From Tupaia tana (lineage: Eukaryota; Chordata; Mammalia; Scandentia; Tupaiidae): 64,000 bases of DNA. Within the stretch, counting starts at the first letter, position 1. Each line of letters opens with the position of its first letter. Below the pieces are notes generated by a model. That model made no database searches. It was not told the DNA's origin and worked only from the letters and a program-made list of their open reading frames with translations. Positions 1 through 64,000 of the stretch are shown in pieces. The position numbers and the translations under genes are program-made. The DNA lies in the NCBI GenBank assembly GCA_026018925.1, contig JAKSZU010000135.1, positions 1 through 64,000 of the forward strand. The letters are read 5' to 3'.

Positions 1-250
1 GTTAGAGAGAGATTTTTGCTATAGGGCACTTGAGGTCCTAGAGAGATGAAGAAAGAGACAGAAACAGAAAGCAAGAAATCACTTCCTGGGGGATACCCAC
101 ACAGCAGTCTTTCTCCATTCTCCTCTTGGGATTTCTGGTATGCACTCACATGCACCCAGCATGAGTTTTAAGCTGCTCGGTCTGGGACTTGAACTGTGGT
201 CAACTATGTAGGAGTTCAGCAACTTAACGATAATACAATCTGCTGGTCCC
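1..250 (-). mobile_element. tRNA-derived SINE, long type (cut by window edge)
   Basis: Read on the minus strand it opens with the tRNA-like head (GGGACCAGCAGATTG at 250 downward) and runs through the GGAGAATGGAGAA body to the CCCTATAGCAAAAATCTC end that closes this family. The A-tail lies at or beyond the window edge. Confidence 0.85.
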
Positions 251-299
251 TATGCATCAGTTTTATCAAGGGACTGAATTAGGAAGTATTCCCTATTCT

Positions 300-540
300 T
301 CAGTTATGTGGAAGACTTTGAAAAGAGTTTTTAATTATTTTAAAAATATTTGGTCTTTTTTACCACTGAAGCCATCTAGTCCTGGGTTTTTCTTTGTTAG
401 AGGGTTTTGATTAGTGATTAAATCTCCACTAGTCATAGGTCTAATTAGATTTTCTATTTCTTCATAGTTCAATTTTAGTTCTTTGTGTACTTCTAGAAAT
501 TGGTCCATTTCATCTAGGTTATCCAACTTGTTGCTGTATT
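300..540 (-). pseudogene. LINE-1 ORF2 fragment, start of the RT domain
   Basis: The minus-strand frame ending at 335 reads NLDEMDQFLEVHKELKLN, then a KKNPGLDGF segment. This is the LINE-1 ORF2 stretch just before the reverse-transcriptase fingers. Only about 75 codons survive. It is out of order relative to the LINE-1 at 2.6-5.5 kb and so is probably a separate insertion. Confidence 0.75.
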
Positions 541-617
541 ATTATATTCTATGCATTATATTTCTGTAAAATTAGTAGTAATAATAGTCCTTTTATTTTT
601 GTGTGCGATAACTTCAG

Positions 618-619
<2 letters not shown>

Positions 620-659
<40 letters not shown>
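620..659. repeat. (CT)n microsatellite
   Basis: About 20 uninterrupted CT dinucleotides. Confidence 0.95.
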
Positions 660-662
<3 letters not shown>

Positions 663-710
663 ATCTAGTAAAGATCTGTCAGTTTTTATCTGTTTAGAAA
701 GTAAGCATTT

Positions 711-870
711 GGGACCAGCAGATGGCATGGTGGTTGAGGTTCTGGACTCCCACATGGAGTGGTTTGAGCCCCAGACCTGGCAGCTCACTTTCTCATTTTC
801 CATTTCTCTCTCTTTTTGTCTTGCTCTGGTCAAATTAAATAGCAATAATACATAAATAATTCTTTAAAAA
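711..870 (+). mobile_element. tRNA-derived SINE, short type
   Basis: GGGACCAGCAGATGGCATGG head with the B-box-like GGTTTGAGCCCC, then a short CT-rich part and an A-rich end. The long GGAGAATGGAGGAGAAGGG body is absent, which defines the roughly 150-bp subfamily. Confidence 0.8.
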
Positions 871-888
871 ATCAACTTTTGGTGTCAC

Positions 889-990
889 TTTTTTTTTTTC
901 ACTCTTTCTGGTGACTGATGTGTACAGTCACCAGAAAGAGACAGAAAGAGAGAGGGGGAGAAAGCACCCCCTGGTTGGAAATGCCCAGTT
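889..990 (-). mobile_element. SINE fragment, 3' half only
   Basis: On the minus strand it has the CT-rich TTTCTGTCTCTTTCTGGTGA body of the family but no tRNA head. Old or truncated. Confidence 0.5.
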
Positions 991-1749
991 GAGCCAAGAT
1001 CTTGCTCAACCCATTAAAATGGGTTACATACCATCTGCCATCAAAACTAGAGACTTCCTACCATAAATGACTATCTTAGAAACGTTGCCTATGCTAGTCA
1101 GAATACCACTCTTTACTGTTAAGGATAAACATAGAGAAGCAGGCCCAAGAGATTTCCCACTTTTGTACTTATGTGCTAGTGATCCTACACATATTCTTGG
1201 GGCCAAAGCCAAGAGTCATAGGGGAAAATATCTACACAAGATCACCTTAATCTAATCTTATGCTTTTGTTTAAAATCTCCATAGGTTATTGAAGGAATAT
1301 TCAGGCCACATAGATCATGAGGCAGTGGAGTAAGTACTTTGCAAGATGTAACCCAGCAGATCCCAAGGACATTTTAGATTTATGTAAAACCATCAATAGG
1401 GCTAATAAATGCAAAATCATACTTTAAATAGTACCACAAATACATAGGCTAGGGCTCCCTGAAAATCCTAATTTCTCCTCAGTGTGCATAATCAGCTAGG
1501 AAGGCCAACTGATTGGCCTTGAACAATGTTTCTGATGATATAGCCCCACCCAAGTTGTTACAGTGGGAGATGACAACTACTCAGGTGACATCATCCCAAG
1601 CCAAAAGACATGGAGAACTCTGCCCTTATTTTCTTTAAACCTTCAGCCCCAACAGTGTTCAGTAGTAACAAATCCATCCAAGACTTGGCAATAGACTTTG
1701 CCTTTTCCAGCTTCCTAACTTTAACTTTTCAGAAGGATATAAGGATAAT
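991..1749. other. unassigned intergenic sequence
   Basis: I see no convincing gene or repeat family here. The short open frames on both strands (for example 1024-1255) overlap each other and lack any recognisable protein signature. Confidence 0.5.
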
Positions 1750-2225
1750 TTGCTGAACTCATGTTATTTTTTATTTGCCCCATGTTGTGGCATAGATCAT
1801 TCTTTGTCCTCCCAAGTTTCATGTTTTGGAATTGAACTTAGTAGGTAGTGATTGGTTGTTCTTCAGAAATTCATGTGTTGGTACCTGAATATATTGTAAA
1901 GGCATTAGGTGAAAACCTAACTGCCTCAGGGTGTGTGGTGGTGAGACCTTTGAGTGTCCTAATATCATTAGGACAGAGCATATATGATTGAGTTTGGGAG
2001 GGACTAAAAGCAGATAGAATGAGACCAGAATGTCAGAGAGAAAGTCACATGGATACAGAACACACTCTTCTCTGCTGAAAGTTCTGCTTTCTGTCATTTG
2101 TTACACATTTTGAACTCTCCAGCCATCACCATTATGAGTTATTTAACTTCTGCATCTTCATGATTCACTCAGCCTCAGGTATATGTTACAGCCATACAAG
2201 AATCTGTTAAGACACTCTGCAGTCC
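1750..2225 (+). mobile_element. MaLR-type LTR (MLT1/MST-like)
   Basis: The 3' end (ACTCAGCCTCAGGTATATG then ACAGCC, near 2168-2195) matches the usual end of MaLR LTRs. The body has the ATTCATGTGTTGGTACCTGA-like start and a CACATGGA stretch. The left boundary is approximate and the LTR is decayed. No internal MaLR sequence is visible next to it, so it looks like a solo LTR. Confidence 0.55.
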
Positions 2226-2268
2226 ATCGCTTTTCCTTTCTGTTTACATTACCATCAATCAATCTTCT

Positions 2269-2458
2269 GGGGTCCAGCAGATAGCATAGTGGTTGCTGGA
2301 TTCCACATGGCTGATTGCAGTTCAAGTCCTGGACCCAGTGACTTGAAAATCACACCTGGCACATGTACATGCTTGCCCAAGATCCCAGGAGGAGAATGTA
2401 AGAGAAGAGATTATGGTGTGGCTATCCCCACGTGGGATGATTTCTCACTTTTCATCTC

Positions 2459-2502
<44 letters not shown>

Positions 2503-2545
2503 TGGCAAATTTATGCACCTAAGGCAAAAACCTCTTTTAAAAAAT
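2269..2545 (+). mobile_element. tRNA-derived SINE, long type, with internal (TG)n
   Basis: GGGGTCCAGCAGATAGCATAG head, GGAGAATG body and GGCAAAAACCTC end. The CT-rich stretch before the end is replaced by a TG microsatellite at 2461-2502. Confidence 0.85.
2461..2502. repeat. (TG)n microsatellite inside a SINE
   Basis: About 21 TG units. The Cys-Val repeat reading frames seen here are translations of this microsatellite, not proteins. Confidence 0.95.
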
Positions 2546-3420
2546 CAGACTTTTGACACCTACCTGACCTTTCTGTTCCCTTTTCACTATAGCCTCACCA
2601 GCACTAGTTTATTTATTTATTTATTTTTTAATTTTTTAAAATCACAACCCTTGTAACTAGGGTTTAACAGTATCTGATTGTGGTTTTGATTTGTATTTCC
2701 TTTATAATAAGAGATGTTGAGCATTTTTTCCTATGCTTTTGGCCATTCTTATGTCCTCCTTAGAGAGTTAGCTGTTCAGCTCATTTGTATATTTTTAAGT
2801 TGGATTATTCCTTTAAAAAAAAGGTGAGCTGTTTGAGTTTCCTGTATATTCTGATTATCAACCCTTTATTTGAAGCATAATTTGAAAATATTTTATCTCA
2901 TTTGAAGGGATGTCTCTTCACTTACTATTGTTTCCTTTCCTGTGGAGGTTTTAATGGAGAAGGTTTCAGTTTTCCCCCTTTCATTATAATGTTAGCTATG
3001 GGTCTATCATATATGACTCTCTTTGTGTTGAGAAGTGTCCTTTTCTACCTGTTTTTGTTGAAAGTCTTAGTCATGAAGGCATGTTCTGTTTTCTCAAAAG
3101 CTTTTTTCTGCATCAATTTATATGATCATATAGTTTTTATCTTTCCTTCTGTTAATATGATGTATTACTCTTATTGTTTTGTATGTATTGAACTGTCCTT
3201 TCATCCCTCAGATAAACCTGGTAATGACATATGTTCTTTAATATGCTATTAGATTTCATTTTCTAGCATTTTGTTGAGAATTATTACATCCGTATTCATC
3301 TGATATATTTTGTCTGTAGTGTTTTGTTTTGTTTTGATTTTTTATGTCCTTGTCTGATTTTTGTATTAAGATTATGGAGGCTTCATAGAATAAGTTTGTG
3401 AGGGTTCCTTCCTTTTGAAT

Positions 3421-3700
3421 TTTTCATTTTATTTTTTCTTTATTTCAAGTTCTTTTATACATCAATAATGTTATTTAGCATGCAAAGTGAATCTTCCAAC
3501 ACTTGTACATTTCTCCCCAGTCCGGTTGATAATACTATAAAATTATCTTCAATGTATAATACCCCATTTCTTTGTCCCATTAAAGCTATGCCTTTCTATT
3601 TTTCTCCTTAATGTCCTTCCTCAGACTCTACTTCTTCACCCAACCTCTTCCCACCCTATATCAGATATTCATAACCATTTACTGTGTTTCTATATAGATG
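3421..3700 (-). mobile_element. 5'-truncated LINE-1 3' end, nested
   Basis: The same 3' UTR block (minus strand) recurs at 29660-29815 and 37950-38640: GCAAAGTGAATCTTCCAAC, a CCCCAGTCC stretch, then TATTTTTCTCCTTAATGTCC on the plus strand. It separates the endonuclease and RT pieces of the older LINE-1. Confidence 0.65.
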
Positions 3701-4251
3701 TCTATGACGTTCATCTGGTTTATAATATCATCTAGGTCCTGAATCGCTTTGCTTTTTTTTTTGTCTCGTTGACCTGTCTAAAGGAGACAATGGGTGTTGA
3801 GATCTCCAACAACTTTTGTTTCACAGTCTATGTCTCTGTTTAGATCTAGCAGCCTTTCTTTTACATATTTGGGTGTTCCTGACTTGGGTGCATAGATATT
3901 TATAAGCATTATATCTCCTTGGTGAATTATCCCTTTTACTACTATATAATGCCCTTCTTTGTCTCTTCTTATGGTTTTTGTCCAAACTCAGTATAGTGAC
4001 TCCTGCTCTTTTTTGGTTTCCAGTTGCATGGAATACCTTTTTCTAGCCCTTCATTTCTAGTCTATGAATGTCTTTGTCCACGAGAGGGTTTCATGTAGAC
4101 AGCAGATAGAGGGTTTCTGATTTTTAATCCATTCAGCAAGTCTATCTCTTGATTGGAGAATTTAATCTATTAACATTCAACGTTATTATTGATATTTCCA
4201 CACTTGTCCTTACCATTAAGTTGGCCATATACTCAGTTGCTTTTTGTTCTT

Positions 4252-4520
4252 TTATTGTTGTCTGTCTGTCTTTAGCTTTCTTAGTATACTACTCCTTTTA
4301 GAATTTCTTGGAGAGTTGGTCTGGAGTTGGTAAATTCTTTCAGATTTTGTTTCTCCAAGAATGTCTTGCCAGGTATGATATTCTTGGTTGAAATTGTTTC
4401 TCATTATCACTTTGAATATATTTCCCCATTCTATCCTTGTTTGGATTGTATACTCTGAGAGGTCCTGTGTTATCCTGATGGGAGAGGCTTTGTAAGTGAT
4501 TTGATGTTTCTTTCTTTCTT
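4252..4520 (-). pseudogene. LINE-1 ORF1 C-terminal fragment
   Basis: The minus-strand frame contains ITYKASPIRITQDLSEYTIQ and later EWGNIFKVI. It corresponds to the intact region VTYKGHPSRLTPDFLTETMQ in the LINE-1 ORF1 at 63.7 kb of this window. It lies 3' of a SINE insertion that separates it from the N-terminal part at 5168-5437. Confidence 0.75.
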
Positions 4521-4985
4521 TTTTTTTAAATAGGTTTTTGCTATAGGGAGTGTGCACTCACCAGAAAGACAGAGAGAGACAGAGAGACAGAAAGCAAGAA
4601 ATCATCTCCCAGGGGGTGGCCATGCCGCAATCTTTTCTCCTCCTTTCTTTTCTTTAATTTTTTTTTTTTTGGAGATGTTTTTGCTATAGGGCGCGTGCGC
4701 TCGCCAGCCAGACAGAGACAGAGAGACAGAAAGCGAGAAATCAACCCCCCGGGGGGATGGTCACGCCGCAATTCCTTCTCCTCCATTCTCCTCTCGGGAC
4801 CTTGGGCACACACGCACATGTGCCCGGCATGAGTTTAAGCCACCGAGTCTGGAATTCGAACCGCGGTCGACTACATGGGAGTCCAGCGACATAGCCATTA
4901 TGCTAACTGCTGGTCCCATCTCCTCCTTTCTTCTCTCAGGATATTGGGCACACATGTACAAGCATATTTGGATGTTTGGGCATTT
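4515..4985 (-). mobile_element. SINE inside the LINE-1, itself split by another SINE
   Basis: The A-tail and 3' half lie at 4515-4656. The body resumes at 4918 with CTCCTCCTTTCTTCTCTCAGG. The duplicated TCTCCTCCTTTCTT on both sides of 4657-4917 marks the insertion site of the inner copy. The tRNA head of this outer copy is degraded. Confidence 0.75.
4657..4917 (-). mobile_element. young tRNA-derived SINE inserted in an older SINE
   Basis: Near-consensus on the minus strand: GGGACCAGCAGTTAGCATAA head, B-box region GGTTCGAATTCC, GGGCACATGTGCGTG, GGAGAATGGAGGAG, the CCCCCCGGGGGG palindrome, and the GCGCACGCGCCCTATAGC end. Confidence 0.9.
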
Positions 4986-5167
4986 CATGGTATCTAGTAT
5001 TTCTCATATAGTATTCAGTTTTCTTGGCCATGTTCTCAGTATTTTTGATTATTTTTTCTAGGTCAGAAGTTTTGTCTTCTAATCCCAAGATTCTATCTTC
5101 TGTGTGATCTAACCTGCCTTTAATACTTTCAAGGGAAGTTTTTATTACTGTATTACAGCCTTCATAT

Positions 5168-5437
5168 CTAACAGTTCTGTTTCTTTCTTATGGTGTCTAA
5201 TTCTTCTTTCACATAATGGAAGGACTTTCTCATTTCTTGGAGCTCAACATTTCTTTTCTCTTGCATCTCGTTGAATTTTGTTGCCATAAATTTTATTACC
5301 ATACTAAATTCTTTTTCTGACATTTCAGTAATATCCTCTAAATTTTCTCTACTTGGAGATGAGTTACAGTGTTCCATTGCTGGAGATGTATTACTTGATT
5401 CTCTCATCCTTGAGAGTGTTCTCTGATTCTTAGTCAT
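5168..5437 (-). pseudogene. LINE-1 ORF1 N-terminal fragment
   Basis: An 89-codon frame including SPSRENLEDITEMSEKEFS and ELQEMRKSF. It aligns by eye with the ORF1 at 62952-63374 (LPVPEKIEDVTKMSEIKF, ELQEMRKSFND). It encodes the start of the coiled coil that trimerises the LINE-1 RNA-binding protein. The frame is broken downstream. Confidence 0.8.
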
Positions 5438-5460
5438 TTGGTAATTGTTTACTTTTGACT

Positions 5461-5994
5461 AATTTGTTGCCGAGGTAGTCCGTGGCTGTGAGCTCATGTA
5501 TTCACCTAACTGTGAAATCGTTTGTTACTATTTTCTCCTTTCTACTATGTCCTCCAGTGTGGGAATCACAGGATAAGTTTGCAAACGGATTTAAGAAGTG
5601 GAATTTCACTCTTCTTGCAAAAGCTATAGTGGGGTGCAAAGAATTGTGTAAAATTCACGATATACAGATGTTTAGCTACTATGTACCTAGTCTTCTCTAG
5701 GAAGTGGGTAAGGGCTGAGCAGTAAAATAGGAAAGTAAAGAAAAAGAAAAAGAATGTAGGAAATGGAAATAGAAAAATCAAAGAAAAGGGAAGGAAAGAA
5801 CTAGAATGAAAGAGGAAATAAAAGAAATCAAATGGTAAATAATGAAATTGGGTTAAAAATAGAAAACCACATGGTGTGTGTGGGGGCCATGGGAGGGGCT
5901 GCCAAAGTCAGAGGTAGACTGGCCTGGATGCTTTCTGTCCTAGTTGAGGGGAAAGGAGACAAATAAGAACAGAAAGGCACAAAATGGGCAGAAA

Positions 5995-6043
<49 letters not shown>

Positions 6044-6310
6044 GAAAAATAAATTAGAAGGGACAGAGAAACAGAGAAGAGCAAGAGGGATGGTGAAACT
6101 TGCCTATCTGGCTAGCACTGGGGTCTGGAAGGGGAGTCCCTGCCTGGAGAGGGGGGGCCCACAGCCCTGAAATTGCACCCAGATGGCCAGCACAGTCAGA
6201 GGGCCAGGAGTTATAAACAGTTTTAATACTTAGAAAAGTGATATTAATAGGCTAATACATAAATAAGGATACATTATCATGGATTTGCATAACAATGAAG
6301 AAGAATTTTT
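5461..6310 (-). other. probable LINE-1 5' region with a long T tract
   Basis: Directly upstream of the ORF1 fragment and therefore probably its 5' UTR; this is inference from position only. It contains a 40-base T run at 6000-6039 and a G-rich patch at 6120-6165. No gene is visible. Confidence 0.35.
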
Positions 6311-6312
6311 AA

Positions 6313-6552
6313 AATGTATACCATTCATTTTACTTACTTCCTCCATGAGCAAGAGAGACACAGAAAGAGAGAGATAGCACCCTCAATGGAGTCTAAAATT
6401 CATGATCCACTCCTAGCCTTAGACAACCCCAGATCATGGACACATGTGTCCCACACTAAGAAAGGTTTCCAGACTCAAACTGAGAACCTTCCCATGTGGG
6501 TGATCTTCACAAAAATGCCATGTTTTATTGCTGTGCCACCATCTGACCGCCA
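6313..6552 (-). mobile_element. very old SINE-like remnant
   Basis: The block ends on the plus strand with TGTGCCACCATCTGACCGCC and begins near GAGCAAGAGAGACACAGAAAGAG. This is the layout of the short SINE type on the minus strand, but too diverged to be certain. Confidence 0.35.
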
Positions 6553-6799
6553 GAAAGGAAATGTCAAGATGAAATTCAGCCCTACCATAAACAAAATAAT
6601 TCATGACTCATTATTAAAAATAAATAAAAAGATACTTAGTGTCTTATTCTCAAATATCATGACACTTTACAGATCATTGATGCCATATTACCCTTTGGTC
6701 TACTGAGAAATTACTGTGACTTCTTCATTTTCAAATTTATACTCTTTCAAAGTGTTCTTATCTCTTCTCAAATGTAAATTATCCATTTTGCTTTCAAAT

Positions 6800-7186
6800 G
6801 TCATTTTATTTGCCTTTTTAAAAAAAGCCAGCTTGATTGAGGTATAATTTATAGCAAAGAAGTCCCCTCTTGTAAGAGTACCATTCAGAGATTTTGAGTA
6901 AACTGATAAGCCCTCACCACCATCACCTCAATCCAGTTTTACATCATTTTGGTATTTCCTTGGCCACAGCATTTTCTTGTGCTAGTTGGTGGCCAGTCTC
7001 TGATCCTACCTCCAACCTCGGGCAACCACAGATTTATGTCTCTACAGGTTTGCCTTTTTGGAAAATTGTATGTAAAGAGAATCAGACAGTCTATATTACT
7101 TTGTGTCTTGTTTCTTTCATTTAGCATGTTTTTTGAAGGTCTTCCATGTTGTAGCATGTATTAATAGTTCCACTTTCATTGTGGTA
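6800..7186 (-). mobile_element. old LINE-1 3' UTR fragment
   Basis: On the plus strand TTGATTGAGGTATAATTTATA, CAACCACAGATTTATG and TTCTTTCATTTAGCATG are the antisense of the 3' end of old mammalian LINE-1 (L1M) elements. Confidence 0.6.
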
Positions 7187-7199
7187 TAGATTAGTCAGG

Positions 7200-7350
7200 G
7201 TTCTCCAGAGAGGGATTACATAAATATATGTATATGTGTATACATAAATGCATATATGTGTGTGTGTGTACATACACACTGGGAATATATATTTATACAC
7301 ACACATATATAAGCAATGGGATCTAAATATATACACATATATTTAGAGAA
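7200..7350. repeat. TA/TG-rich low-complexity tract
   Basis: Alternating ATATATGTGTATACATA sequence inside the LTR. The minus-strand open frame here is low-complexity only. Confidence 0.85.
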
Positions 7351-7726
7351 AGGTGTATTTACATATATAGTATAGAAGTGTGCCAAAAGAAAGAGAGAGA
7401 GGAGAGGGATGTATTAGGAGAATTTGCTCATGTGGTTATGGAGACTCCAAAGTCCCACAATAGGCCATCTACAGGCTGAGACCCTGGGGTGCTGGTAGCA
7501 TGAGCATTCCAAGTGTCAAACTTTCAGAACCAGGGAATCAATGGTATTAAGAACCTGGGGGTCTGCTGATATGAGTTTTGGAGCCTACAGGCTAGAAAAT
7601 ATGGAATTCAGATTGCCAATGGGTGAAGAGTGTCCCAGCTCCAGGAGAAAGAGATACAAAATAGCTTTCCCTCTCTCTTTCTTGTTATATCAGGACCCCC
7701 AGCCAATTCAAAGATCCAAACTATCA

Positions 7727-7997
7727 GGACCAGCAGATGGCAGAATGGTTACGTTGCTGGACTCCCACATAGTTAACCACAGTTCGAGTCCTGGTCCCAG
7801 TAGCTTAAAACTCACACTGGGTGTGTGTGTGCATGCTTGTCCAAAATCCCAAGAGGAGAATGGAGGAGAAGTGTTTGTGGTGTGGCCATCCCCCCTGGAG
7901 AGTGATTTCTCTTCTTTTTTCTGTCTGTCTGTCTCTATCTCTCTGGTGAGCACATATGCCCTATAATGAAACATCTCTTAAAACAAAACAAAACAAG
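7727..7997 (+). mobile_element. tRNA-derived SINE, long type, inside the ERVL LTR
   Basis: GGACCAGCAGATGGCAGAAT head, perfect B box GGTTCGAGTCC-like (AGTTCGAGTCC), GGAGAATGGAGGAGAAG body, CCCTATAATG end and an (AAAAC)n tail. Confidence 0.9.
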
Positions 7998-8567
7998 ATG
8001 CCTAGTATCAAAAGACAAATTTTCAACAGATTTCATTATAGATCTATTTCACTCTTGTATCTGCAATTCATGAGTCAGGCAGCCTCCATTCTACAATACA
8101 GAACAAGAGCTCCCAATGTGGTATACAGTAAAACAGTGGCTTTTGTAAGGTCAGAACAAGAGCAACCAAAAAGAACAATAGAAAGAAAGCTGACTGGTTA
8201 CCATAAGTGACATCAGGTTATTTTTTGTAGGGGTTCTACCATGACTCAGGCAAATTGAAGCTTGTTTTAAAGAAAAACTGATCTGTTTGAGATCTGTCTG
8301 CTTCTGTAAAGTCTCAGGTTGATTATGCGGCATTTAGCATATGAGATTTCATTTTAGCTTCATCTAGTCTGCTAAGGCCCAGTGCAGCTTTGTCCAAAAC
8401 AACCAGCTCTCATAATTTTGGTAAACACTGCCAATGAGTGTAGATTCCTTCTCAGTCCACTGACATACGCTCACAGACACACCCAGAAATAATCCTTTAT
8501 CAGATCTCTAAGTACCTTTTCTTTATTAAAAATGTATTTATTTATTTTTATTTATTGTTACTATTTT

Positions 8568-8716
8568 TTAAATTTGCTGTAGTACATGTGTTCACCAGAG
8601 AGAAAGAGACAGAGTGAGATAAAGGAAAAATGAGAAAGGACGTCATCAGGCCCAGGACTCAAACTCTGATAGACCACGTGGGAGCCCAGCGCCTTAACCA
8701 CCACACCTCCTGCTGT
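8568..8716 (-). mobile_element. tRNA-derived SINE, short type
   Basis: Plus view: ACCAGAGAGAAAGAGACAGA, then GGCCCAGGACTCAAACTC (B box) and CGCCTTAACCACCACACC (A box region). No long body. Confidence 0.8.
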
Positions 8717-9106
8717 TGCCTCTCTAGATACCTCTTAATTCAGTCAAGTGGACATCTAAAATTAGCCACATTTATCCACAACTTGTTAACTTGACAACCG
8801 TAATCCACATCACCTGAAACCATACTCAATATCCAAGTAAGTACAGTAACAAGGTAATAGTTCCACCTAACATCAAACAACTATCCTGCATACACCAGGA
8901 ATGCACCACTCCTTTCCCCTGAAGAAGAGATAAAAGTCCTTGGGTAGTATTCCCTCTCCTCCCAATATCCCCTAATGTAAACGGTGTGATGTAAAATTAG
9001 CAAATACTCAGATTCTGATAAAAAGTCAATACAAATTATGTTACATGATGATGGGATAAAGAGGAATTAAAATAAAAAGCACTTAAATCTATTAAAACTA
9101 TTTGTA

Positions 9107-9358
9107 GGGACCAGCAGTTGGCATAATGACTATGTCGCTAGACTCCCATGTGGTCGACCGTGGTTCAAGTCCCGGACCCAGTGGCTTAAAATCACACTGG
9201 GCGCGTGTGCGTGTGTGTCCAAGATCCTGAGAGGAGAATGGAGGAGAAGGGATTGCGATGTGGCCAACTCCCTGGGGGCGATTTCTCATTTTCTGTCTCT
9301 CTGTCTCTCTCTTTCTGGTGAGTGTATGTGCCCTATGGCAAAAACCTTTCAAAAAATA
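9107..9358 (+). mobile_element. tRNA-derived SINE, long type
   Basis: GGGACCAGCAGTTGGCATAA head, GGTTCAAGTCC B box, GGAGAATGGAGGAGAAGGG body, GCCCTATGGCAAAAACC end. It lies in the 3' part of the ERVL internal region. Confidence 0.9.
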
Positions 9359-9689
9359 AAAACCCTATTTGTATATCTCTACATACAAATAAATGTATTC
9401 TTAACAAGCAAGGGTAGAAATATTCATACAATTACAGTCCTTTTTTTTTCAGTTACTGGTCACTTGGGCATAGCTGGTGTTTATACGTAACTTCTATTAA
9501 CCATCCTGTATTCCTTTGCTTTCACCTTCAGCAAATACCTCAGCTTGTCATTGTTTCTTTACCTCAACAGGTGACCCAGAACTTTGTTTTATCTGGACCA
9601 TTTGTAGCCTTGCCTGTTTTGAGGGTTGTGATTTCCAACTGACCTTACTCACAGGTCATGGTTATACTATGAGACACCTTCAGGGGTTC

Positions 9690-10545
9690 CCTGTGTTTCA
9701 TACGTACTCTCCCTTAGCTCCATTGTGGAGCAGTAGGCCAATTTCCTCTTGGTAGTCTTGGTAACCTACACAGTAACTGCCTAATTAGATTGGTGATTCA
9801 GAGGCACGAGGTCTCCAAAGAGCCGAGATGGCAATGGTAGCTTCCAGATCCATGGAATCATTGCTATGTTTCCTAGTGAAAGCATTCTTCTCACAGGAAC
9901 TAAGACCTGCAGACCAGCAGAGCATAATGTTATAGGAAAAGAAAGCAAAATTTTTGCTAGTGGGTTACTAATCATGAGTGCTGCCACTTTCATTTCCACC
10001 CCATGATTTCTATGCCTATAAATGCTGATTATGGGAGAAACAGTACCATACACTGGGTACTGATTCAGACCACATGTAATTTTCTGGAGAATCTTGTCCC
10101 AGCCCTGCAAAGTACATACTATCATTTAGCTGGTGCAGTGACTATGAATCACCATTCTATCAAGCATGCTGGTTCTGGATAATGGAGAACATGGTAAAAC
10201 CAGTGAATATCCTGAATCTAACCTTTTGCCATACTTCTTTGGCTGGGACATAAGTTTCTTGATCAGACATAATGGTGTGTGCAATACCATTATGATGGAT
10301 AAGATATTCTGTAAGTTCACAGGTGGTAGTATGGGCAGAAGCACTGACTACAGGAATGTCAAATCCACATCCAGATGGTCTACCCCAGAAGGACAAGACA
10401 TTGTCCCTTCCAAGATCAAAGAGGTCCAGTGTAATCACCTGCTACCAGGAAGCTAACTGATCAACCTGGGGAATAGTGCCTTATCTGGGGCTTAATGTTG
10501 GTCTCCACTGCTGGCAGATTGGGCACTCATCAGCATCTAAATCCA
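9690..10545 (-). pseudogene. ERVL pol: integrase region, decayed
   Basis: The minus strand shows a CPICQQW zinc-binding Cys pair (near 10540-10505), followed by a long frame 10438-10160 through the catalytic core region, ending in shifted frames down to 9781. Integrase inserts viral DNA into host DNA. Several frame changes and stops make it non-functional. The segment below 9780 may belong to the dUTPase region known in ERVL, but I cannot confirm that. Confidence 0.65.
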
Positions 10546-11039
10546 GGCCAGACTTGGTGAGTGGAAGTCCACATAGCTGAGCCCATGCTCAATCTCCATT
10601 CAAGCCACTGTGACAACGTTACTCATGATACCATATAGCAAGGGTGGCTGGAGAAGGAGGATTAATAGACTCTAAAGAATGTAGCATCCTATCCACTTGA
10701 TTATTAAAGTATTCCTCTGCTGAGATCACTCTTTGATGAGCATTCACATGGGAACACAAATATCTTTAGATCCTCTGCCCACTCAGAGAGGTCTATCTAT
10801 AACCTCTTCCTCAAATTGCTTTGTCACTGATTTTCCAACTATGCTCCTTCAACGTCCTCAATCACGTAGTCAAACTATCAGCTACAGACCAGGAAACAGA
10901 TGTTCAGTTGCGCATCTGGATACTTTTCCTTCCAAACAAGTGCACAACCATAGAGCATGCACTGCCCATAGTTCTATACATTGAGAGGACTTTCCCTCAT
11001 CACTGTCCTTTAATGACCCAAAAAGGGTGATGGTGCTAT

Positions 11040-12600
11040 TTCTGTCCACTTTTGGGTGGTTCCTACATATTGTGCAGGTTACAGAACCTGTAAACCAGGA
11101 TCACATCTTCTCTCCCCCAACTACTGATGTTAGGGTACCCCTAATGAGGCGATGGATTAGGAGAGAAAAGGCAATGTAGCAGGAGTAGGAACTATGAACA
11201 TTTGGGCCACTTCTTCATGTAACTTGTGCCTTCAGGACAAGCTCAGGCCCAATCATGTATCTATCACTTTCATTTCCTGATGGATACTGCCACGCATAGC
11301 CAACTTAATGGATTTGGGAGTCTGAAAGCACTCACTCAGTTCTTGATGGGTGGTTCAGGTTGCACAGTAACTTGGTAGCACATGGTGACATGTTCAATTT
11401 CTAAGGCCCAGATCCAGAATGCCTGTCAAAAGGAGAACAGTTTTCTGCAGATGACAGCAGGGCTTGCCCCCAAATCCAAGGTCCTCTACTGGGATTTACC
11501 TATGGTACCCTTCCAAAAACTTCAAACAGCACCCTTATCCATCACTGACACCTCAAGTACCATTGGACCTTCTGAATCATATGGCTCAAGTAATGGAACT
11601 TCTCGATCAGCAGCCTAGGCCTGTTGCAGAGCCTTCTTCTATTCCTCCCTACACTCAAAACTTGAAGCTTTTAAGGTTACTTGGTGGCTGAACCAGAATA
11701 ACAATTTCAAATGAAGAATGTGTTGCCTCCAAGGTTCACAAAGACTTACCCTCGCTTGTGCACTTTCTCGGTTATACAAGTGATCATTGCGATAACTTAT
11801 CCTTACACTTAGCAGGAAAAATCAACATGCCCTACATCACTGGGCCCCTAGAAATTTTTCTGAAGTAGAAGGCCCTTGAGTTTTAGTCATATTCGTTAAT
11901 ATTTCCTATCCTCTGAGCCACAGTTGTCTCAATAGTAAGACCAGAGCAGTCAATATTTTATACTCTTTTGGTTCAGTTGACATAATGTCACCAATATAAT
12001 TGACTAATGTGCTATTGTGATGAAAGGAAAGGCAATTGAGAGCCCTGCCTACTAAATTGTGACAAAGAGCTGAGGTGTTGCTAGTGTCAGGAAAGTGAAG
12101 GCTTACTGCTGGCCTTTTAAGTTGGAAAAACAAAAACAAAAATACTGCTTTTGGTGGTCAGGTGTGGACAAGAAAGTATTTGCCAGATCATGAGCTGCAT
12201 ATCAGGTACCAGGATATGTGTTTACTTGCTCAAGCAATGAAACTGCATCTATGACAACAGCTGCGATTGATGTCTTCTGGAACCAACATCAGTTCTGAGC
12301 CAATGTCCAGTAGTCTACACACGTCTGATCATTATCCTTCCCCCAAGGCACAGTTACCCTAGTAAAAGACTATAGAGGAAAATTGGAAAAAGATTAACAC
12401 TGTAAGTTTTCAGTAGTGTATTGAGATTCTCTTCTCCTAGAGATTACTCAACCTCCTCTTCTTTCAAAGGATTTCTGGTCTATAAACTGGCTGAAGTCTG
12501 GGAATTAATTGAGGGGCCATGATTTTCTGTTTTTATGATTTGAGTTGGATGTTAGTTTAATGACCAGGAAATTATCTACTTACATAGATCAACTAAGAAG
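11040..12600 (-). pseudogene. ERVL pol: reverse transcriptase/RNase H region, decayed
   Basis: The minus frame 12139-11906 contains a YIGDIM sequence where family members have the YxDD polymerase motif, so the first catalytic Asp of the pair is replaced by Gly. Flanking frames are broken. The position between the integrase (downstream) and the upstream LTR is the normal pol order. Confidence 0.6.
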
Positions 12601-12609
12601 GTAATGGGC

Positions 12610-12850
12610 TTCCTGGGCTGCACTTGTGGCCTGATAGTTAAGGGAGCCATAACCTACATAGCCAACCACAGTTCAGATCCCAGCTCTATCACTTTGAAAT
12701 ACAAACTGGTGGGTGTAGGTGCATCCTCCAAGTCCTGACAGGATGGAGAAATGGAGAAGGAATTGCAGTATAATCATGCCCTATTAGGGGATGTTTTTTC
12801 CCTTTCCACTTTTCTTTGTCACACTGGCATGCCCTCTGACAATGTTTTTA
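12610..12850 (+). mobile_element. old tRNA-derived SINE inside ERVL
   Basis: GGCCTGATAGTTAAGGGAGC head, CACAGTTCAGATCCC B-box remnant, GGAGAAATGGAGAAGG body, GCCCTCTGACAATG end. Confidence 0.7.
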
Positions 12851-12859
12851 AAAAAATAA

Positions 12860-14260
12860 TAATTTAGTAGGCTTCCTATCTATTTGACTTCTAGGATCAC
12901 AATAATTATTAACTAGCCAATGACATAAATCTACACAGTCAGACTAAAGCTGCTGTGTTGTCTCTGCCACCCTTCTGGTGTCTATGCACACCATGCCTTT
13001 GGTGATAGAGTGCTGCTATTTGACCCCTTCCACCACGTGTCTTACTATTCCCATTGTATTTATGTTTTCCCATTGAGTGACTGCCATTCCCATCGTAAGA
13101 TCCAACCTACAGAGAAGGGAGGTCATGGATCCTTTCAGGGATGTTGGACTCCCCTCACAAATGTATTTCCCAAAGTGTTGGTGAAAGGTATGTCCTCTGG
13201 ACCTTCTCAGTGTGGGGAAGTAGGTTTAAAGTGACAAATACATTCTAGAATTCGAATCTCCCCCAATCTCTGAATCCCTTTCTCTATGGTAAACTAGAGA
13301 TTGGGCCTCTCCATCTCATTCATAGTAGGACATCTTTTGATCCATTTTATCCAAGCCACCATCAAATTATTAGTACCTTCCCTACCTCCCCAAGCTCCAA
13401 CATTCATTGCAGATTCATTGAGCTAATATTGATTCCATGAGATCAGAAAGTTCACTATGGCCTTCCAGTTAGAATAGGGACTTCTGAATCCCAGTGCTTC
13501 TAGTGGGACTCTGAACCAATCCAGTTGTCATTTACCCAGTTCCAGAATGAATCATTGAAAAAGATATACTTAGCAGCTGGCACAATCCCCATATTGTTTC
13601 CCTAATGTGTGGAGTGAGGACTATTATGGCGGGAGAGGCCAGATGGAAGTCATTAGAGTTTCCTCTACCCAGGAAAATAGTAAATCAGAATAGGCCTCTA
13701 TCAATGCTTTGGGCCTAGTCCAACTTTATGACCATTATTCCACACATTTAATATCAGTTTCCACTCATTTTCTGGACTCGTGCTTGTGTAATAAGGAAAC
13801 TCTAGTAGTTCATTTGGAGCATAGTACATCTTCATGGGTCATACTTTGTACCTCACCTTTGGGTACTCATTGGGACTTGCATTTAGCTGTAGGTCTAGAA
13901 GCAAAGAGAAGCGATGGGTGTGGGTTCTGAGGAAAATCAGCATTGTGTTGTTTACCAACTGCCTCGGGGGATGCTATTATCATTTCTTCTGTCAATTCAG
14001 GGTTTATCTCTCAGACAGAGCTGGAAAGACCAATACCCTTGTGTGTGGGCATGGTGCTACTGTGTGAGGTGAAGAAGCCATTTTCTCTGGCAAACCAGAT
14101 ATCCAAGTTGAGGCACACAGTGCCCTTAGCCTCACTGGAGTATTTCTATACCTCTCCATCTCAGTTTACAGGATCCCACTCTTTTCCAGCCAATACCATC
14201 AATTTAACTGTCTGTATTTTCCCATGCTGAGGGTTTAGTTTTTGCTCTAACTCAATCTAT
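12860..14260 (-). pseudogene. ERVL upstream internal region (probable gag/protease/RT start), no frame left
   Basis: It continues the minus-strand ERVL body toward its 5' LTR. I identify no intact motif. The assignment rests on continuity with the pol region below and the LTR above. Confidence 0.4.
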
Positions 14261-15250
14261 CACATAATGAGTGTTTTTGTTTAATTTTTGACAATTTCTA
14301 CACATTAGCTATGAGAGAGAAGATTTTATTCCTGTTAACGGATGGGAGAGTGTTGAACTGTGTTGTGAAATCCCTGGTTCTTCAGGTCCAGATCTGTCCG
14401 TAGGCACAAAATGTAGGTAGAAAAAAAAAGAATTAACAGGAAAGAAAAATACACCCAGAAGACTCCTGGGTGGGCCGACTGTCAAATGTCAACTGCACTA
14501 GGCACTGGTCAACCATTATTTTATTATTAAAGGTCATGAATATTCATTAGTGGGAGGCCTGATACGCTGCCTATGTCCTTCCTTTGAATTCAAATCCACA
14601 CTTTTTTTTTTTTATTGTACCTGCACACCTTCCTCACAGGTAAAGAATGAGGAACTTGATCACCTAATTGTGCACGCCCAATGTGAGCCATGTTGCCCCA
14701 ATTAGACTGCCCAATTAGTCCATCACCCTAATGGGAATTAGGGCATTGGCCAAGATGCTTACTTAGGAATTTTGGTAAAAGAAAATTCTATGAATCATCC
14801 CTGTGTGCTTCCCTCAGGCCCCAAGGAAGGAAGATAGCAAATTGCCTCACCCTCCTGGCACCTAGCGCTAGGTAAGCCTTTTGTTTTTCTCTTAGAGCTG
14901 CCCACTCATGACTAACTGCCTACCACATTCCCAGCCACATTTAGAAACCCTAAGGTCTCTTATTTGAGGCTTGAGCCAAGAAATCAAACCTGTGAGCTTA
15001 TCCTTTTCTTTCATTACTTTGTTTAGTGATGCTAAAAACAATCAACCAACATCATTATATTCCTTGTCTTTTAACAAATGTGCATAATGTTCCTAAATAT
15101 CATGCCTCTTAAAAGAGGTGAATAAAAGTATCAAATGCACTTATTTATAGACTATCAATGTTCTCTGTACTATTAGAAATAGGGCCCTTAGCATTTTTAG
15201 GTCTAATCATATTACACAGAAACCCCAAAACCAAGTAGGGGAATTCACCT
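14261..15250. other. unassigned, within the ERVL span
   Basis: It holds a short T/A-rich patch and no recognisable domain. It could be ERVL gag, or a separate insertion whose ends I cannot find. Confidence 0.4.
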
Positions 15251-15259
15251 TTAAAGTCA

Positions 15260-15520
15260 TGTTCCTGGTCCAGCCTGCAGCACTGTTGGTATCAGACTGA
15301 ACTGTAGTACAGAGGACCACATGGAGCACATGGCTGATCACTGGTTTGGATCTCCAGCCGAACTTAAAAACATGCCATGTGCGTGGATGAGTGCCTAAGT
15401 TTCTGATGGCTAGAGAGGAGGTATTTTGGTATAATGCCTCTCTTTCTCATTCTCTCTCTCTCTGTCTCTCTCTCTCTCTCTCTCCCTCTCTTTCATCACA
15501 AATAAATATTGAAAAAAAAA
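15260..15520 (+). mobile_element. old SINE with (CT)n body
   Basis: CCTGGTCCAGCCTGCAGCAC head-like start, GGTTTGGATCTCC B-box remnant, a (CT)n stretch at 15440-15490, then an A-tail. Confidence 0.5.
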
Positions 15521-15539
15521 ACTTAGAAAAAGATTGAGA

Positions 15540-15755
15540 GTCTGCAGGTGGAAGTTAAGGCCACTAGATCACACATAACTGACAGATCCCACATGGCAGT
15601 TTGAGTCCTGGACCCAGCAGCTTGAAAAGACATATTGGGAATGTCTGTGGAGAAGGGATTGCAGTATGGTCATCACCCCTGGAAGGTGATTTCTCAATTT
15701 CCCTCTGTGTCTGTATCTGTCTCACATGCACCCTATAGTGAAAACTAAAATAGTA
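15540..15755 (+). mobile_element. tRNA-derived SINE, old long type
   Basis: TCTGCAGGTGGAAGTTAAGG head, TTTGAGTCCTGGACCCAGC B-box region, GGAGAAGGGATTGCAG body, CACCCTATAGTGAAAA end. Confidence 0.75.
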
Positions 15756-15800
15756 ATTTAAAATGTCTGTTCCTTTAGAACAATTTTTCATATGAATATC

Positions 15801-16312
15801 TGTATTAGGCCACTCTAGGGTTACAGAAGCATTAGGACATGTATACAGATCTATGAGAGGGGATGCATTAGAATTAGTTCTCATGATTATGGCAGCTAAG
15901 TAGTTCTACAACAGGCAGTCTGCAAGCTGGAGACTCTGGGATGCTGGTGGCAGGGACAGTCCAAGTCCAAAAACTTCTGAAATAGGAAAGTTACCAAAAG
16001 CTGAGAGCCCAAGGGAGGGCTGGTGTAAGTCCTGGAGTCCAAAGGCAGGTCAGCCTTGAGCTCTGCAAGTCAGCAGAAGTCATCCAACCCACACTACAAG
16101 AGAGACCAATCTGCCATCTCGCTTGTTTTCTTTGGCCCCAGCCAATTTGATGATGCTCATCCCCAGTGAGGGTGGATGTTTCCTACCTAGCCCCTTTGGA
16201 TTCACACATGAATCTCTTCAGGAAACATTCACAAAACACACACAGCATAATGTTTAGCCAAGTTTTAGATATTCATTAATCCAATCAAGGTGGCACTGGA
16301 AATTAACCATCA
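15801..16312 (-). repeat. 5' LTR of the ERVL
   Basis: Plus view runs from TGTATTAGGCCACTCTAGGG to CACTGGAAATTAACCATCA. The same internal order (GGAGACTCTGGGATGCTGGT, then CCAGCCAATTTGATGA) is found in the left LTR. Confidence 0.7.
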
Positions 16313-16687
16313 GAGCCCACATGGCTGAGAAATGCAGACAGTCTCTAGGAAATGTGGGCAAACTGTAGCACCTGAAGGTAGTCTCTAGCCAAGAGCTAGC
16401 AAATAGTTGCAGACCTTCATCATAGCAAATAAATTCTGCCACCAAACTGAATAAACACAGATTCTTCCCTAATGAACCTCCAAAGGAAAATGCAGCCCAG
16501 CTGACACTTTAATCACACCCTTATGAGACCCAGCCAGGTCATACCCAGACTCCTTACCCATAGAAACTATGTAATAGCAAATATAGTTTAGAGAAACTCA
16601 TTTTACGGTCCTCTGTAAGGCAGCAGCAGAAAAAGCATACATTAATAAAAGGTACCCACCAAAAACAAAAGCCTACCATCTATACAA

Positions 16688-16815
16688 AGGGTTTTCAAAA
16701 ATATTCATGGAAAATTTGTAAAATCCATATAAAAATAGATTTTTAAAAAATCACAACCAAAATAAACTCATTCTTTAATTCCATTTTACCTGAACTTTTT
16801 GAAGTTCCCTCATAT
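16688..16815. mobile_element. small TIR DNA transposon remnant
   Basis: The ends are imperfect inverted repeats: AGGGTTTTCAAAAATATTC on the left and ACTTTTTGAAGTTCCCTC on the right. About 125 bp, non-coding. Confidence 0.5.
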
Positions 16816-16879
16816 ACTTGTTGAAAAATATTGCTTTCTTTCTGCAATTTAAACAAGACATGGATATTCACATTTCCAC

Positions 16880-17620
16880 TTTTCCTCAGTATCATTACTG
16901 CAGCACAACAAGGAAATAAAACCTCTGGGAATGAAAGAAGCAAAACCATCACAATTTATAGATGTCTATACAGAAAACTCAGAAGAATCTACAGACAACT
17001 ATTCCAATAAGATGCACAAGTTGAGCAAGATAGCTGAATCCAAGCTCAATATACAAAAAGTATCAACTTTATTTCTATAAGTAGGCAACACATGAGAAAT
17101 AAAATTTATTGAAAAGATAATATTTATCATAGGGTCCAAAGTATCTAATAGCCAGAGTAAATCTTAAAAATACATGTAAATCCTCTCTACAGGAAACTTG
17201 GTAAACTTTGAATAAGATAGGACAATTAAGGGAACCAGCAGTTAGCGTAATGGCTATGTCGCTGGACTCCCACGTAGTCAAACACGGTTCACGTCCTGGA
17301 CCCGGTGGTTTAAAACTCACGCTGGGCACGTGTGCGTGCATGCCCAAGATCCCAGGAGGAGAATGGAGGAGAGGGGATTGTGGCGTGACCATCCCCCTGG
17401 GGGGTGATTTCTCTCTTTCTGTCTCTTTGTCTCTCTCTGTCTGTCTGGCGAGCGCATGTGCCCTATAGCGGAAATCTCTCTCAAAAAAAAAAAAAAAAAG
17501 ATAGGACAATTAAAATATAGATTGGGAAATTTTTATATTACGTCTTCTCCAAAAAATTATTTATATTCAATGTCATTCCAATCAAAACTCTTGCTTTTTT
17601 TGGATGAGTTCTGCAAATCA
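16880..17620 (+). pseudogene. LINE-1 ORF2 fragment (after the RT core), SINE-split
   Basis: The AAACTCAGAAGAATCTAC, ATACAAAAAGTATCAAC and TTCAATGTCATTCCAATCAA order matches the LINE-1 ORF2 stretch after the polymerase core. Frames are broken. The SINE at 17230-17497 interrupts it with a clear duplication. Confidence 0.6.
17230..17497 (+). mobile_element. young tRNA-derived SINE with target-site duplication
   Basis: GGGAACCAGCAGTTAGCGTAA head and intact body. The flanking duplication AAGATAGGACAATTAA occurs at 17214-17229 and 17498-17513. Confidence 0.95.
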
Positions 17621-17629
17621 GGAGAAGTT

Positions 17630-18180
17630 ATCTAACCCACACTCCAAGAGAGACCAATCTGCCATCTTACTTGTTTAATGAGCTTGGCTTATTGATTTAA
17701 AAAGGTATATTAAGCTTTCCCCCCTTTTCCTTCTTCTCTTCCTGAGCATTTCAGTTCAACAGTGCAAGGAGAGAGACAGGATGCTATGGCAGCCCAGATG
17801 GTGTGGGAACCTGGATGAATGAGAAAGGCATGAGTATGGGAGAGTCACTCTGCAGTGTTGGAGTTCAAATGAGAGAAGCCCTGAAAGTGGGGTGAAGAGG
17901 GCATCCATTTGGGAAAGCAGCAGTGGAGGCAACCTGATGAAGGGTACAGAGGTCCAAGTAGAGGTGAGGAGGGCATCTGCAGAGGGGCAGGGATGAGAGA
18001 CTGCTTACATACAAACAGAACAAGTGAGCAAGTATACTGAGGATGCAGGAGCCAGGTCACTGCCAGAAAATAGAGTTAGTTACAAATACTGAGAGAAGAA
18101 CTAGAATAAATGACTAAGGGGATTGGAATTGAAAGTATGGCTACGGAGTCGCAGTTTTAGTATATTTTGAGGCAAAAATA
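17630..18180. other. unassigned sequence
   Basis: No gene or repeat is recognised. Modestly purine-rich (GAGAGAGACAGG). Confidence 0.4.
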
Positions 18181-19625
18181 CAGATAAATGTACACGTGTA
18201 CGTCAGTCTCCCTGCCGTGTTCACTATGGGACCTATGACCATGTGACAACCCTAGCAGCAAATATGCACACCTACCATAGTGCCCAGAGCTTGGTTTCTA
18301 AATATCATTCTCCCCCTCAAAGGAATCTGTATGGAAATTGACCAGTTCCAGGGCTGGAACAGAGAAAATACAAAAGGAGCTTAGAACATCTTGTACCAGA
18401 AAGTAAAAATGTGTTCACAGAAAAATGAGAACAGGTCACGAAGTCAGCTTGGAATGGCCACTATGGCCAAATCGCCAGCATGTCTAAACACCTTTTCCTT
18501 CTCCCCATTTTTATGTTGGCTACATGGTTTTCAGTCTATTTATTTATCAATGTAGCAAAATGAGAGAATAAGAAAAGCACGTTGGCAGTCCTCTTAATAT
18601 TTAATTTAAAAAGGAGGGACCAGCAGTTAGTGTAATGGCTATGCCACTGGACTCCCATGTAGTCAATGGCAGTTCGAGCCCCAGACTGGTGGCTTAAACT
18701 CATCCCAGGTGCATGTGTGTGTGTGTACCCAACATCATGAGAGAATGGAGGAGAAGGGATTGTGGCATGGCCATCTCCCCTGGGACATGATTTCTTGCTT
18801 TCTGTCTCTCTATTTCTGTCTTTCTGGTGTGCACATGCACCCTATAGCAAAATCCTCTCAAAAAAATAAAAGTAAGTGCACACAAGATGTCTTGTGAAAT
18901 CCAAAAGGTAAATAGTGACTTTACCATGGACCAACCTGGCAGATGTTAATAAAACAGTCCAAATGGACCGTGACCAGCAACGGATCTGAGTTACAACATG
19001 TGCCTCCAGACACACTGCACAGGGAAGACTTCAGTGTCCCTGTGGGACACTCCTGTTCAAATGGCATATCTAATCATGAGCATACATCTTATGAACCATG
19101 CTGAGAGACAGTCTACAAAATAACTGGCTTACACACTTCAAAATGACATAAATGTCATGAAAACCAAAGACAGTCTCAGAAACTATTCCAGGGTAAACAA
19201 GACTGAAGAAATAGGAAAAATGGACACAATAATTCACCTTAGATATTAGGATGTTGAGGAAACCAGCTGAGTAAGGTATGAAAGTTACATAGTAATACTG
19301 AATGATTTTAAATTTCTTGAGTTTGCAAATTATACTGTATTATATAATTCCTGTTTTTAGAAAATATACACTAATACATTTTAGAAATAAAGAGGCATAT
19401 AATCTCTGCAACTAAGAAATGGTTCAAGAGAAATCTATAGTATACACATAGTTATCTAGAAATACGTATATTTATCTGGAAAGAGAGAAGGAAGAAAAAG
19501 GATAAAGCAAATGTCATAAAATAATAACATTTGGAGAATGATATCCAGGAATTATTTGCACTATTCTTAAAGTTTTTCTATAAGTCTGGAATTTTTGAAA
19601 TAGAACATTTTCAAAAGAAAACAAA
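18180..19625 (+). mobile_element. old LINE-1 (L1ME-type) 3' UTR
   Basis: TCTACAAAATAACTGGCTTA, CATAAATGTCATGAAAAC, GAAACTATTCCAGGGTAAAC and TTTCTATAAGTCTGGAATTT follow the order of L1ME 3' ends. A SINE sits at 18616-18872. Confidence 0.6.
18616..18872 (+). mobile_element. tRNA-derived SINE, long type
   Basis: GGGACCAGCAGTTAGTGTAA head, AGTTCGAGCCCC B box, GAATGGAGGAGAAGGG body, CACCCTATAGCAAAATCC end. Confidence 0.9.
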
Positions 19626-19984
19626 TTTGAAAGTATTAATAAATGATGACTCACTGAATAAAATAAACCTTAAATCCCTAATGAATAAATTGGAAGTCTG
19701 ATGAAGAATAGAGATATTTACATAGCCTTATCTTCCCACAAAATACTAGTTAATTACAAACTTAAAAAGCCAAGGTACAGAGTAGGACTCTAACAGATAG
19801 CACATTTAGTGATGTTAACATCATCAGTAATGGGAGAAGTCAGAATTGCATGTCGTGTTAGGAAGCAATGAGAAGATTGCACTATAACTTCTGTGATACT
19901 CTTGCCAAAAAAGTATGATCTGAACTAATCATAATGAAACATCCAAAACAAAAAACATTCTGCATTACTAGACTTAAAAAATTG

Positions 19985-20222
19985 TCTGAGAGTATATGCA
20001 CTTGCCTGAGAGACACCCCTAGAGGGTGGGTAGTGAGAAAGCCCCCCACTGGGGGTGGTCATGCTGCAGTCCCTTCTCCTCCACTTCTCTCTCCTTTTGG
20101 AATCCCAGACACACACACACTCAAGTTCAACAGGTTTTACAGGCCATCAGTCCAAGACTCACTCTGTGTGGTTGGCCATGTGGGAGTCCAGCACCTTAAC
20201 ACTACACAACTTGCTGGCCCCC
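19985..20222 (-). mobile_element. tRNA-derived SINE, diverged long type
   Basis: Plus view: GCCTGAGAGACACCCC, CCCTTCTCCTCCACTTCTC, TGTGGGAGTCCAGCACCTTA and TTGCTGGCCCC at the head end. Confidence 0.75.
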
Positions 20223-20850
20223 AAAAGCCACTTGGAACTCCACCAAATATGAATAATAATTTGTGGGGATAGTTAAACAGTGTCATTTGGGCAATTTGAC
20301 TGTAGAAAACCAAATATTACTGGTTTTCATTTGCAAAATCCATTTTATGGTTATGGATACTGAGAAACACTTTAAAATGTTTATCACACACATATGATTA
20401 AAAAGTCATTAATAAAGATTTTTACATGTCATGTGTTTAATGGAAAATAATTAAAAGGGTATTTAAACGATACAGTCAATAAAATTTTATATTTCATATC
20501 ATATAATTTTCTTTGATATCTGTCCATATTCTTATGATGCTCTCAAAAGTAAATCTTAAGTTCAGTTTCACTCATCAGTCCTTTGAGGAGAAGCTCTAGG
20601 ATAAAGATGCAAATTCAGTAGCAACTGGAAAAATAAAAAAGAAAGAATTATGAGTCATTGGGAAAGTTGTGATATATTTCTGCATAGAAAAATACATAAT
20701 TCTTTTGCCAATAACCTAATATATCCTTTATCTAAAAGACTTCACAGGTAACTAAGTATAAGTTGAGAAAAAAAAAAGAGTTAAGAATGGACCAGTGTGA
20801 ATATCAATGAAAAATATGTATGTTCACGTGCAGTACAAAATCACTGTAGG

Positions 20851-21125
20851 AAACCAGCAGTTAGCGTAATGGCTATGTCGCTGGACTCCCACGTAGTCGA
20901 CTGCGGTTCGCGTCCCGGACCCGGTGGCTTAAAACTCACCAGGTGTGTGTGCGTGCGTGCCCAAGATCCCAAGAGGAGAAAGGAGGAGAATGGATTGCAG
21001 CGTGCTCATCCCCCCTGGGGGGTGATTTCTCGCTTTCTGTCTCTATGTCTCTCTCTGTCTGTCTGGCAAGCGCACGCGCCCTATAGTGAAAACCTCTCTA
21101 ACAAAAACAAAAAACAAAAAAAACA
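20851..21125 (+). mobile_element. young tRNA-derived SINE with target-site duplication
   Basis: AAACCAGCAGTTAGCGTAATG head, GGTTCGCGTCCC B box, CCCCCCTGGGGGG palindrome, and an (AAAAAC)n tail. AAAATCACTGTAGG is repeated on both sides (20837-20850, 21126-21139). It inserted at the edge of the DNA transposon that follows. Confidence 0.95.
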
Positions 21126-21133
21126 AAAATCAC

Positions 21134-21485
21134 TGTAGGTTGGGTATCCCTTATCCAAAATGCCTGGCACCTGAACTATTTCAGATTTCATAATTTTTAA
21201 GATTTTGGATACTTGCATGTACCTAATGAAATATCTTGGGGATAGAATCCAAGTGTAAACACAAAACTTATTTATGTTTCATGTACATTTTATACATATT
21301 GCCCGATAATTTTGATTTTGGGATATTTTTGTATTGTAAAGTTTTGACTGCAACCTATTATACTCAGTCGGGTATGGAATTTTTTATTTATGGCATCATG
21401 TTGTGCTCATGAAGTTTCCACTTTTGGAGCACTTTAGATTCAGGTTTTTAGATCAGGACTGCTCAACTTGCATTACAAATAATTT
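21134..21485 (+). mobile_element. non-autonomous DNA transposon (Tigger/MER-like), copy 1
   Basis: Starts GTAGGTTGGGTATCCCTTAT and ends near AGGACTGCTCAACTTG. The ends are imperfect inverted repeats. Two more copies in the same orientation lie at 34740-36855 and 59205-59510. Family name uncertain. Confidence 0.65.
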
Positions 21486-21579
21486 GTACTGAGATGCATT
21501 CTGAATTAAGTATCAGTGTATTTAAGTATCAGAGCTTCTGTTCTTCTCATTCTTCGTTTATTTATTTGACAACCAAGTG

Positions 21580-22186
21580 CTAAAGTGCTATGAAAAAAAA
21601 CCCAAGAATTACAAGATGATGATGATACAGTACCCCTCAATCAAATACTAGAAGCTGAAAAATACAGAACAGTCCATTTCCATATAGGGTCATAGATAAT
21701 ATGACAGGTAGAGACAGCATCACAGGAACATACAAAACTGACATCTGTACCAATGTTGTGTCAACATCACAGGCTTTTTGATGATGGTGATATGTAAGTT
21801 AACAACTAAAGGACAAGGAAAAAGTGTTCCAGATAGAAGGATAAGGCAAATCTGAAGATCTAGAGGTGTGAGGAAGAACACTTGTGAAACTGGACGTAGT
21901 CTACTTTGGCTAGATACCAGGGCAATGACAGGTAAGTGACAAAAGATAAGGCAGAACAACTAGAAAAGAACCAAATAGATTTGGATGTTTTTATACAAGG
22001 CTAAAGAAGTTGGAACTTTTCCTGATGGCAAAAGTTGAAGCAATGTATGTCCCCACTCAGTTTGTACAGAATGTCTACACTCTATGGCAGAAATAGAAAG
22101 AGTGGAAGGTACAGAGGCATGATGGGCAATTGTGGAACCTAGAGACAGTGTGGGAGGAGGGTGGAAAATGGTGGAGAGTGAGATAT
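21580..22186. other. unassigned, possibly LINE-1 3' region
   Basis: It runs directly into the LINE-1 3' UTR at 22187 and shares short phrases with it (CTACACTCTATGGCAGA). No gene. Confidence 0.35.
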
Positions 22187-22520
22187 TGTATGTATCCACT
22201 TAATATATACTGATTATCCACACTCTATGGTAGAGATTGAAATATTGAAGGACATAAAAGCAGTGAAAATAGTTAATGAGGATAAGACGGTGTAGAATGG
22301 GGGGAAGAAGAGAAGAGTATAGAGAAAGATAGCAAGAGAACAAATAGAGAGGCATGATATTAGTAGGTCACAGATATGATTTATTACCCTTTGATGATGA
22401 CGTGTATAGTATTCTCAACTGGCTTGGTCTGAGAAGTATTTCATGTTGGGTAAAGTCTTTTTATAAGCAAAATGAGAAAAAGTGATTGTTTAAAAAAAAT
22501 TGGAATAATAATAATGATCA
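22187..22520 (+). mobile_element. LINE-1 3' UTR end
   Basis: TATGTATCCACTTAATATAT, GGTAGAGATTGAAATATTG, GAGGCATGATATTAGTAGG. Its antisense is the insert at 34047-34560, and a diverged sister lies at 55489-55850. Confidence 0.7.
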
Positions 22521-23700
22521 GAAAAAATAATGAAATCTATTGGATGATGAAATGGGGATTTTAATGTCTGTATTGACTGATATACATGGTATTCCTTCTG
22601 GAAAAAGAAATGTAACATACTGTAAAGTTATATGTGATTCACGGTAATATAAACAAGATTATAATGATAATAAATTTTAAAAAGAAAAATAAATAAATAA
22701 AAAGAATTAAATGAAATGTCAAAAAATATAAATAAATAAATATTTGGGGGAAAAAAAAAAAACGGTAAACTAATAACAAAGTAAATGACCAGAAACTTCA
22801 GATGTCATTGGTCACAGGATAGCCATAAGAACTGTAATTGCTTGACCAAGTATTACTACATGAGTCTGGATGTTTTGGCCTCATGAGTCATTACAGTAAG
22901 CCTGAGGAGTTGACGATGCCTTTGTTTTCTGAGAATAGTTTCAGTGTGGAAGATAACAGTTCCACAGGAATGGCAGAAGTAAAGAAAGTGTAGAGTCAGA
23001 AAAAAAAAAGATACACAGATTTTTTAAAGACTTTTAAAAGCTATGATACATTATGAATAGGAATAAGTGCATACTTCAGTGTGAATGTTTATGTTCTCGC
23101 CTGTTTCTTACACCTGTGTGTAAGAAAAAATATGTCTTATCTATTCTCCAGTCAAAGGAAAGGAATGCAATTGCTACTTGTAGTTTATTTCAGGAGTCAA
23201 TTACTTAATCTAAGTTTAATTAATACATTATGGCATCATACCTCCACTTTGTTCTCCACTTATATTTCTTAACAATTCCAGTTGTGTCTGAAATAAGTCA
23301 AACATGCTTTATAATCTTTCAATTAAATAAGAGATATTATCTTAGGAATAACATATCCATCACAAAATGTGGCCTATAAAAATTACTTTGAAACTAGATC
23401 TTGAGGATTGCTTACATAGAAAAATAATCTCATAAATAAAATAAAATGTACATTTATTTTAAGTTTAGATAATAGGAAAGATACATTAACCCTTTTGGAT
23501 TAATCTGTTTTAAAATAAAATGAATATCGGTCTATTGAATATATAGCATTTCAGAAGGGTGATACTTTATCTTATTAGTACAAAGAATAAACACTTCATG
23601 TCATTTCACACTGGATGGATTCCTTGTTATTCCAATCAGGTTTTTACTTTAATGGATTTCCCTAAAAATAAATTTTCCATTCACCGCTTTTAAAAATGAA
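22521..23700. other. AT-rich, unassigned
   Basis: Short A-rich runs (22676-22760) and no protein-like frame or known repeat. Confidence 0.5.
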
Positions 23701-23708
23701 GTATTTAA

Positions 23709-23962
23709 GGACCAGCAGATGACATAATGATTATGCCACTGGACTCCTATGTAGTCAACTGCGATTTGAGTTTCAGATCCAGTGGCTTAAAACTCATGCT
23801 GGGTACATGTGTGTGTGTGCCCAAAATCCCAGGGGGGAGAATGGAGGAGAAGGGATCATTGCATGGCCATTCCTTCGGGGCATTGAGTGCTTGCTTTCTA
23901 TCTCTCTATCTCTCTGTTAAGCATACATGCCCTAGAGAAAAAAAATCTCTCTAACAAATTAA
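23709..23962 (+). mobile_element. tRNA-derived SINE, long type
   Basis: GACCAGCAGATGACATAATG head, GATTTGAGTTTC degraded B box, GAATGGAGGAGAAGGG body, GCCCTAGAGAAAAAAA end. Confidence 0.85.
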
Positions 23963-24209
23963 GAATTTAAAGTGTATTCCATACTATAAATTTTTAGCAC
24001 AGAAACTTTAATAAGTGAATTTATGATATCATAATATCATGTGAAAATTCTACCGGCAGTAGATTAAGCAAAAATAGTGTGGTATGTGTACTATGACTAA
24101 GCATTTCTTTATTCATATGAACACAGATATTTCAGAAAATTTGCTTCAAAAATTATTCTTCAAAAAATAATTAAGCTATGAAGAGCAATGATTTTTTTCT
24201 CGCTCTCTA

Positions 24210-24475
24210 TTTTTTTTTTGAGACCTCTGTTTTTGCTATAGGGCACGTGCACTTACCAGAAAGACATAGAGAGACAGAGGGATAGAAATTGAAAAATCAC
24301 CCCCCAGGGGGGATGGCCACTCCACAGTCCCTTCTCCTCCACTTTTCTCTTGGGATCCTGGGCACGCATGCACACGCACCTGGCGTGAGTTTAAGCCACA
24401 AGGTCTGGGACTCTAACCACGGACAGCTACATGGGAGTCCAGCAACATAGCCATTATGCCAACTGCTGGTCCCCT
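24210..24475 (-). mobile_element. tRNA-derived SINE, long type, with short duplication
   Basis: Minus-strand copy with the CCCCCCAGGGGGG palindrome. GCAATGATTT is present before the T tract (about 24185) and again after the head (24481). Confidence 0.9.
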
Positions 24476-24628
24476 GTAGGGCAATGATTTAATCAAAGGC
24501 TGTATTTTCATGAGACAGCACATGCTCAGAGTACCACAGATTGCTCAAGGTCACAAAGCCAATTAGCAACAGTCCAAGAATGGGCTTTAAATCTCCGTCC
24601 TGAGCCTGAAGTTCATGCCACCAACACG

Positions 24629-24630
<2 letters not shown>

Positions 24631-24677
<47 letters not shown>

Positions 24678-24892
24678 AGATGATTTTACCTTAGGGCACA
24701 TGTACTTGCTAGAAAAAGAAAAAGACAGAGAAAGTGAAAAATTACTCCCCAGAGGTGAATGGCCATGCCATAATACCTTCTCCTCCATTCTCACACACAC
24801 CTGGCATGAGTTTCAAGACACTGAGTCTGGGATTTGAACCGCTGTTGGTTATGTGAGTCCAGTGACATAAATGCTGGGCCATCTGCTAGCCC
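24631..24892 (-). mobile_element. tRNA-derived SINE with a 46-base A tail
   Basis: The T tract at 24631-24676 (A tail on the minus strand) is followed by the usual end, body and head. The body is shortened near TTCTCACACACACC. Confidence 0.85.
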
Positions 24893-24944
24893 TACTACTT
24901 GCTTTCTTAAAAACAATAACAACAACAACAACAACCATAAAGAG

Positions 24945-25470
24945 TCATCTATGTTTAGGCACTGGACTGCCACGGGGGGTCGATAATGGTTTGAGCCCTG
25001 GACCTGGCAGCCTGAAAATCACACCAGGCAGGGAACCAGCAGTTAGCATAATAGCTATGTCACTGGATTCCCACGTAGTCGACCGCGGTTCGCGTCTCGA
25101 ACCCGGTGGCTTACAACTCATGCCGGGTGCGTGTGCGTACGTGCCCAAGATCCCGAGAGGAGAATGGAGGAGAAGGGATTGCGGTGTGACCATCCCCCCT
25201 GGGGGGTGATTTCTCACTTTCTGTCTCTATGTCTCTCTCTCTCTGTCTGGCGAGCGCACGCGCCCTATAGCAAAAACCTCTCAAAAAAAAAAAATCACAC
25301 CAGGCACATGTTCATATCAAAATGCTGAAAAGGGAACAGAGAAGAGATTATGGCATGGCCACCCTCCTCAGGGGTGATTTCTCTCCTTCTTTCTATCCCA
25401 TGTGCTCACACGAGTGCACACTCCTTTTGGGACACCCCCTTTGGCAAAACCAAACCAAACAAAAATCAGC
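24945..25470 (+). mobile_element. older SINE split by a younger SINE
   Basis: The head half is 24945-25029 (GGTTTGAGCCCTGGACC) and the body half 25305-25470 (CACTCCTTTTGGGACACC end). The sequence AAATCACACCAGGCA is repeated at the join. Confidence 0.8.
25030..25293 (+). mobile_element. young tRNA-derived SINE nested in a SINE
   Basis: GGGAACCAGCAGTTAGCATAA head, GGTTCGCGTCTC B box, intact palindrome CCCCCCTGGGGGG, and the GCGCACGCGCCCTATAGC end. Confidence 0.95.
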
Positions 25471-25740
25471 TAGTTAGAATCTTGAATTTATATCCTAACA
25501 GTCATTTAATTTGTTCTCTTAAGCAATGTGGCTTGGATGCAGTACTTTCTATAGCTTCAGGCACCCTCTGGAGGTCTTGGAACCTACCCCCCAGATAAGA
25601 GTGGATTACTGTAACTGAATTTGTTTGATGATAGATGCTACTTCGAGATTCTAAATATTATTGCCATTTTAACCATTAATCATCAAAATAATGGCAAGAT
25701 AGGCATAAGTGAACTTCATTTTAAAAATGCAAATACTTTG

Positions 25741-25950
25741 GACCAGATGGTGACACAGCAGTAAAACTTGATGCTCTGGAGGGCTTATTTCTTTACACAG
25801 GAAGTGGCCAGTTCCCATCTAGACACCTCCATGGTACAATGGACATGGGTGTGCCTAGGATCTGGGCTGGCTAAAGCTGGGGGTGGACTGTGGTGTCAAG
25901 GCTCTCTCTCATTCAGGAAATAAATAAATAAATAAATAAAAATATTTGCT
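25741..25950 (+). mobile_element. possible old SINE with (AAAT)n tail
   Basis: GGACCAGATGGTGACACAG start, a CT-rich GGCTCTCTCTCATTC end and (AAAT)n tail. Head and body are poorly matched to the main family. Confidence 0.35.
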
Positions 25951-26441
25951 TAATTTAACTATTTCAAAACTATTGTACAACTGCCCAGCAGTACAAACAT
26001 TTTACAAAAATTCTCCAAGTAACAATTAAAGAAGTACTCATGTAAGCAAAAGATCATTTTAACTTAAAAACCGAAATTAATCTTTTTTACTGATATGAGT
26101 TTCCTTAATTAATAGAGTAGAAGGTCTTTATCTTGAATTCCTTTAAATAATAGACCTCCCTCTGTGGTTATATATTTGGAGAAAGTGTGATAAACCTGGG
26201 GTCATGCAGGAATGCTCTAATGTGCTATGAATCATGATTGCACTATGAGCAATTAACAGTCTTCCAAAGCATCTCAAAGTATACCTTCAGTTACAAGGCA
26301 ATAATATCCAATTCTAAAATCTAATTTAAATACAGCTTTTAAAAAAATTAAAAATATGTCAGTTTAGATACATTTATTGAATTTAGATATATTATTGAAT
26401 TAATAAATGGATATCTTTTCAAAATAAGACCGCGAAGAGAC

Positions 26442-26462
26442 TTTAAAAATTGTAAAATTTCT
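26442..26462. repeat. target-site duplication, left copy
   Basis: AAAAATTGTAAAATTTCT at 26445-26462 is repeated at 27402-27419. It defines the ends of the composite element. Confidence 0.9.
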
Positions 26463-27401
26463 GGGCCGGGCCTGCGTGTGGTCGCCAGGCCAGCGCGTGG
26501 CCGCCGGGCCTGCGCATGGCCCCCCGGGCCTGCGCGTGGCCGCTGGGCCGGAGCGTGGCCGCTGGGCTGGAGCGTGGCCGCCGGGCCTGAGCATGGCCGC
26601 CTGGTCTGCGCGTGGCTGCCGGGCCTGCGCCTGCACGTGGCTGCCGGCTGCAGGCAGCAAACTGAAGCTGAAAACAAGGATTAAGGACTTGCAACTACAA
26701 GCAACAGAAAGAAACTTTAGCTGTCTTAAACCAATTGAGAAATATATTGTATAGGAGGATTTTCTCTGCCTATGGAGAATGAGAAGATGATGGTTACCAG
26801 CCCTGCATTACCTCAGGGAAAAACAAGGACTACTCTACCATTCATAAGGAAGCCAGATCCCCGAGGATGACTCATGCTGCAGATCCCCACAACACCATTC
26901 CCGGTAATCACAAGATGCATGCTGTGCCGCATCAACTGATAATCATCTCTGCTTTCCAGAACCACTTTCCTGAAACTGTATTCCATGGAGACTCACCTAC
27001 AATTGCGGAACTGCACGAGACCCACCCTTAATCCAACCCTGAATAGAATCTATGCTCCCTATTGTTAAAAACTTTATGAGCTGATAATTGAAAAAAAAAA
27101 AAAAAAACTGAAAGAACTGGAAGGTATAATAGCAGGGATGGCAACTGCAGATACTAGAGACAGTATGGGAGAGGTAATGGGAATGAGTAATTGAGGGCGG
27201 AAGGGAAGGATTCAGGGAACAAACAACACACTTAATAGACACAAAAATGAAAAGTTGTCTGTTGATGATAATGTATATGGTAATATCATTGTCTTGACTA
27301 ATGTGCACTGTATTCATGCTGGGAGAGACCATGTTATACACTGTAAAGAGGTGCAATGATTAAATGTAAAAAAAAAAAGTAAACTACATTAATTATTTTT
27401 A
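26463..27401 (+). mobile_element. composite retroelement: VNTR + LTR-like + A-stretch + LINE-1 3' end
   Basis: Between the two copies of an 18-bp duplication the sequence has four blocks. The first is a GC-rich VNTR of about nine 19-20 bp units (26466-26655). The second is about 430 bp of unique sequence; its second half resembles the LTR-like block at 40530-40760 (CATCAACTGATAAT, CCTGAATAGAATCTATG, TTGTTAAAAACTTTATGA). The third is 18 A residues at 27091-27108. The fourth is a LINE-1 3'-UTR-like piece ending in an A-run at 27369-27380 and 22 further bases. No open frame is conserved. The structure points to LINE-1-driven movement in trans. The shape is analogous to primate SVA and gibbon LAVA, but the parts differ. 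Confidence 0.7.
26466..26655 (+). repeat. GC-rich VNTR, about nine 19-20 bp units
   Basis: Unit close to CTGCGCGTGGCCGCCGGGC. Lengths read by eye are 19, 19, 20, 19, 19, 19, 19, 19 and a longer last unit. It is by far the most CpG-dense patch before 62 kb. Overlapping Pro/Ala/Gly-rich frames on both strands are translations of this repeat. Confidence 0.9.
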
Positions 27402-27419
27402 AAAAATTGTAAAATTTCT
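27402..27419. repeat. target-site duplication, right copy
   Basis: AAAAATTGTAAAATTTCT, identical to 26445-26462. Confidence 0.9.
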
Positions 27420-27514
27420 CTTTTGTTTCTTTAGTAACAGAGATAATCATGACCTTCACTTAACATGTGTAAGTCAATTAAGCATATTATTTCACAAAAT
27501 TTAAAACAAACATT

Positions 27515-27650
27515 GGGTCCAGCAGGTGGTGTGGTGGTTAAGGTGCTGGACCCAATGGCCACCACAGATTTTGAGTACTAGATCTGGCTCTTGCTTTCTT
27601 ACTTTCTGTCTTTAACTCTCTGCTAGCCTGTAGCACAATTAAAAAAGAAT
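27515..27650 (+). mobile_element. tRNA-derived SINE, short type
   Basis: GGGTCCAGCAGGTGGTGTGG head, then CTTACTTTCTGTCTTTAACTC and an A-rich tail. No long body. Confidence 0.8.
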
Positions 27651-27755
27651 AATAACAAAATTAAATAACTAATTTTAGTAAAACAACAAGAAAGAAAACA
27701 CATTGTCTTGGTACTTTTAAATTAAAAGGAAAAAGGCAACATCCATATAACTAAC

Positions 27756-27981
27756 CTGGAACACGTTTTCTGTGCTGTTACTCGAAGGCCTGAAAATTGA
27801 GCTAGGAAGCACTGAAGTTTCTCTTGAAATGAGATTTCTGCTGTAAACTAAACTATTATCAGGATTTCCAACAGGAGATGACTCTAGGACTGGTCTTGTA
27901 GTAAGACTGTTGAGTAAAGATCTATTCCACTGTTTCTCCACAAGACATTTGGCCCTGACTGCTGCTAACTTCTCCTGGGTC
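27756..27981 (-). pseudogene. ANKRD26-like exon 8 of 8 seen (intact frame)
   Basis: 226 nt: one base to finish a split codon plus 75 open codons. It reads EKLAAVRAKCLVEKQWNRSL, SLTTRPVLESSPVGNPDNS, then NSTENVFQ, closely following the family's LTTRPV...NLNNSL region. The acceptor is TTCACAG and the donor GTTAGT. This is the best-preserved exon together with the fourth. Any later exons must lie below 27.7 kb or be lost; I found none. Confidence 0.85.
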
Positions 27982-29340
27982 CTGTGAACGTTGCAAAAGA
28001 CAGATGCTTAGTATTTCATTTTTCTCTAACTGGCTCCTAAATGCGTGCATTTTTTTTTTAAAAAGCTGGATAATAATGAATGAATCTTTTTAATGTTGTA
28101 GCACAGAAAATGTGTCAGAACTAAATCCTTTACACAATTATAGATTTAAAATAGATATAAACAAGCACCAGTATTTCTAGAGGGAGTTCTAACTAACAAG
28201 TAATTCAAAGTAGGGAAGAGAGAGGATATGGCTATTGATGATGCATGATTTAACAGCAGCTGCCTCTTGGAATGGCTTCATGTAGGAGATTCCTGAGTCA
28301 ATGGGAATATTCCATAGAAATAGTTGTGCTTAAAGGGTTACTATGCAATATGGTGAACATGTTAATTTGCTTGACTACAAGAGCAACTTAGCTTCATATA
28401 AACATAGCAAAACATCATGTTGTACTCCTAAATATATACAATTTTAAAAACTAAAGCTAAAAATACTTGTATTTAGTAACCCAGTTTAAAGATTAAAAAA
28501 AATCTTCTAAGACATCTGCAGACATCTCCAAGCACTTGTTCTCACTACCTTTGTACATTTCACATGTTACCTGGGAGATACTACACATTAGACACTGAGG
28601 AATAATCCAGAGCAACCCTTCTAGGGGACAATGAGAAAGCAGAGCTGGTGATCAAGAAGAACTAACATAGCCCTAAAGGCAGTAAACTCATAAGAGTACC
28701 AAGATATTCGAGGCCAGAGCCTGCCCTTTCTGCCTTCCAGAAGTCACCTCAGGCTGACCGACACACTGTTTCAACATTTTCTAAGTTATGCTTTCCTTCC
28801 TCCCTGTGGCAACCTCCCCTATTTCACAACTCTGGCTTTATGTAATTGGAGAAACTACAAAGAATAGTTGGTGTCCAGGGCCCTCCACTTACGATATCAA
28901 AAGTCATACTCGAGGAAAGTTCATTTGACAAGTACTAGGTGTGAGAGGAATAAGTTACACTAAAGCCGCTGGGTTTGAGTTGGGACCATCCAAAAATTAA
29001 CTTGTCAATATTTCTGTTTAGAGAAATTTCCTAACAGTATCACTGTCTAAATTGTAAAGCTTCAAAAATACTAAGCTGAAAGACTAATAGATCAGGCTCA
29101 CTCAATGAGAATATTAAGGGAGAAAAAAAAGAAAGCCATAGAAAATCAAAAAAGGCACAGATACATAAACTGTCCTGGACCAACATTCTAAAGGAAAGTT
29201 CATTTAATAACATCATTTTTAAAAAATATATTCTCAGTGAGCTTTCACTTTCTACTAATCTCACAAACATATCAGTAAAAAAATATCTTTAGAGGCAAAT
29301 TAAAATGCTTAATTTATTTTCTATGATTCTTATATATTTT
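27982..29340. other. intron of the ANKRD26-like locus, no feature seen
   Basis: No SINE, LINE or frame is recognised in this 1.3 kb, which is unusual for this window. Confidence 0.5.
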
Positions 29341-29348
29341 TTACGTAC

Positions 29349-29560
29349 TCTGTCAGTTTCTCGGATAATGATCTTATAATTTGTGATTTTTCTAGACAGA
29401 GTTGCTCATATTTTTCTAATTCTGTTTTACTAGAATCTCCTTGAGAAGCTCTTATTTTGAGGTGTTCAGATTCTAGATCTCTCATTCTGAGTTCCATCTG
29501 ACTTAGATGAAGCATAATTATTCGTTCTTAGCCTAAGTTTTCTTGAGATACTGCTTGTGC
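29349..29560 (-). pseudogene. ANKRD26-like exon 7 (one stop)
   Basis: 212 nt, 70 codons plus two bases of a split codon. It reads AQAVSQENLG, an in-frame TAA at codon 11, then SQMELRMRDLESEHLKIRA and SKTELEKYEQLCLEKSQII. The acceptor is TTGTTTTAG and the donor GTACGT. The split GA|G codon joins exon 8 in frame. Confidence 0.85.
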
Positions 29561-29639
29561 CTAAAACAAATTAAAATGATACATTTTTAGATTATGATAT
29601 TAATAATTGTGTATTTGTCAAAGAAAATAAGTTTTGGGT

Positions 29640-29820
29640 TTTTTTAAATAATATTTTATTATCTTAAATATATATTTTATTTCATTTTCTTTTATACATT
29701 CAATCACATTATTTAGCTTACAAAGTGAATATTCCAACATGTGAACATTCCTCCCCAGTCTAGTTGATAAAACTATAAAATGATCTTCCACAGATTATTA
29801 TACCACATTTCTTAACTGCC
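29640..29820 (-). mobile_element. LINE-1 3' end fragment
   Basis: Plus view CTTACAAAGTGAATATTCC and CCCCAGTCTAGTTGATAAA, the same block as 3421-3700 and 37950-38640. Confidence 0.6.
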
Positions 29821-29821
29821 A

Positions 29822-30033
29822 GAAAACACATGGGTTTGCCAGACAGAGACAGAGAGATAGAGAGGGTTAGAGTATCCCTGTGACAAAATCCCTTCGATTC
29901 CATTTTCCCCTTGGGATATTGATGTACAGACACATACCCAGTGTGTTTTTCAAACTACCATGTCCAGAACTCAAACCACATGGTTAGCCATGTGACATGA
30001 AGTCCCCTTAACTTCCACGTCATGTGCTGGCCC
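29822..30033 (-). mobile_element. tRNA-derived SINE, old
   Basis: Plus view GCCAGACAGAGACAGAGAG, CCATTTTCCCCTTGGGATAT, CCAGAACTCAAACCACATG and CATGTGCTGGCCC. Confidence 0.7.
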
Positions 30034-30164
30034 AAAGATAATTATTTGAAATTTCACCTATTTTCCATATGTTTAAAATTGTCCTCTGAGTCAGTAACTC
30101 AAAACTAAAGAAAACAAATACACAGGTATTCAAATTGTGACTATTGTAGAAGATTTATTTTTTT

Positions 30165-30262
30165 AGGGTAGCCCCGTAGCCTCATGGTTAAGGGAACCTG
30201 ATCCCACATGGCTTATTGCTGTTTGAGTCCCAGATACAACAGCTTGAAAAACACTCTAGGTG

Positions 30263-30301
<39 letters not shown>

Positions 30302-30350
30302 CCAAAATCCCAACAGGATGAAAAAAAGCTGGAGTAAGGATTTCTGAAGG
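30165..30350 (+). mobile_element. tRNA-derived SINE with (TG)n
   Basis: GTAGCCCCGTAGCCTCATGG head, GTTTGAGTCCCAG B box, then (TG)n at 30265-30299 and a decayed body. Confidence 0.7.
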
Positions 30351-30459
30351 GACTATGTTCCACTGTGGGCATGATAAAGAAATTGTAATTTAAGATATAC
30401 AAAGAATATTTACAATTAAAAAATAAGAAGACAAACTAAATTTTAAAATAGGCAAAATA

Positions 30460-30737
30460 GGGCCAACATGTGGCATAGTGGCTAAGGTGCTGGACTCCCA
30501 CATGGCCAATTGCTGTTTAAGTCCTGGACCTGACAGCTTGAAAATCATGCCAGGGATGTGTGCCTTTGTGCTCAAAATGCAGAAGGAGAATGGAGGAGAA
30601 GGGATTATCGTGTGGCCATCTCCTCTGAGGTGGGTGATTTCTCACTTTGCCTCTCATTGTATCTTTGTCTCTTCCTCTCTGGTGAGTGAGTACACATGCC
30701 CTATGGCAACAACCAAGAAAAAAACAAACAGGCAAAA
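30460..30737 (+). mobile_element. tRNA-derived SINE, long type
   Basis: GGGCCAACATGTGGCATAGT head, GAGAATGGAGGAGAAGGG body, GCCCTATGGCAACAACC end. Confidence 0.85.
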
Positions 30738-30744
30738 GATTTTG

Positions 30745-31560
30745 AATAGACATTCCTCCAAATAAGACACAGAAATAGCTAAAAAGTGCATGAAGTGATG
30801 TTTAGCATCATTAGTCAATAGGAAAATGCAAATCATCACCAAATTGATGCATCACTTTACACCACTAGAATGGAATCTTATTTCAATCAAACAGATGAAA
30901 ATCAAGAGTTAACAAGGATATGGAGAAATTAGGGCCCTCATACAATAAGGAAATGTAAAATGGTGCAGCCACTTTGGAAAACAGACTGGAAGCTGCACAG
31001 GAGGTTAGGCACAGAGTGTCCATAAGACCCAGCAGTTCCGCTCATAAGAGGAATAAAATCAGATGCAAACAACAAAAACTTGCACAAAGAAATGTCATAG
31101 CAGCATTATTAACCATAGCCAAAAAGTGGAAACTACCCATAGAAAGGTTTATCAAGTGCTGGATGGATACATAAAATGTAAAGCATACCCATTCAATGGG
31201 TTAGTACTTAGCAATAAGAAGAAATGAAGTACTGATACATGCTATGACAGAGATGGACCGAGAAAACATTATGCTAAATGAAAGAAAGCAGTCACAAAAG
31301 ACCACCTATTATGTGATTCAATTGGTAGAAAATATCTAGAACTGGTAAGTCTATAGAGGCAAACCAGATTGTTGGTTCCCTAGGGCTGAGCAGGGAAGGC
31401 GTAACTAATGAGAATGGCTAAAGGCCTGGGGTTTCCCTTTTAAGGTGATAAAAATGTAAAATTGATTGTAGTAGTGACTGTATAACTCTGTGAATACACT
31501 AAAGAATATATGTTAAATGAGTGAATCGCATGGAATGTCAATTATATCTCAATGAAGATG
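30745..31560 (+). mobile_element. old LINE-1 3' UTR
   Basis: ATGGAGAAATTAGGGCCCTC, AGCAGCATTATTAACCATAG and TGTCAATTATATCTCAATGA follow old LINE-1 3' ends. The frame at 30974-31174 is a chance frame in this element. Confidence 0.65.
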
Positions 31561-31876
31561 TTACTGAAAAACTGATTTGATACTGTGGATTTAAGGTCAG
31601 GTAATGGTGTACTACTTGGTTTTAGATCAGTGGCAAGATTTCAAAACATTAGCATCAAAAGAAAGCCTTTGTTATAGAAAAAATATGTATCAAAAAGCTA
31701 TCTTTAATATAAAATCATAAAATAAAAATAATCAAAAGCTATCTTCTTCACTGGTATCATTTCTATAAAATTAATAGAAAAATCTTTATTTCACTGTTCA
31801 AAAGTACTGAGAGCTTTCTATTTCCCAAAATTAAGTGATTTTGTTTTGGTCCCAAAACTGATAAAAAAAAATGTAC

Positions 31877-32006
31877 CTTATGTTTTTGCATATTAACTTG
31901 AATATCCATTTCAGATTAACTAGGTTTTAAATCTCCTTGGAGATTAATTTCTCCACTTTCATATTCATTTAATTCCTTTCTTGTTATTTCCAAGAGTTTC
32001 TTAAAT
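31877..32006 (-). pseudogene. ANKRD26-like exon 6 (one stop)
   Basis: 130 nt: one base finishing a Gly codon plus 43 codons. It reads FKKLLEITRKELNEYESGE, INLQGDLKPS, TAA, SEMDIQVNMQKHK. The acceptor is TTCCTACAG and the donor GTACAT. The family has Gln-like residues where the stop lies, so a single C-to-T change explains it. Confidence 0.85.
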
Positions 32007-32009
32007 CTG

Positions 32010-33087
32010 TAGGAATGTTCAGGATGAGCTAAGTAAAGTTTTTTTTAAGAGTAAAGATTTCATAGCTGTTTAAACTGATATTATGTTCTATTATGGAAGA
32101 AAAATAAACTACAAATTACAGTCTTCTCTCCTTCATTTCCACATAACATTGTTTGAAATCATTCTAACAAAATTTTAATCTTGGGTAAATAATACGAAAA
32201 TTTGTATAATATATTGTAAGTGGAGAACTAATACTGTTACCATATACCAAGTTCTTATAAATAAAACATTTATTTTAGTATGGTAATATTAATATAAAAC
32301 ACTCCACTATTAGACATTAGCTATAACTCAGAGATCATTATGGAATGGGAATAGTAAAACCACGCATACTTAGAAATGTTTTAGAAAGATACAAAAATAC
32401 ATTTTGGTGTACACTGACAATTGTTGAGGAGAAGAAAAGAAAGTACACACAAAAAACATCAAGGAGATTATGCAATGCAGGAGAGTCAGAGAAAAACCAT
32501 CTCTGAAGGTTGAACTCAGTGGGAAAAGGTAACAAGAAGAGGTTAAGAAGGAAATCAGGCATGAGAATGTGGAAAGACAGAAAAAACTGTCATAAGAAGA
32601 GATCTAGAGGGGCATGATGTTAACAAAATGAAAGGAATGCAAAACCATATAAAGAAAGACAATTAAATGAGAGGGAAATAATTGATTAGAATTGGCAATT
32701 AAACTGAAGTACTAGGCAAATAAATGTAAAAATATGTTTGTTTGAAGTTCCAAAGACACAGAGAGACATTACACTTAAAAAAAAGCTGGATGGTAGAAAT
32801 ATAACTGTTCATTCTATTCTTCTTTATGTAATATATATATTTTATACATTATATATATAAAATATATATATTTATAATATATATATTATATATATATATT
32901 TTCTATGTAGGATACCTATGTACAATATATACATGTTTTTGTATATACATATATATATATATGTGTGTGTGTGTGTGTATATATATACACAAGGGACCCA
33001 TGGAAAATGAGTAAATTCCCATGAATATTTTTATAACTAAAAAAAGAAAGAGGCACAATGAAAATACAAGTCAATCAATATAATTTT
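32010..33087. other. intron sequence with an AT-rich microsatellite
   Basis: No gene. A (TA)n/(TG)n tract lies at 32828-32990. A phrase near 32608 (GAGGGGCATGATGTTAAC) hints at a diverged LINE-1 3' end. Confidence 0.5.
32828..32990. repeat. (TA)n/(TG)n low-complexity tract, largely self-complementary
   Basis: Long alternations of TATATA with a short TG run at 32960-32979. Confidence 0.9.
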
Positions 33088-33348
33088 GGGGTCCAGGGGT
33101 AGTATGGTGGTTAAGACTTCTGGATCACACATGGCTGTCTGCAGGATTGGAGTCCTGGACCCAACAGCTCAGAAACTATGCCAGGTGGGAGTGCATGTGT
33201 GCCCAGAATCCTGAGAGAAGAGTGGAGGAGAAGGGGTTTGTTGCAGTGTAGCCATCTCTCCTGGGGTGTGTACTCTCTCACTTTCCCTCTCTCTGCCTCT
33301 TTCTGGCAAACACACACATTCGATAGTAAAACTTAAAAAAAAAAATTA
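33088..33348 (+). mobile_element. tRNA-derived SINE, long type
   Basis: GGGGTCCAGGGGTAGTATGG head, GATTGGAGTCCTGG B-box remnant, GAGTGGAGGAGAAGGGG body. Confidence 0.85.
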
Positions 33349-33506
33349 AGGATAAGATAGGCTTCTAGATATTAAGATATTTTAATGCTGAAGGGGAAGG
33401 ACACTGACAAAATAAGGAAAAAATTACCAGAGTAAAAATATCTTCAGAAATAAAAATTCAAGAGAGATGATGAAGAGTGCAGGTGCCATTATAAAAGCAT
33501 TATTGC

Positions 33507-33785
33507 GGGACCAGCAGTTAGCGTAATGGCTATGTCGCTGGACTCCCACGTAGTCGACCGCGGTTCGAGTCCCGGACCCGGCGGCTTAAACTCACGCCGG
33601 GCGCGTGTGCGTGCGTGCCCAAGATCCCGAGAGGAGAATGGAGGAGAAGGGATTGCGGCGTGGCCATCCCCCCTGGGGGGTGATTTCCTGCTTTCTATCT
33701 CTCTGTCTCTCTCTGTCTGTCTGGCGAGCGCACGCGCCCTATAGCAAAAACCTCTCCAAAAAAAAAAAATAAATAAAAAATAAAA
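33507..33785 (+). mobile_element. near-consensus young SINE with 16-bp duplication
   Basis: The best copy in the window. Head GGGACCAGCAGTTAGCGTAA, perfect B box GGTTCGAGTCC, GCGCGTGTGCGTGCGTGCCC, GGAGAATGGAGGAGAAGGG, palindrome ATCCCCCCTGGGGGGTGAT, end GCGCACGCGCCCTATAGC. ATAAAAGCATTATTGC flanks it (33491-33506, 33786-33801). Confidence 0.97.
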
Positions 33786-34026
33786 ATAAAAGCATTATTG
33801 CTACCATTTTCAAAACCATTAAAGAGTAAGTATAATATTTCCACATTCAAAAACAGTTTTGTATTGTACCATGAACTTCTGAAGTAAAATTTAAAATAGA
33901 ATAGCTTTTAATTATGAAAATGCTCATATACAATGAATTTGTATTTAGGTCTTAGAAGAACGAAGTAAACTCATAGTTAAATCAATTAATGAATGTTTAA
34001 AATGATCTGAAATGTTAAAATCTTAC

Positions 34027-34664
34027 CCAGTTATCTCTTTTTCTTTTTATTTTTATTATCATCATAATCTTCTTTATGTTACATTGGATTACATATAACT
34101 TTACAGTGTATTACATTGCTTTTTCAAAAGGGAATGCCATGCATGTCAGTCAATACAGAAACATTAATCTCCCCACTTCAACATTCAGTATCTTTTCTAT
34201 GATCTTCCCAATTATTATTATTATTATTATTATTCTAATTATTTTTTAAAACAGTTAATCACTATTTCTCATTTTGCTTGTAAAAAGACTTTACCCATCA
34301 TGAAATACTTCTCAGATCAATCCAGTTGAGAATACTATACATGTCATCATCAACGGGTAATAAGCCATATCTGTTTCTCACTAACGTCCTGCCTCCCTAT
34401 TGTTCTCTTGCTATCTTTCTCTATCCTCTTCTCTTCACCTCTCCCATTCCACACTGTCCTATTTTTGTTAAGTACCTTCACTGCTTTTATGTCCTCCAAT
34501 TTTTCGCTCTCTACCATAGAGTGCGGATAGTTGGTATATATTGAGTGGATACATACAATATCTTTTTCTAGTTCACCATTTTTCTTTGTTTCTTGATCCA
34601 AATTATATCCCAGAGATTGTGTTAACTCAGTAAGTTTCTTTAGTTGTTCATTTTCATCCTTAGC
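34027..34664 (-). pseudogene. ANKRD26-like exon 5, split by a LINE-1
   Basis: The first part (34664-34560) reads AKDENEQLKKLTELTQSLG, YNLDQETKKNGELEKD. The second part (34046-34027) supplies KEITG and a GTAAGA donor. Between them lies a 5'-truncated LINE-1 on the same strand. Duplicated AGAAAAAGATA / AGAAAAAGAGATA lies at the two joins, so the original exon read straight through into exon 6 in frame. No stop of its own. Confidence 0.8.
34047..34560 (-). mobile_element. 5'-truncated LINE-1 inserted into a coding exon
   Basis: Minus-strand LINE-1 3' UTR, the antisense of the block at 22187-22510. It starts TGTATGTATCCACTCAATAT and ends in an A-rich tail (plus view TTTTTCTTTTTATTTTTATT). Flanked by an 11-13 bp duplication. 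Confidence 0.75.
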
Positions 34665-34934
34665 CTTTGAAAACATTTTAAGAGAAAATTATTTCTTAAA
34701 ATCTGGAGACTCTTTTCTGTATTAGAAATGTTATTTATAAGGAGTTCAGGCTAAGCATCTCTTACACGAAATGCTTGGAACCAAAGTGTTTTAGATGTCA
34801 GATGTTAGAATGTGTCCAATTTTAGAACATGTGCATATAGATAATGAGGTCTCTTGAAGATAAGACCCAAGGCTAAACATGCAATTCATTTCCGTTTTAA
34901 ATAGACCTTATATACATAGTCTGAGGGTAATTTT

Positions 34935-35199
34935 TTTGAGAGTTATTTTGCTAAAGGGCGTGTGTGCTCACCAGACAGACAGAGAGAGACAGAGAGACAG
35001 AGAGACAGAAAGTAAGTAATCACCCCCCAGGGGGGATGGCCACACCACAATCCCTTCTCCTCCATTCTCCTCTCGGGATCTTGGGCACGCACGCACACGC
35101 GCCTGGCATGAGTTTTAAGCCACCGGGTCTGGGACGCGAACCGCCGTCGACTACATGGGAGTCCAGCGACATAGCCATTACACTAACTGCTGTTCCCCC
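34935..35199 (-). mobile_element. young tRNA-derived SINE with duplication
   Basis: Minus-strand near-consensus copy. TGAGGGTAATTTT is present on both sides (34921 and 35204). Confidence 0.95.
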
Positions 35200-35349
35200 T
35201 AGCTTGAGGGTAATTTTATACAGTGTTTTCATATTGCAGTGTTTTTTTTTTTTTTTTAGAGGTTTTTGCTATAGGGCACGTGCACATACCAGACAGACAG
35301 AGAGAGAGACAGAAAGCGAGAAATCATCCCCCATGGGGAATGGCCACGC

Positions 35350-36559
35350 TGCTGGGACCATGCAGTTAACACAGGCTGAGTATGAAAGAACTGCCCCTCG
35401 TGCCTAGAGCAAGGACTTGGCTGAGGAGAACTGTTTGCAAGGTCAACAGTTTTACGAGTTCTGGACCTCACGAATTGTGTTGCTGTACTGTCCTGCACTC
35501 AATTTCTCTGCCATGGGCCTTATTGCCATACCCCAGTACCCCATAAAGGCACCCCCAGCCTTACTATAATTTTTACAATAATCCTGAAAGAATGCGGAAC
35601 CACTAAGGCGGCAGCTGCGTAGGGCGGTGGCTGCGAACAGGAGTTACTCCCATTAGACTCACCCCACCTTCCTAGAAAATGTCAACAGAGAATGCTACAT
35701 TCACTTCTCCTACTAGGGATTACATAGATAAGCATTAGGTTAAAGCTACTAATGGGCAAAACGATCTCAGTAGCCGGGAGGGACTCAGGGACTCATCCAT
35801 GAGGTGCTGTTACCCCAAAGACCATAAGCCACTCTTACTCTCAGGACAAGGGAAAATTGCCATTCCCCAAGCCACAGTCATTAGCAGCATGTAGAGGGTC
35901 CCAAGTACACAGTAACCTTCAAGTCAGCTACTCACAAGACCACATTCCTTTCCTATGTAGACTCACCCTCTTAGCTATAGACTACCCCAGAGATAACATA
36001 AGTATTTCACTTTAGTATATACTAACCTTGTCTTTACTAAACCAGACCGGATTTATTTCTAGTAATTGCTACCACCCTAGCCTGAAGCTAAAGTTCTCAA
36101 AAAGCTGACCTGAGGCCAATCTGGGACTAAAGTGATCAAGCTGGTCTGACTGAAGTGGTCAAAATTCCTGGGAGCCCTCTCATCCAAAGACCCTCCCTGG
36201 TAATCAAGATCAAAAAAGAGAATACACCCAAAATATGGACTTCTTCGTTCTAAAAATTACGACTGTTTATGCCTAAACAAAACAGATGTCATGTTTTATG
36301 ATTATTGTTCCTATACTTTGAATGCCTTACCTTTTAGAGCAAAATGTTTCACTTACTTCCCTTCACCCAACCCATTACTGTAGAAACTCCTTCTATAATA
36401 AATACGCATGACTTCTGGCCATCAGGGCTGCAGTCTGGAGATTACTCTGGCTGCAGTCGGCTGAGAACATGCTAAAGGGGCGTGAGGTCTCAGTCTGATT
36501 CCTGTTCACCCGCGTCGCCTCCCTGTGCACCCACCCCGGCTGGGGCATGGCTCCCGGCA
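35350..36559 (+). mobile_element. 1210-bp solo LTR with 6-bp duplication
   Basis: It begins TGCTGGGA and ends TCCCGGCA, an imperfect 8-bp inverted repeat of TG...CA form. It is flanked by CCACGC at 35344-35349 and 36560-36565. A polyadenylation signal AATAAA lies at 36397-36402, which sets the plus orientation. It contains a GC-richer U5-like end. A 6-bp duplication and a long LTR fit class II (betaretrovirus-like) ERVs. No internal sequence, so recombination between two LTRs removed the provirus. Confidence 0.8.
36397..36402 (+). terminator. LTR polyadenylation signal
   Basis: AATAAA about 160 bp before the LTR end. Confidence 0.6.
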
Positions 36560-36855
36560 CCACGCCACAATCCCTTCTCCTCTATTCTCCTCTTGGGATC
36601 TAGGGCATGCACACACACACACCTTGCATGAGTTTTAAGCCACCGGGTCTGGAATGCGAACCCCAGTTGACTACATTGGAGTCCAACGACATAGCCATTA
36701 CATAAACTGCTGGGCCCATATTGCAGTTTTTTTTGACTGCGATCTGTCACAATGAGGTAATGTCTGGAATCTTCTACGTTTGGTATCATGTCAGTGCTGA
36801 AAAAGTTTCAGATTTGGAGTCAGATTTCAGATTTTCAGATCATGGATGTTCAACT

Positions 36856-37410
36856 TCTAATTGTGTTTATACAGGTTGATAAAATACAGTTTATAAACTT
36901 GGTACCAGAAATGGTTGGTGTTCAAAACGAATGTTTTCTTTTTAAAAAACAGCTCAAATTTATTTATGCTTTTCCCACTTAAATTACCAAAATTTATTTG
37001 TTAAAAATAAAGGTCTTTTAAAAAATCTGGATAGTAGAAACTAAGAGTTAATGAACTGTTAAAAAAATACTAAGAGTTACCAAACAAAAAATTTAAGTGG
37101 TTACATTAACATTTTAGTTTATAAAGATGCCCTATTTTATTTTTAGCAAGAATTGAAGATATTCCACATTTTGTTAAACCATAGCTTACTAAGACAACTT
37201 TTTTAATACTCCCTTCCAACTCCCCTTACGTTTTGATCCTCATGACATTGGGATGAGATAAATACTTGTTTCTCTGTAAGGATTCCTCCACAGGTTTCAA
37301 TCTTTCTCTTTCTATAACCATTTCCCTCTAAATAAAGTTTAAGTCTTTTCACTGACATACAAAAACATAATTTCTGCCTGTTTATTGTTTTAAAAATCCT
37401 TGTATTTAGT
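36856..37410. other. intron, AT-rich, nothing recognised
   Basis: No domain-like frame or repeat family. Confidence 0.5.
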
Positions 37411-37411
37411 T

Positions 37412-37587
37412 TTATTTATGTATGTACATATTTTAATTTGACCAGAGAAGGACAGAGTGAGAGACTGAAAGAATGACAGAGAGAGAGGGGAAAAGTGAGA
37501 AAGCAGGCTGCTAGGGTCCAGGACTCGAACCATAGTTGGCCACATCAGAGTCCATTGTCTTTAACTGCCACACCACCTGCTGGCTCC
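37412..37587 (-). mobile_element. tRNA-derived SINE, short type
   Basis: Plus view TTTGACCAGAGAAGGACAG, GGTCCAGGACTCGAACCAT, CCACACCACCTGCTGGCTCC. Confidence 0.85.
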
Positions 37588-37949
37588 TGTCTATTAGTTT
37601 TTCTATCAGCCTGTTTCTAATATTCTTTAATGCATAGTCTCATTTGCAAGTCTATTTTCTCATCCACAGATCTGTTGCCAATATTTAATCACTTTCTATC
37701 TCTTCTCATCCTCCTGCTGCTATAATCTCACTTCATTTCCAAATGCAGCAATCCCTGATGCTCAGTCCTGTTGCTTTCTATTCCTCTTTTAAATGATCCC
37801 AGAGTTCCTTTAGTCTCAAAGCTTCAAGTCAGATTCCTTAATCTGCATTTCTAGCCCTGGCCTCTTTTAAGCCATTTGGTCATGAATCTCTTTGTTCTAG
37901 TTCACTTTTCACGGACAGAATCCTCAAGCACACACTCATAACTTCTTGG

Positions 37950-38650
37950 TGTCGTTACTTATTTTAATTTCTTTTATGCATTCAATACCATATGTCACTT
38001 AACTTGTAAAGTGAATATTCCAACATGAATGCATTTCTCAGCAGTCCAGTTGGGAATAGTATACACATTATCTTCAACAGATAATAACCTCTTTCTGTGT
38101 CCCATAAATGTCTTGTCTATTTTTCTTCCTTTTTTAAAAAAAATTTTTGGAGAGGTTTTTGCTATAGGGCACATGTGCTCACCAGACAGACAGAGAGAGA
38201 CAGAGAGTCAGAAAGCGAGAAATCACCTCCCAGGGGGGGATGGCCATGCTGCAATCCCTTCTTCTCCATTCTTTTCTCGGGATCATGGGCATGCATGCAC
38301 ATGCACCTGGCATGAGTTTAAGCCACCGGGTCTGGGACTCGAACCACAGTCGACTATGTGGGAGTCCAGTGACATAGCGATTATGCTAACCACTGGTCCC
38401 TCTATTTTTCTTCTTAATGTCTTTCCTCAGACGCTCCTTGTTTTCCCACCCTCTCCTCACACTGAATCTGGTGTGAGATATAACCATTTTCTGTGTTTCT
38501 ATATCCTCTAGTCATTCAGTTTTAGCCATAGAGTGTGGGGAGTTGGTATATATTAAATGGAGACATACAGTGTCTCTCCTCCATAGCCTGACTTGATTCA
38601 CTCAGCAGTATATCTTCCATATTTATCCTTTGAAGTTGGCTTATCAATGC
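37950..38650 (-). mobile_element. LINE-1 3' end (5'-truncated), with nested SINE
   Basis: Same 3' block as 3421-3700, extended to the TATATTAAATGGAGACATAC phrase that also marks the 34047-34560 insert. SINE at 38132-38400. Confidence 0.7.
38132..38400 (-). mobile_element. young tRNA-derived SINE in a LINE-1 3' end
   Basis: Complete minus copy. CTATTTTTCTTC is present before the T tract (38117) and after the head (38402). The 160-codon plus frame through it is a translation of the SINE. Confidence 0.9.
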
Positions 38651-38889
38651 TCATTTTAGTTCTTATTTATGTTATTTGGAGTGTAGGGTATTCTCTAACC
38701 TATGGAGGCACCCTTACACAAGATGTTTACAGGCACATATTGTGTTGTCTTTCTTTTATAATCCAAACTTTCCCACAAGGGTCAGATGAACAACCGCTTG
38801 CCCTTGTTTTCTTTCGAACCATTTCCTTTTCCATACAAATCTGATCTTACAGACATGTTTTTCTTTTTTCCCTTAAAAATTTATTTAAC

Positions 38890-39055
38890 TTTGTTTATTA
38901 TCATTTTTTAAATTTGACCAGGGAGAAACAGGAAAGAGACAGAGGAAGAGGGAGACAGGGAAAGTGACAAAGCAAGCTGCCAGGTCCAGACCTTGAACTG
39001 TCGTTGGCCATGTGGGCATCCAGCTCCTTAGCCACCATGACATCTGCTGGTCCCA
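38890..39055 (-). mobile_element. tRNA-derived SINE, short type
   Basis: Plus view TTTGACCAGGGAGAAACAGG, AGGTCCAGACCTTGAACTG, CATCTGCTGGTCCC. Confidence 0.85.
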
Positions 39056-39339
39056 ACATCTTAAATTCCTTTCAGAGCACACTCAATTATATTTTGAATC
39101 TTGAAGCCCATCACTGCTATCTCTTTTTCTCAGTCCAGATTATTCAGTTCAAAATTGCATCCATACTATCTATTCATTCAGGAAGTCTCTAGCCTAAGTT
39201 TTTAAGAGATGAGAAGCTATTGGAAAAGATAGGGGTTAATGCTGCATTTTATTATATTTTTCAATTCCCAAAATAGACTTCAAAGGGGCTAATAATTCGT
39301 TCATATTCCTAATGCATTTGCATGGAATTATACAAATAA

Positions 39340-39543
39340 TCCCTATTTTTTATTTTTTTTTTTTTTTGGTTAGGATTTCCATATGTCACAATTCTCCTAC
39401 TGACCCTCCAAAGAAGGTGGGACTAAGGCATACATCATTGTGTAGCTTGTATGGTGGATGAGGAAATGAACCTAGGACTCTCATGTGGCCTCTGCCTACA
39501 AAGCAGCAGTGACTGCCAACATGCAATACCATGGATGGGCCCT
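39340..39543 (-). mobile_element. possible diverged SINE
   Basis: T tract, ATGAACCTAGGACTCTCATG and GGATGGGCCC in plus view. The order suits a minus SINE, with weak similarity. Confidence 0.35.
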
Positions 39544-39784
39544 TTGTTATTTTTGAACCAGCTTATTAAGTATTGGATACTCTTAATTGTTTTCCATTCT
39601 TGATATTTATCTCGGGGGATGTACGCTGGCTCTCTCACTCACAGAAAGCTCGATTATCAACATGTTATTTGTATAAAAGTATGCTAATAAAATGGGGCTA
39701 TTTTATTTGAAATCAATAAAAAGTACTTTTTAATGTATTTGACCAGAAAAGACTGGAGGAGTCTGACCCGGCAGGGCTCCAGGA

Positions 39785-39960
39785 TCTGTCTGAGCCCCCC
39801 CCCCCCGACCTTTGAGCATAGCTTTGGTTGGTTCAACATGTTGGCAAGGCCGATGCTGTACGCCCCTCCCCCCCCCCCCCCCCGACCTATGAGCAAAGCT
39901 TGGGTCAATTCAGCATGTTGGCAAGGCTGCTTGCTATATGCTCCAGAAACTGTGGTAGCC
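39785..39960. repeat. two tandem 75-80 bp units, each led by a long C tract
   Basis: The units share GACCTWTGAGCA, then CARCATGTTGGCAAGGC. The C tracts are about 13 bases (39790) and 17 bases (39867). A third C run of 9 lies at 39973. Confidence 0.85.
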
Positions 39961-40792
39961 TTCTGGGAAGTGACCCCCCCCCTGACTCCCTGATATACTA
40001 CTATAAAAGAATTACATAGTTCTCTCATACATCCTTGTAGTAAGATTTCCCAAAAATTCCCCGACCGCTCCCCTTTACCCGGACCACTTACTGTTAATTA
40101 CAATGCTTCATCCATGTGGTCACAATGGAGGGTGTGCTGAAGTCCTTTTTGACCTTTGGAAGCCCTTTCAAGACACATTTAACATAAGCTTAAATATAAC
40201 CTCTTAGGCCGAAACTGACCCAGGACACTCCCGCCCCACTGTAGCTAATGTTCTGACAAAATACATGACAGTGGTGCCACAGGCACAATAGAATGCTTGG
40301 GTATACTACAAAGTTTTTCATTAACTTGTTAGTCACTTTACCACCAGTTGAAAAAAGCTTTCCCCGCCCTCACCAGTGAACAGTAACTTCACCCCTTCAG
40401 GATAGGTAAATATATTAAGATTCCTTTAATTAAATTTTAGATCTCTATAAAATTATATAAATATCATTCTTTATTGAGATCCATAAGAACTAATGTCTGT
40501 ACTTGAGATTTTCTTTTTTAGCATCGCACCCAGTAATCGCAAGACGGCTGCTGCCAAGTATCAACTGATAATTAACTCTGCCTGCTGGAACTGTTCTCTG
40601 AAACCACGCTCCCAGAAGTTCCCAAAAGCCTGCTTACATCAATCAAACAATTGTTGAGTTGTATCGATGATTAATAGACCTGCCCTTAATCAAACCCTGA
40701 ATGGAATCTATGATCTCTATTGTTAAAACTTTATGAATTTATAATTAGAACACATAGCCCCTCATCCGCTTACTTGCATGTATCAAATTTTC

Positions 40793-40798
40793 AATAAA
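40793..40798 (+). terminator. polyadenylation signal in LTR-like block
   Basis: AATAAA followed by CA-rich sequence and a G/T-rich stretch. Confidence 0.4.
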
Positions 40799-40990
40799 AA
40801 GGCACGATGATTCCTAGCAGTGGTCACTCTTCAGAGAGAGATCTCGGGAAAGTGTTCGACTGAGGATGTGCATGAAAAGGCACCGAGGCCTTAGTATTCC
40901 TTTCCAGCTCCACCTCTGATGAGTTAACCCACCCCCGCCGAGGCTGGTCCCTGGCAAAAGACCAGTCAACCAAATGCTCTAGTTCCCCTG

Positions 40991-42170
40991 AAAAGTGAAT
41001 CTGTGTAATAGAGCTGTTGAACCTCACTATTGTGATTTAATGAAGTTGGTTAGCAGCGTCTGCCTTGTCTACAGAAGTAAGCAACTCTGCAGAAATAACA
41101 GAGTGGTTTATTTCTAAACTTGAATATGTGTGACTGACCCAGAGAAAGGTGAATGACTTTTTAGGATTCTCAGATACAGGGATCCTTTTATTTGGTTTTG
41201 AAAGCAAGGGGCAAAGGCTTGGAAAGAGTTTTTCCATTGGTCTGGCCCACGAAGGTAGGACATCTGGGAGCAGGGAGTGGGGGCTTGTAGGTTATAGGTG
41301 AGTTACACACTTTTTAGTTTGGTGATTGGAAGGGAAGATCTGTGTCTTGGGAAGAGATTTGAGAATATACTGTAAAGGATTTAATATACATTTCAAAGAT
41401 ACTATGCCAGAGACAGGATGTAGAAAGAATACTGTTGTCAATGGGAATAAATGGTCTGGTAATGCTTGTGGGTGTGACTCTCCCCCAGGCCTTTTGGACA
41501 GGTCTTTTTCTTTTATTCTTGGAGGAAAAAAGAAGAGTCAGACTTTTGTCCTCAGCTTCGTGGCATCAATCTTCTGATCTTAATTACTACAAAGCAAAGT
41601 ATAAATAACAGGAGACTCCTGTTCTGGTTAGTGAATAGTTATGAATATAGCATTCACTACTCATTAGTAAAACTGGTATGCTGGATTATACACCAAAGAG
41701 TGTACTGTTAAGCCTTTGAAAGGATGATGAATGCAGGTGAGTGAGAAAATATCAGTCCCTGAATCTGCAGTGCCAGGAGCACTAGTTACTCTGTGAGGCC
41801 CTGATGGAGCAGCCACTTCCACTTTGGAACTGGCATCTCTTTTATTTTTTAAACTACAAAGAAAAAACAAATTCCTTTGAAAATAAAGCTACTTATATAA
41901 GAACCTAAGATGTACTCTTGAGGAGAAATTCAAATTATAACATTTAAAGTAATTAATTCTCAAAATCTCACTAAAAGGTTTAAGATTACAGGAGAAATTC
42001 AGAACTCTGGATCAATTCATTAATCAAATTCTTGGAAAATTTTAAAGATATAAAATACTATTGGGGACTCAAAAGATAGTTGTACACCAATATCCATAGC
42101 AGAATTACTGCTCAAAAAGTAAAAATAACCCAAATGTTCATTAGTGTATGAATGGACACACAAACTGTGG
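40991..42170. other. intron, unassigned
   Basis: No recognised repeat. Short frames on both strands lack any family signature. Confidence 0.5.
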
Positions 42171-42174
42171 CTAT

Positions 42175-42440
42175 GGGAACCAACAGATCATGTAGCAGTT
42201 TCATCACTGAACTCCCACAGTTGACTGCAGTTTGATCCTCACACCCAGCAATTTAAAACTCATGCCAGGTTCCTGTGCGTGAGTGCCCGAAATCCCAAGA
42301 GGAGAATGTAGGAGAAGAAACTGCAGCATGGTCATCCCCCGATGGGGTGATTTCTTACTTTCTGTCTGTCTATCTCTGTCTCTCCAGTGAGCACATGTGC
42401 CCTATAACAAAAATCTCTTCAAAAATAATTAAATAAAAAC
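42175..42440 (+). mobile_element. tRNA-derived SINE, long type
   Basis: GGGAACCAACAGATCATGTA head, GTTTGATCCTCACACC B-box remnant, GAGAATGTAGGAGAAG body, GCCCTATAACAAAAATC end. Confidence 0.85.
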
Positions 42441-42736
42441 ATAAGTAAATAAAAATAGGGCATATATTAAATACTGTTTTCAGGTAATCACCATCATTGT
42501 CATAAAAATTTTACCATCAAAATCATGGATTATATAAATTCAGTCAAAATCTATATACTTAAGAGGACTTGTATCACTAATAGCAAACAGTATCAATATA
42601 AACATGATAAATATTTTTAGCTATGATCCTTTTTATATTGTCCCAAATATTCTTGTATACAACAACTAACAATTTTTTTTAATTTTTTTTAGTGTGACAG
42701 AAACTTACCAAGTAAACTTACTGAACTTGTTCTTAC

Positions 42737-42815
42737 CTGGTTCTTCTGAAGCTCTTCAATTTTGTTTGCTTGCTTTTTGGCTGTAACTTTTAACTCAAAA
42801 TTTTCATTTTCAAGC
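42737..42815 (-). pseudogene. ANKRD26-like exon 4 (intact)
   Basis: 79 nt: one base completing the AA|G codon of the previous exon plus 26 codons LENENFELKVTAKKQANKIE, ELQKNQ. The acceptor is ATACAGTTTAG and the donor GTAAGA, both good. It matches the family's LEIENAKLKVTIKKQ...IEQLQKN region. Confidence 0.88.
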
Positions 42816-42897
42816 CTAAACTGTATATTTTAAAATAATTATTCTCACAGATAAATTTTAAAAAAACATAATTTCTCTAAGTGTAATTATTCATTTT

Positions 42898-43260
42898 GAA
42901 AGGTTATTTGTTTTATCTCTTTTATAAGAAAAAGACAGACTGAAATAAAGCAAAGGAGAGACAGGAACTCAAGACATGGTCTTTTCACACAACAGTCCCC
43001 TCCCAGCCCCCTAGCTGGCCTGTAACCCTGTAGCCAGCCAGGATCACAGACATGCAAGTGTATATCCCCAACATGATTCTGATCAGTCAGAGATCCAAAT
43101 CCCAAGGAGCCAAGTGGCTCCACCATTGCAGAGCAGTGCATTGTTCTGGACCTACATAAGTTCTTAAAAGTTTCAAAAACAGATGATTTTGCAACTGTCC
43201 CATTTTTGTAGCTATGTTTGTAGATAATGTGGAAAAGGTCAGGAACAATATGCAAAAATA
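42898..43260. other. unassigned, possibly an old SINE
   Basis: Holds AGACAGACTGAAATAAAGC and CAGGATCACAGACATGCAAG, faintly SINE-like on the minus strand. Overlapping minus frames have no domain signature. Confidence 0.3.
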
Positions 43261-43327
43261 TCTACATTTCAAAATAGTTATTTTTTAAATTATTCATTTA
43301 ATGTTATTTATCATCATAATCATTATT

Positions 43328-43477
43328 TTTAAATTTTAATACAGGCATTCATCAGAGAGAGCCTGAGATAGAGAAAGAAAGGAAAAGTGAGAAACAAACC
43401 ACCAGTTCCCAGACTTGAACCATGGTTGATGATGTGAGAGTCCAGCACCCCAACCACCATGCCACCTACTGGCTCCT
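43328..43477 (-). mobile_element. tRNA-derived SINE, short type
   Basis: Plus view CATCAGAGAGAGCCTGAGAT, CCCAGACTTGAACCATGG, CACCTACTGGCTCC. Confidence 0.8.
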
Positions 43478-43605
43478 TAAAATAGCTTAAATTCAAGAAT
43501 TTCCCTAGTCTCCCAGAGTATATGATCATATCTGATGTAATTCTCACACTACACTGCTTAAATTCATTACAAATATGTTATTTTGTATGCTCCTTTAAAT
43601 TGTAC

Positions 43606-43676
43606 TTTTGTAGGAGATCTTGCATCTTCTGAGCACATTTTACAGCCTTTGTGTGTCATATCTGTGCTTCTTGCAA
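43606..43676 (-). pseudogene. ANKRD26-like exon 3 (one stop)
   Basis: 71 nt, 23 codons plus two bases. LQEAQI, TGA, HTKAVKCAQKMQDLLQ and the first two bases of Lys. The acceptor is TTCTTGTAG after a pyrimidine tract and the donor GTACAA. It matches the family's LQEAQDRHTEAVRCAEKMQD. The seven residues usually preceding LQEAQ are absent from exons 2 and 3. Confidence 0.85.
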
Positions 43677-43849
43677 CTACAAGAATTAAAAAATGCAAAG
43701 AAAAGCTTTACTAAAAATCTCGTAGAAATCTCTTCATCATCCATTCTGTAACTAAAATTTTATTGGACCAGAACCACACCCCTTCCTCTGCATGTTCTCT
43801 GTGATTACTTCTGTGCCATAACTGTAGAGCTTAGTTGTTCTGCTTTGTT

Positions 43850-44097
43850 TTAAAAGTTTTTGCCTTAGGACATGTGTGCTCATGGAGGGGGAGGATGAAG
43901 AAGTGAGAGAGAAAGTGAGAAATCATCCCCCCCCCCAAAAGAGCTGTGCCCTAATCCCTTCTCCTCTATTCTCCCAGGATCTTGGACACACATGCACATG
44001 CTCAGTGTGATTTTCAAGTGACCGGTCCTGGACTCAAAACGCGATGGGCCATAAGAGAGTCCATCAATGTAACCGCTTCACCCTCTGCAGGCCCTCA
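43850..44097 (-). mobile_element. tRNA-derived SINE, old long type
   Basis: Plus view AAGTTTTTGCCTTAGGACAT, CCCTTCTCCTCTATTCTCCC, then head end CCTCTGCAGGCCC. Confidence 0.75.
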
Positions 44098-44394
44098 GCT
44101 TAACTGTTATACAACAGCAATCTTATGGTACATAAAGTGCAAAATAGTATCCACTACAGAAAAGTTTACCAACCGTCTCTTTAGGCCTAAAACACATTAT
44201 TCTTCTTTTACAATTATATTTTATCAGATAAATACTTTGATTTACAAAACTGGTCTTATGGGGAAAGATAGGAAGTGACTTTATGGTAAAAATTTATGTT
44301 TTTTGTATCCCAAATACCACTACCACAACTATAACTTTAAATATTCATACATGTAAATGATCATGACTACACCAGTGATTATAAAAATTAACAT

Positions 44395-44660
44395 GATGCT
44401 TTAGCTGACAGTCAGCAGATCCATGAACAGTCTGATATAACCAACATGGAAGCCAGAATACTTTGTTTGAGCCCAGTTCCACCAGTTACTGGCAGTGTTG
44501 CCTTGTGAAAAGTATCATTCTCTGTCTGTCTCTTCAACTGTAAAATGAATAAAATAATAATATCTACCTCACTGGGACACTGGAAAGATTAAATTAGGAC
44601 ATGTACAACAGTATTTAGAAGCATAAGTAGCAGATAGTGAGCTATATACAATATTTGCTG
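44395..44660 (+). mobile_element. MIR element
   Basis: TGAGCCCAGTTCCACCAGTTAC, CAACTGTAAAATGAATAAAA, TATCTACCTCACTGGGACAC and GGAAAGATTAAATTAGGACA follow the core and 3' part of MIR. Ancient, shared by mammals. Confidence 0.75.
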
Positions 44661-45455
44661 TTAGTATTATTGTTGCTGTATTTTGTTATTTATAGACATC
44701 TTTATAATGTTTTACTTCAAAGTAATCCTAGTAAAAAAGATAAAAGGAAATGACATTTTAATATTAGCTTGAATGCATTTGATATTCCCGATTTGTTTGT
44801 CTTCAGGAAATAGACAATCATATGTGATTTTTAGAACTGCTCATTTAAACGCATATAATTATGCTAAATTTTCTCTTATGAAAACACAACTGTTCCCTTT
44901 AAGGCAAAAAAAAAAAAATCAGCTTCTGAGGTGATAGGGTAATATTTGTAAGAGTTCCTCAATTTGACTGAATGAAATCTGTCCATTATTTTAGTTCCCT
45001 GGTTTCATGATTCCTTATAAGTTTTGCTTTGCAAGTGGGCAGGAGAATTAGTCTCTTTGTGCCTGATTGCTTCATCTTTATTAGACTAGTTTTACTTGCA
45101 AATGAAGAACTTTCAGAATCACTGAATCAACCAGAGGTAGGAAAGCCACATTGGAAGAGGAGATAAGGACTTACAACCTCAGTGACATATCTCATGTCAA
45201 ATAAAACTTACAATCTATAGATTTAATATACTGGAATAAAATGTAAACATTTAACTCAAACAGTGAAAATATTCTATTAATCTCACGTAAGAATATTTGC
45301 AATTATTTATTAGCTTGATCAACACAACCTGTTGGAGAGAGCAGAGAAATTTGAACTGAGAAAACCTTTGGCTACTCAGTGTTCAGCTAAATTGTGTTTC
45401 AAGACACTATCAGGGATTGACAAGTGGGACTTTGCTATCATTATTATATACATTT
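44661..45455. other. intron, unassigned
   Basis: Unique-looking AT-rich sequence. Confidence 0.5.
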
Positions 45456-45632
45456 TTAAAGATTTATTTATTTATTTATTATTTAAAACATTTTCTGTAG
45501 GGCATATGAGCTCATCAGAAAGAGATGGAGAGAGAGGGAAAGTGGGAAAGCAAACCTCCAAGTCTAGGACTTGAACTGTGGTCAAACCTGTGGGAGACCA
45601 GTGCCTTCACCACCACACTTCCTGCTAGCCAC
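45456..45632 (-). mobile_element. tRNA-derived SINE, short type
   Basis: Plus view AGGGCATATGAGCTCATCAG, AGTCTAGGACTTGAACTGTG, CACACTTCCTGCTAGCC. Confidence 0.8.
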
Positions 45633-46740
45633 TCACTACTGTGTTTTACATTCCAACAAAACTTGATGCTTTAGGTAGGTGGCATGCCACTTGACATCAC
45701 ACTGACTCATCTTCACACCACTGCGTGAAGTGGCAGCAAGAGAGAAGCAAGGCCCAGATTTTACCCCAGTGCTTCAGTGACTTTTCACTGTCCCACCAGC
45801 CAAGGCCACCACTCTCCACTTCAAACCAGGGGCAGCTTACTTTCTCTCTGTACTACTCAGGGTTCAGGGTCACATACTGAGTCACACACAGCATCTCCTG
45901 GATTGAATGGTGCAAAACTTACATGACCATCGCAGGTGACCTGACGCCTGGACCTGGAAACCATGCTTTCTTTTGCTAAATCAAATTTCCCTAACAGGTT
46001 CATTCCCAGCAACCGCTTAGGTCGGGCTGTGCATTAGCAGCACTCTGAAGAGATGATATATATTAGCGTGTTATCTCAGTTGAAGCCAGGACTTTCTGGT
46101 AGAAAAGTATTAGATATCTATACAAAAACCACTCCTGGCTACATAATAAAGGGAGGCAAATTTAGCTTTTTTTCCCCTTTCCATACTGAAAAAAAAAATG
46201 AACATTTGATTTTACAATTCCCCTCTAATTTTAACTGCTTCAAATATGGAAAGAGAGTTTTATTATTTTAATATCTCCAAGAAGAAATTATTGGCATGGT
46301 ATAGAGTAGTTAATTTTATCTTAATGACTGGTTAAGCTAAAAATATTTTCAATTCACAGAAATGTAGGTGACATGCACATCAGATATTACTCCCTCCTTA
46401 AGCAAATGTATACTTAGACTAAGATTATCTCTCATGACAAAACAAAAGCAATGTAAAATTGTTAAACTGTTCTGCACACACTAGACAAGTGCTGAAAAGA
46501 GAAGGGCAGTTAAACATAACAGTCAGAGAAAGTTTCAAGAAGGAGAAATTGTGATCCTAATCTGAATAAATGAAGTTAGATGAACAGAAGCCAAAAACAT
46601 GGAAAGCACAGCACAGGGATTATAACAAAAATATAAAAGAAGGTTGTCTCCTGAAATGAGTATCCTGAAACACTTCATTATCCAAACAGCTATTGATGAA
46701 CAGTTAACATATTAAATTCTATACGTACTTGACTTCTCAT
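45633..46740. other. intron, unassigned
   Basis: A GC-richer part (45690-46050) and an AT-rich part. No recognised element or domain. Confidence 0.5.
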
Positions 46741-46871
46741 TTGACTTACTTTCTTCTTTAAATCCTGGATTTTATCTTCTAAATTAATGTGATTACGTGA
46801 TGTAAGCTCCAGTGAAGACTCTAGCATAGATTGTTTTTAGAGGGCATCAGTCAGGTTTTTTTGAAGCTGTT

Positions 46872-46875
46872 TTAC
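46872..46875. repeat. ERV target-site duplication, 3' side
   Basis: TTAC (plus), identical to 54342-54345. Confidence 0.85.
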
Positions 46876-47307
46876 TATTAGGGTTCAAAGATCAATCTAA
46901 TTAGTAGTGGTACAGAGAAGACAATGACAATGCAACTGCATAAGAGGCATTTATTTTTCCAGCTAGCTGGGGACCGAGATTCTGCCCAAAACAGCAGGTT
47001 GCAACAAGGACCCTGAACCTAGTTTAGAGGGGGCCTTTTATGGTTTAGGAGGGCAATACAGGATATCCTGTAAATAACTTTCCATAGTATGCAGCACACA
47101 AGGGAGGGGATATGTAAAGTTAGGGTCCAGTTGTTACCCCCTGCTTGAGTCTAGATAAGAAATCTCAGTTAAAGTTAGGTAAACCTTGTCCTGGTGCCAC
47201 CAGGCCAGCCCATCCTCTGCTTATTTATGAGTTCCTGTCCTCTGTTTATACATATGCTAACTTGGCCTATACTAACTTGGCTTAACATATGCTAACTCGG
47301 TCTAACA
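46876..47307 (-). repeat. ERV 3' LTR
   Basis: 432 bp. Plus view TATTAGGGTTCAAAG (first G decayed to A) to ACTCGGTCTAACA. It lacks the roughly 65-bp segment GACTTCCTGG...GGCAGTGA present in the other LTR. Confidence 0.9.
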
Positions 47308-47320
47308 TTCCCCCCTCTTG
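47308..47320 (-). promoter_or_regulatory. ERV polypurine tract
   Basis: CAAGAGGGGGGAA on the minus strand immediately before the 3' LTR. It is the plus-strand primer site. Confidence 0.8.
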
Positions 47321-47388
47321 TTGTACATAATGAGGAATCATTCTCATTGGTACTGTTAAGCGATTTACAGAAGTAGAAGAGCATTAGA

Positions 47389-47700
47389 TTAAATGTTTAA
47401 GGAATCGTACTTTTGTCCCTTGGTAAGGTGGGCATAGCTTTGTCTCAGGACTATAAACTGAACAACGTTCAGGCAATTTTTTATAAACTGTATTATTCTG
47501 TTTATGACACACAGGCCAAAGGTGAGTAGACAAAGTAAAATAAGCAGGGGCCTAACAGGGTGGAGATCAGGGTTGTCATTCAAGGGGATTTATTAAACCA
47601 AGTTTCAAACCAATCTTTATTAGCTCCTCACTCTAGTTTTCTTTTTGCTAGTCCTTCCCTGATTTTAGCCAGACAATCAGGGACTATTTGGGAGTGGTCA
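47389..47700 (-). pseudogene. ERV env remnant (C-terminal end only)
   Basis: Minus frames contain IREGLAKRKLE, NKDWFETWFNK, a hydrophobic LLGPCLFYF-type stretch and a final LRQSYAHLTKG. This is the end of the transmembrane subunit: last ectodomain part, membrane span and tail. It follows almost directly on the integrase end, so the surface subunit and most of the fusion subunit are deleted. Stops are present. Confidence 0.75.
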
Positions 47701-48960
47701 GCATTTTTATCATTGTCTGTTGAGAAGGAGGCACGGGTTGGTCCAAAGATATGGATATCCGGAGTTTTAGGGGATTGTGCGGGTGGTGTTGCATGGGCCA
47801 CTCATTTTCAGCTTGCATGTCTTCAGGCAATGAGACTAGACACACGTGTGAATGGTGAATCCACGGTCCGATTCCCTCCACATTTAAAGCAGTAGGGGTA
47901 ATCAAAAGAGCCATATAGGGTCCTTTCCATCTTGATTCCAAAGTGTGTGTCCTGTGTCTTTTTATTTAGACCAAATCTCCTGGGACTATACCATGTTCCG
48001 GGTCTGTAGGGTCCCTAGCCTCATGGAGTGCTTGGACTAAGGGCCAAATTGTTTCTTCTACCTGCTGAAGGGCCTTTAGGCTAGTTTTATCATCTACAAT
48101 CCCTTCAGGTGTCAACATTGGAAGGTTACGAATGCATATAAGGGGTGTTGCCCCATACAAGATTTTAAATGGGGTTCACTCCGTGGACATAAGGGGAGTT
48201 ATGAACTCGGAACATGGCAAAAGGTAGGAGGGTCACCCAGTCTTCACCAGTCTCAAGAGCTAATTTATACAAGGTCTCCTTTAATGTTTTATTTATTCTT
48301 TCTATTTGTCCGGAACTCTATGGGTTGTATTTACAATGTAACTTCCAATCAGTTCCCACAGCCTAGGCTAGTCCCTGTAGGACTTTACTGATGAAAGCCA
48401 GGCCATTGTCTGAGTTGAGTGTTTTGGGAACCCCATACTGGGGTATGATTTCCTCTAATAGGGTCTTTGCAACTATTTGGGCCATTTCTCGTTTTGTGGG
48501 GAAAGCCTCCACCCACCCCGAGAATGGATCAATAACTAGAAGATATTTATACCCATATTTTCTCGGTTTTACCTCTGTGAAGTCTGTTTCCCAGTCTTGT
48601 CCTGGAGCCCTACCCCAGAACCAAATACCTGTGTGGAGTGGCCCCCATCAGCTTGGATTCTAGCTTGGCACTCTTGGTAGCAGTCTATGAGGTGATGAAT
48701 GTGTCTTCTTTGGTTGGAAAACCATAATTGCGCCGACTGCAGGAGCTGAAGTAATTTCTTTTCACTAACATGAGTAGCTGAATGGAGATCTGCCATATAA
48801 GAGAGTCCCAGCACCTTGGCACGATTAGACTTTTGTGTGTGTGTGTGTCTTTTTCCCAACCCGTAGGGTCAGGGACGTGCATTTGTTGTTCTCCATCCAT
48901 TCCTGGTCACTGGAGCAGTAGTTGGGATGTAGAAGTCGACGTGGAAGCTCTGGTATTAGC
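47700..48960 (-). pseudogene. ERV pol: integrase, decayed
   Basis: Seen on the minus strand: a zinc-domain HIHHLIDCYQEC (about 48700-48665), the core stretch [19 protein letters not shown] (about 48560-48500) and NSDNGLAF (about 48410). The C-terminal WKGPYMALLITPTAL lies near 47930. Stops and frame changes interrupt it. Confidence 0.85.
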
Positions 48961-48961
48961 A

Positions 48962-49571
48962 GGTTGAGAGATAGGGTGAGAGCTACAGATGTGGTAGTGA
49001 CTTGTTTCACTGCTTCATCGGCCTGATTATTGCCAATAGCTTCAGGGGTCTTGGCAGCTTGGTGGCCCAGAAAATGCACTATTGCAATTGCTCAGGGTTT
49101 TTGCACTGCCGCTAATAACCGCTGGATTTTGGGAAGATTGTGTACCTTTCCCCCATCCACAGTAACAAATCCCTCTCCCAATAGATTGCACCATGGATAT
49201 GGACAGTCCCAAAAGCGTAACTGCTGTCCATGTAAATGGTGGCACACTTTCCTTCTGCTCATTCGAGAACTTCTGCCAGGGCAATCAGTTCAGCCTTCTG
49301 GGTGGAGGTTCGCGCCAGCAGGGAGGAGCTCCAAATTAAGTTTCTGCCCTGTTCTATCTCTGCTGCTCCTGCCTTACATATTCCATCTTGCATAAAACTA
49401 CTCTCATCAGTATACCAGATTACCTTGCTGTTTGGCAAGGCCGAGTCCTGGAGGTCATGTCATACATGGAAGATCTCTGCTAGGATTTCTTGGCAGTCAT
49501 GTACCGTCTTATCCAAATCTGGGTTAGGCAGCAACGTGGCCAGATTCAAGGAGGTGGGCTCTGAAAAGTGA
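48962..49571 (-). pseudogene. ERV pol: RNase H domain, decayed
   Basis: The minus strand shows VIWYTDESSF, then TQKAELIALAEVLEWAEG and ATIYMDSSYAF, the three acidic-residue blocks of RNase H (D, E, D visible). It degrades the RNA strand during reverse transcription. Later stops in the C-terminal part. Confidence 0.85.
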
Positions 49572-49960
49572 CTCGCGGGACATCTAGGAGCAGTCCTTGA
49601 CAATGAGTCAACTGCACATTGGATATCCATCGTCCTAGGGGGTGCTTAAGGATATCCTCAATGGCATGGGGAGTTATTACTTTGAGGTGTTGCCCAAACG
49701 TCATTTTATCTGCATTCCTAACCAGCATTGCCACAGCAGCTATAATCCACAAAATATGGTGCCACCCAGCCACTACAGGATCCAGTCTCTTTGACAGGTA
49801 AGCCACGGGACATTTCCAAGACCCCAGCTGCTGCATGAGCATCCCTTTTGCAATTCCCCCTTTTTCAGACACATGAAGAGTGAAAAGCTTAAAAGGGTCT
49901 GGCAATGCTAATGCTGGGGCCTCAAGGAGAGAGGCCCTGGGTCTCTCAAAGTCTAACTGT
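49546..49960 (-). pseudogene. ERV pol: RT connection region
   Basis: Frame 49905-49546 reads FKLFTLHVSEKGGIAKGMLM, PVAYLSKRLDPVVAGW and TPHAIEDILKHPLGRW. This is the link between the polymerase and RNase H. Open for 119 codons. A SINE separates it from the polymerase core. Confidence 0.85.
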
Positions 49961-49963
49961 TTG

Positions 49964-50221
49964 GGAACCAGCAGTTAGCGTAATGGCTATGTTGCTGAAC
50001 TCCCAAGTAATCGACCGTGGTTCGCGTCCTGGACCCGGTGGCTTAAAACTCACGCCGGGCGTGCGTGCGTGCCCAAGATCCTGAGAGGAGAATGGAGGAG
50101 AAGGGATTGCAGCGTGACCATCCCCTCTAGGGGGTGATTAGGGGGTGATTTCTCGCTTTCTGTCTCTATGTCTCTCTCTGTCTGTCTGGCGAGCACACAC
50201 GCCCTATAGCAAAAACCTCTC

Positions 50222-50250
<29 letters not shown>
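49964..50250 (+). mobile_element. tRNA-derived SINE in ERV pol
   Basis: GGGAACCAGCAGTTAGCGTAA head, GGTTCGCGTCC B box, a 10-bp local duplication at 50136-50155 (TAGGGGGTGAT twice) and a 32-base A tail. AAGTCTAACTGTTT / AAGGCTAACTGTTT lies on either side. Confidence 0.95.
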
Positions 50251-50254
<4 letters not shown>

Positions 50255-51100
50255 AAGGCTAACTGTTTTTCAGGCCCCTATGTCCAGGGCGTTTTTTTTC
50301 TTTAGTGGCCTCATACATAGGTTTAGCTAATTCCGCAAAACCTCATATCCACAGCCGGCAGTAGCCTCATATCCACAGCCGGCAGTAGCCCACAGTGCCC
50401 AGGAACTCTCAAACTTCCCTGGCTGAAGCAGGGACCGTTAGTCTCAAAACAGTTTCTTTCATAGCTTCTGTCAGACATCTCTTTTCTTCATTGAGTCTAT
50501 ATCCCAAATATGTAACTGTCTGTTTACAAATTTGGGCCTTCTTAGCACTGGCACGATAGCCTAGTGGGCCTAATGCCTGCAAGAGGTCCTCTGTAGCCTT
50601 TTTACATTTTACTTCAGAAGAGGCGGCTAGGAGGAGGTCATCAACATATTATAAAAGTGTTATGGAGTCATGATGTTGACGAAACGAGCGCAAGTCCTTC
50701 TGTTAACCTCTCGTAGGTCTTGAACAGGCCTGAAATCATTTCCCCCTGGTTTATTTACTGGGAGCAACGGAGTGTTCCAGTTTGAGTGACAAGGTCTAAG
50801 GATGCCTGCCTGCAACAGGTGATTGATGTGTGGAGCATCCCTTGTCTTGCCTCTGCCGTCATGGGGTACTGGCGGACCTGGACAGTCTGAGCTGAGGATT
50901 TAAGTTCAACTATTACAGGGACCCGATGGGCCGTGAAACCTATTCCTGTCACTTCCGCCCAGGCTTGAGGAAACCTATGAACCCAAGGATCTAGTTCTTT
51001 AGGCCATAAATGGGTTCCCTGTGGTCCTGATTTTGGATGACCATACAGGCAATGTTCATCTGCCAAAGTCAGAGTTAGGACGTGAAGGGGATGCCCTATA
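50251..51100 (-). pseudogene. ERV pol: RT polymerase domain with an internal deletion
   Basis: Upstream part, frame 51066-50755, including [15 protein letters not shown]. The LREVN block lies at 50716-50702 and the YVDD active site at 50648-50637 (a stop just before it). Only 53 bases separate these two blocks. In gammaretroviral RT I would expect roughly 100 residues between them, so about 260 bp are missing. Confidence 0.85.
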
Positions 51101-51126
51101 TTACCAGTGACTTTAATGCCCTCAGG

Positions 51127-51387
51127 CTAGAAGTGGATTTGTGCCTGCACTTTGGTCAATAAATCGCGTCCCAGCAGGGGTGCAGGGCACTCCGGAATAA
51201 CCAGGAAGGAGTGGGTGATCCGATGTCGACCCAAATCCACTTGGCGCTCTGTCATCCATTGGTAAGTCTTAGACCTGGTGGCACCTTGAACAATGCTATT
51301 CTTGTTTGAGAGAGGCAGGGAAGGGGTACTGAGAACTGAATATTGAGCTCCCGTGTCTACCATAAAGTCCACGTGTTTCCTCTCCAC
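51127..51387 (-). pseudogene. ERV protease
   Basis: An 86-codon frame with the catalytic VDTGAQYSVL (Asp near 51357) and the C-terminal CPAPLLGRDLL block. Retroviral aspartic protease that cuts Gag and Gag-Pol. This domain is open throughout. Confidence 0.88.
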
Positions 51388-51479
51388 AGATGCAGTTACC
51401 TAAGACTCGGGGAGGGGCTCCCGAGTCCCATCTCCCCAGTCACTGTCTGCTCCAGCCATCAAGACTTGAGGGACCTTTG

Positions 51480-53376
51480 TGTTGCCAGACCTTGTCCAGC
51501 CAAGTCAGGACAGTCGTTTTTTTTTCTAGTGCTTATACTTCTTACAATAGGCACATTGATTTATGTCCACGTTAGGATGCATCCCCTTGTTCTGGGGACC
51601 CCCGTGGATTCTTTTTCCCTTTAATTCCAGCTAGGAAGATTTTAGCCATCTGCTTGTTCTGTTTCTGATTAAATTTTCTATCTTCTTTTCTAACTCTTTG
51701 TTGTAATTCTTGATCCTCTTTCCTTAGCCTATCCTCTCATTCTTCTGGAGTTTCTTGGGTGTTAAAAACTCTATCTGCTACTCTCATGAGATCTCTAATA
51801 GTGATGTCCCCAAGGCCCTCCTGTTTATACAAATTTTTTCTGATATCCGGCGCTGCCTGATTAATAAAGGACATGATAATAGCAGATTGATTCTCTTAAG
51901 CTAGGGGTCCTAGGGGGGTGAATTGCCTATAGGCACTATAGAGAAGTTCTAAAAATGCAGCCGGGCTTTCATTTTCTCCATGAATTATTGCTTTTACCTT
52001 TGCCAAATTGGTGGGGCGTCTAGCAGCCCCTCAGAGACCTGACATAAGAGTCTGGTGATAGACTCGGAGACTCTCCCTACCTTTCATGTTCCCAAAATCT
52101 AAGTTGTGTCTGATGAGTGGAAATCCCTCATCGATCAGGCTTGGTAAAGTGGTTAGACGACCGTCATTGCCAGGTACATTCTTTCAAGCCTCGGTGAGGA
52201 TCCGTTTTCACTCTTCAGTGGTGAACAAGGTTTTGAGAAGCTGCTGGTAGTCATCCCAAATGGGGTTGTGGGTATACAATATGGACTCAAACAGATTGGT
52301 GAGTCCCCACAGATCTTCAGAGAAAGGAGGATTCTGGGTTCTGCAGTTGTAAAGATCTCTACTAGAGAAGAGCCAATACTGATATATATGCTCCCCTTAC
52401 AGAGCCCCCTAGGGCTCAGACAGGGAGGATGGGTGCTCACCTAGAGGATGTGGGCTCTTTATCTCCCCAGGACCTCCTTGATCTAAGACCTCCAGTGGGC
52501 CTTTGCACCAATGCGGGGGTGCTGATGGCCCTACGGTAGAGTGTGGCAACTGTTGAGGCTGTGGAAAAGGTTCTGCCTTAAGCTGGGTGGCTGCCTCTGC
52601 CTGAGCCTGAGGTGCTGGATAGATGGTGGATAGGTTTCCAAATCTAGATCTGCCAATGAAGGGTAAATTCTAGAGTCTTCTTGAAAGACTTTTTTTTTTT
52701 TTTTTTTTTTTAATGGTCTTTTGCAGTTTCCCCCAGCTTGGAGGGGTGGGTACTCTTCACAGTCAGTATTTTTAGAGGATCTTAGTCTTTTCCTGATAAA
52801 AGAAGGCCTGAGCCAGGAAGGAGGATATTCTCTCTTTTCTTTTTTTTTTTTTTTTTTGGAGAGATTTTCTCTATAGGGCGTGTGCGCTCGCCAGACAGAC
52901 AGAGAGAGACATAGAGATAGAAAGTGAGAAATCACCCCCCAGGGGGGATGGTCATGCCACAATCCCTTCTCCTCCATTCTCCCCTCAGGATCTTGGGCAC
53001 GCACTCACATGCGCCTGGTGTGAGTTTTAAGCCACTGGGTCCGGGACGTGAACCGCGGTTGACTAAGTGGGAGTCCAGCAACATAGCCATTACGCTAACT
53101 GCTGGTTCCCAGGAAGGAGGATATTCTACAATATATGGGAGCTGATCTGGGTGACCCTGAAGGCCAGGCTTGTTGATAACATTTTGGACTCGCCTGATGA
53201 CTTTTAGTGAAAAGGTCCCCTGTGGTGGCCATCCTACATTAAAGGTCGGCCATTCTGAAGAACTAAAAGTATTAAACTTACCTTTCCTTACCTTAAGTCC
53301 ATAATTGTGGGCTTTCTCCCGGACTTCTGAAAAATGGTCTAAGATCAAACTTAGGAGTTACTTGGGTTTGACCCAT
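51480..53376 (-). pseudogene. ERV gag, several frameshifts, SINE inserted
   Basis: Starts at ATG 53376 with MGQTQVTPKF. Matrix continues after a frameshift (SSEWPTFNVGWPPQGTF, GHPDQLPYIVEYPPSW). A SINE at 52838-53109 follows, then a P-rich linker, capsid pieces (52440-52153), and a CAYCKKYKH zinc knuckle near 51555-51530. The start is fixed by the myristoylation-type MGQ and the upstream leader. The A-run at 52689-52711 may be another tail remnant. Confidence 0.85.
52838..53109 (-). mobile_element. tRNA-derived SINE in ERV gag, 18-bp duplication
   Basis: Full minus-strand copy. CAGGAAGGAGGATATTCT is present at 52814-52831 and 53110-53127. It interrupts the matrix region after EYPPSW. Confidence 0.95.
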
Positions 53377-53556
53377 GACAGGAAAAAGGAGAAACAGAGG
53401 CCACAACAGAAAGAGACACAGAATCACAATCATCCCCACAAACCAACAAATATGCACAGGGGATGACCACACGCACCGGCTGGTCAATTCCACCACATGC
53501 ACAGGACTCACACCAGTGTGTATAGGATCCTTATGAAATGTCAGACCAAACGGCAT
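53377..53556 (-). pseudogene. ERV leader open in frame with gag (glyco-Gag-like)
   Basis: Sixty codons upstream of the gag ATG are open and in the same frame, with their own ATG at 53556. Residues about 37-59 are strongly hydrophobic (GMIVILCLFLLWPLFLLF). An upstream in-frame extension with a signal anchor is how gammaretroviral glycosylated Gag is built. Function here is inference, and the gag frame breaks downstream. Confidence 0.6.
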
Positions 53557-53870
53557 CCAATGCGGATGCTCGTTGATCTTCCGGTTATCTGAGACGTCTC
53601 CCTCGACTTTAAGTGGAGCCTCCAGGATGGCTAACCCAGTTCCTCCACAGAGAATTCTCTTCTAGAACAAGACAAGTTTGGTAATAGGCTCTAAGCCCCC
53701 CTGCAAGTCCCAAACGGAGGCGGCCAACTCTTCTTTCCTGAACACGATACATCTGAGAACAGGCTCTAAGGCCTCCTGCAAGTCCCAGATGGAGGTGATC
53801 AATCCTCCTTTCATGGCAATGTGCCAAGACTTCTTTGTCGTGTCTAATCTAGCTGTCACCAAGTTGATCA

Positions 53871-53888
53871 ATTCTTGATGAGCCCCCA
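53871..53888 (-). promoter_or_regulatory. ERV primer-binding site, proline-tRNA type
   Basis: TGGGGGCTCATCAAGAAT starts two bases after the 5' LTR. It resembles the proline tRNA primer site, with several mismatches in the 3' half. Confidence 0.7.
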
Positions 53889-53890
53889 AA

Positions 53891-54341
53891 TGTTAGGGTT
53901 CAAAGATCAATCTAACTAGTAGCGGACCAGAGAAGACAACAACAATATAACTGTATAAGAGGCATTTACTTTTCCAGCTAGCTGGGGTCTGAGTTTCTGC
54001 CCGATGCAGCGGGTTACAACAAGCACCCTGAACCTAGTTTAGAGGGGCCTTTTATAGCTTAGGAGGGAAATGTCAGTAACTTTCCATAGTATGCAGCACA
54101 CAGGGAGGGGGTATGTGAAGTTAGGGTCTAGTTGTTACTGCCTGCTTGAGTCTAGATTAGAAATCTCATTTAAAGTTAGATAAACCTTGTCCTGGTGCCA
54201 CCAGGCCTGCCCATCCTCTGCTTATTTATGAGTTCCTGTCCTTTGTTTATTTATGACTTCCTGGGGTCCTTGGGCCCCATCCTCGAAGCCCTGACATGGC
54301 AGTGATTATGCTAACTTGGCCTATGCCAACTTGGCCTAACA
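53891..54341 (-). repeat. ERV 5' LTR
   Basis: 451 bp, plus view TGTTAGGGTTCAAAG to TTGGCCTAACA. On the minus strand a TATA-like CTATAAAAGG lies at 54057-54048. Paired with 46876-47307. Confidence 0.9.
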
Positions 54342-54345
54342 TTAC
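54342..54345. repeat. ERV target-site duplication, 5' side
   Basis: TTAC (plus), identical to 46872-46875. Confidence 0.85.
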
Positions 54346-54359
54346 CACTACCTGATAAA

Positions 54360-55165
54360 ATAATTCTGTTACTGATTTTATAAATCATCTTGTTACTCAA
54401 TTATGTTTGTAACGTGTTTGTTACTCTAACGTATACACTGAAAAACATCTCCACATATATCTACTCTCCTTCTTTTCCTCATGTGCATCCGTCCCTGTTT
54501 ATTACTCGATTCAGTTCAGGGCACAGGTCAGGGGCTATCTTACTTCCTAGTCAGTACTGGGTTATTCAGCCCACTTAACCCTCCTCCTCTGATAAATTTG
54601 CAAGGTATAACAACCCCTGAACTCTCAGGAAGTTGGGGGTGGGACTGGTGATGGTATACTCTGGTTAGCATTTTACATCTTTTTAATGAGAGGTTTCAAA
54701 TTAACTTCAGAGTTCCTCACATATTCAATTTTCTGCTCAGGAATCCTCCCAAAAGATCCCCATCCCAGAATAAAAGTTCTATTCCACCAGCCTTCAGGGT
54801 AGTCTATAGGTCACCCTGCCTCCACCTCCTTCCCTGACCTCAGCTCCTGCTTCTCTTCCCAGCACTCACTAATTCCTCCTGTGCATGAACTCTGCAAGCT
54901 CCCGCATTAGATTGCAAATGGAAATCATTAATAAATCACAGATGTCTAACTATCTTTGTTCTGGACAAAGTAATATCAAAATGATAGCAATTGAGCCATG
55001 AGTAAATTAAATGAGTAAATTCTTTGTAAAAATGTTTAAATTATAAATACTAGCAGGAAAACTAAGTCAAAAGTTTTGCTAAAGTCATCTACTTTTGCCT
55101 CATATTATGATTTAACAAGATGGAGATGCCATTAAAGAATTTTGAGGTCATCAGTGCATATAATT
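54360..55165. other. intron, unassigned
   Basis: CT-rich parts and no recognised element. Confidence 0.5.
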
Positions 55166-55167
55166 TT

Positions 55168-55410
55168 GTCATGGGAGGCTAAGATGCTATGGACTCTGGC
55201 TGGAACAATGAAAGGCCTGGGTTCAGTTCCAGGCCCAACCTAAAGACTGGGCACAGTGATGTGTGCCTGCAGTCTTAGCAACTCAGGGAAACACAGTGAG
55301 ACCCTGTCTGAAAAAAGAACTGGGCACATTGATGTGTGCCTATAGTCTCAACCGAGAGGCTGAGGCAGGAAGATGGCGACAGCAAACTCCTGTCTGAAAA
55401 AAAAAAATGA
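55168..55410 (+). mobile_element. chimeric tRNA/7SL-like SINE
   Basis: A tRNA-like head (55170-55242) with B box GGTTCAGTTCC at 55220-55230. Then two Alu/B1-like monomers: CTGGGCACAGTGATGTGTGCC (55247) ending GAGACCCTGTCTG, and CTGGGCACATTGATGTGTGCC (55319) with GAGAGGCTGAGGCAGGAAGA. Each is followed by an A-run. The only 7SL-like SINE I see in the window. Confidence 0.7.
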
Positions 55411-55488
55411 ATACATAATCTGAGATAAAAATATTTCTGTTCAAATTGATGTAAAATTATAACATTTGATAGAAAGTGGATGAACATG

Positions 55489-55860
55489 AAAGATTAATTG
55501 CTGAGTGAAGCAAGTCAGGCTATGAAACAGAGACATTGTATGCCTCACTAAATATATACCAACTGTCCATGGTAGAGATTGAAAGACTGGAGGACCTAGA
55601 AGTATTGAAAATTTTTATGGACACTGGGGACAAAGTGGAAGGAGAGTAGGAGAGGGTAAGTATGCAGGAGGGGAAACAGGAAAAAGTGGAGAAGTAAGAC
55701 TTTTGTGGGACACAGATATGGTTTGCTGCCTGTTGGTGATACCACGTATAGTATTGTCAAATCACCTGCTGTGTGGTGTATATCGGGCTGGATAAAACCT
55801 CTGTAAAAACTAAATAATGTGTAATAATTGAAGGTATAAATAATAGTAAAAAATATTAAT
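55489..55860 (+). mobile_element. LINE-1 3' UTR end
   Basis: CAACTGTCCATGGTAGAGATTG, TTGCTGCCTGTTGGTGATAC and ACCACGTATAGTATTGTCAA match the order at 22187-22510. Confidence 0.7.
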
Positions 55861-56017
55861 AGCAGAAAAAATTTACACCATGTAAATATATATTTATATT
55901 TTAAAAAAGGTACTAAAAGCATTATGAGATATAGCAACCACCACTTAATTCATTTTGGAAACCCATAATGAACTGTGTAACCACCCAATCGAATCTTCAT
56001 CTCTAAATTCTCAGTTT

Positions 56018-56272
56018 TGGGGTCACTAAGTGGTGTAGAGTTGAAGGCTCTAGATCCTATATGGCCAACTACACAGTTTGAGTTCAGAGTCTCAAAGCCT
56101 TGATAAACATGCTGGGGACATGTACATGCATGCACCAAATCCCCAGAGGACAATGGAGAAAATGGGACCATGGTGTGGTCATCCCCCTTGGGGCGTAATT
56201 TCTCAGTATCCTTCTCTTTCTCTTTCCGACTCCAGCAAGCCCCATGTACTCTATAGCAAACTAAACAAAAAG
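56018..56272 (+). mobile_element. tRNA-derived SINE, diverged long type
   Basis: GGGGTCACTAAGTGGTGTAG head, AGTTTGAGTTCAG B-box remnant, GACAATGGAGAAAATGGG body, TACTCTATAGCAAAC end. Confidence 0.8.
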
Positions 56273-56558
56273 AAACATAATGAAAAAAACCCCTTATTTT
56301 CTGTGTGAATGTGTTTATTTATCTGCTTCATCATGGCCATAAAAGGTTGCAACATAAAGATATTAAAATTATTTCAGCAGTATATGCCTACATTATGATT
56401 ATCAGTCTATTAACATTTCATAACTTAACCTATTATTAGCTAAAACAAGGTATGTTTCTAAGTTAATATGGCAAATACATTATTACTTATTTTTTTAAAA
56501 ATAATTATTTCATTTTATTTATCAGTATAATTGATTTTTAAATTTGCTACAGAGGTGG

Positions 56559-56799
56559 GGGACCAGCAGATGGCATATGGTTATGTCACTGCACTTCTAC
56601 ATAGTCCACCTGGTTTGAGTATTGGACCCAGTAGCTTAAAACTCATGCCGGGTGAGCATGCATGTGTGCCCAAGATCCTGAAAGGGGAGTGGAGGAGAAG
56701 GGATTGTGGTGTGGTTATTCCCTCCAAGGGGTGATTTCTTGCTTTCTGTCTGTCTCTCTGGAAAGCATATGCACCCTATAGCAAAAATCTCTCTAAACA
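56559..56799 (+). mobile_element. tRNA-derived SINE, long type
   Basis: GGGGACCAGCAGATGGCATA head, GTTTGAGTATTGGACCC, GGAGTGGAGGAGAAGGG body, CACCCTATAGCAAAAATC end. Confidence 0.9.
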
Positions 56800-56938
56800 T
56801 TTTTTTTTTCTACAGGGAGCATGCACATGTGAGAGAGACAGAGAAAATGAGAAAGCAAGCTGCTAAGTTCAGGACTCAAACCACAGTTGTCCATGTGGGA
56901 GTCCAGTGCCTTAACCACCATGCCACCTGCTGGCTCTA
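56800..56938 (-). mobile_element. tRNA-derived SINE, short type, tail-to-tail with the previous
   Basis: Plus view TCTACAGGGAGCATGCACAT, AGTTCAGGACTCAAACCAC, GCCACCTGCTGGCTC. It shares its A/T tract with the plus copy, forming an inverted pair. Confidence 0.85.
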
Positions 56939-57078
56939 ACATATACTTATATACAGATGCACACATACATACATATACACACATATATACATAAATATAT
57001 GTACATATATAAATATATATACACATACACATTCAACTAGAGCCATAATCAAATATCAGTTTAAATTTTGATACTTTC

Positions 57079-57744
57079 CTCTCTTCCCACTCTCTCATTT
57101 TCATATTGACGCAGTCTTTCTTTTAAATGATTATGCTCAGCGACTAACTCATATATTTCTGCTCTCTCTTTTTCATATTGATGCAGTCTTTCCTTTAAAT
57201 GATTATGCTCAGTGACTAACTCCTTATTTCTTTCTGCTCCCTCATTTTCATAGTGATGCAGTCTTTCTTTTAAATGATTACATGCAGTGGCTAACTCATG
57301 CATTTCTGCTCTCTCTTTTTCATATTGACGCAGTCTTTCCTTTAAATGATTACGTTCAGTGACTAACTCCTTATTTCTTTCTACTGCTCTCTCATTTTCA
57401 TATTGATGCAGTCTTTCTCTTAAATGATTATGTTCAGTGACTAACTCATGTATTCCTTCTCTCTCATTTTCATACTGATGCAGTCTTTCCTTTAAATGAT
57501 TATGTAGAGTGACTAACTCATCTATTTCTGCTCTCTCATTTTCATATTGACACAGTCTTTCTTTTAAATGATTACATACAGTGACTAACTCATGTATTTC
57601 TCTCTCATTTTCATATTGATGCAGTCTTTCCTTTAAATGATTACATCCAATGACTAACTCCTTATTTCTTTCTGCTCTTTCATTTTTGTATTGATGCCGT
57701 CTTTCTTTGAAATGATCAAATTCACTGAGTAACTCCTTATTTCT
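57079..57744 (-). repeat. nine in-frame 69-78 bp coding repeats
   Basis: The consensus of each unit is close to (R)NKELVTEHNHLKERLHQYENERAE. Distances between successive GCAGTCTTTC anchors (plus) are 72, 75, 72, 78, 72, 72, 69 and 75, all multiples of three. Two flavours alternate irregularly: units opening RNKEL and units opening I/M-x-EL. No stop in 222 codons. Confidence 0.95.
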
Positions 57745-58617
57745 CTTTTCCATCAAAAGACTTTGTTTTTCACTCTGAACTTGAAGGTACTGGACAATTT
57801 TACAAAGCTGATCCTGCATATCCATTGTCTTTGCTTTAGCGTCAGCTTCATTTTGAGCATTTTCCAATTGCTGTCGAAGCAACATATTTTCACTTTGTAG
57901 TCGACATATAGTCCTCTAGTCCTCTAGAGACTTTGTTTTTGCCATGTGTTTGTTCGTTTTATTTTGATATTTCAGTTCAGTTTCCTTCACTTGACCCTGT
58001 GTTTGGCTTAGCTTTCTCTCTACTTGCTCTAAAGCCAAAGTCTTTTCTCTGAGAGTTTCTTCTCTCACGTGGTGGAGTTCAGTTTGTAGGCTATTGAGTT
58101 TACTTTCAGTTTCAGAAAGTTGTTGAGAAAGACTCTCATTTTTCTCTTTCAAGTTCAACATTTCTGAATTCATTTTGTCTTGTAAGCAAGACCACTCATT
58201 TCTTGTTCTCTGGAAAGCAAGTTCTAGGTCTCTTTTTGATTTTTCATTTTGATCACGATCGCAAATAGCAGCAGCCAGTCTAGAATGGTATGATTCCACT
58301 TCTGCTTCCAGTCTTTTCTTGCTTTGCTTTTCCTTCTCCAGTTCACAATTTAACATCGTATTCTGAGTTGTTAGAACATTAAGCTCTCCACTATACTGGG
58401 ATATTGTTTTACTTAATGTTGCCTCATTCTGTTATATTGTTTTTTGAAGATCATGAGCCTTTTATTTTAGAATTTAAATGTCCTCAACATATTTCTTTCC
58501 CTTTTCTTGGTTCAGATGTTGTATTCTATCTATTTCCACTCTTAGTTCAGCAATTTCATCCTGCAATCTGGGATTTTCTCCCCACAGGTATTTTTCTATT
58601 TTATAACTATCAGAAGC
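57079..58617 (-). pseudogene. ANKRD26-like exon 1 of 8 seen: large coiled-coil exon with nine-copy repeat
   Basis: 1539 nt, exactly 513 codons, after acceptor TTTATTTAG. The first part reads SYKIEKYLWGENPRLQDEI and RIQHLNQEKGKKYVEDI, with three TAA stops at codons 48, 52 and 62. Then SQYSGELNVLTTQNTMLNCE, RLEAEVESYHSRLAAAICDR and SKRDLELAFQRTRNEW follow, and a TAG at codon 234. The next 274 codons are open: NMLLRQQLENAQNEADAKAK, then nine repeats. This is the CCDC144/ANKRD26 coiled coil. The donor expected after GAG at 57079 seems to have lost its GT (sequence GAG|GAAAG); a cryptic GT lies at 57074. The whole exon is predicted coiled coil by its heptad-like Leu/Glu/Lys pattern. Confidence 0.88.
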
Positions 58618-58877
58618 CTAAATAAAACAAAGAAGACTTTTTAGCTAGTATTCAAAAATATGCTATACCATGATTTACTCTGAAATCAAAAACATAAACT
58701 GTATATTTATACGTGTGTTACAATAGCAGATATTTAACTGGAAATGAATTTGGACACAGAACTCAAATGCTATAGAAGCATAAATTTTCCAAACTTCAAA
58801 AATTTAATTGAAGACAATGAATCTATAAACATAAAAAGGAAACCATGAGAGAATGTTTAAGAATCTCAACAAAACCA

Positions 58878-59097
58878 CGGCTAGCAGGTGGCGTGAAGGT
58901 TAAGAGGACTGGATTCCACATAGACAACTCAGAGTTGCCAAATCAAGTCCTAGACCTAGTGGCTTGAAAACCACACAGGGTGTGTGTGCTTGTATAGGTG
59001 AGATCCTGGGAGGAGAACAGAGGAGAAGGGATGGCAGCATGGCCCTCTCCCTAGGGGGTGATTTTTCACTTCCTCTATGTCTCTCTTTAGTGAACAC
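58878..59097 (+). mobile_element. tRNA-derived SINE, long type
   Basis: GGCTAGCAGGTGGCGTGAAG head, GAACAGAGGAGAAGGGAT body, CCTAGGGGGTGATTTTTCAC. Confidence 0.85.
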
Positions 59098-59204
59098 AGG
59101 GATGTAAAACCAGAGGCCTAAAATAAGAGATTGAAAGATGAATAAATTTGATTTCATTTAAAAGTTTGGTTAACATTCTGTACTGAATGTATGTGGCTGT
59201 GTCA

Positions 59205-59512
59205 TACAGGTTGAGTATCCTTTTTCCAAAATCCTTGAGACCAGAAGTGTTACCCTTTCTAATTTTAGAATATTTGCATATACATAATGAGATACCTTGG
59301 GGAAAGGACCCAAGTTTAAACACAAAATTCACTTACTTTTCACATACACTTTATACACATAGCCTGAAGATAATTTTATACCCTACTTCTGCACTGTGGT
59401 GTTCTAACTGCAACCTATCACTAGAGGGCAGGTGTGGAATTTTCGGCTCCTGTGTTGGTGCTCAAAAAGTTCTGAATTTGGGATTTTCAGATTAGGGATG
59501 TTCAATTACAGT
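59205..59512 (+). mobile_element. DNA transposon copy 3 (uninterrupted)
   Basis: ACAGGTTGAGTATCCTTTTT to TAGGGATGTTCAATTAC. Inverted ends are readable (GTTGAGTATCC against the complement of GGATGTTCAA). The best copy for defining the family. Confidence 0.7.
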
Positions 59513-59605
59513 AAGAACCTCAAATCTGCATATATTTGGACAGATAAAATTTCTCAAAGTTCTTTAAGTTTCTTTTTCCTTAGAATATTCCATAGATATC
59601 CCACT

Positions 59606-59732
59606 TTAAATTATTTTTATCTGCTAGAGGGAATGTGTGCTCACTGGAGAGAGAGAGAGCAAGAGAGAAAGTCCCCATAGAAGATATCTATGCCATAGTC
59701 CTTTCTCCTTCATTTCTCTTTTTGAGATTTTA

Positions 59733-59773
<41 letters not shown>

Positions 59774-59873
59774 AGCATGGCTTTTAAGCTGCTGGATCTG
59801 AGACTTAGGCTCAAACCATGCAGTCAGCCATGTGGGAGCCAGCCACTTTAACTTCCACATCACTGGCTAGCTT
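59606..59873 (-). mobile_element. tRNA-derived SINE with (CA)n
   Basis: Plus view CTAGAGGGAATGTGTGCTCA, a (CA)n run at 59734-59771, head end CATCACTGGCTAGC. Confidence 0.85.
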
Positions 59874-59972
59874 CTAATATTTTTATAGTTAGTTATACTA
59901 ATTACATTTACTGATAAATAATAAATTTAGGGATTTCACTAAGTATTTCTACATACATCAATAAACTCAATG

Positions 59973-60228
59973 GGGGACCAGCAGTTAGCATAATGGCTAC
60001 GTCACTGGACTCCCACAAAGCCGACAGCAGTTCACGTCCCAGACCCGGTGGCTTAGAACTCACGCTGGGCGCACGTGCGTATGTGCCCAAGATCCCAAGA
60101 GGAGAATGGAGGAGAAGGGATTGTGGCGTGACCATCCCCCCTGGGGGGTGATTTCTCACTTTCTGTCTCTCTCTGTCTGTCTGGCGAGTGCACGCGCCCT
60201 ATAGCAAAAACCTCTCCAAAAAAAAAAA
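59973..60228 (+). mobile_element. young tRNA-derived SINE with duplication
   Basis: GGGGACCAGCAGTTAGCATAA head, AGTTCACGTCCC B box, intact palindrome. ATAAACTCAAT is present before (59961) and after (60231). Confidence 0.95.
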
Positions 60229-60339
60229 AAATAAACTCAATTACCACAATTTTAAAAAGAATACATTAAAAATATAAACACACTGCAGTATTTCTTCTAG
60301 GCTTTTAAAAATATTTAAGAATTGTTTATTATTTAATTT

Positions 60340-60474
60340 TATTCATTATTATTACTCTTCAACTAGATGAGAGAGAGTGAGAGAGACAGCAAGTCACCAG
60401 GTCCAGGACACAAACTGCACTCAGCCATGTGGGCATCCAGTGCCCCAACTGCTACACCACCTGCTAGCCACTCT
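60340..60474 (-). mobile_element. tRNA-derived SINE, short type
   Basis: Plus view CTTCAACTAGATGAGAGAGA, CAGGTCCAGGACACAAACTG, CACCACCTGCTAGCC. Confidence 0.8.
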
Positions 60475-60604
60475 CTAGGCTTTTGAATCTACCTCCAATG
60501 CCCTTCTAGCAAACCAGTTACTTCTACAGTGTAAACATATACTGTGAATACAAAAAGGCTTACATTTTGAAACAGTAAAAGCCAGATCTTGGAAAATCAA
60601 GAGA

Positions 60605-60850
60605 GGGTCAGCCAGGTGGCATGGTGGTTGAGGGGTCTGGATCATACATGGCCAACTGCGCAATTTGAATTCCAAACTGGCAGGATAAACACACACTAGC
60701 TGTGTGTGAATGCACAGCCAAAATCCCAAGAGGAAAATGGAAGAGAAGGGACTAAGGTGTGGCTATTCCCCCTAGGGGGAGATTTGTCACTTTTTTCTCT
60801 CTCTCTCTCCCCCAGGTGAGTGTACACACTCTATTACAAACAAAGAAAAA
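60605..60850 (+). mobile_element. tRNA-derived SINE, diverged long type
   Basis: GGTCAGCCAGGTGGCATGGT head, CAATTTGAATTCCAAACTGG, GAAAATGGAAGAGAAGGG body. Confidence 0.8.
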
Positions 60851-61085
60851 AAAAGAAACAGAAAATCATGAGGTCACTCGCTCTTGCAATAACTTTTGTT
60901 TCCGTTTCATAATGTTTGAAGCAGTAATAAATGTGAAATATGGTTTAGTACACTGTCCTATTTTACTTGGAACAAAAACTTGGCAATAAATTATCAACAA
61001 GCATACATTGTGATAGGTCATTCTTTAAAAAATCTCTTTGTAGTGAAATCGAATGCTACTTGGAGCAAACTGTTGTTCTTACTTT

Positions 61086-61289
61086 CTTTTTTTTTTTTTG
61101 AGACTTTTTTTGCTATAGGGTGCATGTGTTAACCAGAGAGACAGAGACAGAGAGACAGAAAGTGAGAACTTACCCCCCACAAGGGATGGTCATGCCGCAA
61201 TCCATTCTCAAGCTGCTGGGTCCAGGAGTTGAACCACAGTTAGCCATTGAAAGTCCAGTACCTTAACCACTATGTCATCTGGTGGCCCA
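61086..61289 (-). mobile_element. tRNA-derived SINE, body shortened
   Basis: T tract, GCTATAGGGTGCATGTGTTA, then AATCCATTCTCAAGCTGCTG where part of the body is missing, head end CATCTGGTGGCCC. Confidence 0.85.
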
Positions 61290-61321
61290 CAAACTGTTAT
61301 TCTTAAAAGTGAAGAGAAAAG

Positions 61322-61560
61322 AACCCAACAGGTGGAATCGTGATTTAGGTGTTGAACTCCCATTTGGCTAGTTCAAGTCCTGGACCCAGTGGGTTGAAAC
61401 TCATGCCAAATGCATGTGTGTGCATGCCCCAAGGACAATGAAGGAGAAGGGATTGTGATGTAGCCATCCCACCTGGGAGGTGATTTCTTGCTTTCTGTCT
61501 CTCTGTCTCACTCTGTCTCTCATGTAAGCACACACACCCTATAGCAAAATTATTTCAAAT
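61322..61560 (+). mobile_element. tRNA-derived SINE, long type
   Basis: AACCCAACAGGTGGAATCGT head, AGTTCAAGTCCTGG B box, GACAATGAAGGAGAAGGG body, CACCCTATAGCAAAATT end. Confidence 0.85.
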
Positions 61561-61663
61561 CAAAAAAGTGAGAATGACATCCAAAATTGATGTCTCAACT
61601 ATCTGTTGTCCTCCTTCCCAGTCAGCAGAAGTATCCTTTCCATTTACATATCAATGGTGTGAG

Positions 61664-61903
61664 TGCCATCCCTGTAGCCTAGTGGTTAAAAGGAGACAGA
61701 TTCCAGACAGATGGCTGACTGTGGTTGGAATTCTGGCTTAGTAGCTTGGAAAACATACTGGGCATGTTTGTGTGCACCCACATTCCTGATGCAAGAAGAA
61801 ATGGAGAAGGGATTGCAGTATGACCACTCCTCACTGGGAAGTGCTTTCACCTCACCCACCCATTTCTTTTACAAGCATACAGGCCCTTTGACAATTAAAA
61901 AAA
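61664..61903 (+). mobile_element. tRNA-derived SINE, diverged long type
   Basis: GCCATCCCTGTAGCCTAGTG head, GGTTGGAATTCTGG B-box remnant, GAAATGGAGAAGGGATTG body. Confidence 0.8.
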
Positions 61904-61908
61904 ATATT

Positions 61909-61999
61909 AGGGACCATCAGATGGTGTAGTGGTTACGTCACTGGAATGCCATGTAGTTGACTCCTATTTGAATCCCAGACCCAGTGATTTAAAAGTCAT
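61909..61999 (+). mobile_element. SINE head, cut by the LINE-1 insertion
   Basis: GGGACCATCAGATGGTGTAG to TTAAAAGTCATG, exactly the tRNA head and the first bases of the body. The rest should lie beyond the LINE-1 3' end, outside the window. Confidence 0.85.
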
Positions 62000-62234
62000 G
62001 CTACACCCCCATCTTTTGACCCCTGGGCCAGGATCTTTGAGGGAGGACTGCTCCCCAGTAGTTCCAGTCCCAGGACCCCCAGGCCAGACCCCCCTCTTTC
62101 AGCCAGGAACGCCCTCAGTTCATCCACACCACACCCCCATCTTTCGACCCCTGGGCCAGGATCTTCGAGGGAGGACTGCCCCCCAGTAGTTCCAGTCCTG
62201 GGACCCCCAGGCCAGACCCCCCTCTTTCAGCCAG

Positions 62235-62322
62235 GTACATTTTTTTCCTTTTTTTTTTTCTTTCTCTGTCCTGTTACCCACATCTTTCAATTGTAAATTT
62301 CTCTCTTCTGATCAACACACAG
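62235..62322 (+). other. 88-bp intron-like segment, copy 1
   Basis: Begins GTACAT after CAGCCAG, has a pyrimidine tract, TTCTGATCAA as a possible branch region, and ends CACACAG before GAACGCC. Absent precisely from the first monomer at 62106/62107. Confidence 0.6.
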
Positions 62323-62450
62323 GAACGCCCTCAGTTCATCCACACCACACCCCCATCTTTCGACCCCTGGGCCAGGATCTTCGAGGGAGGACTGCCCCCC
62401 AGTAGTTCCAGCCCCGGCACCCCCAGGCCAGACCCCCCTCTTTCAGCCAG

Positions 62451-62538
62451 GTACATTTTTTTCCTTTTTTTTTTTCTTTCTCTGTCCTGTTACCCACATC
62501 TTTCAATTGTAAATTTCTCTCTTTTGATCAGCACACAG
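62451..62538 (+). other. 88-bp intron-like segment, copy 2
   Basis: Same length and ends as copy 1 (CAG|GTACAT ... GCACACAG|GAACG), with two or three base differences. Confidence 0.6.
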
Positions 62539-62587
62539 GAACGCCCTCAGTTCATCCACACCACACTCCCATCTTTTGACCCCTGGC

Positions 62588-62951
62588 GAAATCGCGTGCC
62601 GCGCTAGCATGCGACTTTTTCTTTATTCTACGTATTATTTTCTTCCCAGTTTCCCAATCCTCACATCCTTTATCTGCACCATCCCTGGCTGTCCAGATAG
62701 GTCTAGAATTACAATTCTGAAACATTCTAGCATTTTAAGATTCTCTAGAATCCTCCATTTCCCTGAAACACCTGTGAAGAAGGAGATACATTTCTTTGGA
62801 CACCTGAAGTGAATACTTTTTCTTGGTTTACATTACTAAACACAATTGAAGATAGACTTCGGCTGTCTCCATTCCATATCAGAAAGGAAACACACTTGCT
62901 TCTATTAGAAGAAACCTCGTAAAAGGTTTTTCAAAGGGAACACATCTCCCA
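62588..62951 (+). promoter_or_regulatory. LINE-1 5' UTR, non-repeated part
   Basis: Starts with a CpG cluster (GAAATCGCGTGCCGCGCTAG), then AT-rich leader to the ORF1 ATG. No long frame. Confidence 0.75.
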
Positions 62952-63908
62952 ATGGGTAGAAGTACAAGAACCTCAGGCCTGAATAAAGCAGGAAATATGT
63001 CTCCATCAAAGGAACACAGTAACTCCCTTCCTGTTCCTGAAAAAATTGAGGACGTTACCAAAATGTCCGAGATAAAGTTTAGAAAATTCATGTTGAACAA
63101 GTACTATGAGCTGGAACAGAAAAGAGACAATGAATTACAGGAGATGAGAAAGTCCTTCAACGATATGAAGGAAGAAATTCTGAGGAAGAATAATACTGAA
63201 CTATTAGAGGTGAAGTCTGAAATACAGGAAATCAAAAACTCTCTTGAAAGTATTAAAAGTCGATTAGACCATGCTGAAGGTCGAATCTCTGATGTAGAAG
63301 ATAAAACTTCTGACCTAGAGAAAACCACCAAAAAGATAGAGAAAATAACAAAAAAACATGAAGATAATATATGAGAATTACTAGATTCCATTAGACGTCC
63401 TAACGCCCGAATCATTGGTATCCCAGAAGGTGAAGAAACTAATAAGAGCATGGAAAACCTATTCCATGAAATCTTGGAAGAAAATTTCCCAAACATAGAG
63501 AGGCACTCCAACATCCAGACCCAAGAAATACAAAGGACACCAAATAGAATCAACCCAAGAAGATCTTCCCCAAGGCATATCATAGCCAGACTGGCTAAGA
63601 CCACAGATAGAGATAAGATACTAAAACTAGCAAGAGAGAAACGACAAGTGACTTACAAAGGTCACCCCAGCAGGCTAACACCGGACTTCTTAACGGAAAC
63701 AATGCAAGCAAGGAAAGAATGGGAAGATGTATCGAAAGTGTTAAGAGAGAAACAATTTCAACCAAGACTATTGTATCCTGCAAGATTATCCTTCATATGG
63801 GAAAAAAAGATTAAAATCTTCTCAGACAAACAAAACCTGAAAGAATTTGCCAGCACCAGGCCAGCTCTCCATGAAACCCTGAAGAAAGTACTGTTCCAGG
63901 AAAACTAA
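62952..63908 (+). pseudogene. LINE-1 ORF1 (RNA-binding protein), one internal stop
   Basis: 319 codons in one frame from ATG 62952, interrupted only by TGA at 63372-63374 (codon 141). The N-terminal part is basic and disordered (MGRSTRTSGLNKAGNMSPSK), then a coiled coil (about codons 45-140). The RRM-type part follows, with RRPNARIIGIPEGEE just after the stop and ARLAKTTDRDKILKLAREKR. The C-terminal domain is VTYKGHPSRLTPDFLTETMQ. ORF1p forms trimers that coat LINE-1 RNA. Length agrees with mammalian ORF1p. The stop sits at the coiled-coil/RRM boundary, so this copy would make only the coiled coil unless translated through. Confidence 0.92.
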
Positions 63909-63952
63909 AGAAGTAACAGCCAGAAACAAAAGAGTAAAAGGCAACTAAGACA

Positions 63953-64000
63953 ATGGCCAACTTAAATGCTGGAACAGATCCATTAACATCAATAATAACA
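63953..64000 (+). CDS. LINE-1 ORF2 start (partial)
   Basis: Sixteen codons beginning MANLNAGTDPLTSIIT, which leads into the endonuclease domain of LINE-1 ORF2 (endonuclease and reverse transcriptase). 44 bp after the ORF1 stop, the usual short inter-ORF spacing. The window ends inside it. Confidence 0.75.
   Translation, partial: MANLNAGTDPLTSIIT

Follow-up and report, generated by a model that had tools for sequence, protein, structure and literature searches.

The promoter of a LINE-1 (L1) element in the window (the whole stretch of 64,000 nucleotides of Tupaia tana DNA analysed here) is built of tandem units, two of which contain an 88-bp block with intron-like ends that is precisely missing from the first, and the question that this raises is whether the block is an intron that was removed from the RNA of the element before that RNA was copied back into DNA. 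Because a 13-bp target-site duplication flanks the element on both sides, with the second copy directly behind an A-rich tail, this L1 insertion of about 6.1 kb can be attributed to retrotransposition. The following parts were recognised.

61990..62002, forward strand: target-site duplication, 5' copy, TAAAAGTCATGCT; the 3' copy lies at contig position 68093, behind the A-rich tail
62003..62130, forward strand: promoter unit 1, short, 128 bp, beginning at unit position 1, with the spliced-type junction between 62106 and 62107
62131..62346, forward strand: promoter unit 2, long, 216 bp, consisting of exon-like 62131-62234, the 88-bp block and exon-like 62323-62346
62235..62322, forward strand: 88-bp intron-like block of unit 2, with donor CAG/GTACAT, acceptor CACACAG/G and a branch-like CTGAT near 62311
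62347..62562, forward strand: promoter unit 3, long, 216 bp, adjoining the element body
62451..62538, forward strand: 88-bp block of unit 3, likewise intron-like and called the 'last intron', kept in 40 of 40 sampled insertions
62563..62586, forward strand: partial unit 4, its first 24 bp, fused to the single-copy 5'UTR
62587..62951, forward strand: single-copy 5'UTR tail, used as the promoter-free sampling query
62952..63908, forward strand: ORF1, broken in the window copy, with open stretches at 62952-63374 and 63450-63908

The Pfam domains of L1 ORF1, PF02994 and PF17490 (RNA-binding and C-terminal), were found at 63450-63905, which corresponds to the second ORF1 open stretch. Downstream of it, in L061, there are long open stretches of 357 aa and 890 aa, which by eye are endonuclease- and reverse transcriptase-like.

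The original prediction was that units 2 and 3 hold an 88-bp block starting at CAG/GT and ending in CACACAG, and that unit 1 runs directly from CAGCCAG (62106) to GAACGCC (62107) with exactly the GT...AG interval missing; both statements were borne out by comparison of the units. The block begins with GTACAT and ends with CACACAG. After removal of positions 62235-62322, unit 2 becomes a 128-mer with 5 differences from unit 1 in 128 positions, while unit 3 without its block has 6/128 differences from unit 1, and units 2 and 3 with both blocks removed differ from each other at 3/128. The 22-bp junction motif, searched with up to three mismatches, occurs three times in the window, namely once as the short junction and twice after CACACAG, and was found in none of 100 shuffles. 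A CAGG repeat is also present at both ends of the block, as had been predicted, and it allows five placements of the deletion that give the same product, exactly one of which is GT...AG. As in the spliced L1 copies of humans discussed below, the interval that is absent from the window element runs from GT to AG, and other copies still contain it.

The splice signals of the block are conserved among the typed long units, with GT in 176/180 and AG in 169/180, and the polypyrimidine tract characteristic of U2-type introns is present. In each of the four groups into which the typed long units fall, the donor CAG/GTACAT and the acceptor TCTCTCTTCTGATCAACACACAG/G are the most frequent forms, and the donor is the top-scoring GT of the unit according to an approximate donor matrix. 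Positions +4 and +5 of the donor deviate from the usual consensus, and the adenine of the branch-like CTGAT lies about 11 nt from the AG, a distance that is usually larger for branch points, which makes it an uncertain branch point; no other clear branch site was seen by eye. The signals of the last intron are likewise intact where typed (GT in 27/28, AG in 28/28). In the second unit of one array, L048, a reverse-orientation SINE-like sequence (named by eye) lies within the 88-bp block.

Further copies were obtained from the same 2.95-Gb assembly, in which the window element sits in contig C237. Junctions next to the first and second exon parts were counted over 59 loci; some of these overlap, and units in the shared stretches enter the count repeatedly. 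In this census the first exon part was followed by the donor in 383 cases and by the exact short junction in 148; in three cases it was joined to the AG that lies in the following unit at position 29, while two cases resemble the short junction with point changes. The second exon part followed the acceptor in 381 cases and the short junction in 148, the three other contexts being a point change, an array start and a shifted match. The alternative junction, which combines the same donor with a second AG (141 bp), is the only other recurrent type besides the 88-bp junction; it was found in L055, in L057 and twice in one array of contig C1197, and in both monomer haplotypes. Deletion endpoints varying around the CAGG repeat, which had been named as a sign of a different origin, are not borne out by these counts.

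The census bears directly on the explanation that the 88 bp were lost by slippage of DNA or of the reverse transcriptase between the terminal CAGG repeats. The repeats with their five equivalent placements fit such an event, and change at the DNA level does exist, as the duplicated insertion pairs L045/L083 and L044/L082 each differ by one whole unit; the 88-bp block itself was not lost in either pair. However, a tandem array of long units offers 285 possible deletions between 20 and 215 bp in length that have flanking repeats of at least 4 bp, 51 of them with repeats of at least 6 bp, and yet the junctions counted behind the first exon part show just two recurrent types, each of which is one of the six GT-AG deletions among the 285. 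Slippage also leaves unexplained that the last unit is long in every sampled insertion, and we consider it very unlikely as the source of the short units.

The distribution of the block along the array was studied in a separate sample. The promoter query returned both L1 ends and long arrays, and it begins with a short unit itself; therefore, a second sample was drawn with the single-copy tail as the query. Two tail searches were made, the second with a query that also includes the last bases of the partial unit, and all 40 loci of the first search and three of the ten new loci of the second (L092, L093 and L007, the latter already known from the promoter search) were read. Removal of three duplicates recognised by a shared flank, L054 (the same as L053), L044 (the same as L082) and L083 (the same as L045), left 40 distinct insertions. 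Five of these (L041, L049, L060, L086 and L092) start beyond the fetched stretch or beside N; they were omitted from the count of first units and retained for that of last units, and L091, which is cut at its 5' side inside the block, was scored as long for the last unit. The searches scored the best 40 of 1,740 and 1,997 candidates, and the sample therefore represents close relatives of the window copy rather than the whole family. An earlier count of first units (29/29, P=5.6e-6) was discarded, since several of its loci came from the query that starts with a short unit and the array in contig C111 had not yet been included. The duplicates L053 and L054 (C1197:116394031 and 116385560) represent one L1 insertion present as an inverted duplicate about 8.5 kb apart, either a segmental duplication or an assembly palindrome.

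In the promoter-free sample, the unit adjacent to the element body has the block in 40/40 distinct insertions. At the other end, 28 of the 29 arrays that have at least two units and whose 5' start is visible open with a short unit, the exception being L093 (LL), which supports, for this sample, the original prediction that the first monomer was the spliced one. The non-last units of the same 29 arrays are short in 56 of 69 cases, and the short state differs between non-last and last units with P=4e-15 if units are treated as independent. Both kinds occur among the non-last units in seven of the 29 arrays, and all seven are strictly short-then-long (P=2e-4); the probability that all seven would start short, given their make-up, is 0.0095. 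The order is broken in three mixed arrays of the tail sample in which the start was not reached, L041, L086 (LSSSS) and L092 (SSLSS), and over all ten mixed arrays the order test gives P=0.007 with arrays weighted equally and 0.63 with raw pairs, the latter dominated by the 29 non-last units of L041.

Individual arrays illustrate the range of these patterns. Two arrays appear unspliced, with no short unit, namely L093 of the sample and that of contig C111 (LLLLLL with the tail), which is outside the sample. The array L037 of the sample seemed to be all long until its extension upstream revealed one short unit before seven long ones. A copy in C1197 (L069, L020 and L006, outside the sample) has three short units followed by 29 long ones and the tail, with a promoter of about 6.6 kb, and another L1 copy with a very long promoter (L049 and L072) has at least 29 short units and one long unit. 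The arrays C530, C419a and C839, also outside the sample, are mixed without a clear order. Since mixed arrays without the short-then-long order exist, DNA-level rearrangement or repeated rounds must contribute to them, and whole-unit change of the kind seen between the duplicated insertions may have scrambled these arrays. Judged by match boundary, most of the copies compared begin at unit positions 1-3, 12-19 or 44-58.

A constant long last unit would also be expected if short and long monomers were two inherited position classes. Mouse L1 promoters of the A, Tf and Gf types consist of tandem units of about 200 bp before a single-copy part and ORF1, an arrangement which they share with the L1 described here, and they have position-dependent unit types, the distal and the proximal monomers, that differ by sequence. 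By analogy, the short-then-long order would have been inherited from master copies; loss of units at the 5' end would have shortened the arrays, and DNA recombination would have produced the mixed ones. This explanation accounts for the long last unit in 40/40 insertions, and it is favoured by the fact that short units carry the same start positions, by three arrays (L036, L049 and L055) in which the short units share a base variant absent from the last long unit, and by the greater variability of short units between loci compared with last long units in L1-linked arrays (12.6 vs 8.2). We nevertheless consider it unlikely. At the variable sites no fixed difference between short and long units was found, and for 393 units the mean differences between loci were 11.39 (short-short), 11.74 (long-long) and 11.60 (short-long), giving a net divergence of 0.03 of 128 bases. 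Within the two monomer haplotypes the net divergence of short and long units was 0.12 and 0.32, and among L1-linked units it was 0.09; as a control, the two haplotypes themselves were separated by 2.08 (1.46 for L1-linked units). Diagnostic bases that would separate a short from a long class were thus not found. The presence of the block is the one consistent difference found here, unlike in the mouse, where unit types differ by sequence and where we know of no intron within a monomer.

The relationship between the two kinds of unit was also followed within individual elements. The majority haplotype was the same for short and long units in 27/27 loci where both could be typed, and in 10/36 elements a rare variant was shared between the element's own short and long units, as against 64/1,260 pairs drawn from different elements. 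When 36 elements are placed on a tree by their tail and ORF1 sequences, 12 changes are required for the short state of the penultimate unit, compared with a mean of 12.2 for shuffled labels; the state is scattered on this tree, which is weakly supported, with 2/33 inner branches starred. Inherited position classes are difficult to reconcile with the concordant haplotypes, with a penultimate state that does not appear to be inherited on this weak tree, and with copies in which one or three short units precede a run of 7 or 29 long units. The simplest reading of these comparisons is that short units would be made anew from long ones. Pure recent derivation from long units does not predict the excess variability of the short units; a heterogeneous source array, or partial inheritance of short units, would explain both this excess and the variants of L036, L049 and L055.

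The same data argue against a reversed order of events, in which the original unit had 128 bp and the proximal unit later gained the 88 bp by an insertion that duplicated 4 bp of its target, the enlarged unit then spreading. An 84-bp sequence with CAGG on each side does resemble an insertion, and the proximal unit has the block in all 40 insertions. However, the short units would then need to have acquired the same haplotype changes as the long units in parallel, and there would be no reason to expect long arrays to open with short units at their 5' side. The suggestion that the short monomer is an older, ancestral class of 128 bp was therefore not borne out, given a net divergence near zero, concordant haplotypes in 27/27 loci and a short state scattered on the weak tree, and we regard this order of events as extremely unlikely. 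Both this explanation and slippage are disfavoured by the junction census, the count of 285 possible deletions, the divergence and haplotype data, the tree and the shared rare variants.

Taken together, the observations suggest that the RNA of these L1 copies is usually spliced before it is copied back into DNA, and very probably the array RNA is spliced with the last intron spared and the product is retrotransposed, each monomer acting as an exon and an intron. In the long monomer, an 88-nt intron would interrupt an exon of 128 nt. Transcription would start within the array, in keeping with the unit positions at which copies begin, and the RNA would consist of alternating short exons and introns that lead into a terminal exon of about 5.5 kb, which comprises the tail, ORF1, ORF2 and the 3' end. 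The spliceosome, which we infer to be the agent, would take out introns, most often including the first one, and would leave in place the intron ahead of the long terminal exon; reverse transcription of the spliced RNA and insertion would follow. Splicing before reverse transcription would explain together four features that can be read directly from the DNA, namely the exact GT-AG ends of the missing interval, the second acceptor used with the same donor, the recurrence across haplotypes and the short state of the first unit. That the last unit is long is observed just as directly, and as the last intron has intact signals and is nevertheless missing from 0/40 insertions, splicing needs an extra rule. 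The last intron is probably spared because the exon of about 5.5 kb, without a downstream donor, would be poorly defined, the upstream exons being only 128 nt; the general background to this proposal is the exon-definition model. The CAGG and GCCAGG repeats would allow slippage at these junctions as well, which counts against the splicing explanation, as do the two unspliced arrays, the mixed arrays without order and the deviating donor positions +4 and +5. Short arrays may be poor promoters, in which case long-unit arrays would be the main source copies, and this would account for the absence of a distinct lineage of short units.

Splicing of L1 RNA has a known counterpart in the human SpIREs (spliced integrated retrotransposed elements), of which Larson et al. 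(2018, PMC5860796) report 131 among 6,609 annotated full-length L1PA1-L1PA6 copies (about 2%), with splicing of human L1 RNA described there as rare and mostly a dead end and SpIREs as poor promoters. As in the SpIREs, which arise by retrotransposition of spliced RNA, the 5'UTR lacks an exact donor-to-acceptor interval and one donor is used with several acceptors. In contrast to the SpIREs, which lack one interval per copy, the putative intron here lies in a tandem promoter monomer and could be removed several times per RNA; furthermore, compared with the roughly 2% of human copies, the block is missing from the first unit in 28/29 sampled multi-unit copies, while the last block is spared. Chimeric LINE-1 copies that arise by splicing in cis or in trans are treated in another report, where intron content is discussed as a bypass of HUSH (PMC13174262); these likewise involve RNA shaped by splicing before insertion, but they join host-gene exons to L1, whereas the candidate intron here is L1's own. 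No report of a monomer-encoded L1 intron was found in the open-access literature within the terms searched. The system thus resembles the human SpIREs, with the apparently repeated intron and the common outcome as the new aspect.

Long transcripts that lack introns are silenced by HUSH, and the presence of introns works against this silencing even if they stay unspliced, according to a study in which a spliced stuffer sequence gave no protection (PMC8770142); in view of this last result, a short intron need not protect. As a tentative proposal, this L1 lineage could possess an array of introns of its own, with 29 of them in one copy, and lose them mostly from the 5' side while the last one is spared; the introns may give its RNA a host-like appearance that serves export or helps against HUSH. 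It is equally speculative that each round costs introns, so that most progeny would be intron-poor and only long-unit arrays would be lasting sources. Splicing appears to be the common fate of this L1 lineage, written into the repeated promoter unit. The removed introns are recorded in each genomic copy as in a natural experiment, and rules of splicing that concern the first intron, the last intron and the long terminal exon could be read from DNA. This also makes testable the idea of a retrotransposon that uses its own introns to evade a defence against intronless transcripts.

The promoter unit was also encountered outside the L1 copies described above. Pure runs of the 216-bp unit, forming satellite-like arrays, occur in contigs C71, C700, C771, C846, C650, C1138, C975 and C231 (loci L016-L019, L021-L023, L025-L030, L077 and L078), several of them in small contigs; those in C975 and C231 exceed 7 kb. 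In C397 (L005/L008) and in C419 near 15.67 Mb (L013/L067), the 3' end of the array enters other sequence, with no match to the L1 tail in the stretch examined, and these are apparently promoter arrays without an element body.

Two further features of the window lie upstream of the L1 element. On the minus strand, positions 57061-57915 contain an open frame of 284 aa with coiled-coil repeats of about 24 residues, corresponding to a 72-bp DNA repeat in nine copies; the frame matches Pfam CCDC144C (E 2.2e-49) and represents an expanded exon or a pseudogene of that family. A G+C-rich tandem repeat of 19 bp, in 8.7 copies, is located at 26465-26630.
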